Part shown: in pieces, positions 1 to 64,000 of the stretch
How the letters are laid out: every line of letters starts with the position of its first letter
How positions within the stretch are numbered: the stretch's first letter is position 1
Assembly: GCF_003324485.1 (NCBI RefSeq)
Contig: NZ_QODK01000001.1
Coordinates: 868,001 to 932,000 of the forward strand
From: Cohaesibacter intestini
Lineage (GTDB): Bacteria > Pseudomonadota > Alphaproteobacteria > Rhizobiales > Cohaesibacteraceae
Length of the DNA: 64,000 nucleotides
Reading direction: 5' to 3'
The notes under the pieces: model-generated
Databases searched by the model: none
What the model was told of the DNA's origin: nothing
The model's input: the letters and a program-made list of their open reading frames with translations, nothing else
Position numbers and translations under genes: made by a program

Positions 1-639
1 GGCAGGTTGGCCAACCATGCCAAGGGAGGACGTGTTGACCAGCAGATCCTTGCCAACGAGGGCTGGATCAAGATTGTCCCAATCTTCAACCATCACCCGG
101 TCTGCAAAACCGAGCGCAGCAAATAGCTGTTGCAACTCTTCGGCGCGGGCGCGGGTTCGATTGACCAGCGTGACTTTTTTGAAATTGCGGTTGATCAGAC
201 CATCAATGATCGGGCGGGCTGCACCACCGGCCCCAATCACCAGGGCATGAGCGCCCTGTTTCGCATCCCAGCCAGGGGCGCGTTGGTCAAGATTGGCGAG
301 AAATCCATAGCCGTCGGTATTGTCTGCATGGAGTTTGTCGCCTTCAAACCACAGGGTATTGGCTGCTCCAAGGCGTTTTGCCGTGTCGTGAATGACATCG
401 ACATGGGCCAGCACCGCCTGTTTGTGGGGAATGGTGACATTGCCGCCGACAAACGTCTGGTCGCGTAGCGACCCGACGAATTTTTCCAGATCTTGCGGCT
501 CGACTGCAATCTTCTCATAGGAACCGGCCAATCCATGCTGCTTCAACCAGTGACCATGGATCAGCGGCGATTTGGACTGTTCGATGGGCCAGCCAATGAC
601 GAATGCCTTTGGTGCTTTTGGGACTTCAGACTTGGTCAT
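1..639 (-). CDS. aroE: Shikimate dehydrogenase (C-terminal part outside window)
   Basis: NADPH-dependent reduction of 3-dehydroshikimate to shikimate in cytosolic aromatic amino acid synthesis. Reading leftward from the ATG at 639, 213 codons are open to the window edge; the family is about 275 residues, so the C-terminus lies outside. Visible signatures are the shikimate-binding SKSPLIHG near residue 22, NVTIPHK near 70, NTDGYGF near 107 and the dinucleotide-binding VIGAGGAARP near 130. The start lies 3 bp after the maf stop, so maf and aroE are probably co-transcribed. The maf-aroE order beside the hemE-linked origin is common in Alphaproteobacteria. Confidence 0.93.
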   Translation of the reverse strand, partial: MTKSEVPKAPKAFVIGWPIEQSKSPLIHGHWLKQHGLAGSYEKIAVEPQDLEKFVGSLRDQTFVGGNVTIPHKQAVLAHVDVIHDTAKRLGAANTLWFEGDKLHADNTDGYGFLANLDQRAPGWDAKQGAHALVIGAGGAARPIIDGLINRNFKKVTLVNRTRARAEELQQLFAALGFADRVMVEDWDNLDPALVGKDLLVNTSSLGMVGQPA

Positions 640-642
640 TGA

Positions 643-1242
643 TCAAAACTCCAAACCGTGGTCGCGGCGCAAGTAGGAAAGAAGCGGCAGCAGCGGCAGG
701 CCCAGAATGGTGAAATAGTCGCCTTCGATTTTCTCAAACAATTGCACACCCAAACCTTCCAGTTGATAACAGCCAACACTGGCACGGACCTGTTCCCCAA
801 CGCGGGCCATGTAACGGCCGACCTCTTCGGGACCAAGTGGCCGCATGGTGAGAGTGGCAGTGGAGACATGGCGCCACAAAGTTTCCCCATCCTTTACACA
901 AGCCACCGCCGAATGGAGCTGGTGATTTTTACCTGCCATTTCAAGCAATTGGGCACGGGCTGCGGCTTCATTTTCCGGTTTGTTAAAGCGCTTGTCGCCA
1001 AAGCCGAGTGTCTGATCGGCACCGATGATCAAGACTCCGGGATTGCGATCTGAAACATCCATCGCCTTCACCTCTGCCAACAACTCGGCAATGTCTTGGG
1101 GGCTGCCTCCAGCCTTGATAAGGGGCTGTTCGGCGGCTCGTTCATCAATTTCCGCGGTTTGGCACGCAAAAGACAGTCCGGCATTGGAAAGCAAGGCGGC
1201 GCGCGACTGGCTCTTGGATGCTAGAATCAGGGGTGTCATCAT
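643..1242 (-). CDS. maf: Maf-family nucleotide pyrophosphatase
   Basis: Maf/YceF-like enzyme of 199 residues, the usual family length. The family hydrolyses (modified) nucleoside triphosphates and has been tied to house-cleaning and septum control. Visible features are the N-terminal SKSQSRAALL phosphate-binding segment (about residues 9-18), the acidic EIDER segment, GADQTL near residue 94 with the catalytic-type Asp, and a C-terminal YQLEGLG/DYFTILGLP. It starts with two Met codons (1242 and 1239). It is the first gene of a maf-aroE unit pointing away from the candidate origin. The exact substrate cannot be read from the sequence. Confidence 0.9.
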   Translation of the reverse strand: MMTPLILASKSQSRAALLSNAGLSFACQTAEIDERAAEQPLIKAGGSPQDIAELLAEVKAMDVSDRNPGVLIIGADQTLGFGDKRFNKPENEAAARAQLLEMAGKNHQLHSAVACVKDGETLWRHVSTATLTMRPLGPEEVGRYMARVGEQVRASVGCYQLEGLGVQLFEKIEGDYFTILGLPLLPLLSYLRRDHGLEF

Positions 1243-1714
1243 CAGGGTCCCTTTGAAGAAATGCGGTTTGAGACCTTTTAGAGCAACTCAGCCAGAAACG
1301 AAACTGTTGATCAGGGCTGGACTCGGGGATTTTCTCAAAGATTCAAAAGGATCAATTTGTTTCAAAATCGAACGATTGGCTGGTTATCAACGCAACGAAA
1401 ATTAGTGGTTGGTTAAGAGCGATTCTCTCAAGAATCTCCTTGCCAGCCTTTGTCGAAATCCCCCTTTTTGCGTCTCTGGACCACTTATGCCCAAGGTCAA
1501 AATTTTCTGGATAGGGGTTTCTACAATCCGACTTGAAGGCCGATTTCTGTCATTTTCTTGTCGTGATTGGCTGCTAATAAGCGCATGAGTGGATGATTCT
1601 TCCCCAAGCCAGATGGGCCTCAGGGGACAATGTTGGGTGAATCTGGCGCTTTAAGATTTTCTTCACTTTTCCCAAAGCGCCATCCCCAATTGCTTTTGCG
1701 CGGAGACGTATTTG

Positions 1715-1730
1715 TTAACCATGTATTAAC
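1715..1730 (+). promoter_or_regulatory. CtrA-type box 1 (TTAA-N7-TTAAC)
   Basis: TTAA at 1715-1718, seven bases, then TTAAC at 1726-1730. This fits the full alphaproteobacterial CtrA consensus and includes the TTAACCAT half-site. It overlaps a perfect 14-bp palindrome (1726-1739) built around TAACCTAGGTTA. CtrA binding at the origin represses initiation in Caulobacter; the role here is inferred. Confidence 0.6.
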
Positions 1731-1735
1731 CTAGG

Positions 1736-1750
1736 TTAACAAACAATTAA
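1736..1750 (+). promoter_or_regulatory. CtrA-type box 2 (TTAA-N7-TTAA)
   Basis: TTAA at 1736-1739 and TTAA at 1747-1750 with a seven-base spacer, six bases after box 1. The tandem arrangement in an AT-rich core resembles the clustered CtrA sites of alphaproteobacterial origins, although this box lacks the final C of the consensus. Confidence 0.5.
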
Positions 1751-2037
1751 TACACAAAGAGCGCAAAATTCGTTACCACTTAATCCTCGCATAATTCAGT
1801 TTTGACATTGATCCAGCTTTCTGGATTCCTTGATCAAAATCGACTTTTCCCCGCTGTTCAATTTGCAAGTGGAGGAGTCTATACCGAAATAGGAGGGGGT
1901 TTTCCAAGCGATCTGTGACTCATTTGTGGGTGAAAAAGATATCCCGCAATCCACTGCCAATAAGAAGAAACAGATCTTAGAATCTAAGAATCTTTTTTAT
2001 AGGAAAACCCGTTTGATCGTGCTCAGATAAGACCCGG

Positions 2038-3090
2038 ATGAAGAGAGAGACCAAGACAGTGACCAACCGACGCCTACTCAATGTACTCAATGGCCAAACC
2101 GAAAAGGTGCCCCCAATCTGGCTCATGCGACAGGCGGGTCGTTATCTACCAGAATATCTGGCAACCCGGGCAGAAGCCGGGAGCTTTCTCAATCTGTGTT
2201 ACAATCCCGAATTGGCTACCGAAGTGACGTTGCAGCCGATCCGTCGGTTCGGATTTGATGCTTCCATTCTTTTCTCAGACATTCTGGTGGTTCCCGATGC
2301 ATTGGGACGATCTGTGCGCTTTGTGCAAGGGGAAGGACCCCAGCTCGATCCGATCCGTGTTGAAGAGATCAATGATCTCGATCCTTCCAAGGTTTTGACC
2401 CAGCTCGATCCTGTCTATGAGGCTGTCGAGCGGATCCGGGCCAATCTGCCCGATGAGACCACCTTTCTGGGATTTTGTGGTGCTCCATGGACGGTTGCCA
2501 CTTACATGATTGCAGGTCATGGCACACCGGATCAGGCACCGGCGCGGTTGTTTGCGCGTCGCGAGCCAGAGGCCTTTGCCAAACTGATCGATGTGCTGGT
2601 GGAAGCGTCCATCCTGTATCTGGTCAGGCAGCTGCGTGCGGGTGCCGATGCGGTGCAGATTTTTGACAGTTGGGCCGGTGTGCTCGATGACGCCCTGTTC
2701 CTGTCCGCCAGTCAGGAACCGATTGCCCGAATTGTGGCAGGCGTACGGGCGGAAGTGCCGGATGCAAAGATCATTGGCTTTCCGAAAGGGGCCGGGTTGC
2801 GTTTGCCGGGCTTTGTCGAGGCAACCGGTATCAATGCGGTTGGTCTAGACTGGACCGTACCTCTGGATTGGGCGCGTGATACCCTTCAGGACAAGGTGGC
2901 GCTGCAGGGCAATCTTGATCCGACATTGCTGATTACCGGCGGTAAAGATCTGGACCAGTCGATTGATCGGATTATGGAAGCCTGGAGTGATGGGCCCTTT
3001 ATCTTCAATCTCGGCCATGGCATCACCCCGCAAGGCGATATCGATCTGGTGCATCAACTGATTGATCGGGTGCGCTCCTACGGAAGCTGA
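2038..3090 (+). CDS. hemE: Uroporphyrinogen decarboxylase
   Basis: Cytosolic haem-pathway enzyme removing four carboxyl groups from uroporphyrinogen III to give coproporphyrinogen III. At 350 residues it has family length. It shows the signature [10 protein letters not shown] (31-40), the catalytic-type Asp81 in [22 protein letters not shown] (145-157), FPKGAG, LQGNLDP and FNLGHGI near the end. The ATG at 2038 is used; a GTG at residue 8 is an alternative. It is followed by hemJ, the next-but-one haem enzyme, in the same direction. Its upstream region is the candidate origin, the classical alphaproteobacterial position. Confidence 0.96.
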
Positions 3091-3176
3091 GCCACTTGCC
3101 CTTTGCGAGAGCCGGCGCTCGTCCGGCTCTTTTCAGCATTTCTCTTTTCCTTTCATTGACACTCCCAGAGGGACAC

Positions 3177-3626
3177 ATGGAATTCCTGACGTTTCTGGAT
3201 TACTCCTGGACCAAGGCACTGCATATCATTTCGATCATTACCTGGATGGCGGGGATTTTCTATTTGCCGCGGTTGTTCGTTTATCACGCCATGACCGAGG
3301 CGGGCACCGACAAGTCCGAGACCTACAAGATCATGGAGCGGCGTTTGTTGAAGGGGATCATGAATCCCTCAATGATCGCGGCCTGGATTTTTGGTCTCTG
3401 GCTGGCCTTCCCGCATGAAATCTGGTCGATTGATTCCATCTGGCTGAACATCAAGTTTGTGCTGGTGTTCCTGTTGACCATCTATCATATGATCTGTGCT
3501 CGCTATGTGCGCTTGTTTGCAGCGGACGCGAATCAGCATGGCCATGTCTATTACCGCTACTTCAATGAAGTGCCGACTTTGCTGATGCTCGGCATTGTCA
3601 TTTTGGCGGTGGTCAAACCCTTCTGA
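3177..3626 (+). CDS. hemJ: Protoporphyrinogen IX oxidase, HemJ type
   Basis: Membrane haem-pathway enzyme oxidising protoporphyrinogen IX to protoporphyrin IX. At 149 residues it has four hydrophobic segments and the conserved N-terminal His16 (LHIISIITWMAG). The start at 3177 is chosen because AGAGG lies 5-9 bp upstream and the protein then begins just before the first membrane segment; an upstream in-frame Met would add an unlikely extension. It lies 86 bp after hemE in the same direction and ends at a good terminator. HemJ is the usual oxidase where hemG/hemY-type enzymes are missing. Confidence 0.9.
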   Translation: MEFLTFLDYSWTKALHIISIITWMAGIFYLPRLFVYHAMTEAGTDKSETYKIMERRLLKGIMNPSMIAAWIFGLWLAFPHEIWSIDSIWLNIKFVLVFLLTIYHMICARYVRLFAADANQHGHVYYRYFNEVPTLLMLGIVILAVVKPF

Positions 3627-3664
3627 TTTTTTGTTTTTTCGAAAATATACGACGAATGTTCAGT

Positions 3665-3707
3665 GAAACCCGCTTTCTAGCAGCAGAAGGTGGGTTTCTG
3701 GCTTTTT
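3665..3707 (+). terminator. Rho-independent terminator after hemJ
   Basis: Perfect 7-bp outer stem (GAAACCC 3665-3671 with GGGTTTC 3692-3698), an inner TTCT/AGAA pairing, then a run of six T. It separates the hem genes from rho. Confidence 0.65.
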
Positions 3708-3884
3708 TGGGCTTGCTCGAAAGTAACGAAGCCTGTATGTTCGCCGAAATCGTGACACAACGATAGTCTTGAGACCCCTTATCATCCTCTTGTTTCGAGA
3801 CAAACAAAACACATTCTCAATCCTGTGTTTTGTCCTTTCCTTACAAATTTCCCCTGGTTGCTTAGATTTTAAGAGAGTTTCGCT

Positions 3885-5150
3885 ATGCGCGAAATGAAAC
3901 TACAAGAACTCAAACAAAAATCCCCGACAGAGCTTCTGAACTTTGCAGAAGAGCTTGAGGTCGAAAATGCCAGTACCTTGCGAAAGCAAGAGCTGCTTTT
4001 TGCGATCCTGAAACAGTTGGCAGAAAAAGACACCGACATCATCGGTGAAGGTGTCGTGGAAGTCTTGCAGGACGGCTTCGGCTTCTTGCGCTCGCCAGAT
4101 GCCAACTATCTCCCTGGACCCGACGACATTTATATCTCGCCATCGCAGATCCGTCGGTTCTCGTTGCGCACCGGTGACACGGTCGAAGGCCATATCCGCA
4201 GCCCCAAGGAAGGGGAGCGGTATTTTGCGCTTTTGAAAGTCAACACGGTGAATTTCGAGGATCCGGACAAGGCGCGTCACAAGGTTCATTTCGATAATCT
4301 GACACCGCTTCACCCTGAAGAACGCTTCAAGCTGGAAGCCACTGATCCGGACGGCAAAGATATGTCGAGCCGTGTCATCGATCTGGTTGCTCCGCTTGGC
4401 AAGGGACAGCGTGCGCTGATCGTCGCGCCGCCGCGTACTGGTAAGACGGTGCTGCTGCAGAATATCGCCAAGTCGATCACCGCCAATCATCCCGACAGCT
4501 GTCTGATCGTGCTGCTGATTGATGAACGTCCCGAAGAGGTGACGGACATGAAGCGCACAGTGAATGGCGAAGTGGTCTCGTCCACCTTCGATGAACCGGC
4601 GTCCCGTCACGTTCAGGTCGCCGAAATGGTGATCGAGAAGGCAAAGCGTCTGGTTGAGCATGGTCGCGATGTGGTCATTCTGCTCGATTCGATCACCCGT
4701 CTGGGCCGTGCCTACAACACCGTGATCCCGTCTTCGGGTAAAGTGTTGACCGGTGGTGTCGATGCGAACGCTCTGCAGCGGCCGAAACGCTTCTTCGGTG
4801 CGGCGCGTAATATCGAAGAGGGCGGGTCACTGACGATCATTGCAACAGCGCTGATCGATACCGGCAGCCGTATGGATGAAGTGATCTTCGAAGAATTCAA
4901 GGGCACCGGCAACGCCGAGATCGTTCTTGATCGCAAGGTTTCCGACAAGCGTATCTTCCCGGCAATGGATATTCTTAAATCCGGCACCCGTAAGGAAGAG
5001 CTTATGGTCGACCGCAAGGAGCTGCAGAAAGTCTTTGTTCTGCGCCGTATCCTTGGGGCGATGAGCAATGTCGATGCGATCGAGTTCCTGCTCGACAAGC
5101 TTCGGTCAACCAAAGACAATGCTGCGTTCTTCGACAATATGAATACCTGA
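3885..5150 (+). CDS. rho: Transcription termination factor Rho
   Basis: Hexameric RNA helicase that ends transcription at C-rich untranslated RNA. At 421 residues it has full family length. It has the N-terminal helical Rho-N domain (about 5-48), the cold-shock-like RNA-binding domain (50-130, with GFGFLR), Walker A APPRTGKT (181-188), Walker [11 protein letters not shown] (about 209-218) and the Q/R-loop region. The start at 3885 is taken; a second Met three codons later is possible. A 258-bp leader precedes it; rho leaders in other bacteria are autoregulated, but no specific signal was identified here. Confidence 0.97.
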
Positions 5151-5204
5151 TCTGCAGCAGGCCCGAAAAGGTTTGGGCTTGCTCTTGATTGCAGGAACGA
5201 TTAG

Positions 5205-5237
5205 AAAGCCGTCTGACACATGTCAGGCGGCTTTTTT
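5205..5237 (+). terminator. Terminator after rho
   Basis: A 14-bp hairpin (5205-5218 with 5221-5234, one G-T wobble) around CTGACA/TGTCAG, ending in a six-T run. It lies 55 bp after the rho stop and before mnmE. Confidence 0.85.
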
Positions 5238-5369
5238 CATGGCTGCCACGCGGCCGCAGATCGACAGGATCGTTTTGGTCGCCAGACATCGAATCGGATC
5301 AGAAATGGTCGCCCCTTCTCACCCACAAAGGCAGGGCCTCATCACCCGGACCTTGGGACCCAAAGCATC

Positions 5370-6713
5370 ATGACACGTGATACCATCTTCGCTCTTTCCT
5401 CTGGTGCAGTCCCGGCAGGGGTTGCGGTTGTCCGTATTTCCGGACCAAGGGCACGAGAGGTCATGAATTGTCTTGTCGATTCGGAACCGAAATCTCGCTT
5501 TGCAGCGCTGCGCTACATCACCAACCCGCATACGGGGGATGTGATAGATCAGGCATTGGTGCTGTTTTTTACCGGCGAGCGATCCTTTACCGGAGAGGAA
5601 GTGGTCGAGTTCCAGTTGCATGGGGGGCGGGCAATCGTCAAGGCGATGCTGGAATTGCTGGGTTCCTTCGATCACTGCCGGATGGCAGAGGCAGGGGAGT
5701 TTGCCCGGCGAGCGTTTGAGAATGGCAAATTTGACCTGACCGAGATTGAAGGACTGGCCGATCTTATCCATGCGGAAACCGAGAATCAGCGCAAACAGGC
5801 CATGCGGCAGGCGAGTGGCGCTCATCGCAGTGTGATTGAAGGCTGGCGCGAAACCCTGCTTTATGCCCGTAGCATGATTGAGGCGGAACTGGATTTTTCC
5901 GATGAGGAAGATGTGCCAGGTGCCGTATCTGATGTGATTTGGCCAAAATTGCAGAAGCTCAAGTCCGAGATGGAGCATCATCTGGCCAATGCCCATCGCG
6001 GCGAACGTTTGCGAGATGGGCTGACCGTGGTGCTGGCCGGTCATCCCAATGCAGGCAAGTCGTCGTTGCTCAACTGGTTTGCCAAGCGGGATGTGGCGAT
6101 TGTGACGGAAGAAGCCGGAACAACACGTGATCTGCTGGAGCTGCATCTGGATATCGAAGGCTATCCGGTGACAATGATTGATACGGCAGGCTTGCGCGAA
6201 TCCGACAATATTGTCGAGCAGGAAGGCATTCGGCGGGCGCTTGAACGCAGCGAGCATGCTGATCTGTTGATTGAAGTTGTGGATGCCAGCATCCCCGATG
6301 CACGGGTGTCACTCAACACGCGGGCTGAACGGATGGTTCTGTTCAACAAGCAGGACCGGATAGGGGATGCCCGCTCCGATCCACAAGTGCCGGAAAAAGG
6401 CGAAGATCATGCCTTTTTTGTGTCGGTGAAGAGCGGCATGGGGATGGATTTCTTTTACGATTCGTTTGTGAAACAAATCGCGGATTTGTTCGATGGAGCG
6501 GAGAATATCCTAATTACCCGTAAACGCCACGAGGCCTATTTGCGAGTTTGTGTGGATAATGTGGACAAATCCCTTATCTACTCAGACTCTCCTCTAGAAA
6601 TTCGCTCTGAGTTTTTGCGCATGGCTGGGGATGAGTTGGGGAAAATCACTGGACGCATTGATGTCGAAGATATGCTCGGCGTGATTTTTTCACAATTCTG
6701 TGTGGGTAAATAG
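5370..6713 (+). CDS. mnmE: tRNA modification GTPase MnmE
   Basis: With MnmG it installs the (carboxymethyl)aminomethyl group on U34 of tRNAs. At 447 residues from the ATG at 5370, chosen because MTRDTIFALSS matches the normal family N-terminus and the upstream stretch overlaps the rho terminator. It has a formyl-THF-binding N-domain (1-120), a helical domain, an inserted G domain with G1 GHPNAGKS (224-231), TTRD (251-254) and DTAG (271-274), and the C-terminal CVGK carrying the family's conserved Cys. MnmG follows in the same direction after a parS-rich gap. Confidence 0.96.
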   Translation: MTRDTIFALSSGAVPAGVAVVRISGPRAREVMNCLVDSEPKSRFAALRYITNPHTGDVIDQALVLFFTGERSFTGEEVVEFQLHGGRAIVKAMLELLGSFDHCRMAEAGEFARRAFENGKFDLTEIEGLADLIHAETENQRKQAMRQASGAHRSVIEGWRETLLYARSMIEAELDFSDEEDVPGAVSDVIWPKLQKLKSEMEHHLANAHRGERLRDGLTVVLAGHPNAGKSSLLNWFAKRDVAIVTEEAGTTRDLLELHLDIEGYPVTMIDTAGLRESDNIVEQEGIRRALERSEHADLLIEVVDASIPDARVSLNTRAERMVLFNKQDRIGDARSDPQVPEKGEDHAFFVSVKSGMGMDFFYDSFVKQIADLFDGAENILITRKRHEAYLRVCVDNVDKSLIYSDSPLEIRSEFLRMAGDELGKITGRIDVEDMLGVIFSQFCVGK

Positions 6714-6718
6714 TGGAT

Positions 6719-6734
6719 CGTTTCACGTGAAACA
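6719..6734. promoter_or_regulatory. parS site 1
   Basis: 16-mer CGTTTCACGTGAAACA, 15 of 16 matches to the classical ParB site TGTTTCACGTGAAACA. It is the best match in the window and begins 5 bp after mnmE. Confidence 0.85.
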
Positions 6735-6760
6735 GGGTGATTTAAATTTTGGTTTGACAG

Positions 6761-6776
6761 TGTTTCACGTGAATCG
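6761..6776. promoter_or_regulatory. parS site 2
   Basis: TGTTTCACGTGAATCG, 14 of 16 matches to consensus, 42 bp from site 1. It keeps the invariant CACGTG core. Confidence 0.75.
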
Positions 6777-6807
6777 CGGATTCTTGTCAAATCTATCGAG
6801 TTGAGTC

Positions 6808-6823
6808 GGTTTCACGTGAATCC
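6808..6823. promoter_or_regulatory. parS site 3
   Basis: GGTTTCACGTGAATCC, 13 of 16 matches with an intact TTTCACGTGAA core. Spacing of 47 bp from site 2. Confidence 0.7.
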
Positions 6824-6857
6824 CTGAAAACAAAATTTTTGTAATTAACGCTGGAAG

Positions 6858-6873
6858 CGTTTCACGTGAATCC
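6858..6873. promoter_or_regulatory. parS site 4
   Basis: CGTTTCACGTGAATCC, 13 of 16 matches with an intact core. Sites 1-4 recur every 42-50 bp. Confidence 0.7.
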
Positions 6874-7083
6874 TGTATAAGGGCTCTAACAACTTTGGGT
6901 GTTCCAAGACTACCGGGACTTGATCCTCTCTGGCGTTGCTTCCAGATCAAGGGTCTGTGATTTCCGGTGCGCTCAACTATATAGGGTGGAGTGTTAAAGA
7001 AATTCCTAACCCTCATGGAATGCACGCTCTATCGGTTGCCGAGCAGGATGAACTTTGGCTGACCGATTTTGATCTAGGGAAAT

Positions 7084-8943
7084 GTGAAAAGAATGATGAC
7101 CCATTTTGATGTGGTGGTCGTTGGTGGTGGCCATGCCGGAACGGAAGCAGCTGCGGCCGCAGCGCGTACCGGTGCTGCCGTTGCTCTGGTGACCCATAGT
7201 CGCGACACGGTTGGTGTCATGTCTTGTAATCCTGCCATTGGTGGTCTTGGTAAAGGACATCTGGTGCGCGAAATTGATGCGCTGGGTGGATTGATGGGGC
7301 AGGCGGCTGATCGGGGTGGTATTCAGTTTCGGTTGCTCAATCGCCGAAAAGGGCCAGCGGTTCAGGGGCCTCGGGCTCAGGCAGATCGTAAGCTCTATCG
7401 CGCGGCTGTTCAGGACTTGCTGTTTGCTATTCCCAATCTAACGATTGTTGAGCAGGAAGTGTCTGATTTGTCGATTGCTGATGGGTCGGTTGCTGGTGTC
7501 TATCTGTCTGATGGTCGCGAATTGAATTGTGGCGCTGTGGTATTGACGACTGGCACATTCTTGCGTGGCCTTATTCATATTGGTGAGCGCAGTTTCTCGG
7601 CTGGGCGGATGGGGGACCCGGCGGCCAATGATTTGTCCTTGCGGCTGATGTCGGAGAATTTTCGGTTGGGTCGCCTGAAAACCGGAACGCCGGCGCGACT
7701 GAATGGGCGGACGATTGACTATGCGTCGCTCGGTGTGCAGCCGGGGGATGATGAGCCAATTGCGTTTTCCTATCTCACCAAAGAAATCACCACACCACAG
7801 ATTGCCTGTTATGTGACGCGGACGGTGGAGAAGACCCACAAGATCATTCGTGACAATATCCATAAATCGGCGATGTATTCGGGCAAGATCGAGGGGACGG
7901 GACCGCGCTACTGTCCGTCGATCGAGGATAAGATTTCGCGCTTTGGCGATCGCGATGGCCATCAGATTTTCCTGGAGCCAGAAGGGCTTGATGTGGATAC
8001 GGTCTATCCGAACGGCATTTCCACCTCACTGCCAGAAGATGTTCAGGACGCCTATATTCGATCCATTCCGGGTTTGGAGCAGGTGGAAATCGAGCAATAT
8101 GGCTACGCGATCGAATATGATTATATCGACCCGACCGAGTTGAAATCGACGCTGGAGACCAAACGGATTGGCGGCTTGTATTTCGCCGGTCAGATCAATG
8201 GCACCACGGGCTATGAAGAGGCCGGGGCGCAAGGTTTGATGGCCGGATTGAATGCAGCACGTCAGTGTGGTGGGCAAGAGGGTGTGACACTCTCTCGTTC
8301 GGATGCCTATATCGGCGTGATGATTGATGATCTGATCACCAAGGGTGTGGCCGAGCCTTATCGGATGTTCACTTCGCGGGCCGAATATCGCCTGTCGCTG
8401 CGGGCGGACAATGCGGACCAGCGGCTGACGGAAAAGGCTGATGAGTGGGGTTTGATTTCAGAAGAGCGGCGTGCTGTCTTTGCCGACAAGAAGGCCGAGA
8501 TGGCGGCGATCACCGCTCTGGCAATGGAAAAGAACCTGACGCCAAACGAAGCCGAGCAGTATGATTTGCGAATCAACAAGGATGGGCAGCGGCGCAGTGT
8601 TTATGAATTTCTCGCTTATCCGGATCTTGATCTGGCGCGCTTGAAACAGATTTGGCCGGAATTCGGGTCTTTTTCAGCTGCGGCGCAAAAGCAGCTGGAA
8701 ATCGAGGCGCTCTATCAGGTCTATATGAAACGTCAGACCAGTGATATCGAGACCTTCAAAAAGGATGAGGCATTGGAGATTCCGGCTGCCTTGAACTTTG
8801 CCGAGATCAATGGTTTGTCGAACGAGTTGAAACAGAAGCTTGCTCATATCCGGCCACAGACTCTGGGGCAGGCGTCCCGCATTGATGGCATGACACCGGC
8901 GGCTCTGACTTTGGTGCTGGCCCATAGTAAGCGTGTATCGTGA
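7084..8943 (+). CDS. mnmG: tRNA uridine-5-carboxymethylaminomethyl enzyme MnmG
   Basis: FAD-dependent partner of MnmE in U34 tRNA modification. About 619 residues, normal length. It has an N-terminal Rossmann [10 protein letters not shown] (about 14-23), [17 protein letters not shown] near 55, [11 protein letters not shown] near 275 with a conserved Cys, [10 protein letters not shown] near 377 and the C-terminal helical domain. The start may be the GTG at 7084 or the ATG at 7093/7096; AGGGA at 7076-7080 is close to the GTG but better spaced for the ATG. rsmG follows after 10 bp and parA after that, so the genes probably form one transcription unit. Confidence 0.95.
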
Positions 8944-8953
8944 GAGAGCATAA

Positions 8954-9634
8954 ATGACGGATATGAGCATGAGAGACGAACAGCAAGGTCAGGCGTTGAT
9001 TTCTGACATGCTGACGGTTTCACGTGAATCCTTCCACAGGCTGGGGATATATGTTTCCCTTGTGCGAAAGTGGCAGCCAGCGCAAAATCTTGTTGCACCA
9101 AAAACACTTGGTGAGATCTGGGTTCGACATGTTGCCGATAGTGCACAGATATTCGCAAATTATCCCCAGGCGCGCCACTGGGTGGATATGGGGTCTGGAG
9201 CCGGATTTCCGGGGCTGGTAACAGCCATTTTGCTTGACGATCTGGGGGAAGATTATTCCGTTCATATGATCGAGAGCAATGGGCGCAAGGCTGCCTTTCT
9301 GCGGACCGTGGCTCGGGAATTGTCGCTCAATGTTACGGTTCACAATGATCGAATCGAAAGCGTTCTGGATGGTTGGGATCAGCCGATTGATGCCTTCAGC
9401 GCCCGAGCGCTGACGTCATTCGCCAATTTGTGCGACTTTGTCCGTCCGTATTTGTCGGAAGGGTGTGTTGGCGTTTTCCACAAAGGACGAGACTTCGATC
9501 GGGAATTGGAAGAGGTCAGTGTCAGCTGGGACGTAGATCTGATACAAAAAACGAGCAGAACAGATCCGGATGCGCGGATCGTTATTCTGCAAAATCTGTC
9601 ATCCAAAACGCATAGTGACGCAGATGCAAAGTGA
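8954..9634 (+). CDS. rsmG: 16S rRNA (guanine-527-N7) methyltransferase
   Basis: SAM-dependent methyltransferase acting on G527 of 16S rRNA. At 226 residues, with the SAM-binding motif DMGSGAGFPG (about 74-83), YSVHMIESNGRKAAFL near 100 and SARALTSFANL near 145. It sits between mnmG and parA with 10- and 9-bp gaps. A parS site is embedded at codons 21-26 (reading TVSRES), so the coding sequence also serves chromosome segregation. Confidence 0.94.
   Translation: MTDMSMRDEQQGQALISDMLTVSRESFHRLGIYVSLVRKWQPAQNLVAPKTLGEIWVRHVADSAQIFANYPQARHWVDMGSGAGFPGLVTAILLDDLGEDYSVHMIESNGRKAAFLRTVARELSLNVTVHNDRIESVLDGWDQPIDAFSARALTSFANLCDFVRPYLSEGCVGVFHKGRDFDRELEEVSVSWDVDLIQKTSRTDPDARIVILQNLSSKTHSDADAK
9016..9031. 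promoter_or_regulatory. parS site 5, inside rsmG
   Basis: GGTTTCACGTGAATCC, identical to site 3, located within the rsmG coding frame about 600 bp before parA. Confidence 0.7.
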
Positions 9635-9643
9635 GGCCACTTT

Positions 9644-10474
9644 ATGAGTTCACTGCCGGAATCTCCTCGCGTTCTGACCCTTGCCAATCAGAAGGGCGGT
9701 GTTGGGAAAACCACAACAGCCATCAATCTTGGAACCGCTCTGGCGGCGATTGGTGAGACGGTTCTCATCGTTGACGTTGATCCGCAGGGAAACGCCAGCA
9801 CCGGTCTCGGCATCGATCGTCAGGCGCGTAGCGTTTCGACCGCCGAGTTGCTGTTGAATGAGGCCACTTTGCTGGAAGCTGCCATTCCGACCGCGGTGCC
9901 GCGTTTGTCAGTGGCTGCTTCAACGATGGATCTGCTCGGTCTGGAACAGGAAATTTCCGGTTCCAGCGACCGCGCCTTTCGCCTGCGTAAAGTATTGCAA
10001 AAGCATGGAGAGTTGGGGGATCAGATCCCGGAAGACAAGCGCTTCACCTATGTTCTGATCGATTGCCCACCTTCGTTGAACCTGTTGACCATCAATGCGA
10101 TGGCTGCGGCCCATTCCATTTTGGTGCCGCTGCAATGCGAGTTTTTCGCGCTCGAAGGTTTGACCCAGTTGATCCAGACAGTCAATCAGGTGAAGGGAAC
10201 GCTCAATCCTGAACTGTCTATTCATGGCATTGTCATGACGATGTATGATAGCCGCAACAATCTGTCGAATCAGGTGGTTGAGGATGTGCGCGAGCATATG
10301 GGTGACAAGGTGTATGACACCATCATCCCGCGGAACGTCCGGGTGTCGGAGGCGCCGTCCTATGGCAAACCGGCATTGCTTTATGATCTGAAATGCTCCG
10401 GCAGTCAGGCTTATCTCAAGCTGGCATCGGAGATTATTCAGCGCGAGAAGAAACTGCGCAACAAGGCGGCCTGA
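9644..10474 (+). CDS. parA: Chromosome partitioning ATPase ParA/Soj
   Basis: Deviant Walker ATPase that moves ParB-parS complexes over the nucleoid. At 276 residues, with Walker A KGGVGKTTT (17-25), DVDPQGNAS (about 44-52), DCPPSLNLLT near 143 and the C-terminal VRVSEAPSYGKP typical of chromosomal ParA. It follows rsmG by 9 bp and precedes parB by 77 bp. With six parS-like sites nearby this is a complete chromosomal segregation locus. Confidence 0.96.
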   Translation: MSSLPESPRVLTLANQKGGVGKTTTAINLGTALAAIGETVLIVDVDPQGNASTGLGIDRQARSVSTAELLLNEATLLEAAIPTAVPRLSVAASTMDLLGLEQEISGSSDRAFRLRKVLQKHGELGDQIPEDKRFTYVLIDCPPSLNLLTINAMAAAHSILVPLQCEFFALEGLTQLIQTVNQVKGTLNPELSIHGIVMTMYDSRNNLSNQVVEDVREHMGDKVYDTIIPRNVRVSEAPSYGKPALLYDLKCSGSQAYLKLASEIIQREKKLRNKAA

Positions 10475-10551
10475 GGCTGGTCGCCCATTTTGGTGGAAGA
10501 AGGGGTCCGGACGCGTCAGAAGTCAGTTGATGCCCGGCGGGAATGCGGAAT

Positions 10552-11424
10552 ATGGCAAAAAAACCTACAGAGGGAAAACGGTTGGGGCGCGGTCTTGCTG
10601 CTCTGATCGGGGATATGGACAATGAAGGGCAGGCGTTGGAACGGGCTCGTTCGCAACGTCGTATCCCAATCGAATTTCTGCGACCCAATCCGCGCAATCC
10701 CCGCAAGGATTTCATTGAAACCGATCTGGAAGATCTGACGAAGTCCGTCAAGGAAAAGGGCATCATGCAGCCCATCCTGTGTCGCCCGGTTGACGGTCGA
10801 CAGGATTCGTTTGAGATCATCGCTGGCGAACGTCGCTGGCGCGCGGCCCAAGGTGCTGGACTGCATGAGGTGCCTGTCTTGATCCATGAGGTCAATGACA
10901 AGGAAGCCCTTGAGCTGGCGATCATCGAGAATGTTCAGCGCGCCGACCTGAACTCGCTGGAAGAAGCGCTTGGCTATGATCAGCTGATCGAGCAGTTCGA
11001 TTATACGCAAGCCGAACTGGCGGATGTGATTGGCAAGAGCCGTTCCCATGTTGCCAACACTTTGCGTCTGCTGAAACTGCCCGAAAGCATCAAGGAATAT
11101 CTGAAAAAGGGCGAGCTGACCGCTGGCCACGCCCGTGCACTGATCACGGCGGAAAATCCGGAAGAGCTGGCTCGTCGCATTGTTGAAGACGGGATGACCG
11201 TGCGCGACGCGGAAAAAGCCGGTCAGGAAAAGGCCAAAGACAAGAAAGAGCCAAAGCCGAAGAAAGAAAAAGACGCCGATACGGTGGCGCTTGAAAAGCG
11301 TCTGACGGATCGGCTGGGCTGGAATGTCTTCATCGCACCAAAGAAAAAGGGCGGCGAGTTGAAGATCCAGTATAAGTCTCTCGAGCAGCTGGATGCGATC
11401 ATCGAGATTCTCGAAAAGCAATAA
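10552..11424 (+). CDS. parB: Chromosome partitioning protein ParB/Spo0J
   Basis: CTP-dependent DNA clamp loaded at parS. About 290 residues from the ATG at 10552, chosen because GGCGGGAA (10536-10543) is spaced well for it; the ATG at 10543 overlaps that site. It has an N-terminal LGRGLAALIGD, the CTP-binding ParB/Srx fold with GERRWRAA (about 83-90), a helix-turn-helix around SRSHVANTLRLLKLP, a charged Lys-rich linker (about 220-245), and a C-terminal dimerisation domain. It ends at a strong bidirectional terminator shared with the converging MFS gene. Confidence 0.95.
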   Translation: MAKKPTEGKRLGRGLAALIGDMDNEGQALERARSQRRIPIEFLRPNPRNPRKDFIETDLEDLTKSVKEKGIMQPILCRPVDGRQDSFEIIAGERRWRAAQGAGLHEVPVLIHEVNDKEALELAIIENVQRADLNSLEEALGYDQLIEQFDYTQAELADVIGKSRSHVANTLRLLKLPESIKEYLKKGELTAGHARALITAENPEELARRIVEDGMTVRDAEKAGQEKAKDKKEPKPKKEKDADTVALEKRLTDRLGWNVFIAPKKKGGELKIQYKSLEQLDAIIEILEKQ

Positions 11425-11442
11425 GGGCCTTCCAAGGTCATG

Positions 11443-11471
11443 AAAAAGGGGAGCTTCGGCTCCCCTTTTTT
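11443..11471. terminator. Bidirectional terminator between parB and MFS gene
   Basis: Perfect 12-bp stem (11443-11454 with 11459-11470) closed by a stable C(TTCG)G tetraloop. T-run on the plus strand and matching A-run for the minus strand. Confidence 0.93.
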
Positions 11472-11486
11472 GTTGGCTATTTGTCT

Positions 11487-12725
11487 TCAGGTGGCTTGAG
11501 TCGTGATCGAAATGGCGCGCCGCAAAGGCCACAAAACAAGGAGCGTCAGGAGGGCGGCGATGCCAAAGGCGCCTGCTGGATGATAATATGGGGTACCTTG
11601 GACGGTGAAAAAGGCAAACAGCCAGGTCATAATCAGGGGGCTGAGGATGGTGGTGATCGCGCTGATGGACGCGATCGCGCCTTGCAGTTCACCTTGGGCG
11701 TTGTCGGAAACGCGCTTGGTCATCAGTCCCTGCATTGCTGGGCCGGTGATGCCGCCCAGTGCACTGAAGGGCAGGAAGAGATAGAGGATCCAGCCCTGAA
11801 AGATAAACAGATAGCCAATCAAGGCTATGGTTTCGAGCAGGATGCCGAGGAGGGCAACGCGGGATTCACTGATGAATGAGAGTAGCCAACGAATCAGGAA
11901 GGCCTGTACCAAGGCATAAAACAAACCAAAAATGCCCAGAGAAATGCCAATTTCGCGGCTCGTCCATTGAAACGCCTCGCGGGTATAGTAGGGCCAGATG
12001 GCAGGATAGATATGGGTTGCCAGATGGAACAGGAAAAAGGCGGCCAGGAAAAAGATCAGACCCGGCACCAAACTGGCTTGTTGTAGCGCACCGAGAGGAT
12101 TGGCTCGTCTCCAGCTAAAGGCACGCCGATTCTCTTCAGAAAGTGTTTCGGGAAAGATGATGGCGCCATAAAGGAAGTTCAAGAAGACCAGAAAAGCGGC
12201 TGCAAAGAAGGGGGCTCGGGTGCCAAATTCTGCCACCAGTCCACCGATGATTGGTCCGGCGATGAAACCGAATCCAAAGCCTGCACTGACCATTCCGAAA
12301 TTGCGGGTTCGGTTGCTATTGTCCGAAATATCCGCTGTTACGGCAAAGGCCGTGGCATGGGTTGCTCCGGCGATGCCGGCAATCAGCCGCCCCACGGCCA
12401 GAAGCCATAGGGACGGGGCAAAGCCCATGATCACATAATCAACGCCGAGGGCGGCCAGGGAAATGAGCAAGATGGGGCGCCTGCCAAAGCGGTCAGAAAA
12501 ATTGCCCAATGTCGGTCCGGTCAGAAATTGCATCAAGGCATAAACGAAGCTGAGATACCCGCCATAGATGGCTGCCTGGCTGATACTGGAGGAGGAAAGT
12601 TCCTGTATGAGATCCGGCATGACGGGCAAAATGATGCCAATACCCATCGCATCCAGAAAGACCGTGATGAAGGCAAAGCGAGCGGAATGCCCGTGAGCTG
12701 GTGTGGCAGTGGCGTGGTTTGTCAT
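11487..12725 (-). CDS. TetA-like MFS drug/proton antiporter
   Basis: A 412-residue membrane transporter with about 12 hydrophobic helices. It has N-terminal FLDAMGIGIILPVMPDL (helix 1, typical of the TetA/DHA1-12TM group), the motif-A loop GNFSDRFGRRPI (about 75-86) and an MFS antiporter-type Gly-rich helix near 130-150 (GFGFGFIAGPIIGG). Substrate is unknown; tetracycline efflux should not be assumed. It converges on parB and points away from holA. The 185-bp upstream gap contains a parS site. Its N-terminal tail is His/Ala-rich and probably cytosolic. Confidence 0.85.
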   Translation of the reverse strand: MTNHATATPAHGHSARFAFITVFLDAMGIGIILPVMPDLIQELSSSSISQAAIYGGYLSFVYALMQFLTGPTLGNFSDRFGRRPILLISLAALGVDYVIMGFAPSLWLLAVGRLIAGIAGATHATAFAVTADISDNSNRTRNFGMVSAGFGFGFIAGPIIGGLVAEFGTRAPFFAAAFLVFLNFLYGAIIFPETLSEENRRAFSWRRANPLGALQQASLVPGLIFFLAAFFLFHLATHIYPAIWPYYTREAFQWTSREIGISLGIFGLFYALVQAFLIRWLLSFISESRVALLGILLETIALIGYLFIFQGWILYLFLPFSALGGITGPAMQGLMTKRVSDNAQGELQGAIASISAITTILSPLIMTWLFAFFTVQGTPYYHPAGAFGIAALLTLLVLWPLRRAISITTQAT

Positions 12726-12850
12726 GATTTTTTCCGGCGAGATAGGGCGTTACCGAGGCTACTAAATCAAAGCCCGATGGAAGGATCATCTCCGGAAATA
12801 CCATCTCTAATCAAGCTATTGATTCTGAAAGCGAGTCTTTGTTCAAAGAC

Positions 12851-12866
12851 TGATTCACGTGAAACG
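12851..12866. promoter_or_regulatory. parS site 6, between MFS gene and holA
   Basis: TGATTCACGTGAAACG, 14 of 16 matches. It lies 1.4 kb downstream of parB, extending the parS field to both sides of parAB. Confidence 0.7.
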
Positions 12867-12910
12867 GTTTTTCTCGCTCAAAGAAGGCGGGAAAGGGGTG
12901 CCTTAAGCAA

Positions 12911-13945
12911 TCACTTGCGGCTGCGCTGGGCCGTCGCGGCGATCATCAGTAAGGTCTCCGAGATGATGGTCGCAGAGAGATGATAATGTTTGCGGCTGTT
13001 GGCAAGGCTCTCGGCCAAAAGCTCACAGGCCCGGGATGCTTTGGCACTGGACCAGATGCGCGTTTGGGCCTGTATTTTGCCCTTGCGCTTGAAATGCAGC
13101 ATTGGGGCGGCACGATCGAGGGCTGATTGCGGTGCGGTTCCCTTGTCCATCAAAGAGAGGCACTTTTCCAGCATCTGAAAATGACGAAGCGCAGCGGACC
13201 CGATAACCGAAGGATGTTGGCCCGAGCCAAGGCTTTGCTCCATCTGGCGATCCAGCTCACCGATCTGACCGAGCGCTGCGCTATCGATTACCATATCGAT
13301 CTGGTGGGTGGACGCGTCGCCGACAATGTCGGTGATATGCTGGTCAGTGATTTGCGTTTCGCCCAATGCATAGAGACAAAGCTTTTGGATTTCTGCGCGC
13401 GACGCCATGCGGTCTGCACCGAGATTGTCCAGCAACATGGCTCGGGCAGAGTCGCTGATGGTGAGGTTGGCGAGATTGATCTCTTCGTCAATGATGCCAT
13501 TGAGCGCTTCGCGGGCATCCACATAGCAAGGCAGGGCGACAGCGCTGGTGGCTTTCTCGATGCTCTTGCGAATGGGGCTCGACTTTTTCAGATCGCCTGC
13601 CTTGATAATGATATAGGCGTCTTTTGGCGGCGTGGAGAGGACCGGGTCGAGCGCTTTCTGAATGGGCTTGTTGCCGCTGACTTGCAGGATGATGATACGG
13701 CAGCCGCCAAACATCGAAATGGTGTTGGCTTCATCGGCAAGGCGCAAGGGATCGGCGGCAATTTCGCTTGAATCAAGCCGTACAGAGGCAAAGGGATCGC
13801 TGTTGTCTTTGAGGAAATATTGCGCCAGCCGGTCGGCCCGTTCGGTGATCAGGCCGGTATCCTGACCATAGATCAGGATGACTTTATACTGAGGATTGGG
13901 TCTGGTGATGAAAGAGTCGACCATATTGGCCTTGATCTGCGCCAT
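12911..13945 (-). CDS. holA: DNA polymerase III delta subunit
   Basis: Clamp-loader subunit that opens the beta sliding clamp. At 344 residues from the ATG at 13945, essentially the E. coli length (343). The upstream extension in frame has no family character and was left out. The N-terminal mononucleotide-binding-like fold includes YKVILIYGQDTGLITERA (about 20-37) and FGGCRIIIL, followed by the helical collar domain. lptE and leuS lie directly upstream in the same direction, the usual leuS-lptE-holA series. A parS site lies just after its stop. Confidence 0.9.
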   Translation of the reverse strand: MAQIKANMVDSFITRPNPQYKVILIYGQDTGLITERADRLAQYFLKDNSDPFASVRLDSSEIAADPLRLADEANTISMFGGCRIIILQVSGNKPIQKALDPVLSTPPKDAYIIIKAGDLKKSSPIRKSIEKATSAVALPCYVDAREALNGIIDEEINLANLTISDSARAMLLDNLGADRMASRAEIQKLCLYALGETQITDQHITDIVGDASTHQIDMVIDSAALGQIGELDRQMEQSLGSGQHPSVIGSAALRHFQMLEKCLSLMDKGTAPQSALDRAAPMLHFKRKGKIQAQTRIWSSAKASRACELLAESLANSRKHYHLSATIISETLLMIAATAQRSRK

Positions 13946-14027
13946 GTCCAATCCCGTTGTTCGGTGGCTGGGAAGCCGCTGGAGAGGGAAACTGCCGCTT
14001 GGATAAAGCGGCAGCCTGCTTTTTTGA

Positions 14028-14564
14028 TCAGGTGCCTGCAGCAAGATAGGCGGACAGGCGCAGCTGGATGTCGTTGGCGACCTGCTCTGCGGCCCGGTTC
14101 TGGGCGTCCAGTTCTGCGCGATCATTAGCAAATCGCTGGGAACTGCGGGCAAAGGAGGCGGTAAAGAAGCTTGAGCCTGTGGTGGCGATTGCATTGTCTG
14201 CCAAGCGGATCAGCTTATAAGTGGCAGAGAGGCGCACGCGCGTGGTTTTTGCCAGCCCGGTACCGCTCTCAATATCAAGCTCGTTGGTGATATTCTGCAC
14301 GTCCATCACCAACCGATAGGCAGGAGTGGAGGGTGATCCACCGCCAGTGAAGGCGAAAATCAGGTGATTGCGGATTTCCTGCTCCACCCGGTCTTTGGCC
14401 GGTGCGATCTCAATGGTCGAGAGTTCAGCCGCCAGTGTCTGTCCGGTGGTGGTGTCGGTCGAATAGAGCGGACGCACCTGACAGGCAGACAAGGCAAGAC
14501 CGAGGCCCACCAGAAGGGCCACGGTCATGGTGCCGGATTTGAGACGGGATTTAGACGACGACAT
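14028..14564 (-). CDS. lptE: LPS-assembly lipoprotein LptE
   Basis: Outer-membrane lipoprotein that plugs LptD for lipopolysaccharide insertion. At 178 residues, with a signal peptide and lipobox LSAC (25-28), so Cys28 should be lipidated. The mature part is the LptE (RplB) fold with RPLYS right after the Cys and a conserved RLVMDV segment. Its start overlaps the leuS stop by 14 bp, so translation is likely coupled; holA follows. The leuS-lptE-holA order is widely conserved in Proteobacteria. Confidence 0.88.
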
Positions 14565-17169
14565 TGACGATCCTTTTCGGCACTACAATGATCTTGCGCG
14601 GGGCTTTGCCCTCCAGCGCACGAACCACAGGTTCGGACGCCAGCACTGCGGCTTCGATTGTAGCCTGATCCGCGTCGGCGGCAATGGTCAATTCGCCACG
14701 TTTCTTGCCATTGATCTGAATTGGCAGGGTGACTTCATCTTCCACCAGCATGCTTGGGTCGGTTTTTGGCCAATTCTGGTTGGCAACCAGGCCATCTTTG
14801 CCAAGGGCAGTCCAGCATTCTTCCGCCAGATGCGGCATCATCGGAGCGGCCATCAGCAGAAGCATCTCAAGGCTCTCATCGAGCGTTGCAGCAAGGCTTG
14901 CGTCTTTGTCCAGCTTGTCTTTTTTGATCACCGAGGCGATGTGATTGACCAACTGGTAGATCTGGGCAACCGAGCGGTTGAAGCCGAGCTGTTCGATGGC
15001 TGCTTCCACAGACGCCAAGGTCTTGTGTGTGATGCGGCGCAGGGCAAGCGCCTCGTCAGACAGGCTTGACGGTGCTTCATGCTTGGTATCGCCAAGGAAG
15101 TCAGTGGCATCAGCCACCAGTCGCCAAATGCGCTGTACGAAGCGGTGAGCACCTTCTGCGCCGGCTTCGGTCCAGATTACATCACGCTCCGGAGGGCTGT
15201 CGGACAGCATGAACCAGCGGGCTGTATCGGCACCGAAACTCTCGATGATGTCAGTTGGGTCGACGGTGTTTTTCTTCGACTTCGACATTTTCTCGATCGA
15301 GCCAATGGCGATGCTTTCCCCGGTCTCATTGTGTTTGGCGCTGCGTTTGCCGTCAGCTTCCGAGATGGTGATTTCAGCGGGAGACACCCAACGGCCATCT
15401 TCACCTTTATAGGTCTCATGCACCACCATGCCCTGTGTGAAGAGGCCCTTGAATGGCTCTTTCACGGTCATGTGGCCGGTCTCGCGCATCGCGCGGGAGA
15501 AGAAACGGGAATAGAGCAGATGCAGGATCGCATGCTCGATGCCACCGATATATTGATCGACCGGCAGCCATTCATCCACCGCCTTGGTGTCGGTTGGGTT
15601 GCTTTCCCATGGCGCGGTAAAGCGCGCGAAATACCACGAGCTGTCCACGAAGGTGTCCATGGTGTCGGTTTCGCGACGGGCTGGCTTGCCGCAGTTCGGG
15701 CAGGTGCATTGACGCCAGGTTGGATGACGATCCAGTGGATTGCCCGGTTTGTCGAAATTGATGTCTTCGGGCAACTGGATCGGCAGATTTTCTTTCTTCT
15801 CCGGCACCACACCGCAATCGTCGCAATGGACCATCGGGATTGGGCAGCCCCAATAACGCTGACGGGAAATGCCCCAGTCGCGCAGGCGATATTGCACCTT
15901 GCGTTCGGCCTGTGGTTTGTCGCCGATGCTCACGGCTTCGAGCTTGCTGGCAACCGCATCCTTGGCATCCGCGATGGACAGGCCATCGAGGAACTCGGAA
16001 TTGAAGATCGTGCCTTCGCCGGTATAGGCCTCGTTGCCCACGTCAAAGCTGGCAGCGTCTGCATCTTTTGGCAGCACCACTGGCAGGACCTTGAGGTCAT
16101 ATTTGCGGGCGAAATCAAGGTCGCGCTGGTCATGGGCCGGGCAAGCAAAGATGGCGCCGGTGCCGTAATCCATCAGGATGAAGTTTGCGACATAAACCGG
16201 CAGCTTGATGCTCTCATCCAAAGGATGAGTAACGGTCAGTCCGGTATCGAAACCAATTTTCTCTGCCGTTTCCAGCTCGGCCGCCGAGGTGCCCTGCTTA
16301 TGGCATTCAGCAACAAAAGCCTGAAGGGCAGGATTGTCCTCGGCCAAAGCCTTGGTCAGCGGATGGTCAGCAGACAGGCCCATGAAGGAGGCCCCGAACA
16401 GGGTGTCCGGCCGGGTGGTGAAAATCTCGATTTCGCTGTAGCCGTGGGTTTCTTCGGTCAGCTGGAACCGCACTTGCAGGCCTTCGGACTTGCCGATCCA
16501 ATTGCGCTGCATCAGGCGCACTTTGTCCGGCCAGCGGTCGAGATTGTCGATCTCATCAAGCAGGTCTTCGGCAAAGTCGGTGATTTTGAAGAACCACTGG
16601 GTCAGCTCGCGCTGCTCAACCTCGGCGCCAGAACGCCAGCCTTTGCCATCAATCACCTGTTCGTTGGCCAGAACGGTCTGATCCACCGGATCCCAGTTGA
16701 CCTTGGCATTCTTACGGTAGGCGAGGCCTTTTTCGACGAAATCGAGGAACAGCATTTGCTGGCGGTGATAATAATCCACGTCGCAGGTGGCGAATTCGCG
16801 GTCCCAATCCAGCGACAGGCCCATCAGCTGCAGCTGGGCGCGCATGGTGGCGATATTTTCATAGGTCCAGTCCTTGGGATGAACCTTGTTCTGCATGGCG
16901 GCGTTTTCGGCTGGCATGCCGAACGCGTCCCATCCCATTGGATGGAGCACGTTGAAGCCCTTGGCCCGTTTGTACCGGGCGACCACATCCCCCATCGTGT
17001 AGTTGCGGACGTGACCCATGTGAATCCGGCCAGACGGGTAGGGGAACATCTCTAGCACATAATATTTCGGACGGGGATCGTCGTTTTTCGTTTGGAAAAT
17101 TTTCTGGGAATCCCAGGTCTGTTGCCAGCGAGTTTCCGCCTCGCGTGCGTTGTAGCGTTCATTAGCCAT
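14551..17169 (-). CDS. leuS: Leucyl-tRNA synthetase
   Basis: Class I aminoacyl-tRNA synthetase charging tRNA-Leu. At 872 residues from the ATG at 17169, chosen because [17 protein letters not shown] matches the alphaproteobacterial N-terminus; an upstream in-frame Met adds 11 unlikely residues. HMGH (50-53) is the HIGH motif, the editing domain includes the threonine-rich TTRPDTLFG, a zinc-type [18 protein letters not shown] region follows, and KMSKSKKN is the KMSKS loop near residue 635. The yggS-type gene is divergent across a 220-bp gap that must hold both promoters. Confidence 0.96.
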
Positions 17170-17389
17170 TGTATATGCCGAAATGCCTCGATTTATGGTC
17201 ACTTTCTGGCCTGACCATCATCAGAATTCACCCCTTGCGTCAAGTCCTTTAAAGGTCAGAACCGATTTGGAGCTGTTCAATCTTGCGATGTTGCATGGAA
17301 GCGAGTACTTTATCGGCCACAAAGCCAGAGATACAGGCCCGAAGATGGAAGGCCTGACAGGCGTCAAAATTGAGGATTCAAGAAGCAAG

Positions 17390-18061
17390 ATGAGTATATC
17401 ATCCCAGTTGGCCCGGGTGTGTGAGGCCATCGCGGAGTGCGAAAAACAATCGGAACGAAAACCGGGAAGTGTTTCACTCATCGCTGTTTCAAAGACATTC
17501 GACGCCGATGTCATCCGAGAGGCACTGGAAGCTGGCCAAAGGGTCTTTGGTGAAAACAAGGTTCAGGAAGCCAAGGGCAAATGGCCGGACTTGCGCGAAG
17601 AATTCGACGATGTCGAGCTTCATCTGATCGGCCCGCTGCAATCCAACAAGGCCAAGGATGCAGTCGCCCTGTTTGATGTCATCCACACCATTGACCGGAA
17701 GAAAATCGCCCGTGCCATACGGGTTGAGATGGAAAAGCAAAGCCGCGAAATTGACCTGTTTGTCCAGATCAATACCGGCTATGAAGACCAGAAATCCGGA
17801 ATTCTCCCTGAAGAAGCCGATGATTTCATCGGCTTTTGTCAGGTCGAGTTGGGCTTGAAGATCCGTGGCCTGATGTGCATTCCGCCATCCGATGATGATC
17901 CCAAGGCGCATTTCAAATTGCTGCGCAAGATTGCCAAGCGCAATGACATTGCGGACTTGTCGATGGGTATGAGCGCCGATTATCCTGAAGCCATCAAGCA
18001 AGGGGCAACCCTTGTGCGCGTCGGCAGCGCTATTTTTGGCGAGCGCCCACAAAAGCACTAG
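17390..18061 (+). CDS. YggS-family PLP homeostasis protein
   Basis: A 223-residue alanine-racemase-fold protein without racemase activity that binds pyridoxal phosphate and affects vitamin B6 and amino acid balance in other bacteria. The PLP lysine is in LIAVSKTF (about residue 31); also visible are VFGENKVQEAKGKW, HLIGPLQSNKAKDA and the C-terminal LSMGMSADYPEAI and RVGSAIFGER. The ATG at 17390 gives the usual family length; the longer frame upstream runs into the leuS promoter. It converges on the L,D-transpeptidase gene with a 19-bp gap. Confidence 0.9.
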   Translation: MSISSQLARVCEAIAECEKQSERKPGSVSLIAVSKTFDADVIREALEAGQRVFGENKVQEAKGKWPDLREEFDDVELHLIGPLQSNKAKDAVALFDVIHTIDRKKIARAIRVEMEKQSREIDLFVQINTGYEDQKSGILPEEADDFIGFCQVELGLKIRGLMCIPPSDDDPKAHFKLLRKIAKRNDIADLSMGMSADYPEAIKQGATLVRVGSAIFGERPQKH

Positions 18062-18080
18062 AAGCCGCTCTGAAATGCGA

Positions 18081-18611
18081 TCAGCGACCAATCTGTATGC
18101 GCGTGTTCGGGCTCAGACCGGTTAGCAATTGCCTGAAATCAGGTTTGCTTAAGGCAATGCAGCCTTCCGTCGGCAAGTAGCCGGGCCGGGCAACATGCAT
18201 GAACAGGGCGGAGCCTCTTCCCTTTTTTCGCACGCTGATGTTGATATCGAGCACCACGATCAGGTCATAGAGTGCGTCTTGTCGCCACATCTCTTCATGA
18301 GAGGTGGAAAAAGGTAAGCGAACCTGTTGGTTATAGCTTGGATGATCGGGCGCATCGCACCATCCCATGGCCCGATGAAGGGGCCGGAAGGCCAGCCGAG
18401 AGCGGGGTTTTGCTTCGCGGTCGGCGCGGTAGAATCCATAAAGCGGTCGGGTGACAAGGATCGATGTGGCGCCATCGCCTTCGCGTTTGTTCACGGTCAG
18501 ACCAGTTTTTCCCAAGGCACAGGGAAAACAGAATCTGTCGGCCAGCACGTGCCCGCGGTTCGGCGTCAAGCCCGTCGATCTGATGCTTATCCTGTTAAGT
18601 GAGCCGCGCAA
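18081..18611 (-). CDS. L,D-transpeptidase (YkuD-fold) family protein
   Basis: A 176-residue protein matching the short L,D-transpeptidase catalytic fold, which cross-links peptidoglycan or attaches proteins to it. Visible are FPCALGKTGLTVNKREGDGAT (about 29-49) and the catalytic region HVARPGYLPTEGCIALS near 138-154, with His and Cys retained. The usual HGC triplet is EGC here, as in the YafK-like group. No clear signal peptide was seen with this start (18611), so export is uncertain. It sits beside the CenR-like regulator, which controls envelope genes in relatives. Confidence 0.75.
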   Translation of the reverse strand: MRGSLNRISIRSTGLTPNRGHVLADRFCFPCALGKTGLTVNKREGDGATSILVTRPLYGFYRADREAKPRSRLAFRPLHRAMGWCDAPDHPSYNQQVRLPFSTSHEEMWRQDALYDLIVVLDINISVRKKGRGSALFMHVARPGYLPTEGCIALSKPDFRQLLTGLSPNTRIQIGR

Positions 18612-18869
18612 AAGGATAATTTCCTCGTTCTGTTCGGTATATTGATCCGGTCAATCTGTGTTACAGTTCCGTTTTCTCACGGATTTGTGAGCGCCATCAA
18701 ATGGTTCTGACAGTGACGTGATTGGCTGTGATTTGCAATTGCAGCCTTCTGTTTCTTTATTGAAGCGAGAATAATCAATGCATTGGGCTTGATTGATCGG
18801 ATTGAATGGCAACAGAGTTCGGCAGAGGGGTTTGTTGGGCGCGCCTGGTTCCATTCTGAGGATGCGAAA

Positions 18870-19553
18870 ATGACTGCAAGAAAGATATTGCTCGTTGATG
18901 ACGACACCGAACTGCGCGAAGCCCTTGTGGAGCAGCTGTCCCTGTATGAGGAATTCGACCTCTATCAGGAAGAATCCGCTGCAAAGGGCATCCAAACCGC
19001 GCGGTCGGATCATTTCGATTTGTTGGTGATGGATGTTGGTCTGCCGGATATGGATGGCCGCGAAGCGGTGAAATTGCTGCGTAAGGGCGATTTCAAGGCG
19101 CCGATCATCATGTTGACCGGCCATGACACGGACTCTGATACCATTCTGGGACTGGAAGCCGGGGCCAATGACTATGTCACCAAGCCGTTCCGTTTTGCGG
19201 TTCTGCTGGCCCGGATCCGTGCCCAGCTGCGTCAGCACGAAAATAGCGAAGATGCGACCTTCAGCGTGGGCCGTTATACCTTCAAGCCGGCCGCCAAGCT
19301 TCTGTCGGATGAATCCGGCAGCAAGGTGCGCCTCACTGAGAAGGAAACCTCGATCCTGAAATATCTGTATCGCTCAGGAGACAAGCCGGTCAGCCGTGAT
19401 GTGCTACTGCATGAGGTCTGGGGCTACAATTCCGGCGTGACGACCCATACGCTGGAAACCCATATCTATCGTCTGCGCCAGAAAATTGAACGCAATCCGT
19501 CCAATGCGGAGCTGCTGGTCACCGAAGCGGGTGGCTACAAGCTGGTGCCATAA
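18870..19553 (+). CDS. cenR: OmpR-family response regulator, CenR-like
   Basis: A 227-residue DNA-binding regulator. It has a receiver domain 1-120 with acidic DDD at 10-12, phospho-acceptor Asp55 in VMDVGLPDMDG and Lys in YVTKPF, and a winged-helix OmpR output domain 130-227 (LTEKETSILKYLYR, HTLETHIYRLRQKIE, GGYKLVP). The receiver-linker sequence closely resembles what I recall of the rhizobial CenR, an essential envelope regulator; the symbol is moderate confidence. The start at 18870 gives MTARKILLVDD. No kinase gene is adjacent. A 258-bp leader precedes it and a strong terminator follows. Confidence 0.85.
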   Translation: MTARKILLVDDDTELREALVEQLSLYEEFDLYQEESAAKGIQTARSDHFDLLVMDVGLPDMDGREAVKLLRKGDFKAPIIMLTGHDTDSDTILGLEAGANDYVTKPFRFAVLLARIRAQLRQHENSEDATFSVGRYTFKPAAKLLSDESGSKVRLTEKETSILKYLYRSGDKPVSRDVLLHEVWGYNSGVTTHTLETHIYRLRQKIERNPSNAELLVTEAGGYKLVP

Positions 19554-19624
19554 GGCGATCTGACCGGTTCGTGTGGGTGATCCGGTCGCCCGCCTTGACA
19601 AGAATGGCGTGCAAGCGCCTTTAT

Positions 19625-19665
19625 AAAGCATGCCCGGTGGCTTCAATCCGCGGGCATGCTTTGTT
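19625..19665 (+). terminator. Terminator after the CenR-like gene
   Basis: Perfect 12-bp stem AAAGCATGCCCG/CGGGCATGCTTT (19625-19636 with 19651-19662) with a 14-nt loop, followed by a broken T-rich stretch. Confidence 0.85.
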
Positions 19666-19722
19666 ATTTTGGCACCGAGCCACATTTCCCAACCCCGAGA
19701 AAAGCCGGACTGATGAGATCCC

Positions 19723-20235
19723 ATGAGCCTGACCAGTGATATCGATCTATTGCGCAATGTGCCCTTCTTTGCCGATTTCTCCGAGGATCAGCTGCGCCTG
19801 TTGGCCTTTGGCGCGGAATCGCGGATGTATCGCGCCAAGCAGGTGATGTTTCGGCAGGGGGATCTTGCTGACTCCGGGTTTGTTATCAGTGAAGGGCAGG
19901 TGCGGATGACCATCACGGTGGATGGTGTCGACCAGCAGTCGCAGATTTTGGGCCCCGGCTCGCTGATCGGTGAAATGGCTCTGTTGGCCGAAACTCGTCG
20001 CTCGGCGATGGCCGCCGCGATTGAGGATGTCAAGGTGATTCAGATCCGGCGAATTCTGTTCCGTCGGGTGATGGATGAATATCCCGACCTTGCCGTACAA
20101 CTGCGCGATAAGCTGGCTGGCCGTCTGAGCAACATGGTGCAGGATCTGGAGCAAGTCCGCTCGATGCTGGACCGCAATCAGGCCGCTGATATGAGCCTTG
20201 AAGAGGTTGCGGCTTTTGCCGACAAGCGCGACTAG
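19723..20235 (+). CDS. Cyclic-nucleotide-binding domain protein without HTH
   Basis: A 170-residue protein with one Crp-type cNMP-binding beta-roll (about 10-125): FRQGDLADSGFVISEGQVRM and PGSLIGEMALL, followed by TRRSAMAAA where Crp has its phosphate cassette. The C-terminal 45 residues are helical and acidic, with no recognisable DNA-binding domain. It would sense a nucleotide or act through protein contact rather than bind DNA. It lies 170 bp after the CenR-like gene, behind a terminator, so it has its own promoter. The ligand is unknown. Confidence 0.85.
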   Translation: MSLTSDIDLLRNVPFFADFSEDQLRLLAFGAESRMYRAKQVMFRQGDLADSGFVISEGQVRMTITVDGVDQQSQILGPGSLIGEMALLAETRRSAMAAAIEDVKVIQIRRILFRRVMDEYPDLAVQLRDKLAGRLSNMVQDLEQVRSMLDRNQAADMSLEEVAAFADKRD

Positions 20236-20280
20236 CGGCTTTCTGCTTCTGGTTGGCACCCGAGGCTTCCAAGCATAACT

Positions 20281-20319
20281 AAACCCCCGCCGATGGATGA
20301 TCGACGGGGGTTTTTTGTT
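20281..20319. terminator. Terminator between cNMP-binding gene and acs
   Basis: Nine-bp outer stem AAACCCCCG/CGGGGGTTT (20281-20289 with 20305-20313) with an inner CGA/TCG pairing, then a T-run. It can serve the converging acs less well because only three A flank it. Confidence 0.85.
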
Positions 20320-20345
20320 TATTGGATCAGTTGTTTAGCGATTGC

Positions 20346-22286
<1,941 letters not shown>

Positions 22287-22498
22287 GAGTTCCTCCCAGA
22301 ACAGGTCCAAATTTGGGTTGCCATCCCGCTACGCAAAAACACGGCGATGGTCTGACGTTCGCGCCCATTATGCTCAGCGGAATGCACCCCGTCCACTGGC
22401 TCGATATTGCCCTTTGGTCGGTTGTTGGAGGGTTTTTTGTCAAAGATTGCGCTGAAAGCGCAGGGGTTTACGACTTTGGGCTAGTGTTGCCTGGAGGA

Positions 22499-22858
22499 TC
22501 AATCGGGCAACAGGAAGATCTCACCCTGCCGTTTGGTCACCGTGACCGGGCTGAGAGACTGGCCAAGACAGGGGCCGGAGAGGCATTTGCCGTCGGACAA
22601 GCGAAAGCGCGCTCCATGGGTGGAGCAGACGATGAGGCTTGGATCGTTCCGGTCTAGAAATTCGTGCGGAAAGGTTTCAAGCGGCGTTTGAATATGGGGG
22701 CAGACATTGTGATAGCCGTGCACGGTCCCGTCTGGATCCATTGTAATGATCAGATCCAGATCTTTGTCCCGATGGGTAAGAATCGCGTTAAAGGCGCCGG
22801 TTGGCTGCAAATCGGCCAGTTTGCAAAGGAGAATCGGGGCGCTCTTGGGGTTTGGCAT
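22499..22858 (-). CDS. Rieske [2Fe-2S] ferredoxin-like protein
   Basis: A 119-residue soluble Rieske protein. The cluster ligands are visible: Cys53 and His55 (NVCPH) and Cys78 and His81 (VCSTH). It is like the small Rieske ferredoxins or NirD-type electron carriers rather than bc1 Rieske, having no membrane anchor. It is the last gene of the ocd-ctlX-Rieske unit (18-bp gap to ctlX), which is an unexpected partner for two non-redox hydrolase/deaminase enzymes. Two further cysteines lie at about 92 and 97. Its electron donor and acceptor are unknown. Confidence 0.85.
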   Translation of the reverse strand: MPNPKSAPILLCKLADLQPTGAFNAILTHRDKDLDLIITMDPDGTVHGYHNVCPHIQTPLETFPHEFLDRNDPSLIVCSTHGARFRLSDGKCLSGPCLGQSLSPVTVTKRQGEIFLLPD

Positions 22859-22876
22859 GGCAGGATCTTTTGCGAA

Positions 22877-23809
22877 TCACCCTCTGGGAGTCAAATGGAT
22901 CCCTGCAATGGTACAGCGAACCGACCCGCCTGCCATCTCGATTGTCGGGATGGACAGCGGCAGCAATCTAGCAGATTGCTCTATGGTCTCGATCTGGTCC
23001 GGGGTCAGTGCGTCATGGGCCCGGGTCGATAAAGCGAGAATGCGGCCCTCTGCGCCCTGCAACTCAATGGCATTGCCGGCAAAATTGCCAATCTGGTCAT
23101 TTGTCAGGCCAATCACTGTGCGGCCTGATGCTTTGAGGCGGCTGATCATTTCGCGTTTGCGACTTTCATCCTCGATCATGTCGAGCCCAATCAGGGCAAA
23201 TTCGGTGGCGATGCACATCAGCACATTGGTGTGATAGATCGCCGTGCCATGGGCGTCGCTGGCGGCAAAGGCCATGGGTTCGAAATTGAAGTGGGTCGAG
23301 AAACGCTCAAGGGCAATGGGGTCCGTTCGGTCCGATCTGGTGGCATAGGCGACCCGATCAATATGGTCGAGCACCATGGCTCCAGTGCCTTCAAGAAACA
23401 GGCCGTCCGGTTCAAGGCCTGAATAATCGATCACATCCTGCACACGGTAGCGATGCTTGAGCATTTCGATGATATCGGGGCGGCGTTCAAGGCGGCGATT
23501 CTCTGCTTTCATTGGATACATCGCGATATGACCGCCCGCATGGGTGGAGAACCAATTGTTGGGAAAGACCGAATCAGGAGTTTCGGTTGTCTGATCCTCA
23601 AACAGATGGACGGTGACGCCCGCTTCCTGCAGATGCTTTGCTGCCTGGGTTATTTCTGCATGGGCCAGAGCCGCGATGTCCGCTTGCCCATCAATCGGCA
23701 AATCCGTATCCAACGCCTGAAAGGCATTGTCGAGGGCCGTTTGGCCATTGATGTGGAAGTGGTGTGGGCGAATCATGACAATGGCGGCCGGAGCCTGAGC
23801 GGACATCAT
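22877..23809 (-). CDS. ctlX: Citrulline hydrolase CtlX (amidinotransferase fold)
   Basis: A 310-residue protein of the guanidino-group-modifying superfamily, CtlX branch, which degrades citrulline in related bacteria. The family framework is visible: IRPHHFHINGQTALDNAFQ at 13-31, TPDSVFPNNWFSTH near 77-90, LEGTGAMVLD near 140 and the catalytic-type Cys299 in GGSVRCTIAG. It follows ocd by 32 bp and precedes the Rieske gene by 18 bp. Together with ornithine cyclodeaminase it suggests citrulline to ornithine to proline. Arginine deiminase and transporters are not seen here. Confidence 0.88.
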   Translation of the reverse strand: MMSAQAPAAIVMIRPHHFHINGQTALDNAFQALDTDLPIDGQADIAALAHAEITQAAKHLQEAGVTVHLFEDQTTETPDSVFPNNWFSTHAGGHIAMYPMKAENRRLERRPDIIEMLKHRYRVQDVIDYSGLEPDGLFLEGTGAMVLDHIDRVAYATRSDRTDPIALERFSTHFNFEPMAFAASDAHGTAIYHTNVLMCIATEFALIGLDMIEDESRKREMISRLKASGRTVIGLTNDQIGNFAGNAIELQGAEGRILALSTRAHDALTPDQIETIEQSARLLPLSIPTIEMAGGSVRCTIAGIHLTPRG

Positions 23810-23841
23810 CGGGAGGTCTCCTGAATGGTCAGGCGATGGGC

Positions 23842-24912
23842 CTATTCGGCGGCTGTGACATTCTTTTCGGCTCGACGGACCATGCCATAGAGGTCGCGTG
23901 GTTCGTCCGGGTCAGCCAGCATGTCCAGATTGTCAAAGAATTCGGTGCCCTGAATGGCGCCATAGAGATAGCGCAGGGCAGAGAAATCCTCGATTGCGAA
24001 GCCGACCGAATCAAACAGGGTGATCTGGTTATCCGAGGTGCGGCCCGTTTCCTTGCCAGCAATTACTTGCCACAATTCCTTGACCGGGTGGTCCTCTGCC
24101 AACTGCTGGATTTCACCCTCAATGCGGGTTTGTGGCGGATATTCAACGAAAATGTCAGAGCGCAGCAGAATGTCCTTGTGCAGCTCGGTCTTGCCGGGGC
24201 AATCGCCGCCAATGGCGTTGATATGCTGCCCGGAGCCGACCATGTTGTCGGTCAGAATGGTGGCGCATTGTTTGTCGGCGGTGCAGGTGGTGATGATGTC
24301 GGCACCACTGACACATTCCTGATGGCTGTCGGTGCGAATGACAGTAAGGCCGGAATCGCGCAGGTTGAAGACCGCCTTGTCGGTGGCCACGGGGTCGATG
24401 TCATACAGACGGACAGTGTCGATGCCGCAGATGGACTTGAAGGCCAGGGCCTGAAACTCGCACTGGGCACCATTGCCGATCATTGCCATGACCTTTGCAT
24501 TCTTTGGTGCCAGATACTTGGCCGCCACCGCTGACATGGCCGCGGTGCGCAGGGCGGTCAGAATGGTCATTTCAGTCAACAGGATCGGATAGCCGTTGCC
24601 AACATCGGCCAACAGGCCAAAGGCGGTGACCGTCTGTAGGCCCTCTTTGGTGTTTTTCGGATGACCATTGACGTATTTGAAGCCATAGACCTCGCCATCC
24701 GAGGTTGGCATCAGCTCGATCACGCCTTCCTTGGAGTGTGAGGCGACACGCGGGGTCTTGTCAAAGCTCTCCCAGCGTTTGAAATCACTCTCGATCTGCG
24801 CTGCGATGCCGCCGATCATCTTTTCCACGCCGATCGAGAGAATCAGTTTCATCATATTGTCGACGCTGACAAAGGGGACGAGATTGAGGCTGTCTTTTCG
24901 CGGTTTGATCAT
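23842..24912 (-). CDS. Ornithine cyclodeaminase
   Basis: A 356-residue enzyme of the OCD/mu-crystallin family, NAD-dependent conversion of ornithine to proline plus ammonia. The Rossmann motif is IGNGAQCEFQALAF (about 146-159), with substrate-side RTAAMSAVAAKYL before it and the catalytic-type Asp in GGDCPGKTEL. The ATG at 24912 is used (AGGA upstream); the longer frame would run through the promoter shared with the divergent Lrp gene. It is first in the ocd-ctlX-Rieske unit. Confidence 0.92.
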   Translation of the reverse strand: MIKPRKDSLNLVPFVSVDNMMKLILSIGVEKMIGGIAAQIESDFKRWESFDKTPRVASHSKEGVIELMPTSDGEVYGFKYVNGHPKNTKEGLQTVTAFGLLADVGNGYPILLTEMTILTALRTAAMSAVAAKYLAPKNAKVMAMIGNGAQCEFQALAFKSICGIDTVRLYDIDPVATDKAVFNLRDSGLTVIRTDSHQECVSGADIITTCTADKQCATILTDNMVGSGQHINAIGGDCPGKTELHKDILLRSDIFVEYPPQTRIEGEIQQLAEDHPVKELWQVIAGKETGRTSDNQITLFDSVGFAIEDFSALRYLYGAIQGTEFFDNLDMLADPDEPRDLYGMVRRAEKNVTAAE

Positions 24913-25116
24913 CGAGGCATCCTGCTTTCTGGCACAATGTGGGAGGGATCGGGTGCGACTGAAATGTGGTCTTTCAGGAACCGATTGCGCTTTGTTGTTG
25001 AGAATAGCGGGCCGGTTAATCAGACAAAATGGCAAAAGGCTTCAATAATCGACAGACTTTTGATAATTTCGTCAGATGTTTTTATGCAAAATGATAAATT
25101 TGGGGCGCGAAGGGAC

Positions 25117-25560
25117 ATGACAACACACTCAGCGAAGCATGTTTATGATCAACTGGACAAGGAGTTGATTTCGCTTTTGCGCCATGACGGGCGGGCGCCA
25201 TTATCCAAGCTCGCCGATATTCTCAAAGTGTCGCGCGGAACAGTGCAGAATCGCCTCGACCGATTGCAGGAATCCGGTGCGGTGATCGGCTTTACGGTGA
25301 GGGTGCGCGAAGATTATGAGCTTGATGGTATCCGGGCGGTGATGATGATCGAGGTGGTGGGAAAATCCACTTCGCAGGTGATCAAGCGTCTGCGCGGCAT
25401 GCCGGAGCTTCAAACCCTGCATACCACCAATGGCTCGTGGGATCTGGTGGCGGAAATTCAGGCCGCGTCTCTCTCCGATTTTGATCGGGTGCTGCGTGAG
25501 GTGCGGCTGATTGAAGGGGTGCTGAACAGCGAAACGAGCATTCTGCTCAGCACCATCTGA
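25117..25560 (+). CDS. Lrp/AsnC-family transcriptional regulator
   Basis: A 147-residue feast/famine regulator. It has a winged HTH at about 10-60 (DKELISLLRHDGRAPLSKLADILK, then SRGTVQNRLDRLQ) and a C-terminal RAM ligand-binding domain (about 70-145). It is divergent from ocd over 204 bp, the usual position of an OCD activator responding to an amino acid such as ornithine or arginine. The start at 25117 has a close AGGGA; an ATG at 25084 would add 11 residues. Target and effector are inferred from context only. Confidence 0.9.
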   Translation: MTTHSAKHVYDQLDKELISLLRHDGRAPLSKLADILKVSRGTVQNRLDRLQESGAVIGFTVRVREDYELDGIRAVMMIEVVGKSTSQVIKRLRGMPELQTLHTTNGSWDLVAEIQAASLSDFDRVLREVRLIEGVLNSETSILLSTI

Positions 25561-25576
25561 ACCGGTTGCCCTTTTG

Positions 25577-25990
25577 TCAGCCAAACCAGCCGAGAATCGC
25601 GCCCTGAGCAGCGAGATTGACCAGCCAGTGGCCGCCATCTATCAGAGTGAGGCGGAAGGGCTTTTTCTGATAGGCATAATTGACGGTGAGGGTCGTGGCG
25701 ACAAATCCGATCCAGATGAAAATTGCCGACATCATTCCGCGCCGCGGGGTCGGGTCGCCGACATGGACCAGAATGCCAAACAGCATGGTCGCTATGACGA
25801 TATTGGCCAAGGCGGCGATGATGAAAGGCAGTGGGCTTTGCTTGCCGTCCGCACCCTTAATGGTTTCGGGAGTCAGGCCTGCCGCCGTCATCCATGGTTT
25901 GGCCAGCAGCATGTACCAGATAGCACCGATGGCATACCCGGCCAGTGCTGACAGCAACACGGCGATCCAATTGACTTCATCCAACGGCAT
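25577..25990 (-). CDS. DUF1761 membrane protein
   Basis: A 137-residue protein with four predicted membrane segments (about 8-30, 52-74, 82-104, 113-135). It matches the DUF1761 pattern: NWIAVLLSALAGYAIGAIWY at the N-terminus with the WY pair, KPWM, and a C-terminal GGHWLVNLAAQGAILG. Function is unknown for the family. It converges on the Lrp gene with a 16-bp gap and no clear terminator. Confidence 0.8.
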   Translation of the reverse strand: MPLDEVNWIAVLLSALAGYAIGAIWYMLLAKPWMTAAGLTPETIKGADGKQSPLPFIIAALANIVIATMLFGILVHVGDPTPRRGMMSAIFIWIGFVATTLTVNYAYQKKPFRLTLIDGGHWLVNLAAQGAILGWFG

Positions 25991-26209
25991 TGTCTTCTCC
26001 CAGCCTTGATTCCTGAACTGACGGCTCCGTTCGGGTTGTATCAGAAGATCAGGGAAATTGACTATTAAATCTTGTTTGGTTTATTGCATGTGAAAAAGCT
26101 TCAACCGAATGTGATTGGCACTTGAAAGGCACTTCGCCTTACCTTTCAGCATGATCTCATTTTCTGAATATGGCATGGTGCCGAACTTCTTCAAAGCCGG
26201 GTGGTCACG

Positions 26210-26971
26210 ATGATGCTTTCTCGACGCGCATTGATGCGCCTTGTTCCTGCTGCTGTTGCTCTGGGTGTCGGACTCGCTTCGGCTGTGCCGGGCGTTGCTG
26301 CCACGGGGGATAGCCCCGTCGTGGTGGAGTTATTTACCTCGCAGGGCTGCTCGTCCTGTCCGCCAGCGGACAAGCTGTTGGGTGAATTGTCGGCCAATCC
26401 AAATGTGATTGCCCTGACGCAGGCTGTCGATTACTGGGACTATCTTGGCTGGAAGGATGAAAATGCCCGCAAAGCTCATACGGTTCGTCAGCAGAATTAT
26501 GCCCGGGTGCGCGGGGATCGCCGCATCTATACCCCCCAAATGGTGATCAATGGGCGCACCCATGTGGTCGGATCCCGCCGTGGGGAAGTGGAGCGCGGTC
26601 TGGCGCGTGGTGCAAAGGCTTTGTCCGTTATTATCAAAACCGAAACCTCGCGCGATGCCCTCAAGATTTCGGTGGCAGGATCAAACAGCGTTGACAAACG
26701 GGTGCGCAATAGCACGCTTTATCTCGTTCCATTCAAAAAGTCGGTTTCGGTGGCGATCAAGCGGGGAGAAAACCGGGGTCGGACCGTAACCTATCATAAT
26801 GTGGTGTCCGGGATGCGGCCGATTGGTATGTGGCATGGGGATTCGATTGCCGTCGAGTTGCCTCTGGCGGAATTGCAGGAGCATGGATTTGATGGCTGCG
26901 CGGTGTTGCTTCAGGCAGATCTGAAAGGATTGCCCGGTCCCATACATGGTGCAGCCATGGTGTCATTCTGA
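26210..26971 (+). CDS. DUF1223 thioredoxin-like secreted protein
   Basis: A 253-residue exported protein. The N-terminal signal sequence includes RR at 5-6 and a hydrophobic core; the twin Arg is not a full Tat motif. The mature N-terminus has VELFTSQGCSSCPPADKLL with Cys47 and Cys50 in a thioredoxin-like CxxC, then DYWDYLGWKD, typical of DUF1223. Probably periplasmic thiol redox; substrate unknown. The ATG at 26210 is preceded by GGGTGG; GTG 26201 is an alternative. A 219-bp gap precedes it. Cytochrome b561 converges on it. Confidence 0.85.
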   Translation: MMLSRRALMRLVPAAVALGVGLASAVPGVAATGDSPVVVELFTSQGCSSCPPADKLLGELSANPNVIALTQAVDYWDYLGWKDENARKAHTVRQQNYARVRGDRRIYTPQMVINGRTHVVGSRRGEVERGLARGAKALSVIIKTETSRDALKISVAGSNSVDKRVRNSTLYLVPFKKSVSVAIKRGENRGRTVTYHNVVSGMRPIGMWHGDSIAVELPLAELQEHGFDGCAVLLQADLKGLPGPIHGAAMVSF

Positions 26972-26983
26972 CAAATGACGGGG

Positions 26984-27601
26984 TCAGGACGTCAGGCGCT
27001 TCTTGACCAGCTTCCAGCCCGTGATCATTGGGGTGACCAGATTTTCGCGTTTCCAGATCTTGTAAAAGAGGATCGCGGCAACATGAAGGACCACGATGAT
27101 CATCACGGCCTTTGATAAAATATGATGCAGTCGATTGGCTAGCACCGACATATCATAGCCGACATAGCTGGCAAGCGGGCCGACATTGACATAGTCATCA
27201 GGATCGGAAACCAGACCGGTTACTGCCTGGGCGATCAGAATGGCCAGAAGCGCGAACGCGGCGAATGCGCCGAGTGGATTGTGCCCCGGCCAGTAGCTCG
27301 GTTCACGCCGGGCTATGGTGGACAGATACCTTATGACCGCGTTCGGGCCATAAATGAAATGACTGAACCGGGCCGTTTTTGGGCCAACAAATCCCCAAAT
27401 CAGGCGGAAGGCCAACAGGCCGCAGACTGCATATCCGGCATAGAAATGCAGGGTCATGACATCCGGGCCAAATTCCCCCAGTCCCCATGCAGTTGCCACC
27501 GCGATGACAAGGGCCCAATGAAAGAGCCGCAGGGCCGGGTCCCAGATTTTGACATGCTCAACGTTGCTCGGGACTTCCGTGTTTGAATGCTTGTCGCTCA
27601 T
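26984..27601 (-). CDS. Cytochrome b561-type membrane subunit
   Basis: A 205-residue di-haem cytochrome b of the Ni/Fe-hydrogenase b-subunit/YodB-like family. Four membrane segments carry candidate axial histidines: His28 (RLFHW), His52 (LHFYAGY), the HH of NRLHHILSK (about 160-161) and His in VLHVAAI. It would pass electrons between quinone and a periplasmic partner. The gene for a class II cytochrome c' lies 91 bp upstream in the same direction, an established partnership in Proteobacteria. A weak hairpin lies between the two genes. Confidence 0.88.
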   Translation of the reverse strand: MSDKHSNTEVPSNVEHVKIWDPALRLFHWALVIAVATAWGLGEFGPDVMTLHFYAGYAVCGLLAFRLIWGFVGPKTARFSHFIYGPNAVIRYLSTIARREPSYWPGHNPLGAFAAFALLAILIAQAVTGLVSDPDDYVNVGPLASYVGYDMSVLANRLHHILSKAVMIIVVLHVAAILFYKIWKRENLVTPMITGWKLVKKRLTS

Positions 27602-27650
27602 GCTGTTTCTCTGATGTCAGAATATGGCTGATAGGAGACGAGAATGATAA

Positions 27651-27673
27651 AGACCGGGACGGATGCCCGGTCT
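27651..27673 (-). other. Hairpin between cytochrome c' and b561 genes
   Basis: Perfect 8-bp stem AGACCGGG/CCCGGTCT with a 7-nt loop. The minus-strand U-run after it is short (AAA on the plus strand), so it may attenuate rather than stop transcription from the cytochrome c' gene into b561. Confidence 0.5.
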
Positions 27674-27692
27674 CTGGATTGAATGAAAAATT

Positions 27693-28139
27693 CTATTTCT
27701 CGCGGAAGCTGTCGTGGCAGGCTTTGCAGGTGCCGCCGGTTTGACCCAGAGCCTTGCCAAGCTCGGCGCGGCCCTTGCCAGCTTCGGTTTGCAACATGGC
27801 AACGGCTCCCGCCAGAGCGCCCGCTTTCTCGCCAAATTCTGGGAAATTGTCCCAAATTTCCTTCTTGGAGCGGGTTTTGCCGGACATTGCGGAGGAATCC
27901 GTACCCGGTACAAAGAGGAAACCGATGTTGGTCTTGGACAGATGGAACAGATTGTCGGCGTGGGTTTGCGCCTTTTTGGCATCATACTCGACTTCGCCCT
28001 TGGCCATGGCTGCGAGTGCGCCCATATTGGCCCCAAGCAGTTTGAAATGCCCCTGACGGGCTTCGATGGCTTTGTCGTTGGCGAGGGCAGGAACAGCAAG
28101 GAGGGAAGCAGCGACGGCTGCAAGAGCAAGTGTGCGCAT
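27693..28139 (-). CDS. Cytochrome c' (class II c-type cytochrome)
   Basis: A 148-residue periplasmic four-helix-bundle cytochrome. The signal peptide ends near ALA-ND (about residue 20), and CKACH (138-142) close to the C-terminus is the class II haem site. Family members bind NO or transfer electrons. The ATG at 28139 gives MRTLALAAVAAS; a longer frame upstream adds nine charged residues not expected before a signal peptide. It is upstream of cytochrome b561 in the same direction. Confidence 0.9.
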   Translation of the reverse strand: MRTLALAAVAASLLAVPALANDKAIEARQGHFKLLGANMGALAAMAKGEVEYDAKKAQTHADNLFHLSKTNIGFLFVPGTDSSAMSGKTRSKKEIWDNFPEFGEKAGALAGAVAMLQTEAGKGRAELGKALGQTGGTCKACHDSFREK

Positions 28140-28523
28140 AGTTTGGTCCTCTTGATCGTTGGTCATTCAATGGTTCGAATTATAAAAATTTGAAGTGTGA
28201 CGATCGTATCAGCATCATTTCGGCTTTTTGATGCATTGCACGGTCTCATCAATAAACTTTCCGTGATCAGGGCCACTGACTGCGGAAAGGGCAGCTGACT
28301 CTTATGGCAGATAATTTGCACTATTATGAATATAGCCAACCTGCCACGGGTTGAAAGCCTTTGTCGCACTCTGATGCCAATTGTCGCGGGCAGCCGAGCA
28401 AATGGTCAAGGCCCTCTTCTGATTTGTTCGCAGGAGATCCGGATTTGGATCGATTCTGCAAAAAAGGCCCGCCGGATTGTATTTCTCGGCGAGCCTTTGG
28501 AGTGCCATCACTCAGTGAAGGGG
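28140..28523. other. Gap between cytochrome c' and saccharopine dehydrogenase genes
   Basis: 384 bp without a gene. The right end carries the terminator of the upstream saccharopine dehydrogenase gene (28460-28498). The left part must contain the cytochrome c' promoter, where I see no convincing -35/-10 pair. Confidence 0.6.
28460..28498 (-). terminator. Terminator of the saccharopine dehydrogenase gene
   Basis: Interrupted stem: AAAGGC/GCCTTT outside and CGCCG/CGGCG inside, separated by one mismatch, with a 12-nt loop. Six A on the plus strand give the U-run for the minus transcript. Confidence 0.8.
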
Positions 28524-29606
28524 TTACAGACCGGCTTTTTCGCGGACTTCGTCAAACTTGTTTGCCGCATTCTTCCATTCCGGGCCCTGATCAAAGCGCA
28601 GCAGCGAAGTGATGAACTGATCTGAGAATTCCTCGGCGGCCTGGGCTGGCAGGAGCGAAGGCAGATTGTCAATGGACGTGACTTCCACCGCATCGCCGGC
28701 GCCATTTTTCGCCACTTCGATCACCGGTTCGGTCCAACTGGTCGGCGCGTCATAAATGGGCAGTGGGTTGAAATCAGAGAAAGGATCGCAGGAGACGTCG
28801 GCGATGACTTTCATAGTGCAATTGGCGTCTGACAGGTGGCTCTTGTTGGCCAGCAACAGGCCGGGGCCGAACATCAGCACGCAATTGACCATCAGGTCAT
28901 GAGACAGAAGCGTCTGGCGATCGAGCAGACGGGTTTCCTCAATGTCCCATTTGGTCACCGAGAAGCCGACCGCTTCAAGGCATTCACAAGCGCCCGTGCC
29001 GGAGCGTCCCTTGGCACCGATAACAATGGCGGTCGGCATATCGCCGTCCCCTTCGGTGGCCAAAGCGCGCAATTTCTCGATGATCACATCCTGACTTTCA
29101 TAAGGGCTGACACCATGGAGGATTTCGTCGCGCCCGGCGCGGCGTTCGAGCAGACGGTGCGCCCCGAGGGCGGCGCCCATCCAACCGGCCCAATAACCAA
29201 AGGCGGCAACCCGGCGGCCATCGTCGCCAACGAGGAACTCGATGTCATAAAGCAGGCCGTCGCCCTTGGTGAAGCGGGCCATCTCACCTTCCCAACCGGT
29301 CTGGTCCTTATAAATATGGGCGAAATGGATCATCCGATGTGGCAGCTCGGCAGGGGTTTCGGCCAGTTCTTTGAGGCCCAAAATGACCGTGTCCTTGGGG
29401 GCATCGACCCAGGAGCGCGGGGCCGCGATGGCGCAGCCTGCCGCTTCATAGTCAGCATCGGCAAAGGCGCGTTTGTCACTGGCCTCGACGGTGACTTGGA
29501 AGCCAGCATCGTGCAGGATTTTTGCATTTTTCGGGGTCAGAGCCGTGCGGCGCTCGGTGCTGCGATCTTCGTCGCGCAGCCAGATATGGGCTTTGGGTTC
29601 GGACAT
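28524..29606 (-). CDS. Saccharopine dehydrogenase (NAD+, L-lysine-forming) type
   Basis: A 360-residue protein of the alanine dehydrogenase/PNT-like superfamily, similar in length and layout to yeast Lys1. The N-domain begins with the family's ERRTALTP (about 18-25), continues with VILGLKEL and HFAHIYKDQTGWE, and carries a Rossmann segment VIGAKGRSGTGACE (about 196-209); DVSCDP lies near 270. Lys1 interconverts lysine plus 2-oxoglutarate with saccharopine. The partner saccharopine reductase/LKR is not in the window. A LysE-type exporter gene follows upstream. Confidence 0.85.
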   Translation of the reverse strand: MSEPKAHIWLRDEDRSTERRTALTPKNAKILHDAGFQVTVEASDKRAFADADYEAAGCAIAAPRSWVDAPKDTVILGLKELAETPAELPHRMIHFAHIYKDQTGWEGEMARFTKGDGLLYDIEFLVGDDGRRVAAFGYWAGWMGAALGAHRLLERRAGRDEILHGVSPYESQDVIIEKLRALATEGDGDMPTAIVIGAKGRSGTGACECLEAVGFSVTKWDIEETRLLDRQTLLSHDLMVNCVLMFGPGLLLANKSHLSDANCTMKVIADVSCDPFSDFNPLPIYDAPTSWTEPVIEVAKNGAGDAVEVTSIDNLPSLLPAQAAEEFSDQFITSLLRFDQGPEWKNAANKFDEVREKAGL

Positions 29607-29801
29607 GGTTGGTCTCCATCTGGTCGGCAGGCGCGCCCGCTATTTTGCTTCAGATTTGCTTCAGGCGCTGTCTTTTTTCGTTGGCGGCTAGATTACCCGC
29701 TTTGAATCAAAAAGATAGAGGGAGGCCTGTGCCGAAATGTTGGATCGGGATGCGATTTCGTCATTTTGCCAGTATGCCAGCGCAGCTTGTCGCCCCGAGG
29801 G

Positions 29802-30428
29802 CTAGCTGGTCCGGCTGAGGGTCGCGGTCATCAGACCTGCGCCAATCAGAAAGGACGCGCCCGCCTGATGGGTGCGTTTGATGAAGCGGGGGTTCGACAG
29901 GGTCTGGCTGAAACTGCCTGCAAGCAGGGCCCAACTGGTGACGATGACGGCAACACAGCCAAGAAAAGTGGCTTCCAACAAAGCAAATTGCATCAGGGCC
30001 GGGGCTGTCGGGTCAACAAATTGCGGCACGAAGGCGACGAAGAAGATGATACCTTTGGGATTGAGCGCGGTGACAGTGAAGGCACTCCAAAACATCTTGC
30101 TCCGGCTGGTTTCGGACTGGCCGTCGCCCAGTTCGATGCGGCCACCTGCATTGCGCCACATCTTGATGCCGAGCCACAGCAGATAGGCCGCGCCGATCCA
30201 TTTGAGAATGGTGAAGAGCAGGGCGGAGGTAGCAAGGATCGCTCCGGCACCGAGCAAGGATGCGGTCATGGTGAACAGATCACCCATCAAGACACCGGGA
30301 ATTGTCGACCACGCGGTCTTGCGCCCCCCACCCAAGGCATAGGAGATCACCAGAATGACGGTCGGGCCGGGAATGATCAACAAGGCAGAACTGGCGAGGA
30401 TGAAGGCGATCCAGACGTCAATTGGCAT
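29802..30428 (-). CDS. LysE-family amino acid exporter
   Basis: A 208-residue membrane protein with six hydrophobic segments and the LysE/RhtB start WIAFILASSALLIIPGPTVIL. PGPT near 21-24 is the conserved loop, and ALNPKGIIFFVAFVPQF (about 121-137) is the second signature. It probably exports a neutral or basic amino acid or homoserine-type compound; specificity is not deducible. The start at 30428 leaves a divergent gap of about 90 bp to the HAD gene. Same strand as the saccharopine dehydrogenase but separated by 195 bp. Confidence 0.88.
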   Translation of the reverse strand: MPIDVWIAFILASSALLIIPGPTVILVISYALGGGRKTAWSTIPGVLMGDLFTMTASLLGAGAILATSALLFTILKWIGAAYLLWLGIKMWRNAGGRIELGDGQSETSRSKMFWSAFTVTALNPKGIIFFVAFVPQFVDPTAPALMQFALLEATFLGCVAVIVTSWALLAGSFSQTLSNPRFIKRTHQAGASFLIGAGLMTATLSRTS

Positions 30429-30517
30429 AGATGCTATTCCTGTTTGGCAGTGATGTGGCTCTTTCCAGCAAACGCAGACTTGTCTATGAAAGGCAAGACA
30501 CTTTCCGGGAGACGCTC

Positions 30518-31147
30518 GTGACGACCTTGTTCTTTGATCTAGACGGTACATTGATTGATCCGGCAGAGGGAATCATCAATTGCCTGCATCATGCCTTCGA
30601 CACCCTCGGCATCAAGGATGTGCCTGAGGATCTGCACTGGTGCATCGGGCCACCCTTGCATGATAGCTTTGCAACCCTTGTCGGGCCGGACCGGGTGGAT
30701 GAGGCGCTTGCCGCCTACCGGCAACGCTATGGCGAACTTGGTCTGTATGAGCATGTGGTTTATGAGGGCATCCCGGACTTGTTGGCTGATTTGAATCGGC
30801 GGGGCTATCAACTATGTCTGGCAACGTCGAAGGTGAAGGTCTTTGCCGATCGGATCCTGACACATTTCAATCTGGCGCAGCATTTCCAACATGCTTTCGG
30901 GTCCGAGCTGGACGGCAGCCTGAGCAACAAAGCCGAGTTGCTGGCCCATGGGCTGGCGGTCACGGGCGTTGCGGCGGCAGATGCGGTGATGATTGGAGAT
31001 CGCAAATTTGATATGATCGGGGCGTCGGCCAACGACATCGCGACCATCGGCGTGACCTGGGGCTATGGCAGCGTTGAGGAGTTGGAACAGGCGGGCGCTG
31101 GGCGACTTGTTGCTTCAGTGGCAGACTTGGCTGGCCTTTTTGGCTGA
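30518..31147 (+). CDS. HAD-family phosphatase, Gph-like
   Basis: A 209-residue haloacid-dehalogenase hydrolase. Motif I is FFDLDGTLIDPAEG (about 5-18, nucleophile Asp and acid Asp two residues on), motif II LATS near 104, and motif IV MIGDRKFDMIGA near 165. The cap helices fit the phosphoglycolate phosphatase group, but the substrate is uncertain. The GTG at 30518 is chosen: GGGAG lies 6 bp upstream, and an in-frame ATG at 30431 would fill the whole promoter region shared with the LysE gene. Confidence 0.85.
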   Translation: MTTLFFDLDGTLIDPAEGIINCLHHAFDTLGIKDVPEDLHWCIGPPLHDSFATLVGPDRVDEALAAYRQRYGELGLYEHVVYEGIPDLLADLNRRGYQLCLATSKVKVFADRILTHFNLAQHFQHAFGSELDGSLSNKAELLAHGLAVTGVAAADAVMIGDRKFDMIGASANDIATIGVTWGYGSVEELEQAGAGRLVASVADLAGLFG

Positions 31148-31295
31148 AATTGGGCGTTTTTTGTGGCCTATGGGCTTCAAAGCGGTTGACCTTTGAGTCA
31201 TTTGCGCGTAGAAGCGCCCCATTCTCAATTGCCGATATGACAATTTGAGCCACTGACCCGGTCCCGCAATGGTATAAAGAGAACCGGGAAGTCCA

Positions 31296-31329
31296 CATCC
31301 GACAGCGCGATGCGCCCTCGGATGCTTTT
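31296..31329 (+). terminator. Hairpin with T-run upstream of ffh
   Basis: Seven-bp stem CATCCGA/TCGGATG (31296-31302 with 31318-31324) with a nested GCGC/GCGC, followed by five T. It lies 149 bp after the HAD gene and 105 bp before ffh. It could end the HAD transcript or attenuate an ffh leader; a TATAAA at 31273-31278 just upstream is -10-like. Confidence 0.55.
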
Positions 31330-31433
31330 TGCTATGGCCCGTTGTTTTTCTTCTTTGAAAGCACTTGGCGCGAGGCAGGAAAAGGCCCAAATTTGACCCA
31401 TCGGCAGGTTGAGAAAACTCGAAGGAGCAATGA

Positions 31434-32963
31434 ATGTTTGAATCTCTATCAGATCGCCTAAGCGGCATTTTTGACAAGCTCTCCAAACGCGGTGCGCTGA
31501 GTGAAGCTGATGTCAATTCTGCGCTGCGTGAAGTGCGACGCGCTCTGATCGAGGCGGACGTTGCTCTGGATGTGGTGCGTAGCTTCACCGAGCAGGTGAA
31601 GGAAAAGGCGGTCGGTGTCGAGGTGATCAAATCGGTCAGCCCGGCGCAGATGGTGATCAAGCTGGTCCATGACCAGATGGTCGAGATGCTCGGCGCGGAT
31701 ACCAAGACCATCGATCTGAATGCCCCTGCGCCTGTGGCGATCATGATGGTTGGTCTGCAGGGCTCGGGTAAAACCACCTCGACGGCGAAAATTTCCCTGC
31801 GCCTGCAAAATCGCGAGCGCAAGAAAGTCTTGATGGCCTCACTCGATACCCGCCGTCCTGCAGCGCAGGAGCAGCTGCGGGTGCTGGGTGAGCAGAATGG
31901 CATCGAGACACTGCCGATTGTCGCTGGCCAAAGCCCGACCCAGATTGCCGAGCGCGCCATGAATGCAGCCCGGCTGGGTGGCTTTGACGTGGTGATGCTC
32001 GACACTGCAGGCCGGACCCATGTGGACGAGCCCTTGATGCTGGAAATGGCCGACATCAAGAAGGTCACCAACCCGCACGAAATCCTGCTGGTTGCCGACA
32101 GTCTGACCGGTCAGGATGCGGTCAATGTCGCCAAGAGCTTTGACGAACGGATGGATGTCACCGGTATCGTTCTGACCCGTGTGGACGGGGATGGTCGCGG
32201 TGGTGCGGCTTTGTCGATGCGGGCTGTGACCGGCAAGCCGATCAAGCTGATGGGCATGGGCGAGAAGGCCGATGCGCTGGAAGAATTCCATCCAGAGCGT
32301 ATCGCTGGCCGTATTCTTGGCATGGGCGACATCGTTTCGCTGGTTGAGAAAGCGGCGGAAACGATTGATGCGGAGAAGGCTGCTGCTGCTGCGGAAAAAC
32401 TGCGCAAGGGCAAGTTTGATCTGGAAGATCTGAAAGACCAGCTGGGCCAGATGGCCAAGCTTGGCGGCCTTGGCGGCATCATGGGCATGATGCCGGGTAT
32501 CGGCAAGATCAAGAAACAAATGGCTGCGGCCAATCTCGATGATTCCATTATCAAGCGTCAGGTGGCGATCATCAATTCGATGACCCGCGCCGAGCGCCGC
32601 AACCCGAAATTGCTCAATGCCAGCCGCAAGAAGCGCGTGGCAGGCGGGGCCGGGGTGCAAGTCTCTGAAATCAACAAACTTCTGAAAATGCATCGCCAGA
32701 TGGCGGACATGATGAAGATGGTTGGCAAGAAGAAAGGTGGCCTTGGCGGTCTGCTCGGTGGCGGTATGCCGAATATCGATCCGGCTGAACTGGAGGCCAT
32801 GCAGAAATCTGGTCAAATGCCCGATATGGGGGATTTGACCAAGGGATTGTCCGGCGGCCTGCCGGGTGGTCTGCCCGGCGGATTGGGTGGTATGCCCGGT
32901 CTGGGCGGGCCAAAACTTCCCGGTCTGGGTGGCATGCCCGGCAAGCGGAAAAAGAAACGCTGA
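31434..32963 (+). CDS. ffh: Signal recognition particle protein Ffh
   Basis: SRP GTPase targeting nascent membrane proteins to FtsY. At 509 residues it has an N-domain, G-domain P-loop GLQGSGKTTS (about 107-116), DTRRPAA, DTAGRT, TRVDGDGRGGA, and a methionine-rich M-domain (about 320-440) for signal sequences and 4.5S RNA. The last 70 residues are a Gly/Pro/Met-rich low-complexity tail ending in KRKKKR, common in Alphaproteobacteria. First gene of the ffh-rpsP-rimM-trmD series. No SRP RNA gene was found next to it. Confidence 0.97.
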   Translation: MFESLSDRLSGIFDKLSKRGALSEADVNSALREVRRALIEADVALDVVRSFTEQVKEKAVGVEVIKSVSPAQMVIKLVHDQMVEMLGADTKTIDLNAPAPVAIMMVGLQGSGKTTSTAKISLRLQNRERKKVLMASLDTRRPAAQEQLRVLGEQNGIETLPIVAGQSPTQIAERAMNAARLGGFDVVMLDTAGRTHVDEPLMLEMADIKKVTNPHEILLVADSLTGQDAVNVAKSFDERMDVTGIVLTRVDGDGRGGAALSMRAVTGKPIKLMGMGEKADALEEFHPERIAGRILGMGDIVSLVEKAAETIDAEKAAAAAEKLRKGKFDLEDLKDQLGQMAKLGGLGGIMGMMPGIGKIKKQMAAANLDDSIIKRQVAIINSMTRAERRNPKLLNASRKKRVAGGAGVQVSEINKLLKMHRQMADMMKMVGKKKGGLGGLLGGGMPNIDPAELEAMQKSGQMPDMGDLTKGLSGGLPGGLPGGLGGMPGLGGPKLPGLGGMPGKRKKKR

Positions 32964-33085
32964 TCCAACAAAGAGGGTTGGTTCGACATTGAATAAAGAT
33001 CAGGGGCCGGCGCATCGAAATATGCAGGCCAGAAGAAGCTGATCTGAAGACACAAAGAAATTGCCGTATTTGGAAAGGAAAATCC

Positions 33086-33466
33086 ATGGCTCTTAAAATT
33101 CGTCTGGCCCGCGGTGGCTCCAAGAAACGTCCTTACTATCGTGTCGTTATCGCTGACGTCCGTTCCCCACGTGACGGTCGCTTCATCGAAAAAGTAGGCT
33201 CTTACAACCCACTGCTGCCGAAAGATTCCGAAGAGCGCGTCAATCTTGACATTGAGCGCATCCAGTACTGGATCTCTAAAGGCGCACAGCCTACCGATCG
33301 CGTTCTGCGTTTCCTCGATGCTGCCGGTGTTGCCAAGCGTCCTGCACGCAACAATCCGAACAAAGCTGAACCAGGTGCCAAAGCCAAAGAGCGTCTGGAA
33401 GAGAAGCGCATGAAAGAAGAAGAAGCTGCTGCTGCTGTCGCTGAAGCCGAAGCAAGCGCTGAGTAA
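33086..33466 (+). CDS. rpsP: 30S ribosomal protein S16
   Basis: A 126-residue small-subunit protein; the conserved core is 1-80 ([35 protein letters not shown]), followed by an alphaproteobacterial Lys/Glu/Ala-rich tail (about 90-126). It lies 122 bp after ffh. A terminator between it and rimM should reduce readthrough, matching its need for much higher expression than rimM-trmD. Confidence 0.97.
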
Positions 33467-33479
33467 TCTTCGCCTGATG

Positions 33480-33513
33480 AGGGAGTCCGGATATCAGCCG
33501 GACTCCCTTTTTT
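33480..33513 (+). terminator. Terminator after rpsP
   Basis: Perfect 10-bp stem GGGAGTCCGG/CCGGACTCCC (33481-33490 with 33498-33507), 7-nt loop, extended by an A-T pair, then six T. It ends 22 bp before the rimM start and may partly attenuate. Confidence 0.88.
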
Positions 33514-33534
33514 ATTGCCTTGAGGAACCTGCCC

Positions 33535-34161
33535 ATGTCCAAATCCATGCCCAAACAGGCAGCCGAGCCGGAAGGCAAGGTCTGTCTCGCCCAGATCGGC
33601 GCAGCCCATGGGGTGCGTGGGGATGTGCGGATCAAGCTGTTCTCCGATGACCCGGCAGCGCTGACCCACTATGGCGCGCTGTCGAACGCGAATGGGTCGC
33701 GCCAGTTCGTGATCGAGAGCGCGCGCCTGTCCAAGACGGTTTATGTTTGCCGGATCAAAGGGCTGCGGGACCGCAACGAAGCCGAAGCGCTCAATGGCGT
33801 GAAGCTTTATATCGACCGGGATCAATTGCCCGAACTCGATGAAGAAGAATTTTATCATTCCGATCTGCTCGGTCTGGACGTGCGGCTTGAAGATGGTACA
33901 GTGCTCGGCTCGATTGTCGGGATTCCTGATTTTGGCGCGGGCGATCTGCTTGATATCGCGCCGAAAAAGGGCAAGGGCTTCTATCTGCCTTTCACCATGG
34001 CCGTGGTGCCGCATGTGGATGTGGCAGGCGGTTTTGTCACCGTTGTGCCGCCTGAAGGCTGGCTTGATGACGCAGATCGAAGCGAGCAGGCGCAAGAGGG
34101 TGAAGGGTTTGATTTTTCCCAGTCGCCAGAGTTGCTTGATGGCCTGAAAGATACCGATTGA
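33535..34161 (+). CDS. rimM: Ribosome maturation factor RimM
   Basis: 30S assembly factor binding S19. At 208 residues from the ATG at 33535 (GAGGAA 8 bp upstream), longer than the common 170-185. It has an N-terminal RimM barrel (LAQIGAAHGVRGDVRIKLFSDDP, about 19-41) and a C-terminal PRC-barrel (FYHSDLLGLDV near 104, and FTMAVVPHVDV). The last 30 residues are an extra acidic tail. trmD follows after 15 bp. Confidence 0.94.
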   Translation: MSKSMPKQAAEPEGKVCLAQIGAAHGVRGDVRIKLFSDDPAALTHYGALSNANGSRQFVIESARLSKTVYVCRIKGLRDRNEAEALNGVKLYIDRDQLPELDEEEFYHSDLLGLDVRLEDGTVLGSIVGIPDFGAGDLLDIAPKKGKGFYLPFTMAVVPHVDVAGGFVTVVPPEGWLDDADRSEQAQEGEGFDFSQSPELLDGLKDTD

Positions 34162-34176
34162 AACGGGGACGGACGG

Positions 34177-34911
34177 ATGTCGGACGAGACCAACAATGAG
34201 GGGCTGAATGAAGCGCCATGGCGGGCGACCATTCTCACCCTTTATCCCGACATGTTCCCCGGACCGCTTGGCACCTCGCTGGCTGGCCGGGCGCTGGAAA
34301 ATGGTCTCTGGTCTCTTGATATTCTGCATATTCGTGATTTTGCCGAAGGCAAGCATCGCAATGTTGACGACACCCCTGCGGGCGGTGGCGCTGGCATGGT
34401 GCTGCGGCCCGATGTGGTGGGGCGGGCGATTGATGCCGCTACCGGGGAAGGGGACATGCGGCCACGCATTCTTCTCTCGCCACGCGGTAAGTCGCTGACA
34501 CAGGAAAAAGTCCGGTCGCTGAAAGAGGCGGGTGGGGCAATTTTGCTTTGCGGTCGGTTTGAAGGGGTCGATCAGCGGGTGATTGATGGCCGCAATTTGG
34601 AAGAAATTTCCATTGGTGATTATATCCTGTCGGGCGGTGAGCTGGGCGCCATGGTGCTGATGGATGCGGTGGTGCGGCTGTTGCCCGGCGTGATGGGCAA
34701 GGTGGCGAGCGGCGAGGATGAAAGCTTTGAAAGCGGCTTGCTGGAATATCCGCATTATACCCGCCCGACGATCTGGGAAGGCCATGAAATCCCTGAGATT
34801 CTCGCCTCTGGCCATCATGGCAAAATCGCTCAGTGGCGTCATGAGCAAGCCGTCGCCCTGACCAAGGAAAGACGGCCCGATCTGTATGAGGCTTGGGAGG
34901 CGGAGGAGTAG
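34177..34911 (+). CDS. trmD: tRNA (guanine-37-N1) methyltransferase
   Basis: SPOUT methyltransferase making m1G37 to prevent frameshifting. At 244 residues it has the trefoil-knot signatures [15 protein letters not shown] (about 125-139) and [20 protein letters not shown] (about 147-166), and the C-terminal [11 protein letters not shown]. An extra 12 residues precede the core. It follows rimM by 15 bp. In many bacteria rplS comes next; here an RNA helicase gene intervenes. Confidence 0.96.
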
Positions 34912-35239
34912 GTCAACTCTTCTTTTTGCGGTCTTTACCATCCCTTCTGATTGCTTCCTGATCACGCCTGATCGTGAGGGTAATTTCATACTTGCCCTTG
35001 CATTGTCACAGTCTGTGCTATACATAGCGGGTTCCTGCTCGGGCGTAGACGATGGACTTTCCATCAGCGGAGCGGGATATCTTGCTGACAATCCATAAGA
35101 GATTGTCGCCGGGACGACCCCCATCGCGGGGCAGACCCCACAGGCAGCTTTTCTGCGCAAGCTTCCCCCAAATGAACAAATTTATGCCATTGCTCGCCGC
35201 ACTTTTGCGCGATCAAGCAATGGCCAATGGAAGTATTCC
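34912..35239. other. Leader of the DEAD-box helicase gene
   Basis: A 328-bp gap. It contains a TATACA -10-like element at about 35020-35025. Just before the helicase start, a perfect 9-bp inverted repeat GCCATTGCT/AGCAATGGC (35186-35194 with 35216-35224) can fold around a 21-nt loop and mask the ribosome-binding stretch. A 63-codon frame (35052-35243) ends in a TGA that overlaps the helicase TTG. DEAD-box helicase leaders in other bacteria are long and structured; a role here is inference. Confidence 0.5.
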
Positions 35240-36847
35240 TTGACCAATTTTTCTGATCTCGGCCTCGCCGAGCCAATCCTGCATGCCCTTGAAACAGAGG
35301 GCTATGCGCAGCCAACCCCGATCCAGATCGAAGCCATTCCAGTGGCAATGACCGGTGCGGACATTCTGGGCATTGCCCAGACCGGAACCGGCAAGACCGC
35401 GTCCTTCGTTCTGCCGATCCTTGACAAGTTGGCGCGCAATGATCGTAGACCAACGCCGAAAGCCTGCGAAGCCCTGATCCTTGCTCCAACGCGCGAGCTG
35501 GTGGCACAGATTGCCGAGAATATTCGCAAATATAGCCGCAATATGCGGGTGTCGGTGACCATCGTTGTCGGTGGCGTCAAGCCATCACCGCAAATTCGCA
35601 AGCTGGCAAGTGGTAGCCATATCGTCGTGGCCACCCCGGGACGGTTGCTTGATCACATCAATAATGGCCATCTGACCCTTGGCCGCACCAAGATGGTGGT
35701 GCTCGATGAGGCCGATCATATGCTTGATTTGGGCTTCATTCCCGACATTCGTCGCATCATGAAGCATTTGCCGAAAGAACGGCAGACCTCTTTGATGTCG
35801 GCAACCATGCCCAAGCCGATCCGGATCTTGGCCAAGGATTTCCAGCGCAATCCGACTGAAATTGCCGTTGCGACAGTGTCTCGGCCGATTGAGCGGATCG
35901 AGCAAAGTGTGCGCCATGTCCATCGTGATGCCAAACGACACGCCCTGACGGCGATCCTGAAAGGCGCTGAAGTGGATCGGGCGATTGTCTTTACCCGCAC
36001 CAAGCGCGGGGCCGACCGGGTCAGTCAGCATTTGCAGAAAGCCGGGCTGATGGCCGCTGCCATTCATGGCAACAAAAGCCAGAGCCAGCGGGTGAAAGCG
36101 TTGCAGAGCTTCAAGTCGGGGGAAACCTCGATCATGGTGGCGACCGACATTGCCGCTCGCGGCATTGATATCGATGATGTCTCGCATGTGGTGAATTTCG
36201 AGTTGCCGGAAGTGCCGGAAGCCTATGTCCACCGCATTGGTCGGACGGCGCGTGCTGGTCGGACGGGGACGGCGGTGTCTTTGTGTGAGCCGTCGGAAGT
36301 GAAATTGCTGCGCGGCATTGAAAGGCTGATCGGCAATAACCTGCCGACCGATGACAGCGAAATGGATCTGGAAGGCTTCTCGCCGATGGAAGCAATCCTG
36401 TCGGACGCGCCGCAGGACGATCGCCGCAAAAGCAATCCGCGCAAACGGCGCGGCGCCAGTGCCCAGAATGACAATCAGGCCGACAGTCAGGCCCGGCGTC
36501 AGGCTGATGGCCGGCGGGATGGCCGACGGGATGGCAAGCCCAAAGTCAATAGCCGCGGCAAGGCCAATGGTCAGGCAAAATCCGCCGACCGGCAATGGTC
36601 CCCAATGGAAGCGTCGGCTTCTTCTGGCGCTTCGGCCCAGGAAGGCAAGGCTGCGCGTCCAACAAATGGACAGAAGCGCAAACGCTTTGGTGACAAGCCT
36701 GCCGGAGCCAGTGGGTCCCGATCCAATGGCGCACGGATGGGCGCTTCAGGCAAGCAAGGGGCAGGGCGCGACTTCAATGGCGGGGCAAAATCCGGCAATG
36801 GTCGCCGTCGCCGATCCGGCTCTGCACGTCCAGCAGCCACTGCCTGA
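35240..36847 (+). CDS. RhlE-type DEAD-box RNA helicase
   Basis: A 535-residue ATP-dependent RNA helicase. It has the Q motif (PTPIQIEAIP, about 25-34), motif I AQTGTGKT (about 46-53), Ia APTREL, TPGR, II DEAD (about 157), SAT, and the second domain with VATDIAARGID and HRIGRTARAG. The last 150 residues are a basic, Arg/Gly/Gln-rich disordered tail typical of RhlE. The start is TTG at 35240 (GGAAG 7 bp upstream); no in-frame ATG is near. Likely role in ribosome assembly or RNA turnover at low temperature. Confidence 0.92.
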   Translation: MTNFSDLGLAEPILHALETEGYAQPTPIQIEAIPVAMTGADILGIAQTGTGKTASFVLPILDKLARNDRRPTPKACEALILAPTRELVAQIAENIRKYSRNMRVSVTIVVGGVKPSPQIRKLASGSHIVVATPGRLLDHINNGHLTLGRTKMVVLDEADHMLDLGFIPDIRRIMKHLPKERQTSLMSATMPKPIRILAKDFQRNPTEIAVATVSRPIERIEQSVRHVHRDAKRHALTAILKGAEVDRAIVFTRTKRGADRVSQHLQKAGLMAAAIHGNKSQSQRVKALQSFKSGETSIMVATDIAARGIDIDDVSHVVNFELPEVPEAYVHRIGRTARAGRTGTAVSLCEPSEVKLLRGIERLIGNNLPTDDSEMDLEGFSPMEAILSDAPQDDRRKSNPRKRRGASAQNDNQADSQARRQADGRRDGRRDGKPKVNSRGKANGQAKSADRQWSPMEASASSGASAQEGKAARPTNGQKRKRFGDKPAGASGSRSNGARMGASGKQGAGRDFNGGAKSGNGRRRRSGSARPAATA

Positions 36848-37150
36848 CGCGTTGATAGCAATAGACCCGGCATGGTTGGGATATTCCATCATGCCGGGGC
36901 GATTGATGCAGTGTTTTCCTTTTTGTTGGCTGCGACTTTCCAAGGCGCGGTCTTGAAGGGGAGAAAAGGCAGAAAAAGCCGCGGTTTGACTCACTTTTTG
37001 GGGTGACAAATGGCGTGACATGGGGTAAAGACCCCCAATCTGATTTCCAACAAGTACGGCGAACCGGCCCTTGTGGCAGTCGGGCAGCAATGAGCCTGAC
37101 GGGACTGCATTGGACGCTCTGGTCGTGGTTATACAACAAGAGTGAAGATC
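36848..37150. other. helicase-rplS intergenic region
   Basis: 303 bp. A perfect 9-bp stem CCCGGCATG/CATGCCGGG (36866-36874 with 36890-36898) lies just after the helicase stop but has no T-run, so it is more likely a 3'-end stabiliser than a terminator. The rest is the rplS promoter and leader; TTGACT near 36984 is -35-like, but I see no convincing -10. Confidence 0.45.
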
Positions 37151-37606
37151 ATGAACATCATTGAGCAGCTCGAACAAGAGCAAATGGCCGAAGTCGCTGC
37201 AAAGCGCGAAATCCCAGAATTCTCTCCAGGTGACACCGTGCGCGTGAACGTGCGTGTGACCGAGGGTACCCGCACCCGTGTTCAGGCTTATGAAGGCCTG
37301 TGCATTGCTCGTTCCGGCGGTGGCCTGAACGAAAACTTCACCGTTCGCAAAATCTCTTACGGTGAAGGCGTTGAGCGTGTATTCCCAGTTTACAGCCCAA
37401 TGATTGACAGCCTCGAAGTCGTTCGTCGTGGTAAGGTTCGCCGTGCGAAACTCTACTATCTGCGTGAGCGCCGTGGTAAGTCTGCTCGTATCGCCGAGGC
37501 AACCAACGTGCGTGCGCGTCGCCTGAACGATGTGACCAAAGCCAAGGCTGCTGAAGAGCGCGCTGCTGTCAAAGCTGCTCGCGCTGCGGAGAAAGAAGCC
37601 GAGTAA
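37151..37606 (+). CDS. rplS: 50S ribosomal protein L19
   Basis: A 151-residue large-subunit protein at the subunit interface. The conserved core is 1-115 ([26 protein letters not shown], about 24-49, and [20 protein letters not shown]), with an Ala/Lys/Glu-rich tail. The ATG at 37151 gives [12 protein letters not shown]; a GTG three codons earlier is less likely. It has its own terminator, so it is separated from ffh-rpsP-rimM-trmD by the helicase gene. Confidence 0.97.
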
Positions 37607-38072
37607 GCCTCGCTTCCTTCGAAAAGATCAAAGGCCCGATGGATCTCCGTCGGGCTTTTTTTGTTGGTTGAATGTGCGGTGTGGCTGGTTTTTGTGGCAG
37701 ATGGGTTGGATCTGAGCGACGGGTGTCTTTCCTGAATGCTGTGCCGGGGTTGATTGGTGGCATTTTCTGTCGCCTCAATCTGTTTTATTTTCGCAATATT
37801 GCTTGACGATCACCCTGAAATTGTCGCAATACAGAGCCAACCTGTTTTGCCCTGGATTTTGCGCTATCTTGTATGGCGCCAAGTCTGCCGGGCGACCGGC
37901 CAAGGGGGCAGTTTTGTGCCGCACTTGCATGGCCGGTTCAAACCGTGATGACTGACCGGGCCTTTGTCTCGCGCCTCGCCGAGGAAAGGCTCTCCAATCA
38001 AGGGATCAACTTGCCTCCCGCCGCTTATGCAAACCGGATGCGGGTTGATCGAGAAAAGGACTCGTAACAAGC
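37607..38072. other. rplS-leuC intergenic region, structured leuC leader
   Basis: 466 bp. After the rplS terminator there is a 10-bp palindrome GCAATATTGC (37793-37802). The last 200 bp fold well: an 8-bp stem ACCGGCCA/TGGCCGGT (37895-37902 with 37930-37937, nested GGCA/TGCC) and GCCTTT/AAAGGC (37960-37965 with 37985-37990, nested CCTC/GAGG). No T-run and no Leu-rich leader peptide were seen, so classical attenuation is not supported. Confidence 0.45.
37631..37663 (+). terminator. Terminator after rplS
   Basis: Nine-bp stem with one wobble (37631-37639 with 37650-37658, core GCCCGA/TCGGGC), followed by seven T. Confidence 0.85.
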
Positions 38073-39479
38073 ATGTCTGCACCGAAGACCCTTTATGACA
38101 AAATCTGGGATGCCCATGTCGCTGATCAGCAAGAAGACGGCACTTGCCTGCTTTATATTGATCGGCACCTTGTCCATGAAGTGACGTCTCCGCAGGCCTT
38201 TGAAGGGCTGCGCATGGCGGATCGCAAGGTACGGGCTCCCCAGCGCACGCTGGCTGTTGTTGACCACAATGTGCCAACCACTGATCGCACCAAGGGCATC
38301 GATGATCCTGAATCCAGGTTGCAGGTGGAAACGCTGGCCAACAATGCCGCTGAGTTCGACATCGAATATTACGATGAGCTTGATAACCGTCAGGGCGTGG
38401 TGCACATCGTGGGTCCCGAGCAGGGCTTCACCCTGCCTGGCATGACCATCGTGTGTGGCGACTCCCACACCTCGACCCATGGTGCCTTTGGCTCTCTGGC
38501 TCACGGCATCGGCACCTCCGAAGTGGAGCATGTGCTGGCGACCCAGACGCTGGTGCAGAAAAAAGCCAAGAACATGAAGGTCGAAGTCAATGGCAAGCTC
38601 GGTGAGGGTGTGACCGCCAAAGACATCGTTCTGGCCATCATCGGCAAGATCGGTACCGCTGGCGGCACTGGCCATGTGATCGAATTTTGTGGTGAAGCCA
38701 TCCGCGACCTGTCGATGGAAGGCCGGATGACTGTCTGCAACATGGCGATTGAAGGCGGGGCTCGTGCTGGCTTGATTGCTCCGGACGAGAAAACCTTTGC
38801 CTATATCAACGGCCGCCCGAAGGCACCGAAAGGCGCAGACTGGGACAAGGCGGTTGCCTGGTGGAAAACGCTTTATACCGACGAAGGGGCGCATTTCGAC
38901 ACGGTTGTTACGCTTGATGCCGCTTCCCTGCCGCCAATTGTCTCCTGGGGTACCAGCCCTGAAAATGTGGTGACCATCGATGGTGCCACCCCTGATCCGG
39001 ACAAGATCGAAGACGAAGGCCGTCGTGCGGCGGTACAGCGTGCACTCAATTATATGGGTCTTGAGCCAAACACCAAGATGACCGATATCGCGATTGATCG
39101 CATCTTTATTGGCTCTTGTACCAATGGCCGCATCGAAGATCTGCGCGCCGCAGCCGACGTGCTGAAGGGCCGCAAGATCAAGGATGGCATCCATGCGATG
39201 GTTGTGCCGGGGTCCGGTCTGGTGAAGGCTCAGGCCGAAGAGGAAGGTCTGGACAAGATCTTTGTTGAAGCGGGCGCTGAATGGCGCGAGCCGGGTTGCT
39301 CCATGTGTCTTGCCATGAATGCGGACAAGCTGGCACCGGGGGAGCGTTGCGCGTCCACCTCGAACCGCAACTTTGAAGGCCGTCAGGGTTTCAAGGGCCG
39401 TACGCATCTGGTATCGCCAGCCATGGCTGCTGCTGCTGCAGTGGCTGGTCGCTTCATCGATGTGCGCGAGCTTGACTGA
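38073..39479 (+). CDS. leuC: 3-isopropylmalate dehydratase large subunit
   Basis: Aconitase-family [4Fe-4S] enzyme of leucine synthesis. At 468 residues it is full length. Cluster cysteines are Cys349 (GSCTNG) and Cys409/Cys412 (PGCSMC); VVDHNVPT (62-69), [10 protein letters not shown] (129-138) and [11 protein letters not shown] are family signatures. It needs the small subunit LeuD, which does not follow; a GNAT gene comes next. Split leuC/leuD and the rplS-leuC order are usual in Hyphomicrobiales. It ends at a strong terminator. Confidence 0.96.
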
Positions 39480-39490
39480 TAACGAGATCA

Positions 39491-39519
39491 GGCAAGGCCG
39501 TCAGGGCCTTGCCTTTTTT
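39491..39519 (+). terminator. Terminator after leuC
   Basis: Perfect 9-bp stem GGCAAGGCC/GGCCTTGCC with a 5-nt loop, followed by six T, 11 bp after the stop codon. Confidence 0.92.
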
Positions 39520-39762
39520 GTTGCGCTCGTCATCCCTTATGGAGAAACACGAATCTGAGGCCGGGTTTCCTGCAAGCGATGCGCTCCGGACGACTTGATT
39601 CTGTGGGATTTGTGGGGACGGGTGGCAGCAATGGATTGTTAATTTCTCGTTGCAAACTACCATGAGGGTCTGTGTGGGACCGCTTTCAAGCGGGCGCCAA
39701 TTTGGGCGGCTGTTTCGGACCCATGCTGATATTTAGTTTTTGAGACCGGAACGGGAGACATC

Positions 39763-40230
39763 ATGAGCAAGATTGAGATCAAGATTCTGGACCAGGACAC
39801 CGCCCCCAATCTGGCTCCGCTGATCGCAGCCCATGCGCAGGAGCGCAAACGTGGAGCACCGCGTCAGCCCGATATTTTCTATGCTGAAACGCTGTTGAAT
39901 GATCGCACAGCAGAAGTTCTGGGTGCCTATGTTGATGGCGAACTGAGTGCTTTTGCAACCTTTTTCGATCTGCCGGAAACCATTTCGGGCAAGCGTGTCG
40001 GCCATATCGACATTCTGTATGTCGATTACACGGCCCGTGACAAAGGCGTCACCAAGGCGATGATCGAGGACCTGATCAAAATCGGTGACGAGCGCAACTG
40101 GCTGGAATTGCAATGGAACAATCCAAGCCCGAGCCAGCAAGGCAAGATCGCGCAGATTTCCCATTTGTCGAGCTCTGCCAGTGTCCGTGTATCGATTGGC
40201 ATCCACGAAGAGCATACCAAGGTGCAATAA
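39763..40230 (+). CDS. GNAT-family N-acetyltransferase
   Basis: A 155-residue protein with the GNAT fold. A beta4-like strand HIDILYVDYTARDKGVTKAMIEDLI (about 85-108) carries a degenerate acetyl-CoA pyrophosphate loop (RDKGVTKA in place of RxxGxA), followed by LELQWNNPS. The substrate is unknown. It lies alone behind the leuC terminator with GGGAG before the ATG. It converges on the methyltransferase gene with a shared terminator. The loop deviation leaves activity uncertain. Confidence 0.7.
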   Translation: MSKIEIKILDQDTAPNLAPLIAAHAQERKRGAPRQPDIFYAETLLNDRTAEVLGAYVDGELSAFATFFDLPETISGKRVGHIDILYVDYTARDKGVTKAMIEDLIKIGDERNWLELQWNNPSPSQQGKIAQISHLSSSASVRVSIGIHEEHTKVQ

Positions 40231-40255
40231 GCTCGATTGATGGCCTGAAGCAATC

Positions 40256-40286
40256 AAGCCCTGTCGCTCTGGTGACAGGGTTTTTT
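40256..40286. terminator. Terminator between GNAT and methyltransferase genes
   Basis: Seven-bp stem CCCTGTC/GACAGGG (40259-40265 with 40274-40280), 8-nt loop, six T on the plus strand. It overlaps the last codon of the converging methyltransferase gene. Confidence 0.8.
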
Positions 40287-40984
40287 CATGGCCTGAATTG
40301 CCAGACCTTGGTGGATCGGATCTCGGCATCTTCCAGCGCCCGGCTGCGGGGGATGGAATAGGCCTTGCGTTCAACAAGGCAATTCTTGGGCAGATAGGAC
40401 CGGGTAGGGTCGCCGACATATATGACCGTGCCACACGCATGGAGCTTTTTCATCAGATCGACGACCAATCTGCTCATCTCTGCATCATAAAAGACATCGC
40501 CAGCAAGCATGATGTCTGGCGGAGAGGCGAGCAGTTTCGCTGTGCCATCCGACGACAGGCAATCTTCGATGCTGGGTGTGATCTGATCGCTAGTCAAACC
40601 ATTCAGCGCAGCATTGAGTCTGATGGCTTCGATTGCAAAGGGGTCAATGTCGGTGGCCAAAGCTGATTTTGCCCCTGCCTGGATGGCTGCGATTGCGATG
40701 AGGCCGGAGCCCGAGGCAAAATCAAGCACGGTTTTGTTCGAAAGCAAGTCTGAATGATCAAGACAGAAGCGTGCCAAAGCTTGTCCACCCGCCCATGCAA
40801 AAGCCCAGAATGGGGAGGGTAGACCGAGAGCGTTGAGCTCTTCCTCGCTCATACGCCAAAGAGGCGTGTCGTCATCGGCAAGGTGTAGCACGATGTCGGG
40901 CGTCAGGGGAACTGGCAGGATCGCGGTATGGCCCCGAATGAAGGCCGCTTTGTCCGCGATTCCCGTTTGTTTGGTGTCAGGCAC
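40286..40984 (-). CDS. Class I SAM methyltransferase, METTL20/Nnt1-like
   Basis: A 232-residue methyltransferase. Motif I is VLDFASGSGLIAIAA (about 85-99), motif II ATDIDPFAIEA, and DVFYD near 163 fits the DxxY post-II motif of the lysine-methyltransferase family that contains METTL20, which methylates electron-transfer flavoprotein beta. PFWAFAWAGGQALARF (about 58-73) is the usual entry to that family. The ETF-beta target is inference. It follows EVE by 15 bp in a run YciI-EVE-methyltransferase reading leftward. Confidence 0.8.
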   Translation of the reverse strand: MPDTKQTGIADKAAFIRGHTAILPVPLTPDIVLHLADDDTPLWRMSEEELNALGLPSPFWAFAWAGGQALARFCLDHSDLLSNKTVLDFASGSGLIAIAAIQAGAKSALATDIDPFAIEAIRLNAALNGLTSDQITPSIEDCLSSDGTAKLLASPPDIMLAGDVFYDAEMSRLVVDLMKKLHACGTVIYVGDPTRSYLPKNCLVERKAYSIPRSRALEDAEIRSTKVWQFRP

Positions 40985-40999
40985 TGGGTTGCGTTCGGA

Positions 41000-41419
41000 T
41001 CAGGCGTCGACGCCAGCCATTTCGCAGATGAGGTTCCATTCCTCATCAGACACGGGCTGGACGGACAGGCGGGAATTGTTGACCAGTATCATCTTGCTCA
41101 GCTCTGGATGCGCCTTGCAATCTTCCAAGGTGATCGGGGTCTTGACCGGGGCAACAGCCTTGATGTCAACGCATTCCCATTTGCCGGTGTCATCGGTGCT
41201 GTCGGGGTGGCTTTCAGCGCAGACTTCAACCACGCCAACAATGCGTTTCTCATTGATCGAGTGATAGAAGAAACCGCGATCGCCGAGCTTCATGGCACGC
41301 ATATTGTTGCGGGCCTGATAATTGCGCACACCGTCCCATTGCTCGCCTTCTTCGCCTTTTGCGACCTGCTGGTCCCAGCTCCAGGTGTTGGGTTCGGATT
41401 TGAACAGCCAATAAGCCAT
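41000..41419 (-). CDS. EVE-domain protein
   Basis: A 139-residue single EVE (PUA-like) domain, a fold that recognises modified bases in nucleic acid. Visible are the starting YWLFKSEP (about 3-10), the WDGVRNYQARNNMR motif (about 28-41) and the GDRGFFYHS strand. The start at 41419 gives MAYWLFKSEPN. The family is widespread next to tsaD-gpsA-YciI in Hyphomicrobiales. The function in bacteria is open; stand-alone housekeeping-context EVE proteins differ from those in restriction systems. Confidence 0.9.
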   Translation of the reverse strand: MAYWLFKSEPNTWSWDQQVAKGEEGEQWDGVRNYQARNNMRAMKLGDRGFFYHSINEKRIVGVVEVCAESHPDSTDDTGKWECVDIKAVAPVKTPITLEDCKAHPELSKMILVNNSRLSVQPVSDEEWNLICEMAGVDA

Positions 41420-41445
41420 GGGATTCTCCGTTGGTTCGTGTTCAA

Positions 41446-41730
41446 TCAAGCCGGTGCGCCGATGACCCATTTCCATGGGCGAATCTCAACGGAGGCAAAC
41501 AGTCCGGCTTTGGCATAGGGGTCGTTGGCAAGAAAGGCTTCAAGGCTCTCTTTGTCGTCGGCTTCGCAAATCAGCATCGAGCCGAGCATGGCACCCTCTT
41601 CGGAAAGGAAAGGTCCACCGATCTTGATGGTGTCGGTATTTTCCGCCACGAAGGCCAGATGGGCTTCACGGTTGGCCATACGGGTTTCCAGCGCGCCGTC
41701 TTTGTCGGTGCAGGTAACATAAAAGTGCAT
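41446..41730 (-). CDS. YciI-like protein
   Basis: A 94-residue dimeric alpha+beta barrel of the YciI family. Typical features are MHFYVTCTDKDGALETR at the start, the conserved His-Asp-type pair (His25 and Asp71) and PYAKAGLF near 72. The biochemical role is unclear; YciI was proposed as a hydrolase or lyase. The start at 41730 has GGAG six bp upstream. It lies between gpsA and EVE in the same direction. Confidence 0.9.
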   Translation of the reverse strand: MHFYVTCTDKDGALETRMANREAHLAFVAENTDTIKIGGPFLSEEGAMLGSMLICEADDKESLEAFLANDPYAKAGLFASVEIRPWKWVIGAPA

Positions 41731-41762
41731 TGTCATCTCCTCCAATAAAAGGGTGTCGAAAA

Positions 41763-42791
41763 TCAGGGCTGATCGCTTTCCCGCCGCAAGGGGCGGGTCA
41801 TCAATTGGGTGACCGCTTCGTCGATGCTGCTCTTGCGTTCGAGCACATCGGCGACCGCTTCGGCAATGGGCATTTCCACCCCATGCTGGCGGGCCAGTTC
41901 GCAGGCGACGCTCGCGGTATAGGCGCCTTCGGACAATTTCGCCCCCGGACCCATCAGGTCAGCCAGATCGCGGCCTTCGCCAAGGGCATGGCCAAAGGAG
42001 AAATTGCGGCTCTGAGGGCTGGAACAGGACAGGGCAACATCGCCGAAGCCGCTGAGGCCCATCAGGGTGTCCGGGCGGGCCCCAAGCTTGATGGCGAGCC
42101 GCTGCATTTCGGCAAAGCCACGGGTCATCAAGGCAGCATGGGCGCTGGCCCCCAGTTGCTTGCCGACAACGATGCCACAGGCAATGGCCAGCACATTTTT
42201 CAGGGCTCCACCCAGCTGCACCCCGATCAGGTCGGTGCTGGCATAAGGGCGGAAGCTTTTGTTGGAAAGGCTGGCGCAAATGCGTTCGGCCAACAGGCTT
42301 GTGGGGGCGGCGATGGTCACAGCCGTTGGCAGGCCACGGGCCACATCGGCGGCAAAGGACGGGCCGGAGAGGATTGCGGGTTGGGCCTGAGGCAAATAGT
42401 CTCCCAGCACTTCGGTCATCATCCGCTGGGTGCCTTTCTCTAAGCCCTTGGCGGCGAGAATGACGGGCGTGCCCTTCTTGACATAAAAGCCGATGGCGTC
42501 GGCAATGGCATGGGTGGTCTGGGCCGGGGTGACCATCAGAATGCAGTCCGCATCGGCGGCTTCGGTCAAATCGGTGGTGGTCTCCAGCGGATGATCGAAG
42601 GTGATGTCGGGCAAATAGGCGGGCAGTTGCCGCTTGTGGGCGATGCTTTCGAGATTGTCTGCGTTGCGGCCCCAGAGCACCACATCGCGCCCGGCCCGCG
42701 CTGCGTTCAGCGCCAGAGCAGTACCCCAGGCGCCGGCACCCAGCACGGCGATGCGGTCAAATGGTTTGATGGAACTGGATTGCACGCTCAT
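41763..42791 (-). CDS. gpsA: Glycerol-3-phosphate dehydrogenase [NAD(P)+]
   Basis: Makes sn-glycerol-3-phosphate for phospholipids from dihydroxyacetone phosphate. At 342 residues it has nucleotide-binding [10 protein letters not shown] (18-27), [12 protein letters not shown] near 140, the catalytic-type Lys in [13 protein letters not shown] (about 195) and the C-terminal [14 protein letters not shown]. Its ATG overlaps the tsaD stop (ATGA), so the two are translationally coupled. Confidence 0.95.
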
Positions 42792-43912
42792 GCCTTGGCT
42801 CCCTTGCGGCCTTTGCCGATTTTTGCCGCCGCCTTGTTGTCGAGAGGCCAGCGAGGCCGGGCCGGGCTGTCGAGCGGGTCGGTGAGGCCAAGCGCCAGCC
42901 GTTCGGCCCCGGCCCAAGCGATCATCGCGCCATTGTCGGTGCAAAGGCTGATTGGTGGGGCGACCAGTTCGGCCTGTTGCTGGCTGAGGACCGCATCAAG
43001 GGTGGCGCGGATGGCCTGATTGGCTGCGACCCCACCGGCGACGATCAATTGCGGCTTGGCACTGTCGGGGAAACGCTCACGGAAGGTGGCGAGCGCCTTG
43101 CCAATCCGATCCTTGAGAATATCGCATATCGCAGCCTGAAAAGAGGCGCAGAGATCGGCGACATCCTGATCTGACAGGGGGGCGATTTTCTCGGCTTCCC
43201 GACGGACGGCGCTTTTAAGGCCCGAGAAGGAAAAATCATATCCCTCACGACCTTTCATCGAGCGGGGCAGGGCAAAGCGTTTCGCATCGCCCAGTTTGGC
43301 GGCCTTTTCCACTTCCGGGCCACCGGGATAAGGTAGGCCGAGCAGCTTGGCGGTCTTGTCAAAGGCTTCGCCAAGCGCGTCGTCAATGGTGGTGCCCCAA
43401 CGTTCATACTCGCCAACGCCCTTGACCAGCAGGATCTGGCTGTGACCGCCGGAGACCAGCAAAAGCAAATGAGGAAAGGGGGCATTGTTGGTCAGGCGGG
43501 CGGTCAAGGCATGGCCTTCGAGGTGATTGACCGCGATCAGTGGCAAATTGTGGGCGGCGGCAATGGCCTTGGCACTCATCAGGCCGATCAGCACACCGCC
43601 GATCAGGCCGGGGCCGGAGGTGGCGGCCACTCCGTCAAGATCGGCAAAGGTCAGGCCCGCATCGGCCAAAGCCTTGCGGATGATGCCGTCGAGGCTTTCG
43701 ACATGGGCACGGGCGGCGATTTCGGGAACAACGCCACCATAAATGGCATGATCTTCGATCTGGCTGAGGACAACATTGGACAGGATTTCGCCCTGACCAC
43801 TCCTGTTTTCTTGTCGGGAGGGGTTGGCAGTTGTGCCGGGTTTGTCCTCGAAGCGCCGAACCACCGCCGCCGCGGTTTCGTCACAACTTGTTTCTATGCC
43901 TAAAACGATCAT
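42788..43912 (-). CDS. tsaD: tRNA N6-adenosine threonylcarbamoyltransferase TsaD
   Basis: Catalyses the last step of t6A37 formation on ANN-decoding tRNAs. At 374 residues, slightly long. It has [14 protein letters not shown] (5-18), metal-binding His130 and His134 in [15 protein letters not shown] and GGVAANQ. An insertion of about 20 residues (20-41, rich in polar residues) precedes the conserved NVVLSQ and accounts for the length. The start at 43912 is the family Met. hemC is divergent across 313 bp. Confidence 0.95.
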
Positions 43913-44225
43913 TGCGCGTGTTGCTTGGTTGCCTTTATGGTTCAGCCTGTTTTCAAAGATTCTTTTCTGAGCAAGGTCTGGGCAAAGTGATTTGCCTGAA
44001 CTGCCTGATAGTGTCTTTGGCCGGTTGGCTTGACTTGTAGAGCAAAGCCGAACGCTTGGCATCCCTTTTCTTTTCGGGATGTTGAATTGATCAATTTCAA
44101 AGCGGACCTGCCGCAGAGTCTCTATGGATTGGCCAAAGAGTCCTCTGTGGTTGGCAAGACGCGGGGAGATGTCCCGGCGGATCAAAGGGATCGATCCGGG
44201 ACCAAGGGAAAAAAAGGCACATTCA
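43913..44225. other. tsaD-hemC divergent intergenic region
   Basis: 313 bp holding the promoters of both genes. A small inverted repeat CATCCC/GGGATG (44060-44065 with 44076-44081) surrounds a T-rich loop. The hemC ribosome site is AAGGGAAAAAAAGG just before the ATG. No convincing promoter pair or regulator box was identified. Confidence 0.45.
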
Positions 44226-45167
44226 ATGGCATCCAGCACTATCAAAATCGGCACGCGCGGCAGCTTGCTCGCTCTGGCTCAGGCGCATGAAACCAAGCGG
44301 CGTTTGATGGATGCCCATGGGCTGAGCGAGGAAGATTTTGAGATCGTGGTCATCAAGACGACGGGCGACATGATTCAGGACCGCCCACTGTCGGAAGCTG
44401 GTGGCAAGGGGCTGTTCACCAAGGAAATCGAAGAAGCGCTGCTGGATGGCAGCATTGATCTGGCGGTGCATTCCTCCAAGGATATGCCGACCGTGCTGCC
44501 GGATGGTCTTGAGTTGTCAACTTACCTGCCGCGTGAAGATGTGCGCGATGCCTTCATTTCCCGTAAGTATCAAACGCTGGCCGAGATGCCCGAAGGGGCG
44601 GTTGTCGGCACGTCGTCCCTGCGGCGTCAGGCAATGGTCAAGAAGGTGCGACCAGATCTGCAGGTCGTGATGTATCGCGGCAATGTGCAGACCCGGCTTG
44701 AAAAGCTGGATCGTGGCGTTGCTGATGCCACCTTGCTGGCCTGTGCAGGTCTTCACCGGCTTGGACAATCGGAAATCATTACCTCGGCAATCGAGACCGA
44801 TGATTTCCTGCCTGCCGTAGGGCAGGGGGCGATTGGCATTGAGACGCGAATCGGCGACGCACGCATTCTGGGGCTGCTTGCGGCCATCCATGATGTCGAT
44901 ACCGAGCGGGCGCTTGCCTGTGAGCGGGCATTTTTGGGCGCGCTGGATGGCTCCTGCCGCACGCCGATTGCCGGTTTGGCCCGGATTTCCGGCGATGCGC
45001 TGAGCTTTGAAGGCCTCGTCTTGCTGCCCGATGGCAGCGAATATTATGACATTGCCGAAGACGGATCGGTTGATGAAGCGGAAGCTGTTGGTCTAAGGGC
45101 TGCCGAAAAACTGCGTGCACTTGCCGGGACGGCCTTTTTCGAGGCGGTGCTGGCTGCCAGCCACTGA
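44226..45167 (+). CDS. hemC: Porphobilinogen deaminase (hydroxymethylbilane synthase)
   Basis: Polymerises four porphobilinogens to hydroxymethylbilane. At 313 residues it has [13 protein letters not shown] (8-20), VHSSKDMPT (81-89), [28 protein letters not shown] and Cys244 in [10 protein letters not shown], which holds the dipyrromethane cofactor. The start at 44226 matches the family. hemD follows after 40 bp, then mic60 and hemY, forming the alphaproteobacterial hemC-hemD-mic60-hemY group. Confidence 0.96.
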
Positions 45168-45207
45168 AGCAACGCGTCACGTTCGAGCGATTTGGGGGAC
45201 ATTGTCT

Positions 45208-45930
45208 TTGCGGATTTTGGTCACACGACCGGCTCTGGATCAGGATCAGACTTGCAAGGCGTTGCGGGCTCTGGGGATCGAGCCTGTGTCGGCCCCCGTG
45301 ATGGAGGCGCAGGGGCTGCAATTCTGTCTGTCCGAACAAGCGTGGCAGGCGGTGGTGGTGACCTCACGCAATGGCTTGAGGATGCTTGAGCCTGCCCAGA
45401 TTGCCCAATTGCGCCTCAGGCCCCTTTATTGTGTTGGCGCGAAGACCGAAAGTCTGGCGCATGATCTGGGCTTTGAGACAATCGAGATGTGTGCGCCAGA
45501 TCTGGCAGTGCTGACACCGGCGCTTGTGTCCCGTCTGAACCCCGCGGGTGGTCCCGTCCTCTATTTGACCGGTCGCCACCGGACCGGATCGCTGAAGGCC
45601 GCTCTTGAGACTGCGGGGCTGAGAGTTGAACAGGTGGAAAGCTATGACATGGTGGCGAGCCCCACCTTGCCTGAAGATGCTTTGACTGCGATCCGCAAGG
45701 GTGGGATCGATGGGGTGTTGTTATACTCGCAAAGATCGAGCCAATTGTTCCTTTCCATCGCCAGTGAACAAGGGCTGGAAGCGCAGCTTGGCGGGTTAAC
45801 ATTTTATTGCCTTTCACCGGCTATCGCTACGTTAATTAAAGAGGCGGGCTATCCTTTGGTCGTGGCGGACGCACCGAATGAGAAGTCTCTGCTTGCAAGT
45901 CTGGAAAAGGGCCGTAACTATTTAATCTAA
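45208..45930 (+). CDS. hemD: Uroporphyrinogen-III synthase
   Basis: Cyclises hydroxymethylbilane with ring D inversion. At 240 residues, the fold is two similar domains with low sequence conservation. Recognisable are ILVTRPALDQD (about 3-13), VVVTSRNGLRML, the VGAKTESLAHDLGF strand-turn and DGVLLYSQRSSQLFL near 170. The start is TTG at 45208, with GGGGGA 8 bp upstream; there is no nearby in-frame ATG. Its weak start and position after hemC suggest lower expression than hemC. Confidence 0.88.
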   Translation: MRILVTRPALDQDQTCKALRALGIEPVSAPVMEAQGLQFCLSEQAWQAVVVTSRNGLRMLEPAQIAQLRLRPLYCVGAKTESLAHDLGFETIEMCAPDLAVLTPALVSRLNPAGGPVLYLTGRHRTGSLKAALETAGLRVEQVESYDMVASPTLPEDALTAIRKGGIDGVLLYSQRSSQLFLSIASEQGLEAQLGGLTFYCLSPAIATLIKEAGYPLVVADAPNEKSLLASLEKGRNYLI

Positions 45931-46147
45931 TAGTGATACAGCCCTGTCATGATTATTCTCCGGCATGGAGAATTTGACGAAGGGATGGGTTGCCCCACGA
46001 CCCGCTGTGCATGTCGCTGCCGATCGTCTGCTCGGCTTTGAAGGCGACTTGCTTGGAACTACGTATACAAAGTGGACGGCCATCGGCCTATGATGGCACC
46101 GCTCTTGAGATGTGACCGACCCCGCGCGACGGGAATTGAGGAATGGT

Positions 46148-47866
46148 ATGACAGCTCGCAAACCCAGAAACAGGACTCAGGCCGCTGGTAAGGCAGCCAA
46201 AACCATCGATCTGACCGCCGAAGATGTGACGGACAAGCCGGCAGCGGATGCGCCGTCCAAAGCGGCAGACAACCCCTCTCCCGAAAAGACCGACGCGAAA
46301 GCCGATGAAAAAGTCGCTGCACAGGCCTCTCCAGAGGCGTCCAGCAGCGAAGAGGTCGACAAGGCCAAGCCAGATGCAGCCACGGATGAAAAGGCGGAGA
46401 CCGCGCCTGATGCCAAAGCTGAAGACAAGGCAGACGCCAAGCCAAGCGAAACATCAGATGATACGCCAAAGGATGCGTCTGTGAAGGATGAGAAGGCTGA
46501 AAAGTCCAGCTCCTCGGTTCCCAAAATGCCAAAAGCCAGCCCGGACGCGCCCGCTGCAACGCCTGCAGCCCAGCCCAAACAGGGCGGCGGTTTTGGTGGT
46601 GGGCTGATCGGTGGCTTGCTTGGCGGTGTGGCTGTTGTGGCTTTGTGCTATTTCGGACTGCAGCAGGGCATGATTCCGATGCCGACTTCGCAAGCGGCAA
46701 AACAGGCCGAAGCACAATTGCAAAGCCTGACTGGCGACCTTCAGGCCTTGAAAGATACGGTTGCCGAACAGGCCAATGTCGATCTGGGCCCGCTTGATCA
46801 GCGCATTGCTGCCTTGGAAGCCGAAATTGGCGAGGTCAGCAAAACCCTGTCGCTGGCAACCGCTCCGCTTCCGGCGGAAGGTGAAGCGACCGACGGGGAG
46901 GCCGCTCCTAGGGTTGATCTCGCACCGATCAATTATGCTCTGGCCGGTCTGACTGCCAAGCTGGAAGAGTTGACCTCGAAACTGGAAGAAGTGACGACAC
47001 AGGCCGCCGCCCTGACAGACAGTCAAGGCGGGCTGACGCAGCGCATAGCCGGGCTGGAAGGCCTGCATGCCCAGTTTGTCGAGGCCAAGAAACAGATTGC
47101 CGAACTGGAAGTCGTGACCAAGGCGCAGGCCGCACGGATCGAGGAAAAGGCCGCTGAAACCATCGCCAAGCTGGAAGAAGATCTCGGGGCCGCCAAGGAG
47201 GCGATCCTGTCCAACACCGATCGCCGGATCAATGACGTGGTGGTCGATCTGAGCAAGTTTGGTGACAAGGTCTCCGCCCAGGCGCAGGATTTGGTGGGGC
47301 GCGTAACGACGCTTGAAGACAACAATGTCTCAGAGCAGATGCAAAGCTCCGCACGCACCATTGCGCTGGCTGGCCTTGAGAATGCAGTTGCTTCCGGGGC
47401 CGATTATCAGCTGGCTCTGGCAACCTTCACCGATATTGTCGGTAGCACCCCGGCGATCGAAGTTCTGGCTGGGCATGCAGACAACGGCGCGCCAACCAAA
47501 GCGAAACTGGCGGCTGATTTTGATGCGGTTTACGACCATGTTCTGAAAGAAGCCGAAGATGCCGGGGCGGGAACCTTGCTCGACAAGTTCCTGCTCAATG
47601 CGCAAAATCTGGTCAAGGTCCGTTCGCTCAGCGGTGAGAAGAAAGGCGAGAGCCTGACAAGCCTGCTCGGGGTGATCGAGTTCCATGTCAAGAAGGGTGA
47701 CCTTGAGAAGGCTGCCGCTGAATGGGAGGCTTTGCCAGAGGCTGCGCGTGATGCCAAGGCGGGCGCTGCATGGATCGAGGGGCTGAAAGCCCGCAGCGCG
47801 GTGGATGCCGCCATGGAAACCATTCGCTCGGACTTTGGCGATCTCGCCAACAAGAATGACAGTTAA
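46148..47866 (+). CDS. Mitofilin/Mic60-like inner membrane protein
   Basis: A 572-residue protein. It has a long acidic, Ala/Lys/Asp-rich cytosolic N-terminus (1-145), one Gly-rich membrane segment (about 150-170), a coiled-coil periplasmic region (about 180-400) and a globular C-terminal domain (about 410-560) of the mitofilin signature type. Alphaproteobacterial Mic60, the ancestor of mitochondrial Mic60, has this layout and lies beside hem genes and hemY. In relatives it shapes inner-membrane invaginations. The start at 46148 has GAGGA upstream. hemY follows after 18 bp. Confidence 0.85.
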   Translation: MTARKPRNRTQAAGKAAKTIDLTAEDVTDKPAADAPSKAADNPSPEKTDAKADEKVAAQASPEASSSEEVDKAKPDAATDEKAETAPDAKAEDKADAKPSETSDDTPKDASVKDEKAEKSSSSVPKMPKASPDAPAATPAAQPKQGGGFGGGLIGGLLGGVAVVALCYFGLQQGMIPMPTSQAAKQAEAQLQSLTGDLQALKDTVAEQANVDLGPLDQRIAALEAEIGEVSKTLSLATAPLPAEGEATDGEAAPRVDLAPINYALAGLTAKLEELTSKLEEVTTQAAALTDSQGGLTQRIAGLEGLHAQFVEAKKQIAELEVVTKAQAARIEEKAAETIAKLEEDLGAAKEAILSNTDRRINDVVVDLSKFGDKVSAQAQDLVGRVTTLEDNNVSEQMQSSARTIALAGLENAVASGADYQLALATFTDIVGSTPAIEVLAGHADNGAPTKAKLAADFDAVYDHVLKEAEDAGAGTLLDKFLLNAQNLVKVRSLSGEKKGESLTSLLGVIEFHVKKGDLEKAAAEWEALPEAARDAKAGAAWIEGLKARSAVDAAMETIRSDFGDLANKNDS

Positions 47867-47884
47867 GGTGGGGATTGAATAGTT

Positions 47885-49666
47885 ATGATTAAGGCACTCA
47901 TCTTTTTTGCGATCCTGCTGGGCATTGCATTCGGTGGCGCATGGTTGGCCGATCGGCCGGGTCAGATCATTGTTGAATGGCCGTGGCTGGATACCGAAAT
48001 CGGTGTCTCACTGCTGACCGGTTTCCTGATGCTGGTGGCTTTGGTGATCGTGGCAATCATCGTCTGGATGGTTTTCATCGGCATGATCCGCATTCCACAG
48101 TCGATTTCCGGTTTCTTCACCGGGCGGCGGCGTGACAAGGGCTACAAGGCCCTGTCTACCGGTATGGTTGCTGTTGGTGTCGGGGATTTGGCTCTGGCGC
48201 GCAAGCAAGCCCTGAAAGCCCGCAAACTGATCGGTTCAGATCCGATGACCCTGATGCTGGAAGCCCAGACGGCGCAGCTGGCAGGGGATGCCACCAAGGC
48301 GCGTCAAAGCTTTGAAGCGATGCTTGAGCAGGATGAAACCCGTCCTCTTGGTCGCCGTGGTCTTTACATCGAAGCGCAGCGCCGCGGCGATGCGGAAGAA
48401 GCCTTCACCATGGCCAAAGCCGCAACGGGCGATGGCAAGAAAACACCGGGTTGGGCCGGAACGGCTCTGTTCGACATCCAGACAGCTGCCGCAGACTGGA
48501 AGGGCGCTTTGCTGACCCTCAGTCAGAATCAGGCCAACAAACATGTCACCAAGGAGCAGTTCCGTCGCCGCCGTGCCGTCATCCTGACCGCGCAGGCTAT
48601 GGAGCTGGAAGAGCAGCCCAATTCAGCAGACGCCATGCGTGGTTTGCTGCTCGAAGCCTGCAAGTTGGCTCCTGGTCTTGTCCCAGCCGCAGCCAAGGCA
48701 GCCGGTGTGCTCAATGAACTCAAAGACTATCGCAAGGCCTCCAAGGTCATTGAGACCGCGTGGCGGGTCGAACCGCATCCTGATCTCGCTGAAGCCTATG
48801 CGACGATCAAGACCGGGGACACGGCACTTGAGCGTTTGAAGCGGGTTCGCTCGCTCTATGCCTTGATGCCGGACCACACCGAATCAAAGATTGCCATGGC
48901 GCGCGCCTGTATCAATGCCCGGGAATGGGCTGAAGCGCGCAGCCTGTTGGCGCCGCTGGTCGACTCCCATCTGACGCCACGCCTGTGCATGATGATGGCC
49001 GAGCTGGAAGAAGGCGACAAGAATGACTTCGGTCTGCTGCGTCAGTGGTTGGCGCGTGCGGTCGGTGCCCATCCGGATCCGGTCTGGACAGCTGATGGTC
49101 AGGTTAGCGATCGCTGGCAACCAACCTCACCGGTGACCGGCAAACTCGACGCCTTTGAATGGAAGGTTCCGGTCAATGAACTGGCCGATATGAACCGTCC
49201 GGTTCTGGAAAGTGCCGATCTGGCCTCGCAAGAGGGGCCAAATGAGGATGATCTGGTGCTGATCCCGAACAGCGAAGATATGTCAAAGGATCTTGAAACC
49301 CCTGCTGAAGCCGCCGTTGAGGCGCCTGTTGCTGATGCCAAGGAAGAGGCAGACATCCCTGTCGCTGAACCGGTGGAAGACGATGTTCCGGTAGCCGAAC
49401 CAGTGGATGATGACGCTGCTGCAACTGCCATTGACGTTGACAGCGAGGTGGATGCCGGGGAAGAGGTGGCAGACGCTGCGAAAGCGGAAACACCGTCAGA
49501 GGAGGGTGTTGCTGCCAGCAAGCCCAAAGACGTCGAGTTTCCGATGAAGCAGGCGCCCGATGATCCGGGTCCGAAATTCGACCCGACAAGCCAGCGCCCG
49601 GATGATCCGGGACCAAAGCCTGGTGCCAAACCGGGCGAGCGGAAAAAACGCTTCCGTCTGTTCTAA
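47885..49666 (+). CDS. HemY-type membrane TPR protein
   Basis: A 593-residue protein with two N-terminal membrane helices (about 3-22 and 40-68), the HemY N-terminal domain and about six TPR-like helical pairs (100-430). It is not the protoporphyrinogen oxidase also called HemY. The last 150 residues are acidic and repetitive, with two VAEPV(E/D)DD units and two DDPGPK units before a basic RKKRFRLF end. It is co-directional with mic60 (18-bp gap). The function is unproven; association with haem genes is conserved. It ends at a terminator. Confidence 0.88.
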   Translation: MIKALIFFAILLGIAFGGAWLADRPGQIIVEWPWLDTEIGVSLLTGFLMLVALVIVAIIVWMVFIGMIRIPQSISGFFTGRRRDKGYKALSTGMVAVGVGDLALARKQALKARKLIGSDPMTLMLEAQTAQLAGDATKARQSFEAMLEQDETRPLGRRGLYIEAQRRGDAEEAFTMAKAATGDGKKTPGWAGTALFDIQTAAADWKGALLTLSQNQANKHVTKEQFRRRRAVILTAQAMELEEQPNSADAMRGLLLEACKLAPGLVPAAAKAAGVLNELKDYRKASKVIETAWRVEPHPDLAEAYATIKTGDTALERLKRVRSLYALMPDHTESKIAMARACINAREWAEARSLLAPLVDSHLTPRLCMMMAELEEGDKNDFGLLRQWLARAVGAHPDPVWTADGQVSDRWQPTSPVTGKLDAFEWKVPVNELADMNRPVLESADLASQEGPNEDDLVLIPNSEDMSKDLETPAEAAVEAPVADAKEEADIPVAEPVEDDVPVAEPVDDDAAATAIDVDSEVDAGEEVADAAKAETPSEEGVAASKPKDVEFPMKQAPDDPGPKFDPTSQRPDDPGPKPGAKPGERKKRFRLF

Positions 49667-49680
49667 TGCGATGATGATCA

Positions 49681-49713
49681 GAAAGCCCGGTTCAGCCGGG
49701 CTTTCTGCTTTTT
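49681..49713 (+). terminator. Terminator after hemY
   Basis: Perfect 10-bp stem GAAAGCCCGG/CCGGGCTTTC (49681-49690 with 49696-49705), 5-nt loop, then a T-rich run. Confidence 0.9.
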
Positions 49714-49937
49714 GATGGGTCGGTGTTTGGGCTGCACTTCCAGCGAAGCTTTGCGCGCCATGAGGGCCATTGGTGAGGCTCAATTTGCCTGCTCTTTCAA
49801 TTGGCTTGTGATTTGTCGTGGTCGAGGGACGCTTTCTGGCGGATTCACCCACAAGAGGCCCAGATGCCTCTTGCCAGTTGCGAGGGAATTGGCTAAGAGA
49901 AGCCACCCGAAAGCCGATTTTCCGGCTCATATGGCAT

Positions 49938-50013
<76 letters not shown>

Positions 50014-50079
50014 TTTCTTCCCAGTCTTCGCATCAAGTTACTCCGTTGCCTGTCACAGGGCAGGTGCGGTTCCCTGTCG

Positions 50080-50670
50080 TCATTGTTTCGGAGCTGGCAC
50101 GCCCGCACCCTCGAGCAAGGTCTCGGCAATCTGCTTGGCGATGTTGGCCGCTTCCTTCATGCCGCGCACTTGCGCGGTGACAATCGCCCCTTCTTTCAGC
50201 AAAGCCAGTTGCTCGGCCAGCTTGCGCGGCTCGGTTGCTCCTGCCTGTTCGCACAGGGTTTCGATGAAGGCGACAATGCGTTCTTTATGTTCAGCCGAGA
50301 GATGGTGAGCCGGGTGAGATAGGTCGCCGAACTCGCTTGAGGCATTGATAAAGGCGCAGCCATAAAAGCCCAGTTTCTTGAAGGCCTTGCCCTCAAACCA
50401 GCTTAGCAGAGCGTCAAACATGGCGAGCAACTGGGCACGTGGCAAGGGAGAAGAATTTTCCATTTCACTGGTCAGCCAGTCACGGAAGGTCTCGTCCCGT
50501 CGCTCGAGGGCGGCGAGGATCAGTTCATCCTTGGAGCGGAAGTGTTTATAGAGGGTCATTTTGGCAACGCCTGCTTCGGCTAGGATCTTGTCGATGCCGG
50601 TGGCGTTGAAACCGTTGGTATAGAAGAGCCGCAGGGCAGTATCGATCAGTTCATCACGACGGGATTTCAA
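50080..50670 (-). CDS. TetR-family repressor
   Basis: A 196-residue repressor with an N-terminal HTH (about 6-50: LIDTALRLFYTNGFNATGIDKILAEA, then KMTLYKHFRSKDELI) and an all-helical ligand domain. It contains one Cys (GFYGCAF, about 104) that could sense electrophiles, as in the NemR group. It is divergent from the carboxymuconolactone-decarboxylase gene. A palindrome placed inside that promoter is its likely operator. Autoregulation is expected from the shared 212-bp gap. Confidence 0.9.
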   Translation of the reverse strand: MKSRRDELIDTALRLFYTNGFNATGIDKILAEAGVAKMTLYKHFRSKDELILAALERRDETFRDWLTSEMENSSPLPRAQLLAMFDALLSWFEGKAFKKLGFYGCAFINASSEFGDLSHPAHHLSAEHKERIVAFIETLCEQAGATEPRKLAEQLALLKEGAIVTAQVRGMKEAANIAKQIAETLLEGAGVPAPKQ

Positions 50671-50806
50671 AGGCTGGTCTCCATTTTTTTGTTTTTCTGG
50701 TTCGGTGTCTTGTTCTGATTGTTCAGACTGTTCTGTCTATTTTCTAGAAAAATAGCAATTATTTCAAATAGTTTCAAGATCACCTTTTTGTGATAGGGCA
50801 TTTTCA

Positions 50807-50835
50807 TTGACGAAAGACAGACAGGTCTGTATATG
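50807..50835 (+). promoter_or_regulatory. Promoter of the carboxymuconolactone-decarboxylase gene
   Basis: -35 TTGACG (50807-50812), 17-bp spacer, -10-like TATATG (50830-50835). The -35 is strong and the -10 moderate. The TetR palindrome occupies the spacer. Confidence 0.6.
50817..50830. promoter_or_regulatory. TetR operator ACAGAC-AG-GTCTGT
   Basis: Perfect dyad with 6-bp arms centred at 50823/50824, in the spacer between -35 and -10. It resembles the AGAC-GTCT operators of NemR-type TetR repressors. Position and symmetry support direct steric repression. Confidence 0.75.
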
Positions 50836-50882
50836 TAAGGTCAAGCAAGCATTCCATTCCTAAACCTTGAAAGGACATTCCA

Positions 50883-51431
50883 ATGCCAAGAGTTGACCTC
50901 CCTGCTTCCATCCAAGAAGCACCAGCCGCGTCCCAGCCCCTTTTGCAGGGCGTTGAAAAAATGCTCGGCTCCGTGCCAAACCTGTTCCGTCTGACTGCCA
51001 CCAGCCCGTCTGCTCTTGAAGGCTATCTGGGTCTGAATGGGGCGCTGGCGTCGGGCAGCCTTAATGCTCAGACCCGCGAGCGAATTGCCCTTGCCGTCGC
51101 CGAAATCAATGGCTGCGATTATTGCCTTGCCGCGCACACTTATCTTGGCAAAAACCTCGCCAAACTGGACGATGCCGAAATTAGCGCCAACCGTGGTGGC
51201 CGTTCCAACAATCCGCAGGCTCATGCGGCTGTACGCTTCGCCGTCAAACTGGTTCTGCAGCGCGGAAAAGTGAGTGCTGAAGATGTTAGCGCCGTGAAAG
51301 CCGCAGGCTTCAGCGATGCGGAAGTGATCGAGATTGTGGCGCATGTCGCTCTCAACACTCTGACCAACTATCTCAATGAAGCTTTTGATACGCCGATTGA
51401 TTTCCCGGCTGTCCAGAGCTCTGCCGCCTAA
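50883..51431 (+). CDS. Carboxymuconolactone decarboxylase/AhpD-like protein
   Basis: A 182-residue member of the peroxidase-related CMD family. The redox motif is Cys78-x-x-Cys81 with His85 (CDYCLAAH), the proton-relay arrangement of AhpD-type alkyl hydroperoxidases. Also visible are TRERIALAVAEIN before it and a helical C-terminus. It is likely a thiol peroxidase or related to oxidative/electrophile stress. Its own promoter carries the TetR operator, and AAGGA precedes the ATG. It heads a run of same-strand genes to 53949. Confidence 0.9.
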   Translation: MPRVDLPASIQEAPAASQPLLQGVEKMLGSVPNLFRLTATSPSALEGYLGLNGALASGSLNAQTRERIALAVAEINGCDYCLAAHTYLGKNLAKLDDAEISANRGGRSNNPQAHAAVRFAVKLVLQRGKVSAEDVSAVKAAGFSDAEVIEIVAHVALNTLTNYLNEAFDTPIDFPAVQSSAA

Positions 51432-51440
51432 ACCCCCCGC

Positions 51441-51490
51441 ACCGGGTGCTTCACTTGTTGCGCCAAGATGGAACAAGCGGGGCACCCGGT
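51441..51490 (+). other. Two-tier hairpin after the AhpD-like gene
   Basis: Outer perfect 9-bp stem ACCGGGTGC/GCACCCGGT and inner 6-bp stem CTTGTT/AACAAG (51454-51459 with 51472-51477). No T-run follows, so it may stabilise the upstream mRNA or act as a Rho-dependent or processing site rather than an intrinsic terminator. Confidence 0.6.
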
Positions 51491-51564
51491 CCCCCTCTAA
51501 AAGACCTGAAAACCAGCAGCCAAGATTCGGGCCCTAAAACCAGCCCAAAGACAAGGATAAGACC

Positions 51565-52029
51565 ATGACCCGTCCACCGCTTCCCCCGTTTGACGCAGAC
51601 AGCGCCGCCACCAAAGTGCGCATGGCTGAAGATGGCTGGAATAGCCAGCAGCCGGAAAAAGTATCCCTTGCCTATAGCACCGACAGCCAATGGCGCAACC
51701 GGGCGGACTTTGTCACCGGACGGGAGCAGATTGTTGATTTGCTCAGCCGCAAATGGAAACGAGAGCAGGAATACCGCCTGATCAAGGAGCTATGGGCCTT
51801 CACGGACAATCGGATTGCCGTGCGATTTGCCTATGAATGGCGCGATGACAGCAACAACTGGTTTCGCGCCTATGGCAACGAGAATTGGGAGTTCGGTCCG
51901 GACGGTCTGATGCAGGTGCGTATCGCCTCGATCAATGACCTGCCGATCCGGGAAGAGGACCGCCTGTTTCACTGGCCGCTAGGCCCTCGCCCCCTTGACC
52001 ATCCCGGACTGTCGGACCTAGGGCTTTGA
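51565..52029 (+). CDS. DUF1348 (SnoaL/NTF2-like) protein
   Basis: A 154-residue NTF2-fold protein of the DUF1348 family. Typical are [37 protein letters not shown]-type [19 protein letters not shown] (about 60-78), [24 protein letters not shown] and the C-terminal PLGPRP. Its biochemical role is unknown. It is co-directional with the AhpD-like gene (133 bp downstream), so it may be in the TetR regulon. Confidence 0.88.
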
Positions 52030-52082
52030 TACCCCTGCCGACCCGGTGAACACCCGTTATACGCGTTCGGAAAGGACTTGAT

Positions 52083-52964
52083 ATGCAGACCGACCAGATC
52101 GAAGCACATCGCAATGGCACGGCCGACTTTGTGGCCTTGTCCAAGAAAGACTCTCCCAAGACAGACGCGCTGAGCGAGACGTCTGATCCGTCCGCGTATG
52201 CCAATGCCCTGTCGATCGTCACCCACGATCTGAAGGGACCTTTGGCCAATCTGTCGCTGCTCATCGAATCCATCGAGGACAGCGCAGAAGCCGGCAGCCG
52301 CACCGCGCGCAATGCCGCCAAGGCGGATGTGATCATCACCCAGTTGAGCAAAATGCTCAGTGCGGTGCTGGAACGGGCCCGCGAAGGGCGGGACCCGCTC
52401 TCCTGCCGTCAGGACAGGGTCAACCTGATCGACGTGCTGGAACTGGCCATGTCGGTCAATCAACCCCGGGCCCGACAGCGCGGGATCACCTTTGAAAGCT
52501 GTGCCCTTGATCAGGTGACTGTTTCCGGCGATCAGGAGCTGCTGTTCGAAGTGGTCGACAATCTGGTCGGCAATGCGGTCCGCCATAGCCACCCCAACAG
52601 CAAGATCCGGTGTGAAGTGGGCCTTGAGGCTGATGGTACGGCTTACCTGCGGGTCGACGATGAAGGACCGGGCTTTCAGGAGGGCGACTTGCACAGGGCC
52701 TTTCGCCCCTTCACCCGGCTGTCGGCGCGGACAAGGAACGGGGAAGAGAGCAGTGGCCTTGGCCTCTGGATCACCCGCCTGATCGCCGAACGCCATGGCG
52801 GCCGGGTGGAAGCCAGCAACCGGCCAACCGGCCAGGGGGCTTCGATGACCCTGTGGATCCCGGCTCAGCGCCCCGGTGCTGGCGACAAAAGACGCGAGCC
52901 TTTGCACCGGACCGGTTGCGGTCCACAAAGGCACCAAGCGGGCCAGCGGCATTTGGCTGGCTAA
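52083..52964 (+). CDS. Soluble orphan histidine kinase
   Basis: A 293-residue kinase. It has HisKA with phospho-acceptor His48 (IVTHDLKGPLANL), an HATPase domain with N-box DNLVGNAVRH (about 161-170), DDEGPGF and SSGLGLWI. No membrane helix or sensor domain is present; only about 40 N-terminal residues precede the H-box. No response regulator gene lies nearby. The last 30 residues (after TLWIPAQ) are odd, Arg/Gly/His-rich and unlike HATPase ends; a +1 frameshift near 52880 would give a different tail, so a sequencing or real frameshift is possible. Confidence 0.85.
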   Translation: MQTDQIEAHRNGTADFVALSKKDSPKTDALSETSDPSAYANALSIVTHDLKGPLANLSLLIESIEDSAEAGSRTARNAAKADVIITQLSKMLSAVLERAREGRDPLSCRQDRVNLIDVLELAMSVNQPRARQRGITFESCALDQVTVSGDQELLFEVVDNLVGNAVRHSHPNSKIRCEVGLEADGTAYLRVDDEGPGFQEGDLHRAFRPFTRLSARTRNGEESSGLGLWITRLIAERHGGRVEASNRPTGQGASMTLWIPAQRPGAGDKRREPLHRTGCGPQRHQAGQRHLAG

Positions 52965-53185
52965 GCTGACCAAATTCGGCGTCACGCGGCAATTGTGCTG
53001 AGCGCCGGACCTTTCGGGACGTGACATGACTTTTGACAGACCGTGGGCTTTGCAGCCCGCGAACGGGAAAGCTGTGCCTTGATCATGGCCTTGCCACCAC
53101 TGCCCGACCCTTATGACCAAACTGGACGTTTAACCCTGATCAATGCCGAGACGGCATGGGGACCAACCATATTAAGGAGCAGACA

Positions 53186-53380
53186 ATGACCATCAAACAC
53201 GATCATCACCACGAATGCGGATGCGATGTCACGCAAGAATCCGTTGATCTGGCTCGCCGCCGTCTGTTGGCGCGCGCCGCAGGGGCTGCGGCTGTTGGTG
53301 CCGTCGGTATGGCTGCATCCGGCACCACCGCGATGGCAGCCACCAAGGAAGCGATGACCTTGTATGCCAAATCGGCCTGA
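53186..53380 (+). CDS. 64-residue Tat-signal peptide with His/Cys-rich head
   Basis: A small protein with two parts. The N-terminus HDHHHECGCD (5-14) can bind metal. A twin-arginine signal then follows: RRRLLARAAG (about 24-33), a hydrophobic Ala/Gly core and an AMAA-type cleavage site near residue 49. Only about 15 residues remain after cleavage. GGAGCAGACA precedes the ATG. It lies 84 bp before the YHS gene. It resembles in size the Tat peptides found with some redox enzymes, but I do not recognise the family. Confidence 0.7.
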   Translation: MTIKHDHHHECGCDVTQESVDLARRRLLARAAGAAAVGAVGMAASGTTAMAATKEAMTLYAKSA

Positions 53381-53411
53381 TTGCCATCACCCACCCCAAT
53401 ATTACCCAAAG

Positions 53412-53430
53412 CAACCCAACCCAACCCAAC
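53412..53430 (+). repeat. CAACC pentanucleotide repeat
   Basis: Nearly four tandem CAACC units in the 83-bp gap between the Tat peptide and YHS genes. It is too short for confident phase variation, but it could change spacing upstream of the YHS ribosome site. Confidence 0.6.
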
Positions 53431-53463
53431 TGACCAGACACATCTTCCTGAAAGGACCAACCC

Positions 53464-53949
53464 ATGCTGTCGAAACTGATTTTCACCTGCCTTGCCGCCG
53501 TTATGACGGTTTTCATCTCCACCGCTGTTTTCGCGGCTGACGAATATAACGTCAATAACGGCCTGACCCTGTCCGGCAAACCGCTTGGCCTGCACGGCTA
53601 TGATCCGGTTGCCATGTTCAAGAAAGACGCGCCTGAGCTGGGCAATGCCGAATTCACCTCCCATCATGACGGTGTCGATTACTATTTCGCATCCGCCAAG
53701 ACCAAGGACCTGTTTGACGCGGATCCGGCATCCCATCTGCCACAATTTGGTGGCTTCTGTGCCTTTGGCGTGTTTGTTGGCGCCAAGCTTGACGGTGATG
53801 TGCGCTATGCGGACATCGTCGATGGCAAGCTCTATCTGTTCGTCAATGAAGCAATCTTCAAGAAATATCTCGATCAGAAAGACGAAGTCATCAAGGGCGC
53901 TCATGTCAAATGGGATGGCATTCGGTCTACCGCCATTGGTGATCTTTAA
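53464..53949 (+). CDS. Secreted YHS-domain protein
   Basis: A 161-residue periplasmic protein. The signal peptide ends near VFA-AD (about 25). The YHS fold spans about 30-140: GLHGYDPVAMF (42-52), YYFASAKTKDLFDADPASHLP and FGGFCAFGV with a conserved Cys (about 99). YHS domains are linked to metal (copper or iron) binding in other proteins. GAAAGGA precedes the ATG. It follows the Tat peptide gene, and a plus-strand terminator follows. Confidence 0.88.
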   Translation: MLSKLIFTCLAAVMTVFISTAVFAADEYNVNNGLTLSGKPLGLHGYDPVAMFKKDAPELGNAEFTSHHDGVDYYFASAKTKDLFDADPASHLPQFGGFCAFGVFVGAKLDGDVRYADIVDGKLYLFVNEAIFKKYLDQKDEVIKGAHVKWDGIRSTAIGDL

Positions 53950-53975
53950 TCCCTTGAGCCATGTGTAAGTGATGG

Positions 53976-54007
53976 GGCGGGTCTTGGCTTGCAAGGCTCG
54001 CCTTTTT
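53976..54007 (+). terminator. Terminator after the YHS gene
   Basis: Eleven-bp stem (53976-53986 with 53992-54002, two G-T wobbles; CTTG/CAAG core), 5-nt loop, then five T. Confidence 0.8.
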
Positions 54008-54024
54008 GCGTCCGGGGCCGGGCT

Positions 54025-55716
54025 TCAATGCTCGTGATAGCATTTGTTGCGGGACATTTTACCGATGCCGGGATTGAAGCTGTTGGTTGGATCAAGATTC
54101 TTGTAGAAGTTGGCGAGATCATCCTTGGCCTGATAGAGATGGCCGACATTATGCTCGGCGGGATATTCTGCCCCCCGTTCATCCAACAGCTTGAGCATCT
54201 CTGCCTTGATGGCTTTGGGGTCTTCGCCCTTCTTGACGATGTAATCCTGATGCAGCACATGACAGAAAAAATGGCCGTAATAGAGCTTGTGATGCAGCTT
54301 TTCGGTGATATGGGGGGGCAATTGTTCCAGCCAGTCATGGTCATTGCGCCTCAATGCGATATCCAGGGCCAGAATATCTTCAACCTCGTCGCTATGGATC
54401 GCCTGATAGCGGATGGCAGCGCCTGCGGCGGCAAAGCGGTGGAGACCGGCAATTTTGCCTTCACGCGGGCTGCATTCAAAGAAAGCGAGCTTGCCTGCCG
54501 CCTGCAGGCCAGCCAGCAGCTCTGACGCTTCCTCAATGCCTTCGTCACGCATTTTGAGGATCATGTGATGCTCATACTGGTCGCGGAAATCACACATCCG
54601 CTGGGGCAGAATTTCCGGCCAGAGGCGGGATAGCATCTGCATGAAGCGGTCGGTGAAATGCTTCAGGCCCGGAATTTTGCTGGTCCGGGCATCGACCCAG
54701 CCTTTGAGGGCGAAGAAGGTGGGCAGGCGGTCGGTGCCAAGTTTGTCGATCAGCACCACGGTGTCCTTGCCGTAAGAGCGGGTGATGTCGAAAATATCGC
54801 GATGCATATATTCGCCTGAGACCGGCAGATGCGCGCAGTCTGACAGGATGGTTCGGCGTAATTCTCCTAGATGGAGGGGATCGTTGGTGCCGACATAGAA
54901 GGTCTTCTCACGGGCATTTTTCGGATAGGTATCCAGCCGCACCGCAAAGACTGCGAGTTTGCCGGCGCAGCCGGAGGCTTCATGCAAGCGGCGTTTGTCG
55001 GCATTGAAGCGGGCCGGGCTGGCGGCATCGACATCGCGTACCCGGCTGGCATAGTCGGTATCGGATGCCTTGCGATTGGTCTCTTCGATGTCTTTGTCCT
55101 GATAGTCGCCTTGCTCCAGGCGGGTGAGGATCTCGTCCGGCGTGCTGCCAAGATTTATGCCGAGATGATTGACCAGCTTCAATTGACCCTGATCGTCGAT
55201 CTGGGCGAAGAGTGACAATTCGGTATAGGAGGGGCCGCGCTCGATCAGCGCGCCGCCGGAATTGTTGCAGACGCCGCCTATCACCGACGCGCCAATGCAA
55301 GAAGAACCGATCACCGAATGAGGTTGGCGGCCCAAGGGCTCGAGCAGTTTTTCAAGGGCAAAGAGGGTGGAGCCGGGGAAGGAAATGATCTGTTTGCCCC
55401 CTTTGAGCGCCTTGAGGGCATCCATCCGGCGGGTGTTGATGAGCACCACATCGCGGTCATAGCGTCCCTTTGGGGTGGAGCCTTCGGTCAAGCCGGTATT
55501 GGCGGCCTGCATGATGACGATCTTGTCGGCGGCGACGATTTTCTCAAGGCAGTGCCAGAATTCAAGCAAGGTGCCGGGCTGGATCACCGCGATGGCGTCG
55601 CCCTCGCCGGAGCGAAACCCCTTGCGGAAGCGCTCGGTCTGCTTGTCGCCGGTCAGGACGTGGCGCGGACCGACGATTGTCTTGAGGCTTTCAATCAGAG
55701 CGGCATTGTCTGTCAT
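54025..55716 (-). CDS. dld: Quinone-dependent D-lactate dehydrogenase
   Basis: Peripheral membrane flavoenzyme oxidising D-lactate to pyruvate with electrons to quinone. At 563 residues it is near the E. coli Dld length (571). It has an N-terminal FAD-binding PCMH-type domain (VIQPGTLLEFWHCLEKI, MQAANTGLTEGSTP, SSCIGASVIGGVCNNSGGALIERG) and a C-terminal Dld membrane-binding region (FRDQYEHHMILKMRDEG). The YHS gene converges on it. Its regulator, a FadR-type GntR, is divergent across 206 bp. Confidence 0.95.
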   Translation of the reverse strand: MTDNAALIESLKTIVGPRHVLTGDKQTERFRKGFRSGEGDAIAVIQPGTLLEFWHCLEKIVAADKIVIMQAANTGLTEGSTPKGRYDRDVVLINTRRMDALKALKGGKQIISFPGSTLFALEKLLEPLGRQPHSVIGSSCIGASVIGGVCNNSGGALIERGPSYTELSLFAQIDDQGQLKLVNHLGINLGSTPDEILTRLEQGDYQDKDIEETNRKASDTDYASRVRDVDAASPARFNADKRRLHEASGCAGKLAVFAVRLDTYPKNAREKTFYVGTNDPLHLGELRRTILSDCAHLPVSGEYMHRDIFDITRSYGKDTVVLIDKLGTDRLPTFFALKGWVDARTSKIPGLKHFTDRFMQMLSRLWPEILPQRMCDFRDQYEHHMILKMRDEGIEEASELLAGLQAAGKLAFFECSPREGKIAGLHRFAAAGAAIRYQAIHSDEVEDILALDIALRRNDHDWLEQLPPHITEKLHHKLYYGHFFCHVLHQDYIVKKGEDPKAIKAEMLKLLDERGAEYPAEHNVGHLYQAKDDLANFYKNLDPTNSFNPGIGKMSRNKCYHEH

Positions 55717-55922
55717 GCTTTCCTCCCAACATTTGCAGATGTGCGTGGCGCGATGTCTTTTGGCCTTCAGAAGGTCAATAAACTTTACCTGTGGTTTGAG
55801 TCAATGAATTTTCACGTTGATTGGCTTATTTCCTAGATCATTGCGCTTGTCACCACAAAAGAGAAGTATGGGTCTTTTCTTGTTTGATGGCCAGTGGTAA
55901 ATATTATGGCAAATGATTTCGA

Positions 55923-56726
55923 ATGGAACCGAGACCCATGATGCCTTCTGCAATTGATCCCGCTACTCCCTTTGATCCTGTTGGACATGAAAGCGTTTCC
56001 GCCGGGGTTGTGCATCAGATCGAGGCGATGATCGTCGACGGCATCCTGAAAGATGGCAGCCGGTTGCCGTCCGAGCGGGAGCTGGCAGAGGCGATGCAGG
56101 TCTCCCGGCCCAAAATCCGCGAAGCCCTCCAGCAGCTCGAAGCGCGCGGGCTGGTGAGCATTCGGCATGGGGAAGGGGCTTTCATTGCCAAGTTGAGCGG
56201 GGCGGCGATGACCCCCGCAATGCTGGACTTGTTGGGGCGGCATGGGGAAGCCCTGTTTGATTATCTCGAATATCGGCGCGAACAGGAGGCCTTTGCAGCG
56301 CGACTGGCTGCCGACCGGGCAACGTCCGCCGACAAGGCACGGATCCGGTCCATCATGGATCAGTTGGAGCAAAGCTGGGAGAACCAGGATCAGGCGGCGT
56401 CGATCAAGGCGGATTTTCGCTTTCACAGTGCGATCATCGATGCCAGTCAGAATAGTCTGCTCATCCACATGATGGCTTCGATCTATGATCTGACCCGCAG
56501 CCGAATTTTCTACAATCGCGACTTTCTGCTCAGCATTGATGGCTCTGGACGTCTGTTGCTCGATCAGCATTTGGCTCTTGGTCAGGCGATCCTTGATGGC
56601 GATGTGAAGGCTGCCGAAGAGGCGGCCCGGGCGCATCTCGATTTCATCGAACGCTCTTTCCGGGTTGGGCAGGAGCAACAGGAGCGGGAAATCAAGGCCC
56701 GCAAGCGGCAGCTTCTGGCGCGTTGA
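55923..56726 (+). CDS. GntR/FadR-family regulator (LldR/PdhR-like)
   Basis: A 267-residue regulator with an N-terminal winged HTH (about 25-95: RLPSERELAEAMQVSRPKI, then REALQQLEARGLV) and a C-terminal all-helical FCD ligand domain (about 110-240, with the metal-binding Asp/His pattern DFRFHSAIIDAS). Divergent from dld, so likely a lactate- or pyruvate-responsive repressor of it. The start could be 55923, 55938 or 55941; I see no deciding ribosome site. No clear FadR-type operator was identified in the gap. Confidence 0.9.
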   Translation: MEPRPMMPSAIDPATPFDPVGHESVSAGVVHQIEAMIVDGILKDGSRLPSERELAEAMQVSRPKIREALQQLEARGLVSIRHGEGAFIAKLSGAAMTPAMLDLLGRHGEALFDYLEYRREQEAFAARLAADRATSADKARIRSIMDQLEQSWENQDQAASIKADFRFHSAIIDASQNSLLIHMMASIYDLTRSRIFYNRDFLLSIDGSGRLLLDQHLALGQAILDGDVKAAEEAARAHLDFIERSFRVGQEQQEREIKARKRQLLAR

Positions 56727-56890
56727 CCTGTTGGGGAGGACAGCCTTCGTAGTCTGACGGTCTTTTGCTTACGATTTCCTGCCTTTATCCTTGATGTCTT
56801 GCACCTGTCATCTAAAACAGGTTGAACTGACGCCACTTTGGCATCGATGCCTCTTATTCCAAAGGAAGCAAGACAAAGGACCAGAATGTC

Positions 56891-58231
56891 ATGCGTATGA
56901 TCGGCCTCTTTTTGATTGCCGCCGCATTGGTTGCACCGCTTTACTGGTTTTGGCCCCTGATGGGCCACCATGACCAGATTGCCCTGATGAGCCAGTATAT
57001 TGGCTGTGTTGCCTTGATTGCGATGGGTGTTTCGCAGTTTCTTGCCCTGCGCTTGCGCTGGCAGCAGATGATTTTCGGTCCTCTGGATCAGATTTATCAG
57101 CTGCATAAATGGCTTGGCGTCATCGCCATCACGGCGATCCTGCTGCATGATACGGTGGATGCCGAAATGGATGGGTTGGGGGCGGAAACGCTGCTGGTCG
57201 AGGTTGCGGAAACGCTGGGGGAGTTGAGCCTGTATGGCTTCCTGATCCTCGTGGTTCTATCGATTGCCACCTATGTGCCCTATCATCTCTGGCGCTGGAC
57301 CCACCGCTTGATGGGCGCCTTCTTTGCCGCCTCAGCCGCGCATTATCTGTTTATTCTCAAGCCCTTCGATGTGCTTGATCCACTGGGACTGTATGTTGGC
57401 GGCTTCTGTGCTTTGGGGATCCTTTGCTATCTGATTACGCTGTTGCCTTTTTCGCTGTTTGCCGGTCGCCATGCCTATCGGGTGGCCTCTGTCGAGCAGT
57501 CCGGAGAGGCGGTGGCCGTGTCTCTGGAGCCCGAGAAGAAAGGCATGAAGCACCGGGCCGGGCAGTTTGCCTTTGTGCATTTCACCGGCAAGGGCAAGAA
57601 TGAAGCGCATCCTTTTACCATTTCCAAGGCTCCGGAAGGGGACCGCACCCTGCGCTTCACCTTCAAGCCACTGGGTGATGACACGCGCCTGCTGGCGCAA
57701 GATGTGGTTCCGGGTGATGCGGTGCGGGTATCGCCGGCTTATGGGCGGTTTGAATGCGGTGGCAAGAAGCCGGAAGTCTGGATTGCCGGCGGGATCGGCG
57801 TCACCCCGTTTGTCGCCTTTGCTCAAAGCCTGAAGAAAACCGATCCGCCGGTTGATTTCTTCTATTGTGTGTCCGATGCCTCGAAAGCGGCCCATTTGCA
57901 GGATTTTGCCAATGTGGCAGAGCGCTGTCCTAACTTCCGGATGCATCTGGTGGAAAGCTGCAAGACTGGCCGCCTGAATGTCGATCTGGTCGAAGCGCGG
58001 GTGGAAGCACCGATGTCTGATGTGACGGTCTATTATTGCGGGCCAGACTCAATGCGCAAGCACCTGCAGGCAGGGCTGGTTGCCAATGGTTTGCCCTCTC
58101 GTCGCTTCAAGTATGAAGTGTTCGAAATTCGCTCAGGCATCGCTGTGACGCCGGTGTTGAACGGGGTCGCGCGGCTGGCGGAGTTTCTGCTGAGGGGCTT
58201 TTTGAAGCGCCGGGCTGAAGCCAAAGGCTAG
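56891..58231 (+). CDS. Ferric-reductase-like membrane flavohaem oxidoreductase
   Basis: A 446-residue protein. The membrane part (1-200, about six helices) carries paired candidate haem ligands His72, His86, His138 and His151. The soluble part has FAD-binding RAGQFAFVHF and HPFTISKAP (about 218-246) and NAD-binding IAGGIGVTPF (about 298-307), ending in YYCGPDSM. It fits the ferric reductase/NADPH-oxidase superfamily, moving electrons from NAD(P)H across the membrane; the acceptor is unknown. It follows the GntR gene by 164 bp. A strong bidirectional terminator follows. Confidence 0.88.
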   Translation: MRMIGLFLIAAALVAPLYWFWPLMGHHDQIALMSQYIGCVALIAMGVSQFLALRLRWQQMIFGPLDQIYQLHKWLGVIAITAILLHDTVDAEMDGLGAETLLVEVAETLGELSLYGFLILVVLSIATYVPYHLWRWTHRLMGAFFAASAAHYLFILKPFDVLDPLGLYVGGFCALGILCYLITLLPFSLFAGRHAYRVASVEQSGEAVAVSLEPEKKGMKHRAGQFAFVHFTGKGKNEAHPFTISKAPEGDRTLRFTFKPLGDDTRLLAQDVVPGDAVRVSPAYGRFECGGKKPEVWIAGGIGVTPFVAFAQSLKKTDPPVDFFYCVSDASKAAHLQDFANVAERCPNFRMHLVESCKTGRLNVDLVEARVEAPMSDVTVYYCGPDSMRKHLQAGLVANGLPSRRFKYEVFEIRSGIAVTPVLNGVARLAEFLLRGFLKRRAEAKG

Positions 58232-58254
58232 GCAGCAAAATCTCTTCGCTTGTA

Positions 58255-58294
58255 GAAAGGCCCGGCATTTTGTGTGCCGGGCCTTTCTTTTTTT
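58255..58294. terminator. Bidirectional terminator, ferric-reductase-like/AKR genes
   Basis: Perfect 13-bp stem GAAAGGCCCGGCA/TGCCGGGCCTTTC (58255-58267 with 58275-58287), 7-nt loop, T-run on the plus strand. It lies between converging genes. Confidence 0.92.
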
Positions 58295-58300
58295 CAGCTC

Positions 58301-59284
58301 TTAGTAAGCGCCACGCACATGCTCGGCGATTTTGTCGTTATAGAAGGCGATCAGCTCGCGATGGGTGGCTTCTGACAGCGGAGGCAGGGACGAGATGGCC
58401 GCATTGCGCACCGCCTGTTCCGGTCGACTGGCGCCGGGGATGATGGTGGAAACCGCTTCGTGATCCAAAATCCAGCGTTGGGCGAAATTGGCCATATCCA
58501 TGCCCTCTGGCATGAAGGCCTTCATCTCATTGACCAGCTGCAAGCCGACCTCATAAGGAACACCAGCAAAGGTTTCGCCGACATTGAAATGGGCCCCGTC
58601 GCGGTTGAAATTGCGATGATCCTTGTCAGAAAACTGGGTGCTGGCCGAGAATTTGCCCGACAGGATGCCGGATGCCAGTGGCAGGCGGACAATGATGCCG
58701 ACGCCTTTTTCCTGCGCTTTTGGCAGCAATTCGGTGGTCAGCTTCTGGCGGAACAGGTTGTAGATGACCTGCAGGCTGGTCAGCCCTTCCTGCTCAAGGC
58801 AGATCAGCCCTTCCTCGACGGTTTCGACGCTGGCCCCGAAATTGCGAATGCTGCCCCGTTGCTTCAACTCGCGCAGCCAGTCAAAAATTTCGCCATTGCG
58901 CATCACATCGGTCGGCACGCAATGCAGCTGAATGAGATCGAGGCAGTCGACACCGAGGCGGTCGCGGGATGCATCCACAGAATCGATCAGCGCCTGTTTG
59001 CTGTAGCCGTCTGGATAGACCGCGCCACGACCGAATTTGGTCGCCACCCGAATTGCCGGGTCATTTTTACTGGCCAGAAACTTGCCGATCAGGCTTTCCG
59101 AGCGGCCATCGCCATAGACATTGGCGGTGTCAAAGAAGGTGACGCCCTTTTCATAGGCGGCCTCAAGGATGGCGAGACCGGTTTCTTCAGCCACTTGCTC
59201 GCCCCAGTCGGCGCCCAGCTGCCAGCAGCCAAGACCCACTTCGCTGACAGCAAACCCATCTTTGCCCAATTGTCTCTCACGCAT
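58301..59284 (-). CDS. Aldo/keto reductase
   Basis: A 327-residue NADPH-dependent TIM-barrel reductase. The catalytic tetrad is visible: Asp52 and Tyr57 (FFDTANVYG), Lys83 (ATKFGRG) and His121 (IQLHCVP). It is nearest to the bacterial AKRs with RQLGKDGFAVSEVGLGCWQLG at the N-terminus. The C-terminus has IIPGASRPEQ for NADP. Substrate unknown; probably reduces toxic carbonyls. It reads toward the ferric-reductase-like gene. Confidence 0.93.
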   Translation of the reverse strand: MRERQLGKDGFAVSEVGLGCWQLGADWGEQVAEETGLAILEAAYEKGVTFFDTANVYGDGRSESLIGKFLASKNDPAIRVATKFGRGAVYPDGYSKQALIDSVDASRDRLGVDCLDLIQLHCVPTDVMRNGEIFDWLRELKQRGSIRNFGASVETVEEGLICLEQEGLTSLQVIYNLFRQKLTTELLPKAQEKGVGIIVRLPLASGILSGKFSASTQFSDKDHRNFNRDGAHFNVGETFAGVPYEVGLQLVNEMKAFMPEGMDMANFAQRWILDHEAVSTIIPGASRPEQAVRNAAISSLPPLSEATHRELIAFYNDKIAEHVRGAY

Positions 59285-59608
59285 CGTTACCTCCCGCGCA
59301 GATTGTCCTGCGCCCTTCGTGCTTTTGTGGTCGACCCGTTAGACGGATGGGGCGACCGCAGTCAAAATCTGTCATTGTTCCATGGGATGACTACGAAATG
59401 GACTTTCGCAGTATTGCGATGATCCTGCGAGTGCCTATTTTCGTGAAAGCATGGACGAATGCTGCTGTTCCGGTTATGCATGCCGTATAAGCAAATCAAA
59501 GCCTTGCAAAAGACATGATATAGACAACCTGTTTATGCAAGTTGCCAAGAGAACATCGAAAAGCATGCTTTGCGGCGTGCCAGGAAAATCTTGAGATCGG
59601 ATTGAACC
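59285..59608. other. AKR-TerB divergent intergenic region
   Basis: 324 bp between divergent genes; it must contain both promoters. I see no convincing promoter pair, operator or hairpin; the right half is AT-rich (about 59460-59560). Confidence 0.5.
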
Positions 59609-60079
59609 ATGTTTGACAGCTTGATGCAATTGTTTCGCGAAATGTCCGGCGGAGACAGCGAAAAAGCCCTGTTTCAGGACGGGGATTGTCGCGTGGCAGT
59701 GGCCGCGCTGATGGTGCAGTTGATTTCAGTGGATGGCGTGATCGATGGGGCGGAACAGGCGCGCCTGAAAGATGTGCTGAAGAAGCGCTTCTCCCTCTCC
59801 GACAAGGAAACCTCCGAGTTGATCTCCATTGCCCATGAGCGGGAAAAGGAGGCGGTGGATCTCTACGGCTTTACCTCCGTGTTGAAGCGCGAATTGGACG
59901 AAGCAGGCCGGGTTGAAATCATTGAGATGATGTGGAAGCTGGTCTTTGCCGATGGCGAAATCCACGAGTTCGAAGACAATCTGGTCTGGCGCGTGGCGGA
60001 GCTGCTCGGTGTGTCGCGGCGGGATCGCATTCGCATGCGCCAGTCCGTTGAGTCCCATGCAGACAAGGCAAGCGAATGA
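59609..60079 (+). CDS. TerB/DjlA-like acidic helical protein
   Basis: A 156-residue all-helical protein with the TerB fold: two repeats containing ISVDGVIDGAEQARLKDVL (about 38-56) and VFADGEIHEFEDNLVWRVAELLGVS (about 112-136), each with an acidic D-G-E/D metal-type site. TerB relates to tellurite resistance and stress, but stand-alone alphaproteobacterial copies have no proven role. Its stop overlaps the next start (ATGA), so it is translationally coupled with the amidotransferase. Confidence 0.85.
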   Translation: MFDSLMQLFREMSGGDSEKALFQDGDCRVAVAALMVQLISVDGVIDGAEQARLKDVLKKRFSLSDKETSELISIAHEREKEAVDLYGFTSVLKRELDEAGRVEIIEMMWKLVFADGEIHEFEDNLVWRVAELLGVSRRDRIRMRQSVESHADKASE

Positions 60080-60795
60080 CCAACGGGGCGGGGGCGGAAC
60101 CAGCCCGAATCCTCATTGTGCTGCATCAGGAAACTTCGATTCCGGGGCGTGTCGGTACAATGCTGGAAAAGCGCGGCTTTCATCTTGATATCAGGCGGCC
60201 GCGCTTTGGAGATCCCTTGCCCTATACGATGGCAGAACATGCGGGCGCTGTCGTGTTTGGCGGGCCGATGAGCGCCAATGATCCGGATGCCTTCATCAAG
60301 CGCGAAATTGACTGGATGGCTGTGCCCTTGAAAGAGGACAAGCCGTTGCTGGGCATTTGCCTTGGAGGCCAGATGCTGGCCAAGCAGCTGGGCGCACGGG
60401 TCAAGGCCCATCCCAAGGATCAGGTTGAGATCGGCTATTATCCAATCAAGGCGACGGATGCGGGCGAGGCAATGATGCGTTGGCCGAGCCGGGTCTATCA
60501 GTGGCACCGGGAGGGCTTCGAGCTGCCCAAGGGGGCGGAGCTTCTGGCCGAGGGGCAGGTCTTTGCCAATCAGGCCTATCGCTACGGGGCCAATGCCTAT
60601 GGCTTGCAGTTCCATCCGGAAGTGACCATGCGGATGATGATGCGCTGGACCACCAAGGCATCGGATCGGCTGAAACTGCCCGGTGCGCGCAATCGTCGCA
60701 ACCATTATGCAGGGCGCCTGTTCCATGATCCGGCGGTGGAGCGCTGGTTGATTGCGTTCCTTGATCACTGGATTGGTCGCGCCGATCAAGCCTAG
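60076..60795 (+). CDS. Class I glutamine amidotransferase (GATase1-like)
   Basis: A 239-residue protein of the GMP-synthase-type amidotransferase fold. Nucleophile Cys95 lies in GICLGGQML, and the His-x-Glu of the triad is in LQFHPEVT (about 188). No synthetase domain is attached. Stand-alone members include gamma-glutamyl-hydrolase-type enzymes. Coupled by a 4-bp overlap to TerB. It is followed by the candidate sigma-54 sRNA locus. Substrate unknown. Confidence 0.88.
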   Translation: MTNGAGAEPARILIVLHQETSIPGRVGTMLEKRGFHLDIRRPRFGDPLPYTMAEHAGAVVFGGPMSANDPDAFIKREIDWMAVPLKEDKPLLGICLGGQMLAKQLGARVKAHPKDQVEIGYYPIKATDAGEAMMRWPSRVYQWHREGFELPKGAELLAEGQVFANQAYRYGANAYGLQFHPEVTMRMMMRWTTKASDRLKLPGARNRRNHYAGRLFHDPAVERWLIAFLDHWIGRADQA

Positions 60796-60825
60796 AGATT
60801 GTGGGGCTGGCTTCTCACGCAAGTC

Positions 60826-60838
60826 TTGCAATTTGCAA
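60826..60838. promoter_or_regulatory. Putative enhancer dyad 1 (TTGCA-N3-TGCAA)
   Basis: Perfect dyad, arms of 5 bp, centre 60832. It lies 31 bp after the amidotransferase stop and 21 bp (two helical turns) centre to centre from dyad 2, the spacing expected of tandem sites for a sigma-54 activator. Confidence 0.55.
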
Positions 60839-60846
60839 TAGTGGCC

Positions 60847-60859
60847 ATGCAATCTGCAT
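60847..60859. promoter_or_regulatory. Putative enhancer dyad 2 (ATGCA-N3-TGCAT)
   Basis: Perfect dyad with the same N3 spacer and TGCA core as dyad 1, centre 60853, about 115 bp upstream of the -24 element. Confidence 0.55.
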
Positions 60860-60965
60860 CGACAATCGTTATCGAAGGGTTGCCGGTGCGTTTGCCTGTT
60901 CAAGATATTGTGGCTTGCCCTCTTCGAACTCTACCATATATGGAAACGGCTCGCGCGCGCCTTGC

Positions 60966-60981
60966 TTGGCACGATGCTTGC
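60966..60981 (+). promoter_or_regulatory. Sigma-54 (RpoN) promoter, full consensus
   Basis: TTGGCACG (60966-60973), four bases, TTGC (60978-60981). The invariant GG and GC are exactly 10 bp apart. It matches TGGCACG-N4-TTGC without mismatch. The predicted start of transcription is near 60993. Confidence 0.75.
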
Positions 60982-60992
60982 GATGAAGAAGA

Positions 60993-61080
60993 CAAGCTGG
61001 CCTTGAGTTTTGCGTAGCCAGCTCTCAATTCGAAAGCCCCGATGCATGCGTGTTTTTTGTCTGCATCGGGGCTTTTGCTG
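60993..61080 (+). ncRNA. Candidate sigma-54-dependent small RNA
   Basis: A predicted 86-88-nt transcript that begins where the RpoN promoter would start it. Hairpin 1 (AGCTGGC/GCCAGCT, 60995-61001 with 61017-61023, 15-nt loop) opens at the 5' end. A 9-nt single-stranded linker (61024-61032) follows, and then a 14-bp terminator hairpin (61033-61046 with 61062-61075) with U-rich stretches in its loop and tail. A 72-codon TTG-start frame crosses the region but has no ribosome site. I do not recognise the RNA. Function unknown; a trans-acting Hfq-type RNA is plausible. Confidence 0.6.
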
Positions 61081-61081
61081 T
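61033..61081 (+). terminator. Terminator of the candidate small RNA
   Basis: Perfect 14-bp stem AAAGCCCCGATGCA/TGCATCGGGGCTTT with a 15-nt loop that contains six T, followed by TTTT and a later TTTTT. Confidence 0.85.
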
Positions 61082-61269
61082 TTTTGCATTCTTTTTACGC
61101 AATCTGCGGGATTGGGCTTGCAGGCTTGTCGGTGGATCGCTACATCACTGATGAGTTTGGCGCTGGAAAATCCAGCCTTTCCAGCCATTTTAGGGACCTG
61201 CAATTTGCACCAATCAGCAGCCGCGATTTGGCTATGGCCAATCGGTCCGGCGATCCTTTGAGGAACAAG

Positions 61270-61548
61270 ATGACCGCAATCATTCAGCTTATCGACATGA
61301 TCCTTTCCCTCTATACCTATATCGTGATTGCCTCAGCCGTCTTTTCCTGGCTGTTTGCCTTCAACATCGTCAATCCACGCAATCAGATTGTGGCCAGCAT
61401 TTATGAAGTCTGCTGGCGATTGACGGAGCCGCTTTTGTCGCGGATCCGCAATTTCTTGCCGTCAATGGGTGGGATGGATCTGTCGCCGATTGTTTTGTTG
61501 CTCGGTATCTTCTTTATCCGTAATTTGCTGCGCACGGGCATCTACTAA
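61270..61548 (+). CDS. YggT-family membrane protein
   Basis: A 92-residue integral membrane protein with two hydrophobic segments (about 5-28 and 68-88) separated by a loop (NIVNPRNQIVASIYEVCWRLTEPLLSRIRNFLP, about 31-64) that carries the family's RLTEPLL pattern. YggT relatives influence osmotic stress or membrane shape and division. The start at 61270 has GAGGAA six bp upstream. It lies behind the sRNA terminator and converges on ppa. Confidence 0.88.
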   Translation: MTAIIQLIDMILSLYTYIVIASAVFSWLFAFNIVNPRNQIVASIYEVCWRLTEPLLSRIRNFLPSMGGMDLSPIVLLLGIFFIRNLLRTGIY

Positions 61549-61606
61549 GCGATTGGCAACAGACGCGGTCCTATGGCCCGCGCTATCAGATTTTTTCGGT
61601 ATGAAA

Positions 61607-61646
61607 AAAGCGCGGTCCCCGATGGGAGCCGCGCTTTGTCTTTTTT
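61607..61646. terminator. Bidirectional terminator between YggT gene and ppa
   Basis: Nine-bp stem AAAGCGCGG/CCGCGCTTT (61607-61615 with 61629-61637) extended by an inner CCC/GGG; T-run after it on the plus strand and A-run before it for the minus strand. Confidence 0.88.
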
Positions 61647-61662
61647 AAATCGATGATGAAGA

Positions 61663-62187
61663 TTATTTCTTCATGTTGTCGATCGAGACCTGAATCATTT
61701 CCTTGGCTTTTTCCGGGCCAGCCCAGTCTTCGATTTTGACCCATTTGCCTGGCTCGAGATCTTTGTAATGCTCGAAGAAATGCTTGATCTGCTCGATCAG
61801 GTTTTTCGGCAGGTCTTCATAGGTCTTGATGTGATCATAGTGGCTGGTCAGTTTGGAATGGGGCACGGCGACCACTTTTTCGTCTTTGCCGCCGTCATCT
61901 TCCATGATCAGCACGCCAACCGGACGGGCGCGCATGACAACGCCGGGCTGCAACTGGGCATCGCCAACGACGAGCACGTCAATCGGATCGCCATCATCGG
62001 CCAGCGTGTTGGGGATGAAGCCGTAATCGCAAGGATAGGCCATTGGGGTGAAGAGGAAGCGGTCAACGAAGACGGCGCCGGAATCCTTTTCCACTTCATA
62101 TTTGACGGAAGAGCCTTTCGGCACTTCGATCACAACGTAAATGTCTTCCGGGGCGTCTTTGCCAGCTGGGATTTCGCTAATATTCAT
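61663..62187 (-). CDS. ppa: Inorganic pyrophosphatase
   Basis: A 174-residue family I cytosolic Mg2+-dependent pyrophosphatase, driving biosynthesis by hydrolysing PPi. Metal-binding acids are in the [11 protein letters not shown] segment (Asp65, Asp67, Asp70); KYEVEKDSG (29-37), PYDYGFIP-like [11 protein letters not shown] (51-61) and DYxHxKxxxDLP-type [12 protein letters not shown] near 116 are family motifs. Normal length for bacteria. The promoter lies in the 425-bp gap to its right. Confidence 0.96.
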
Positions 62188-62612
62188 CAGTCAACTCCAA
62201 TAGGGTCTCGTGCCGGATAGCCTCAAGCCTGTGCAGGCGCAAAGGCATCAATTGCTTGTTGCCAGGGACCATGACAGCCTGACGAGGGCATGCATGATAT
62301 GCGCAGTTGCCTAGCGGTTTAGGGCCATTGGAACGGGTTGGCAAGACAAACCTTCGATCAAGCCCGCATCTGGCGGTGGTTGACGGTTTTTTCCAAATTG
62401 TTTACCGACAATCCGCTTTTTTGAGGGGGATAGCCGGTATTTCGCAAAGATGATTGGGCGTGAAACGCATTTTTCAAAAAAATCTGAGAACCTTTTTCCA
62501 TGCCAAAGCGTCTATCCAATGAGGCGCGCGACCCGATCCGCCCGCCGCTTGGTGAATTCACGTTTCATATTGCAGGGCAATTTTTGGGACAGGCAGCAGG
62601 GGAGACAGTCAA
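62188..62612. other. Gap between ppa and the four-cysteine protein gene
   Basis: 425 bp with divergent promoters. TTGACG at about 62379 is a good -35, but the -10 at 17 bp (TACCGA) is weak. An AT-rich run lies at 62376-62420 and 62460-62490. No tRNA or gene was seen. Confidence 0.45.
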
Positions 62613-63212
62613 ATGGTTGCTTTTGATCCGGTCAAATTTATGGGTTTTGTTGCGGGAACATCTTTTGCTGCCAGTCTGCTTTTGCTGTCCGGTCCGGCCG
62701 GGTCTGCGGAAATCTCCCATGCCTACAGCAAGCTTGATGAAGCCTCCTGCATGACGCTGGTGGTCAATGAGGAAGAAGGTTGGAGCCAGCAGGTCTGCAA
62801 GGGCCATGACGGCATTGCGGTCTTTGTGTCCGAGGGGGATCTGCGGATGTCCCTGTCTTATCGCAATCAGGCTGCCGATGATCGTTTTTTCACCTTTGGC
62901 AATTTCAACCGGGTTGGCGACACTATGGAATGGCGGCTGCGGGATGAGGAGGGCAGGAAGGTGCCTTTTGCGACCATCCTGCGCTGGTATGTGTCTGTGG
63001 AACAGCCGCGCGAAGAGCAGGCTTTGGTGATCACCAAGATCGAAGAGAATGATTTCTGCATTGCCGGCTTTGTCGAGGCGACGGCTGAGCGCAATGCCTA
63101 TCTTTTGGCGCGCGACGTTGCCGATCAAGTGGTACCGGGCTTTGTTTGCGGTCAGGATCAGCCTCAATGGCATGGCCAGACCGGGCCGTTGGCCTCTGCC
63201 ATGACCCGCTAA
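62613..63212 (+). CDS. Conserved-type hypothetical periplasmic protein, four cysteines
   Basis: A 199-residue protein not recognised. It starts with a signal peptide (hydrophobic core about 11-28, cleavage near GSA-EI at 32). The mature part has four cysteines, at ASCMT, QQVCKGH, NDFCIAG and GFVCGQ (about 46, 62, 149 and 179), which could form two disulphides. It is rich in beta-strand-like segments (GIAVFVSEGDLRMSLSYR; FFTFGNFNRVGDTMEWRLR) and ends polar. GGGGAG precedes the ATG. It converges on the flavin monooxygenase gene. Function unknown; I would expect relatives in Hyphomicrobiales only. Confidence 0.75.
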   Translation: MVAFDPVKFMGFVAGTSFAASLLLLSGPAGSAEISHAYSKLDEASCMTLVVNEEEGWSQQVCKGHDGIAVFVSEGDLRMSLSYRNQAADDRFFTFGNFNRVGDTMEWRLRDEEGRKVPFATILRWYVSVEQPREEQALVITKIEENDFCIAGFVEATAERNAYLLARDVADQVVPGFVCGQDQPQWHGQTGPLASAMTR

Positions 63213-63233
63213 GGCTCCATCTATGACACGGGC

Positions 63234-64000
63234 CTAGAGGGCTTCGCCTTGCAACAGGCGGGGCCGGTTGCCCTGATTGCCTGCGGCTTCCTCGATGAAA
63301 TAGCGCTTGAGGCCGGGCAGGCGCTCGACCATCCCCAACCCCAGATCGCGCACATGGCGCAAAATGTCGCTCTTGTTGGAGAAAAGGCGATTGAGCAGGT
63401 CGCAGGTCATGCCCATTTGCACCACGTCAAAGCGGCGCCAGGTCTGGTAGCGCTCCAGCACATCCAAAGCGCCAATATCCTGCCCAAGGCGGACGGCTTC
63501 GACCAGCACTTCTGCCAGAGCGGCCACATCCTTGAAACCGAGATTGAGCCCTTGCCCGGCAATCGGGTGAATGCCGTGGGCGGCGTCGCCGATCAGCGCA
63601 AAGCGCGGGGCGACATAGGAGCGGGCCAAGGTCATGCCGAGGGGGAAGCCCTTGCGCGGGCCTTTCTCCGACACGGTGCCGAGTTGTTTGCCAAAGCGGC
63701 GCTCAAGTTCCAGCGAGAAAGTGAAGTCGTCCATGGCCAACATCCGCTTGGCGTCGTCGGTGCGTTCATTCCAGACCAGTGATGAGCGATTGCCTTTGAG
63801 CGGCAGGATGGCAAAGGGGCCTGCGGGGAGGAAATGTTCAACCGCGCGGCCATTGTGTGGGCGCTCATGTTCCACCGTGGTGACGATGCCCATCTGATCA
63901 TAGTCAAACCGGACGGTCGAAATGCCCGCCAGATCACGCAGGCGGGAGCGAACGCCATCAGCGGCGATGAGCAAACGGGTGGTGACTTTCTGGCCAGATG
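63234..64000 (-). CDS. UbiH/COQ6-family FAD monooxygenase, C-terminal part
   Basis: Partial: 255 codons to the window edge, N-terminus outside. It is the C-terminal two thirds of a ubiquinone-biosynthesis hydroxylase. Near the left end of the known part is the NAD/FAD-type LLIAADGVRSRLRD, and later the second FAD signature GDAAHGIHPIAGQGLNLGFKDVAALAE. It likely hydroxylates a ring position in ubiquinone synthesis (ubiH/ubiF/coq6 class); which one cannot be decided. It converges on the four-cysteine protein with a 21-bp gap. Confidence 0.9.
   Translation of the reverse strand, partial: SGQKVTTRLLIAADGVRSRLRDLAGISTVRFDYDQMGIVTTVEHERPHNGRAVEHFLPAGPFAILPLKGNRSSLVWNERTDDAKRMLAMDDFTFSLELERRFGKQLGTVSEKGPRKGFPLGMTLARSYVAPRFALIGDAAHGIHPIAGQGLNLGFKDVAALAEVLVEAVRLGQDIGALDVLERYQTWRRFDVVQMGMTCDLLNRLFSNKSDILRHVRDLGLGMVERLPGLKRYFIEEAAGNQGNRPRLLQGEAL

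Follow-up and report, generated by a model that had tools for sequence, protein, structure and literature searches.

A conserved, predicted sigma-54-type small RNA gene with paired LuxO-like enhancer sites in Cohaesibacter and related Hyphomicrobiales

The region between a GATase-domain gene and a YggT-family gene in the window, the whole 64,000-nucleotide stretch of Cohaesibacter intestini DNA analyzed here, is best accounted for by a conserved, structured sigma-54-type small RNA (sRNA) gene that has a pair of enhancer sites upstream. For positions 60826–61077, we consider it probable that such a gene is driven by a LuxO-family activator and that its RNA would pair in trans via a loop. The best reading of the system is a LuxO-family/sigma-54/sRNA module that works like the Qrr system of Vibrio, with an RNA that is not a Qrr. 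Comparison among genomes indicated that the boxes, the promoter, the stem, the loop, and the locus are conserved in eight families.

The gap of ~470 bp between the two genes contains two TGCA dyads, an exact −24/−12 promoter, and two hairpins, and this element exists as an earlier note on the window had described it. The features, by position in the window, are as follows.

60076–60795, + strand: GATase (class I glutamine amidotransferase domain) gene, PF00117, the upstream neighbour
60826–60838, no strand assigned: enhancer dyad 1, TTGCAATTTGCAA (TTGCA-ATT-TGCAA), which fits TTGCAW3TGCAA, the LuxO site of Vibrio, at every position
60847–60859, no strand assigned: enhancer dyad 2, ATGCAATCTGCAT (ATGCA-ATC-TGCAT), two mismatches to the palindrome, middle ATC
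60898–60910, + strand: block GTTCAAGATATTG, conserved in the alignment of 14 genomes and lying between the dyads and the promoter
60967–60981, + strand: sigma-54 promoter TGGCACG-N4-TTGC (−24/−12), exact match
60993–61077, + strand: predicted small RNA of about 84–86 nt, start placed from the −12 element and end from the T run
60995–61023, + strand: hairpin 1, 7-bp stem (60995–61001/61017–61023) with a 15-nt loop ending UUGCGUA
61033–61076, + strand: hairpin 2, 14-bp terminator-like stem (61033–61046/61062–61075), then a short T run
61270–61548, + strand: YggT-family gene, the downstream neighbour in the genus, start placed at the onset of homology

The two TGCA-core dyads with N3 centres that the earlier note had reported were found at 60826–60838 and 60847–60859, with dyad 2 placed 21 bp after dyad 1 as claimed. 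Passages of two papers give the LuxO enhancer consensus as TTGCAW3TGCAA (PMC11443567; PMC10162802). The exact double dyad (TGCA-N3-TGC, N11, TGCA-N3-TGC) occurs a single time in the whole genome; lone strings resembling a box, with as many as two mismatches allowed, show no enrichment in the window (42 found vs 51 expected in shuffles). The exact 21-bp spacing was retained in all 14 aligned genomes of the genus, as well as in G010 and G017, and the dyads are positioned at −165 to −168 and −144 to −147 in 13 of the 14 and at −177/−156 in G012. At least one box (up to three mismatches) was detected in 27/27 sRNA-bearing genomes and at least two in 23/27, counts that are not independent evidence for the genomes picked by box and promoter. 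Elsewhere in the genome, visual inspection showed no sigma-54 promoter next to the other perfect LuxO boxes (L028 and L029), and the scan detected none adjoining a perfect box at C3:205044. The GTTCAAGATATTG block resembles an IHF site by eye and may function as one; an IHF scan allowing one mismatch was inconsistent, matching the block in some genomes only and not in that of C. intestini (G000).

The promoter matches TGGCACG-N4-TTGC without a mismatch, as previously claimed, and begins 108 bp past the end of dyad 2 rather than at the proposed distance of about 115 bp. It displays the −24/−12 elements, the conserved GG and GC, and the fixed spacing of a sigma-54-dependent gene. The exact string has one occurrence in the window, and strings with up to one mismatch are unremarkable there (4 found vs 2.4 expected). 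TGGCA[CT]G-N4-TTGC was present in all 18 genomes of the genus, and four of these 18 promoters sit at RNAs that were found by an RNA model containing no promoter. No sigma-70-type promoter was found in 60780–61300.

With the C of TTGC taken as −12, +1 falls at 60993, two bases 5′ of hairpin 1 (stem from 60995), in agreement with the start proposed earlier. The anticipated 9-nt linker separates hairpin 1 from hairpin 2, and the 14-bp stem was likewise recovered; the designation of this stem as a terminator did not hold in a terminator scan of 60780–61300, which called no canonical terminator, a result that probably reflects a short T run, some of it base-paired. T tracts are poor both at this locus and in the other families. 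The predicted RNA is short, as suggested, with a length of about 84–86 nt in place of the 86–88 nt given before. The 101 nt from 60985 to 61085 folded at −44.1 kcal/mol, vs a shuffle mean of −27.3 kcal/mol (z −5.1), and outperformed 200/200 dinucleotide shuffles. An RNA is presumably made from the locus.

A DNA search of 61 genomes, 18 of which belong to the genus, gave matches in 14, all within the genus; the match in G011 comprises the dyads only. The blocks conserved in these 14 genomes are both dyads, the promoter, hairpin 1 with its loop, and the second stem, and the promoter N4 and the spacers are variable. A covariance model (R1), built from the transcribed part alone of 14 sequences, without promoter or boxes, recovered the RNA in 18/18 genus genomes, including four new members (E 1.8e-6 to 2.2e-5). 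All four carry TGGCACG-N4-TTGC and at least one LuxO-type box, although they were selected for neither; G010 and G017 have the 21-bp box pair, and G008 and G005 have one clear box. Compensatory changes have occurred in their first stem, and a different sequence forms their second hairpin. The cassette (TTGCA-N3-TGCAA-type boxes, promoter, hairpin, and second stem) lies 3′ of the GATase gene in all 18 genomes.

Among 397 genomes of the order, a pattern of promoter plus hairpin matched 18/18 genus genomes and 3/379 others (G056, G461, and G597), and the reversed-pattern control gave one match in the same 397. The three matches outside the genus are all 3′ of a GATase gene, and all have a box. 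The GATase flanks were additionally searched in 17 genomes, 15 chosen for their LuxO-like matches and two (G461 and G597) for the sRNA, a sample biased for co-occurrence since all members were LuxO-like-positive or sRNA-positive by choice. A GATase match was obtained in 15/17 (none in G024 and G053). The box-plus-promoter scan of the flanks yielded 14 matches, of which five lacked the hairpin (scan noise) and nine had the same hairpin (G031, G032, G034, G039, G055, G056, G059, G461, and G597); six of the nine, excluding G056, G461, and G597, were unselected for the hairpin. The cassette was absent at the GATase gene in G060, G038, G019, G057, G043, and G018, and these six genomes, together with G024 and G053, have LuxO-like matches in 8/8 cases. 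In total, 27 genomes of 10 genera and 8 families bear the sRNA, namely the 18 of the genus and nine of seven other families.

With E values up to 0.1, R1 matched 37/121 genomes, 18 of them from the genus. The match in G461, outside the genus, is the real sRNA, and independent weak matches in G031, G032, and G034 coincide by coordinates with the flank-scan cassettes. The match at L121 was rejected as a stem beside a tRNA-like stretch (by eye). A search of 67 sources with RNA model R2 gave nothing above E 0.01 other than the members of the model, and the plasmid records searched gave no match. In divergent relatives, the sequence of the second hairpin is replaced and a long stem persists.

In the six-pair core of the first stem, 98.1% of the cells from the 27 hairpins were paired, and in 5/6 pairs both partners show changes (11 cells). 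In shuffles, which ignore the relatedness of the genomes, 0/500 were as high on pairing or both-side changes, and 1/500 equalled the count of pair types. When the partner columns were shifted by 1–3, pairing fell to 4.9–61.7%. The loop GCGU is invariant (27/27), UGCGUA occurs in 23/27, and the form GGU..UUGCGUA is found in most relatives. The retention of promoter and stems with covariation in 27 genomes bears out the earlier reading of a sigma-54 sRNA gene, for which conservation in relatives had been named as a check.

Action in trans is the most likely mode for the RNA, which may pair with mRNAs. Purely by analogy, base-pairing via the invariant loop would be favoured over protein binding. 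GlmY and CrcZ act as protein decoy or sponge, and we regard it as unlikely, though worth weighing, that the present RNA similarly binds a protein instead of pairing with mRNA. What stays invariant is the loop of a hairpin whose stem covaries, a pattern that a protein-binding site would be expected to show, and the limited sequence examined yielded no established target; however, no known binding motif was identified, and the unpaired invariant loop fits pairing equally well. Within the window and L050, which carries the luxO-like gene, anti-seed strings were located on the RNA's own antisense strand, at 61095, at 22328 (on the strand opposite an ORF that we take to be acetyl-CoA-synthetase-like), and once in L050. 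In the Vibrio feedback, the sRNA pairs with the luxO leader. Pairing of this type was rejected here, as the luxO-like leader held no anti-seed string for the sRNA loop in any of the 18 genus genomes (0/18).

At gathering score, Rfam identified only tRNA and ffh RNA in the window: a tRNA at 49938–50010 and an ffh RNA at 31281–31332 (RF01793, E 2.5e-07). A search with 231 bases of the sRNA, up to E 10, gave weak unrelated matches and no Qrr (RF00378), and 12 sRNA relatives gave no sRNA match, Qrr included, at gathering score; a known RNA family was rejected on the basis of these searches. Searches of the open-licence literature on LuxO/Qrr in Alphaproteobacteria, Hyphomicrobiales, or Rhizobiales gave nothing appearing to describe such an sRNA, and the same was true for searches on Cohaesibacter small RNA and rhizobial sigma-54 sRNAs. 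In excerpts, PMC12559287 mentions Qrr by comparison only. The description "apparently undescribed" in the earlier note is thus upheld for Rfam 15 and for these open-licence literature searches.

The gene resembles the qrr genes of Vibrionaceae (RF00378) in the TTGCA-N3-TGCAA box, often in two copies upstream, the sigma-54 promoter class, the putative LuxO-family activator, and a short RNA with a terminal stem. The combination of promoter and upstream boxes is that of Qrr, with one perfect box and a second with two mismatches. In contrast to Qrr, the RNA here consists of one hairpin plus the terminal stem, with another sequence and fold; it occurs in another class of bacteria, is not adjacent to the luxO-like gene, and has a candidate activator with a degenerate receiver. 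A qrr-like cassette beside luxO-like genes was rejected, as box, promoter, and hairpin occurred together in 0/50 such loci (L052–L101; two matches, neither with a hairpin), including the 20 class-sample loci examined (L082–L101), none of which had an adjoining sRNA cassette. In the control, the box-plus-promoter scan used for the GATase flanks detected a cassette with the box near −100 beside luxO in 7/8 loci with a LuxO over the NCBIfam cut-off (Vibrio-type), and Rfam called 7/7 of these Qrr (RF00378). GlmY/GlmZ and CrcZ are sigma-54-dependent sRNAs with the activators GlrR and CbrB, respectively. They are alike in being enhancer-activated sigma-54 sRNA genes, but their activators and sites differ and the RNA here has no Rfam match. 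The earlier note compared the design with Qrr, GlmY, and CrcZ; among these, the box match favours Qrr/LuxO.

The sequence points to a LuxO-family activator for the sRNA, where the earlier note had named none. The genome contains 11 full PF00158 activators and two partial matches, and the sole LuxO-like protein among the 11 is G000:C3:147017-148501 (L050:9018-10502, minus strand). Its best NCBIfam model is LuxO (465 bits, with NtrC next at 365), below the 800-bit cut-off of the LuxO equivalog (NF041946), and its top PDB sequence match is LuxO. Like LuxO (PDB 5ep0) and SypG, it has receiver-like, AAA+, and HTH parts, and in the structure alignment its AAA+ domain shares 57–59% identity with crystal structures of LuxO. 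The recognition helix SPSTIYRK is common to 18/18 LuxO-like proteins of the genus, 7/8 LuxO rows over the cut-off, and 7/12 order rows, with near variants in the rows of G031, G034, G056, and G055. In a quick tree of 80 rows without bootstrap, in which no finer grouping is supported, a 100% SH-aLRT branch split the LuxO-like set from the ten other activators. The genus rows and 11/12 order rows formed a 99% clade (the pseudo-receiver clade), and the eight LuxO rows over the cut-off formed a separate branch to which the LuxO-like protein does not belong. The G055 row (L081) fell outside the pseudo-receiver clade, and a second G055 match was left out of the tree. The protein groups with LuxO and shares its recognition helix, as members of the broad LuxO/SypG-like family do; it differs from LuxO itself by its score (465 vs 800 bits), its lost receiver residues, and its separate clade.

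LuxO-like matches were found in 18/18 genus genomes and in all seven that were searched of the nine other sRNA-bearing genomes (G031, G032, G034, G039, G055, G056, and G059). In the class sample, LuxO-like proteins are present in 77/385 genomes and reach at most 676 bits with the LuxO model of Vibrio; a LuxO of at least 800 bits was found in 0/385 class-sample genomes and 8/398 phylum-sample genomes. A LuxO-type box lies 117 nt 5′ of the luxO-like start codon, which suggests autoregulation. It is at the aligned place in 13/18 genus genomes, and no box was found upstream of the gene in 12/12 order relatives. Outside the class, the luxO-like gene at L168 is preceded by LuxO-type boxes at −119 and −102. 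The neighbours of the luxO-like gene that were tested encode GNAT, thiolase, AMP-binding, patatin, and AraC-type proteins, and the nearest kinase-like ORF (by eye) in L050 is ~5 kb away.

The receiver part of the LuxO-like protein lacks the acidic pocket, Asp, Thr, and Lys of a phosphorylated response regulator. In nine genus rows of the alignment, VVSSD replaces VED, so that the acidic pair is gone, LLD has no Asp at the acceptor position, and S and R stand in place of T and K; the Response_reg score is 20.5 bits vs a cut-off of 30.2. The AlphaFold model retains a receiver-like order of strands and helices (pLDDT about 80), with unsure domain packing (pTM 0.53), and the best matches in the PDB structure comparison included NtrC1, LuxO, NtrX, FleQ, and VpsR. 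FleQ and VpsR are activators with unusual receivers. They bind c-di-GMP according to the PDB entry titles. They resemble the LuxO-like protein as sigma-54-type activators among its structural matches, and the resemblance is through the shared fold only. The degenerate receiver makes ordinary phosphorylation unlikely as input.

The sRNA gene might instead be controlled by another enhancer-binding protein with a LuxO-box-like site, which we consider fairly improbable. The genome has ten other full activators, recognition of the boxes by the LuxO-like protein is itself a prediction, and passages of PMC10162802 describe a second activator of V. fischeri, SypG, that uses the same boxes. On the other hand, the LuxO recognition helix is limited to the LuxO-like protein in this genome (0/10 other activators), and the box beside the luxO-like gene in 13 of the 18 genus genomes argues for that protein.

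The gene neighbourhood bears on whether the RNA could be a cis-acting leader or attenuator of yggT and not a trans-acting sRNA. The yggT gene is downstream on the same strand in 17/18 genus genomes (the sole exception, L118, lacks a yggT match), and the second hairpin could serve as an attenuator. However, the sRNA is kept in G056, G597, and G461 (loci L140, L141, and L142), where the locus examined yielded no homologue of yggT, a comparison covering three of the nine relatives outside the genus; three relatives that keep the RNA without yggT make a yggT leader very improbable. The shared neighbour is the GATase gene, a syntenic anchor located 5′ of the sRNA in 27/27 genomes; for the six genomes that came from the search anchored on the GATase gene, this adjacency follows from the search design. 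Three relatives of the GATase were found by name, all in Hyphomicrobiales MAGs, and L002 has the GATase gene and a YggT-like gene (the latter by eye) without the cassette. A third, isolated dyad, CTGCAATTTGCAC, with two mismatches vs the LuxO palindrome, is located at 61198–61210, 5′ of yggT.

One-mismatch promoter strings and two-mismatch lone boxes occur at chance frequency in the window, which could suggest that promoter-like string, dyads, and hairpin came together by accident. This reading is refuted by conservation with covariation across 27 genomes of eight families.

For the trans-acting sRNA under a LuxO-family activator, a mechanism analogous to that of Vibrio can be proposed. The LuxO-like protein G000:C3:147017-148501 would bind the two LuxO-type boxes, which are two helical turns apart. 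The bound activator would contact sigma-54 RNA polymerase at 60967–60981 by DNA looping, and this activation would drive an RNA of about 85 nt. The RNA would present its conserved loop on the covarying stem and end in a strong hairpin, most likely acting in trans by base-pairing through the loop.

LuxO–Qrr, the textbook example of a quorum-sensing circuit with RNA, is usually presented as a matter of Vibrio. We tentatively suggest, as a possibility we hold somewhat short of probable, that a LuxO-family activator, a LuxO box, and a sigma-54 sRNA form an old module beyond Vibrio. In Hyphomicrobiales, the RNA would be unrelated to Qrr, and the pseudo-receiver would sense another input (a small molecule, a second messenger, or a partner protein) that replaces the phosphorelay; the RNA would have been replaced and the upstream wiring kept or re-invented. 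For S. meliloti, part of one account gives seven predicted activators with targets known for three (PMC3616915). The gene described here would be a first predicted target, in one clade, for the LuxO-like proteins of the class (77/385 genomes). It would place a likely output gene in hand for an enhancer-binding protein with a dead receiver, and makes inheritance versus re-building of the LuxO–sRNA circuit directly testable.
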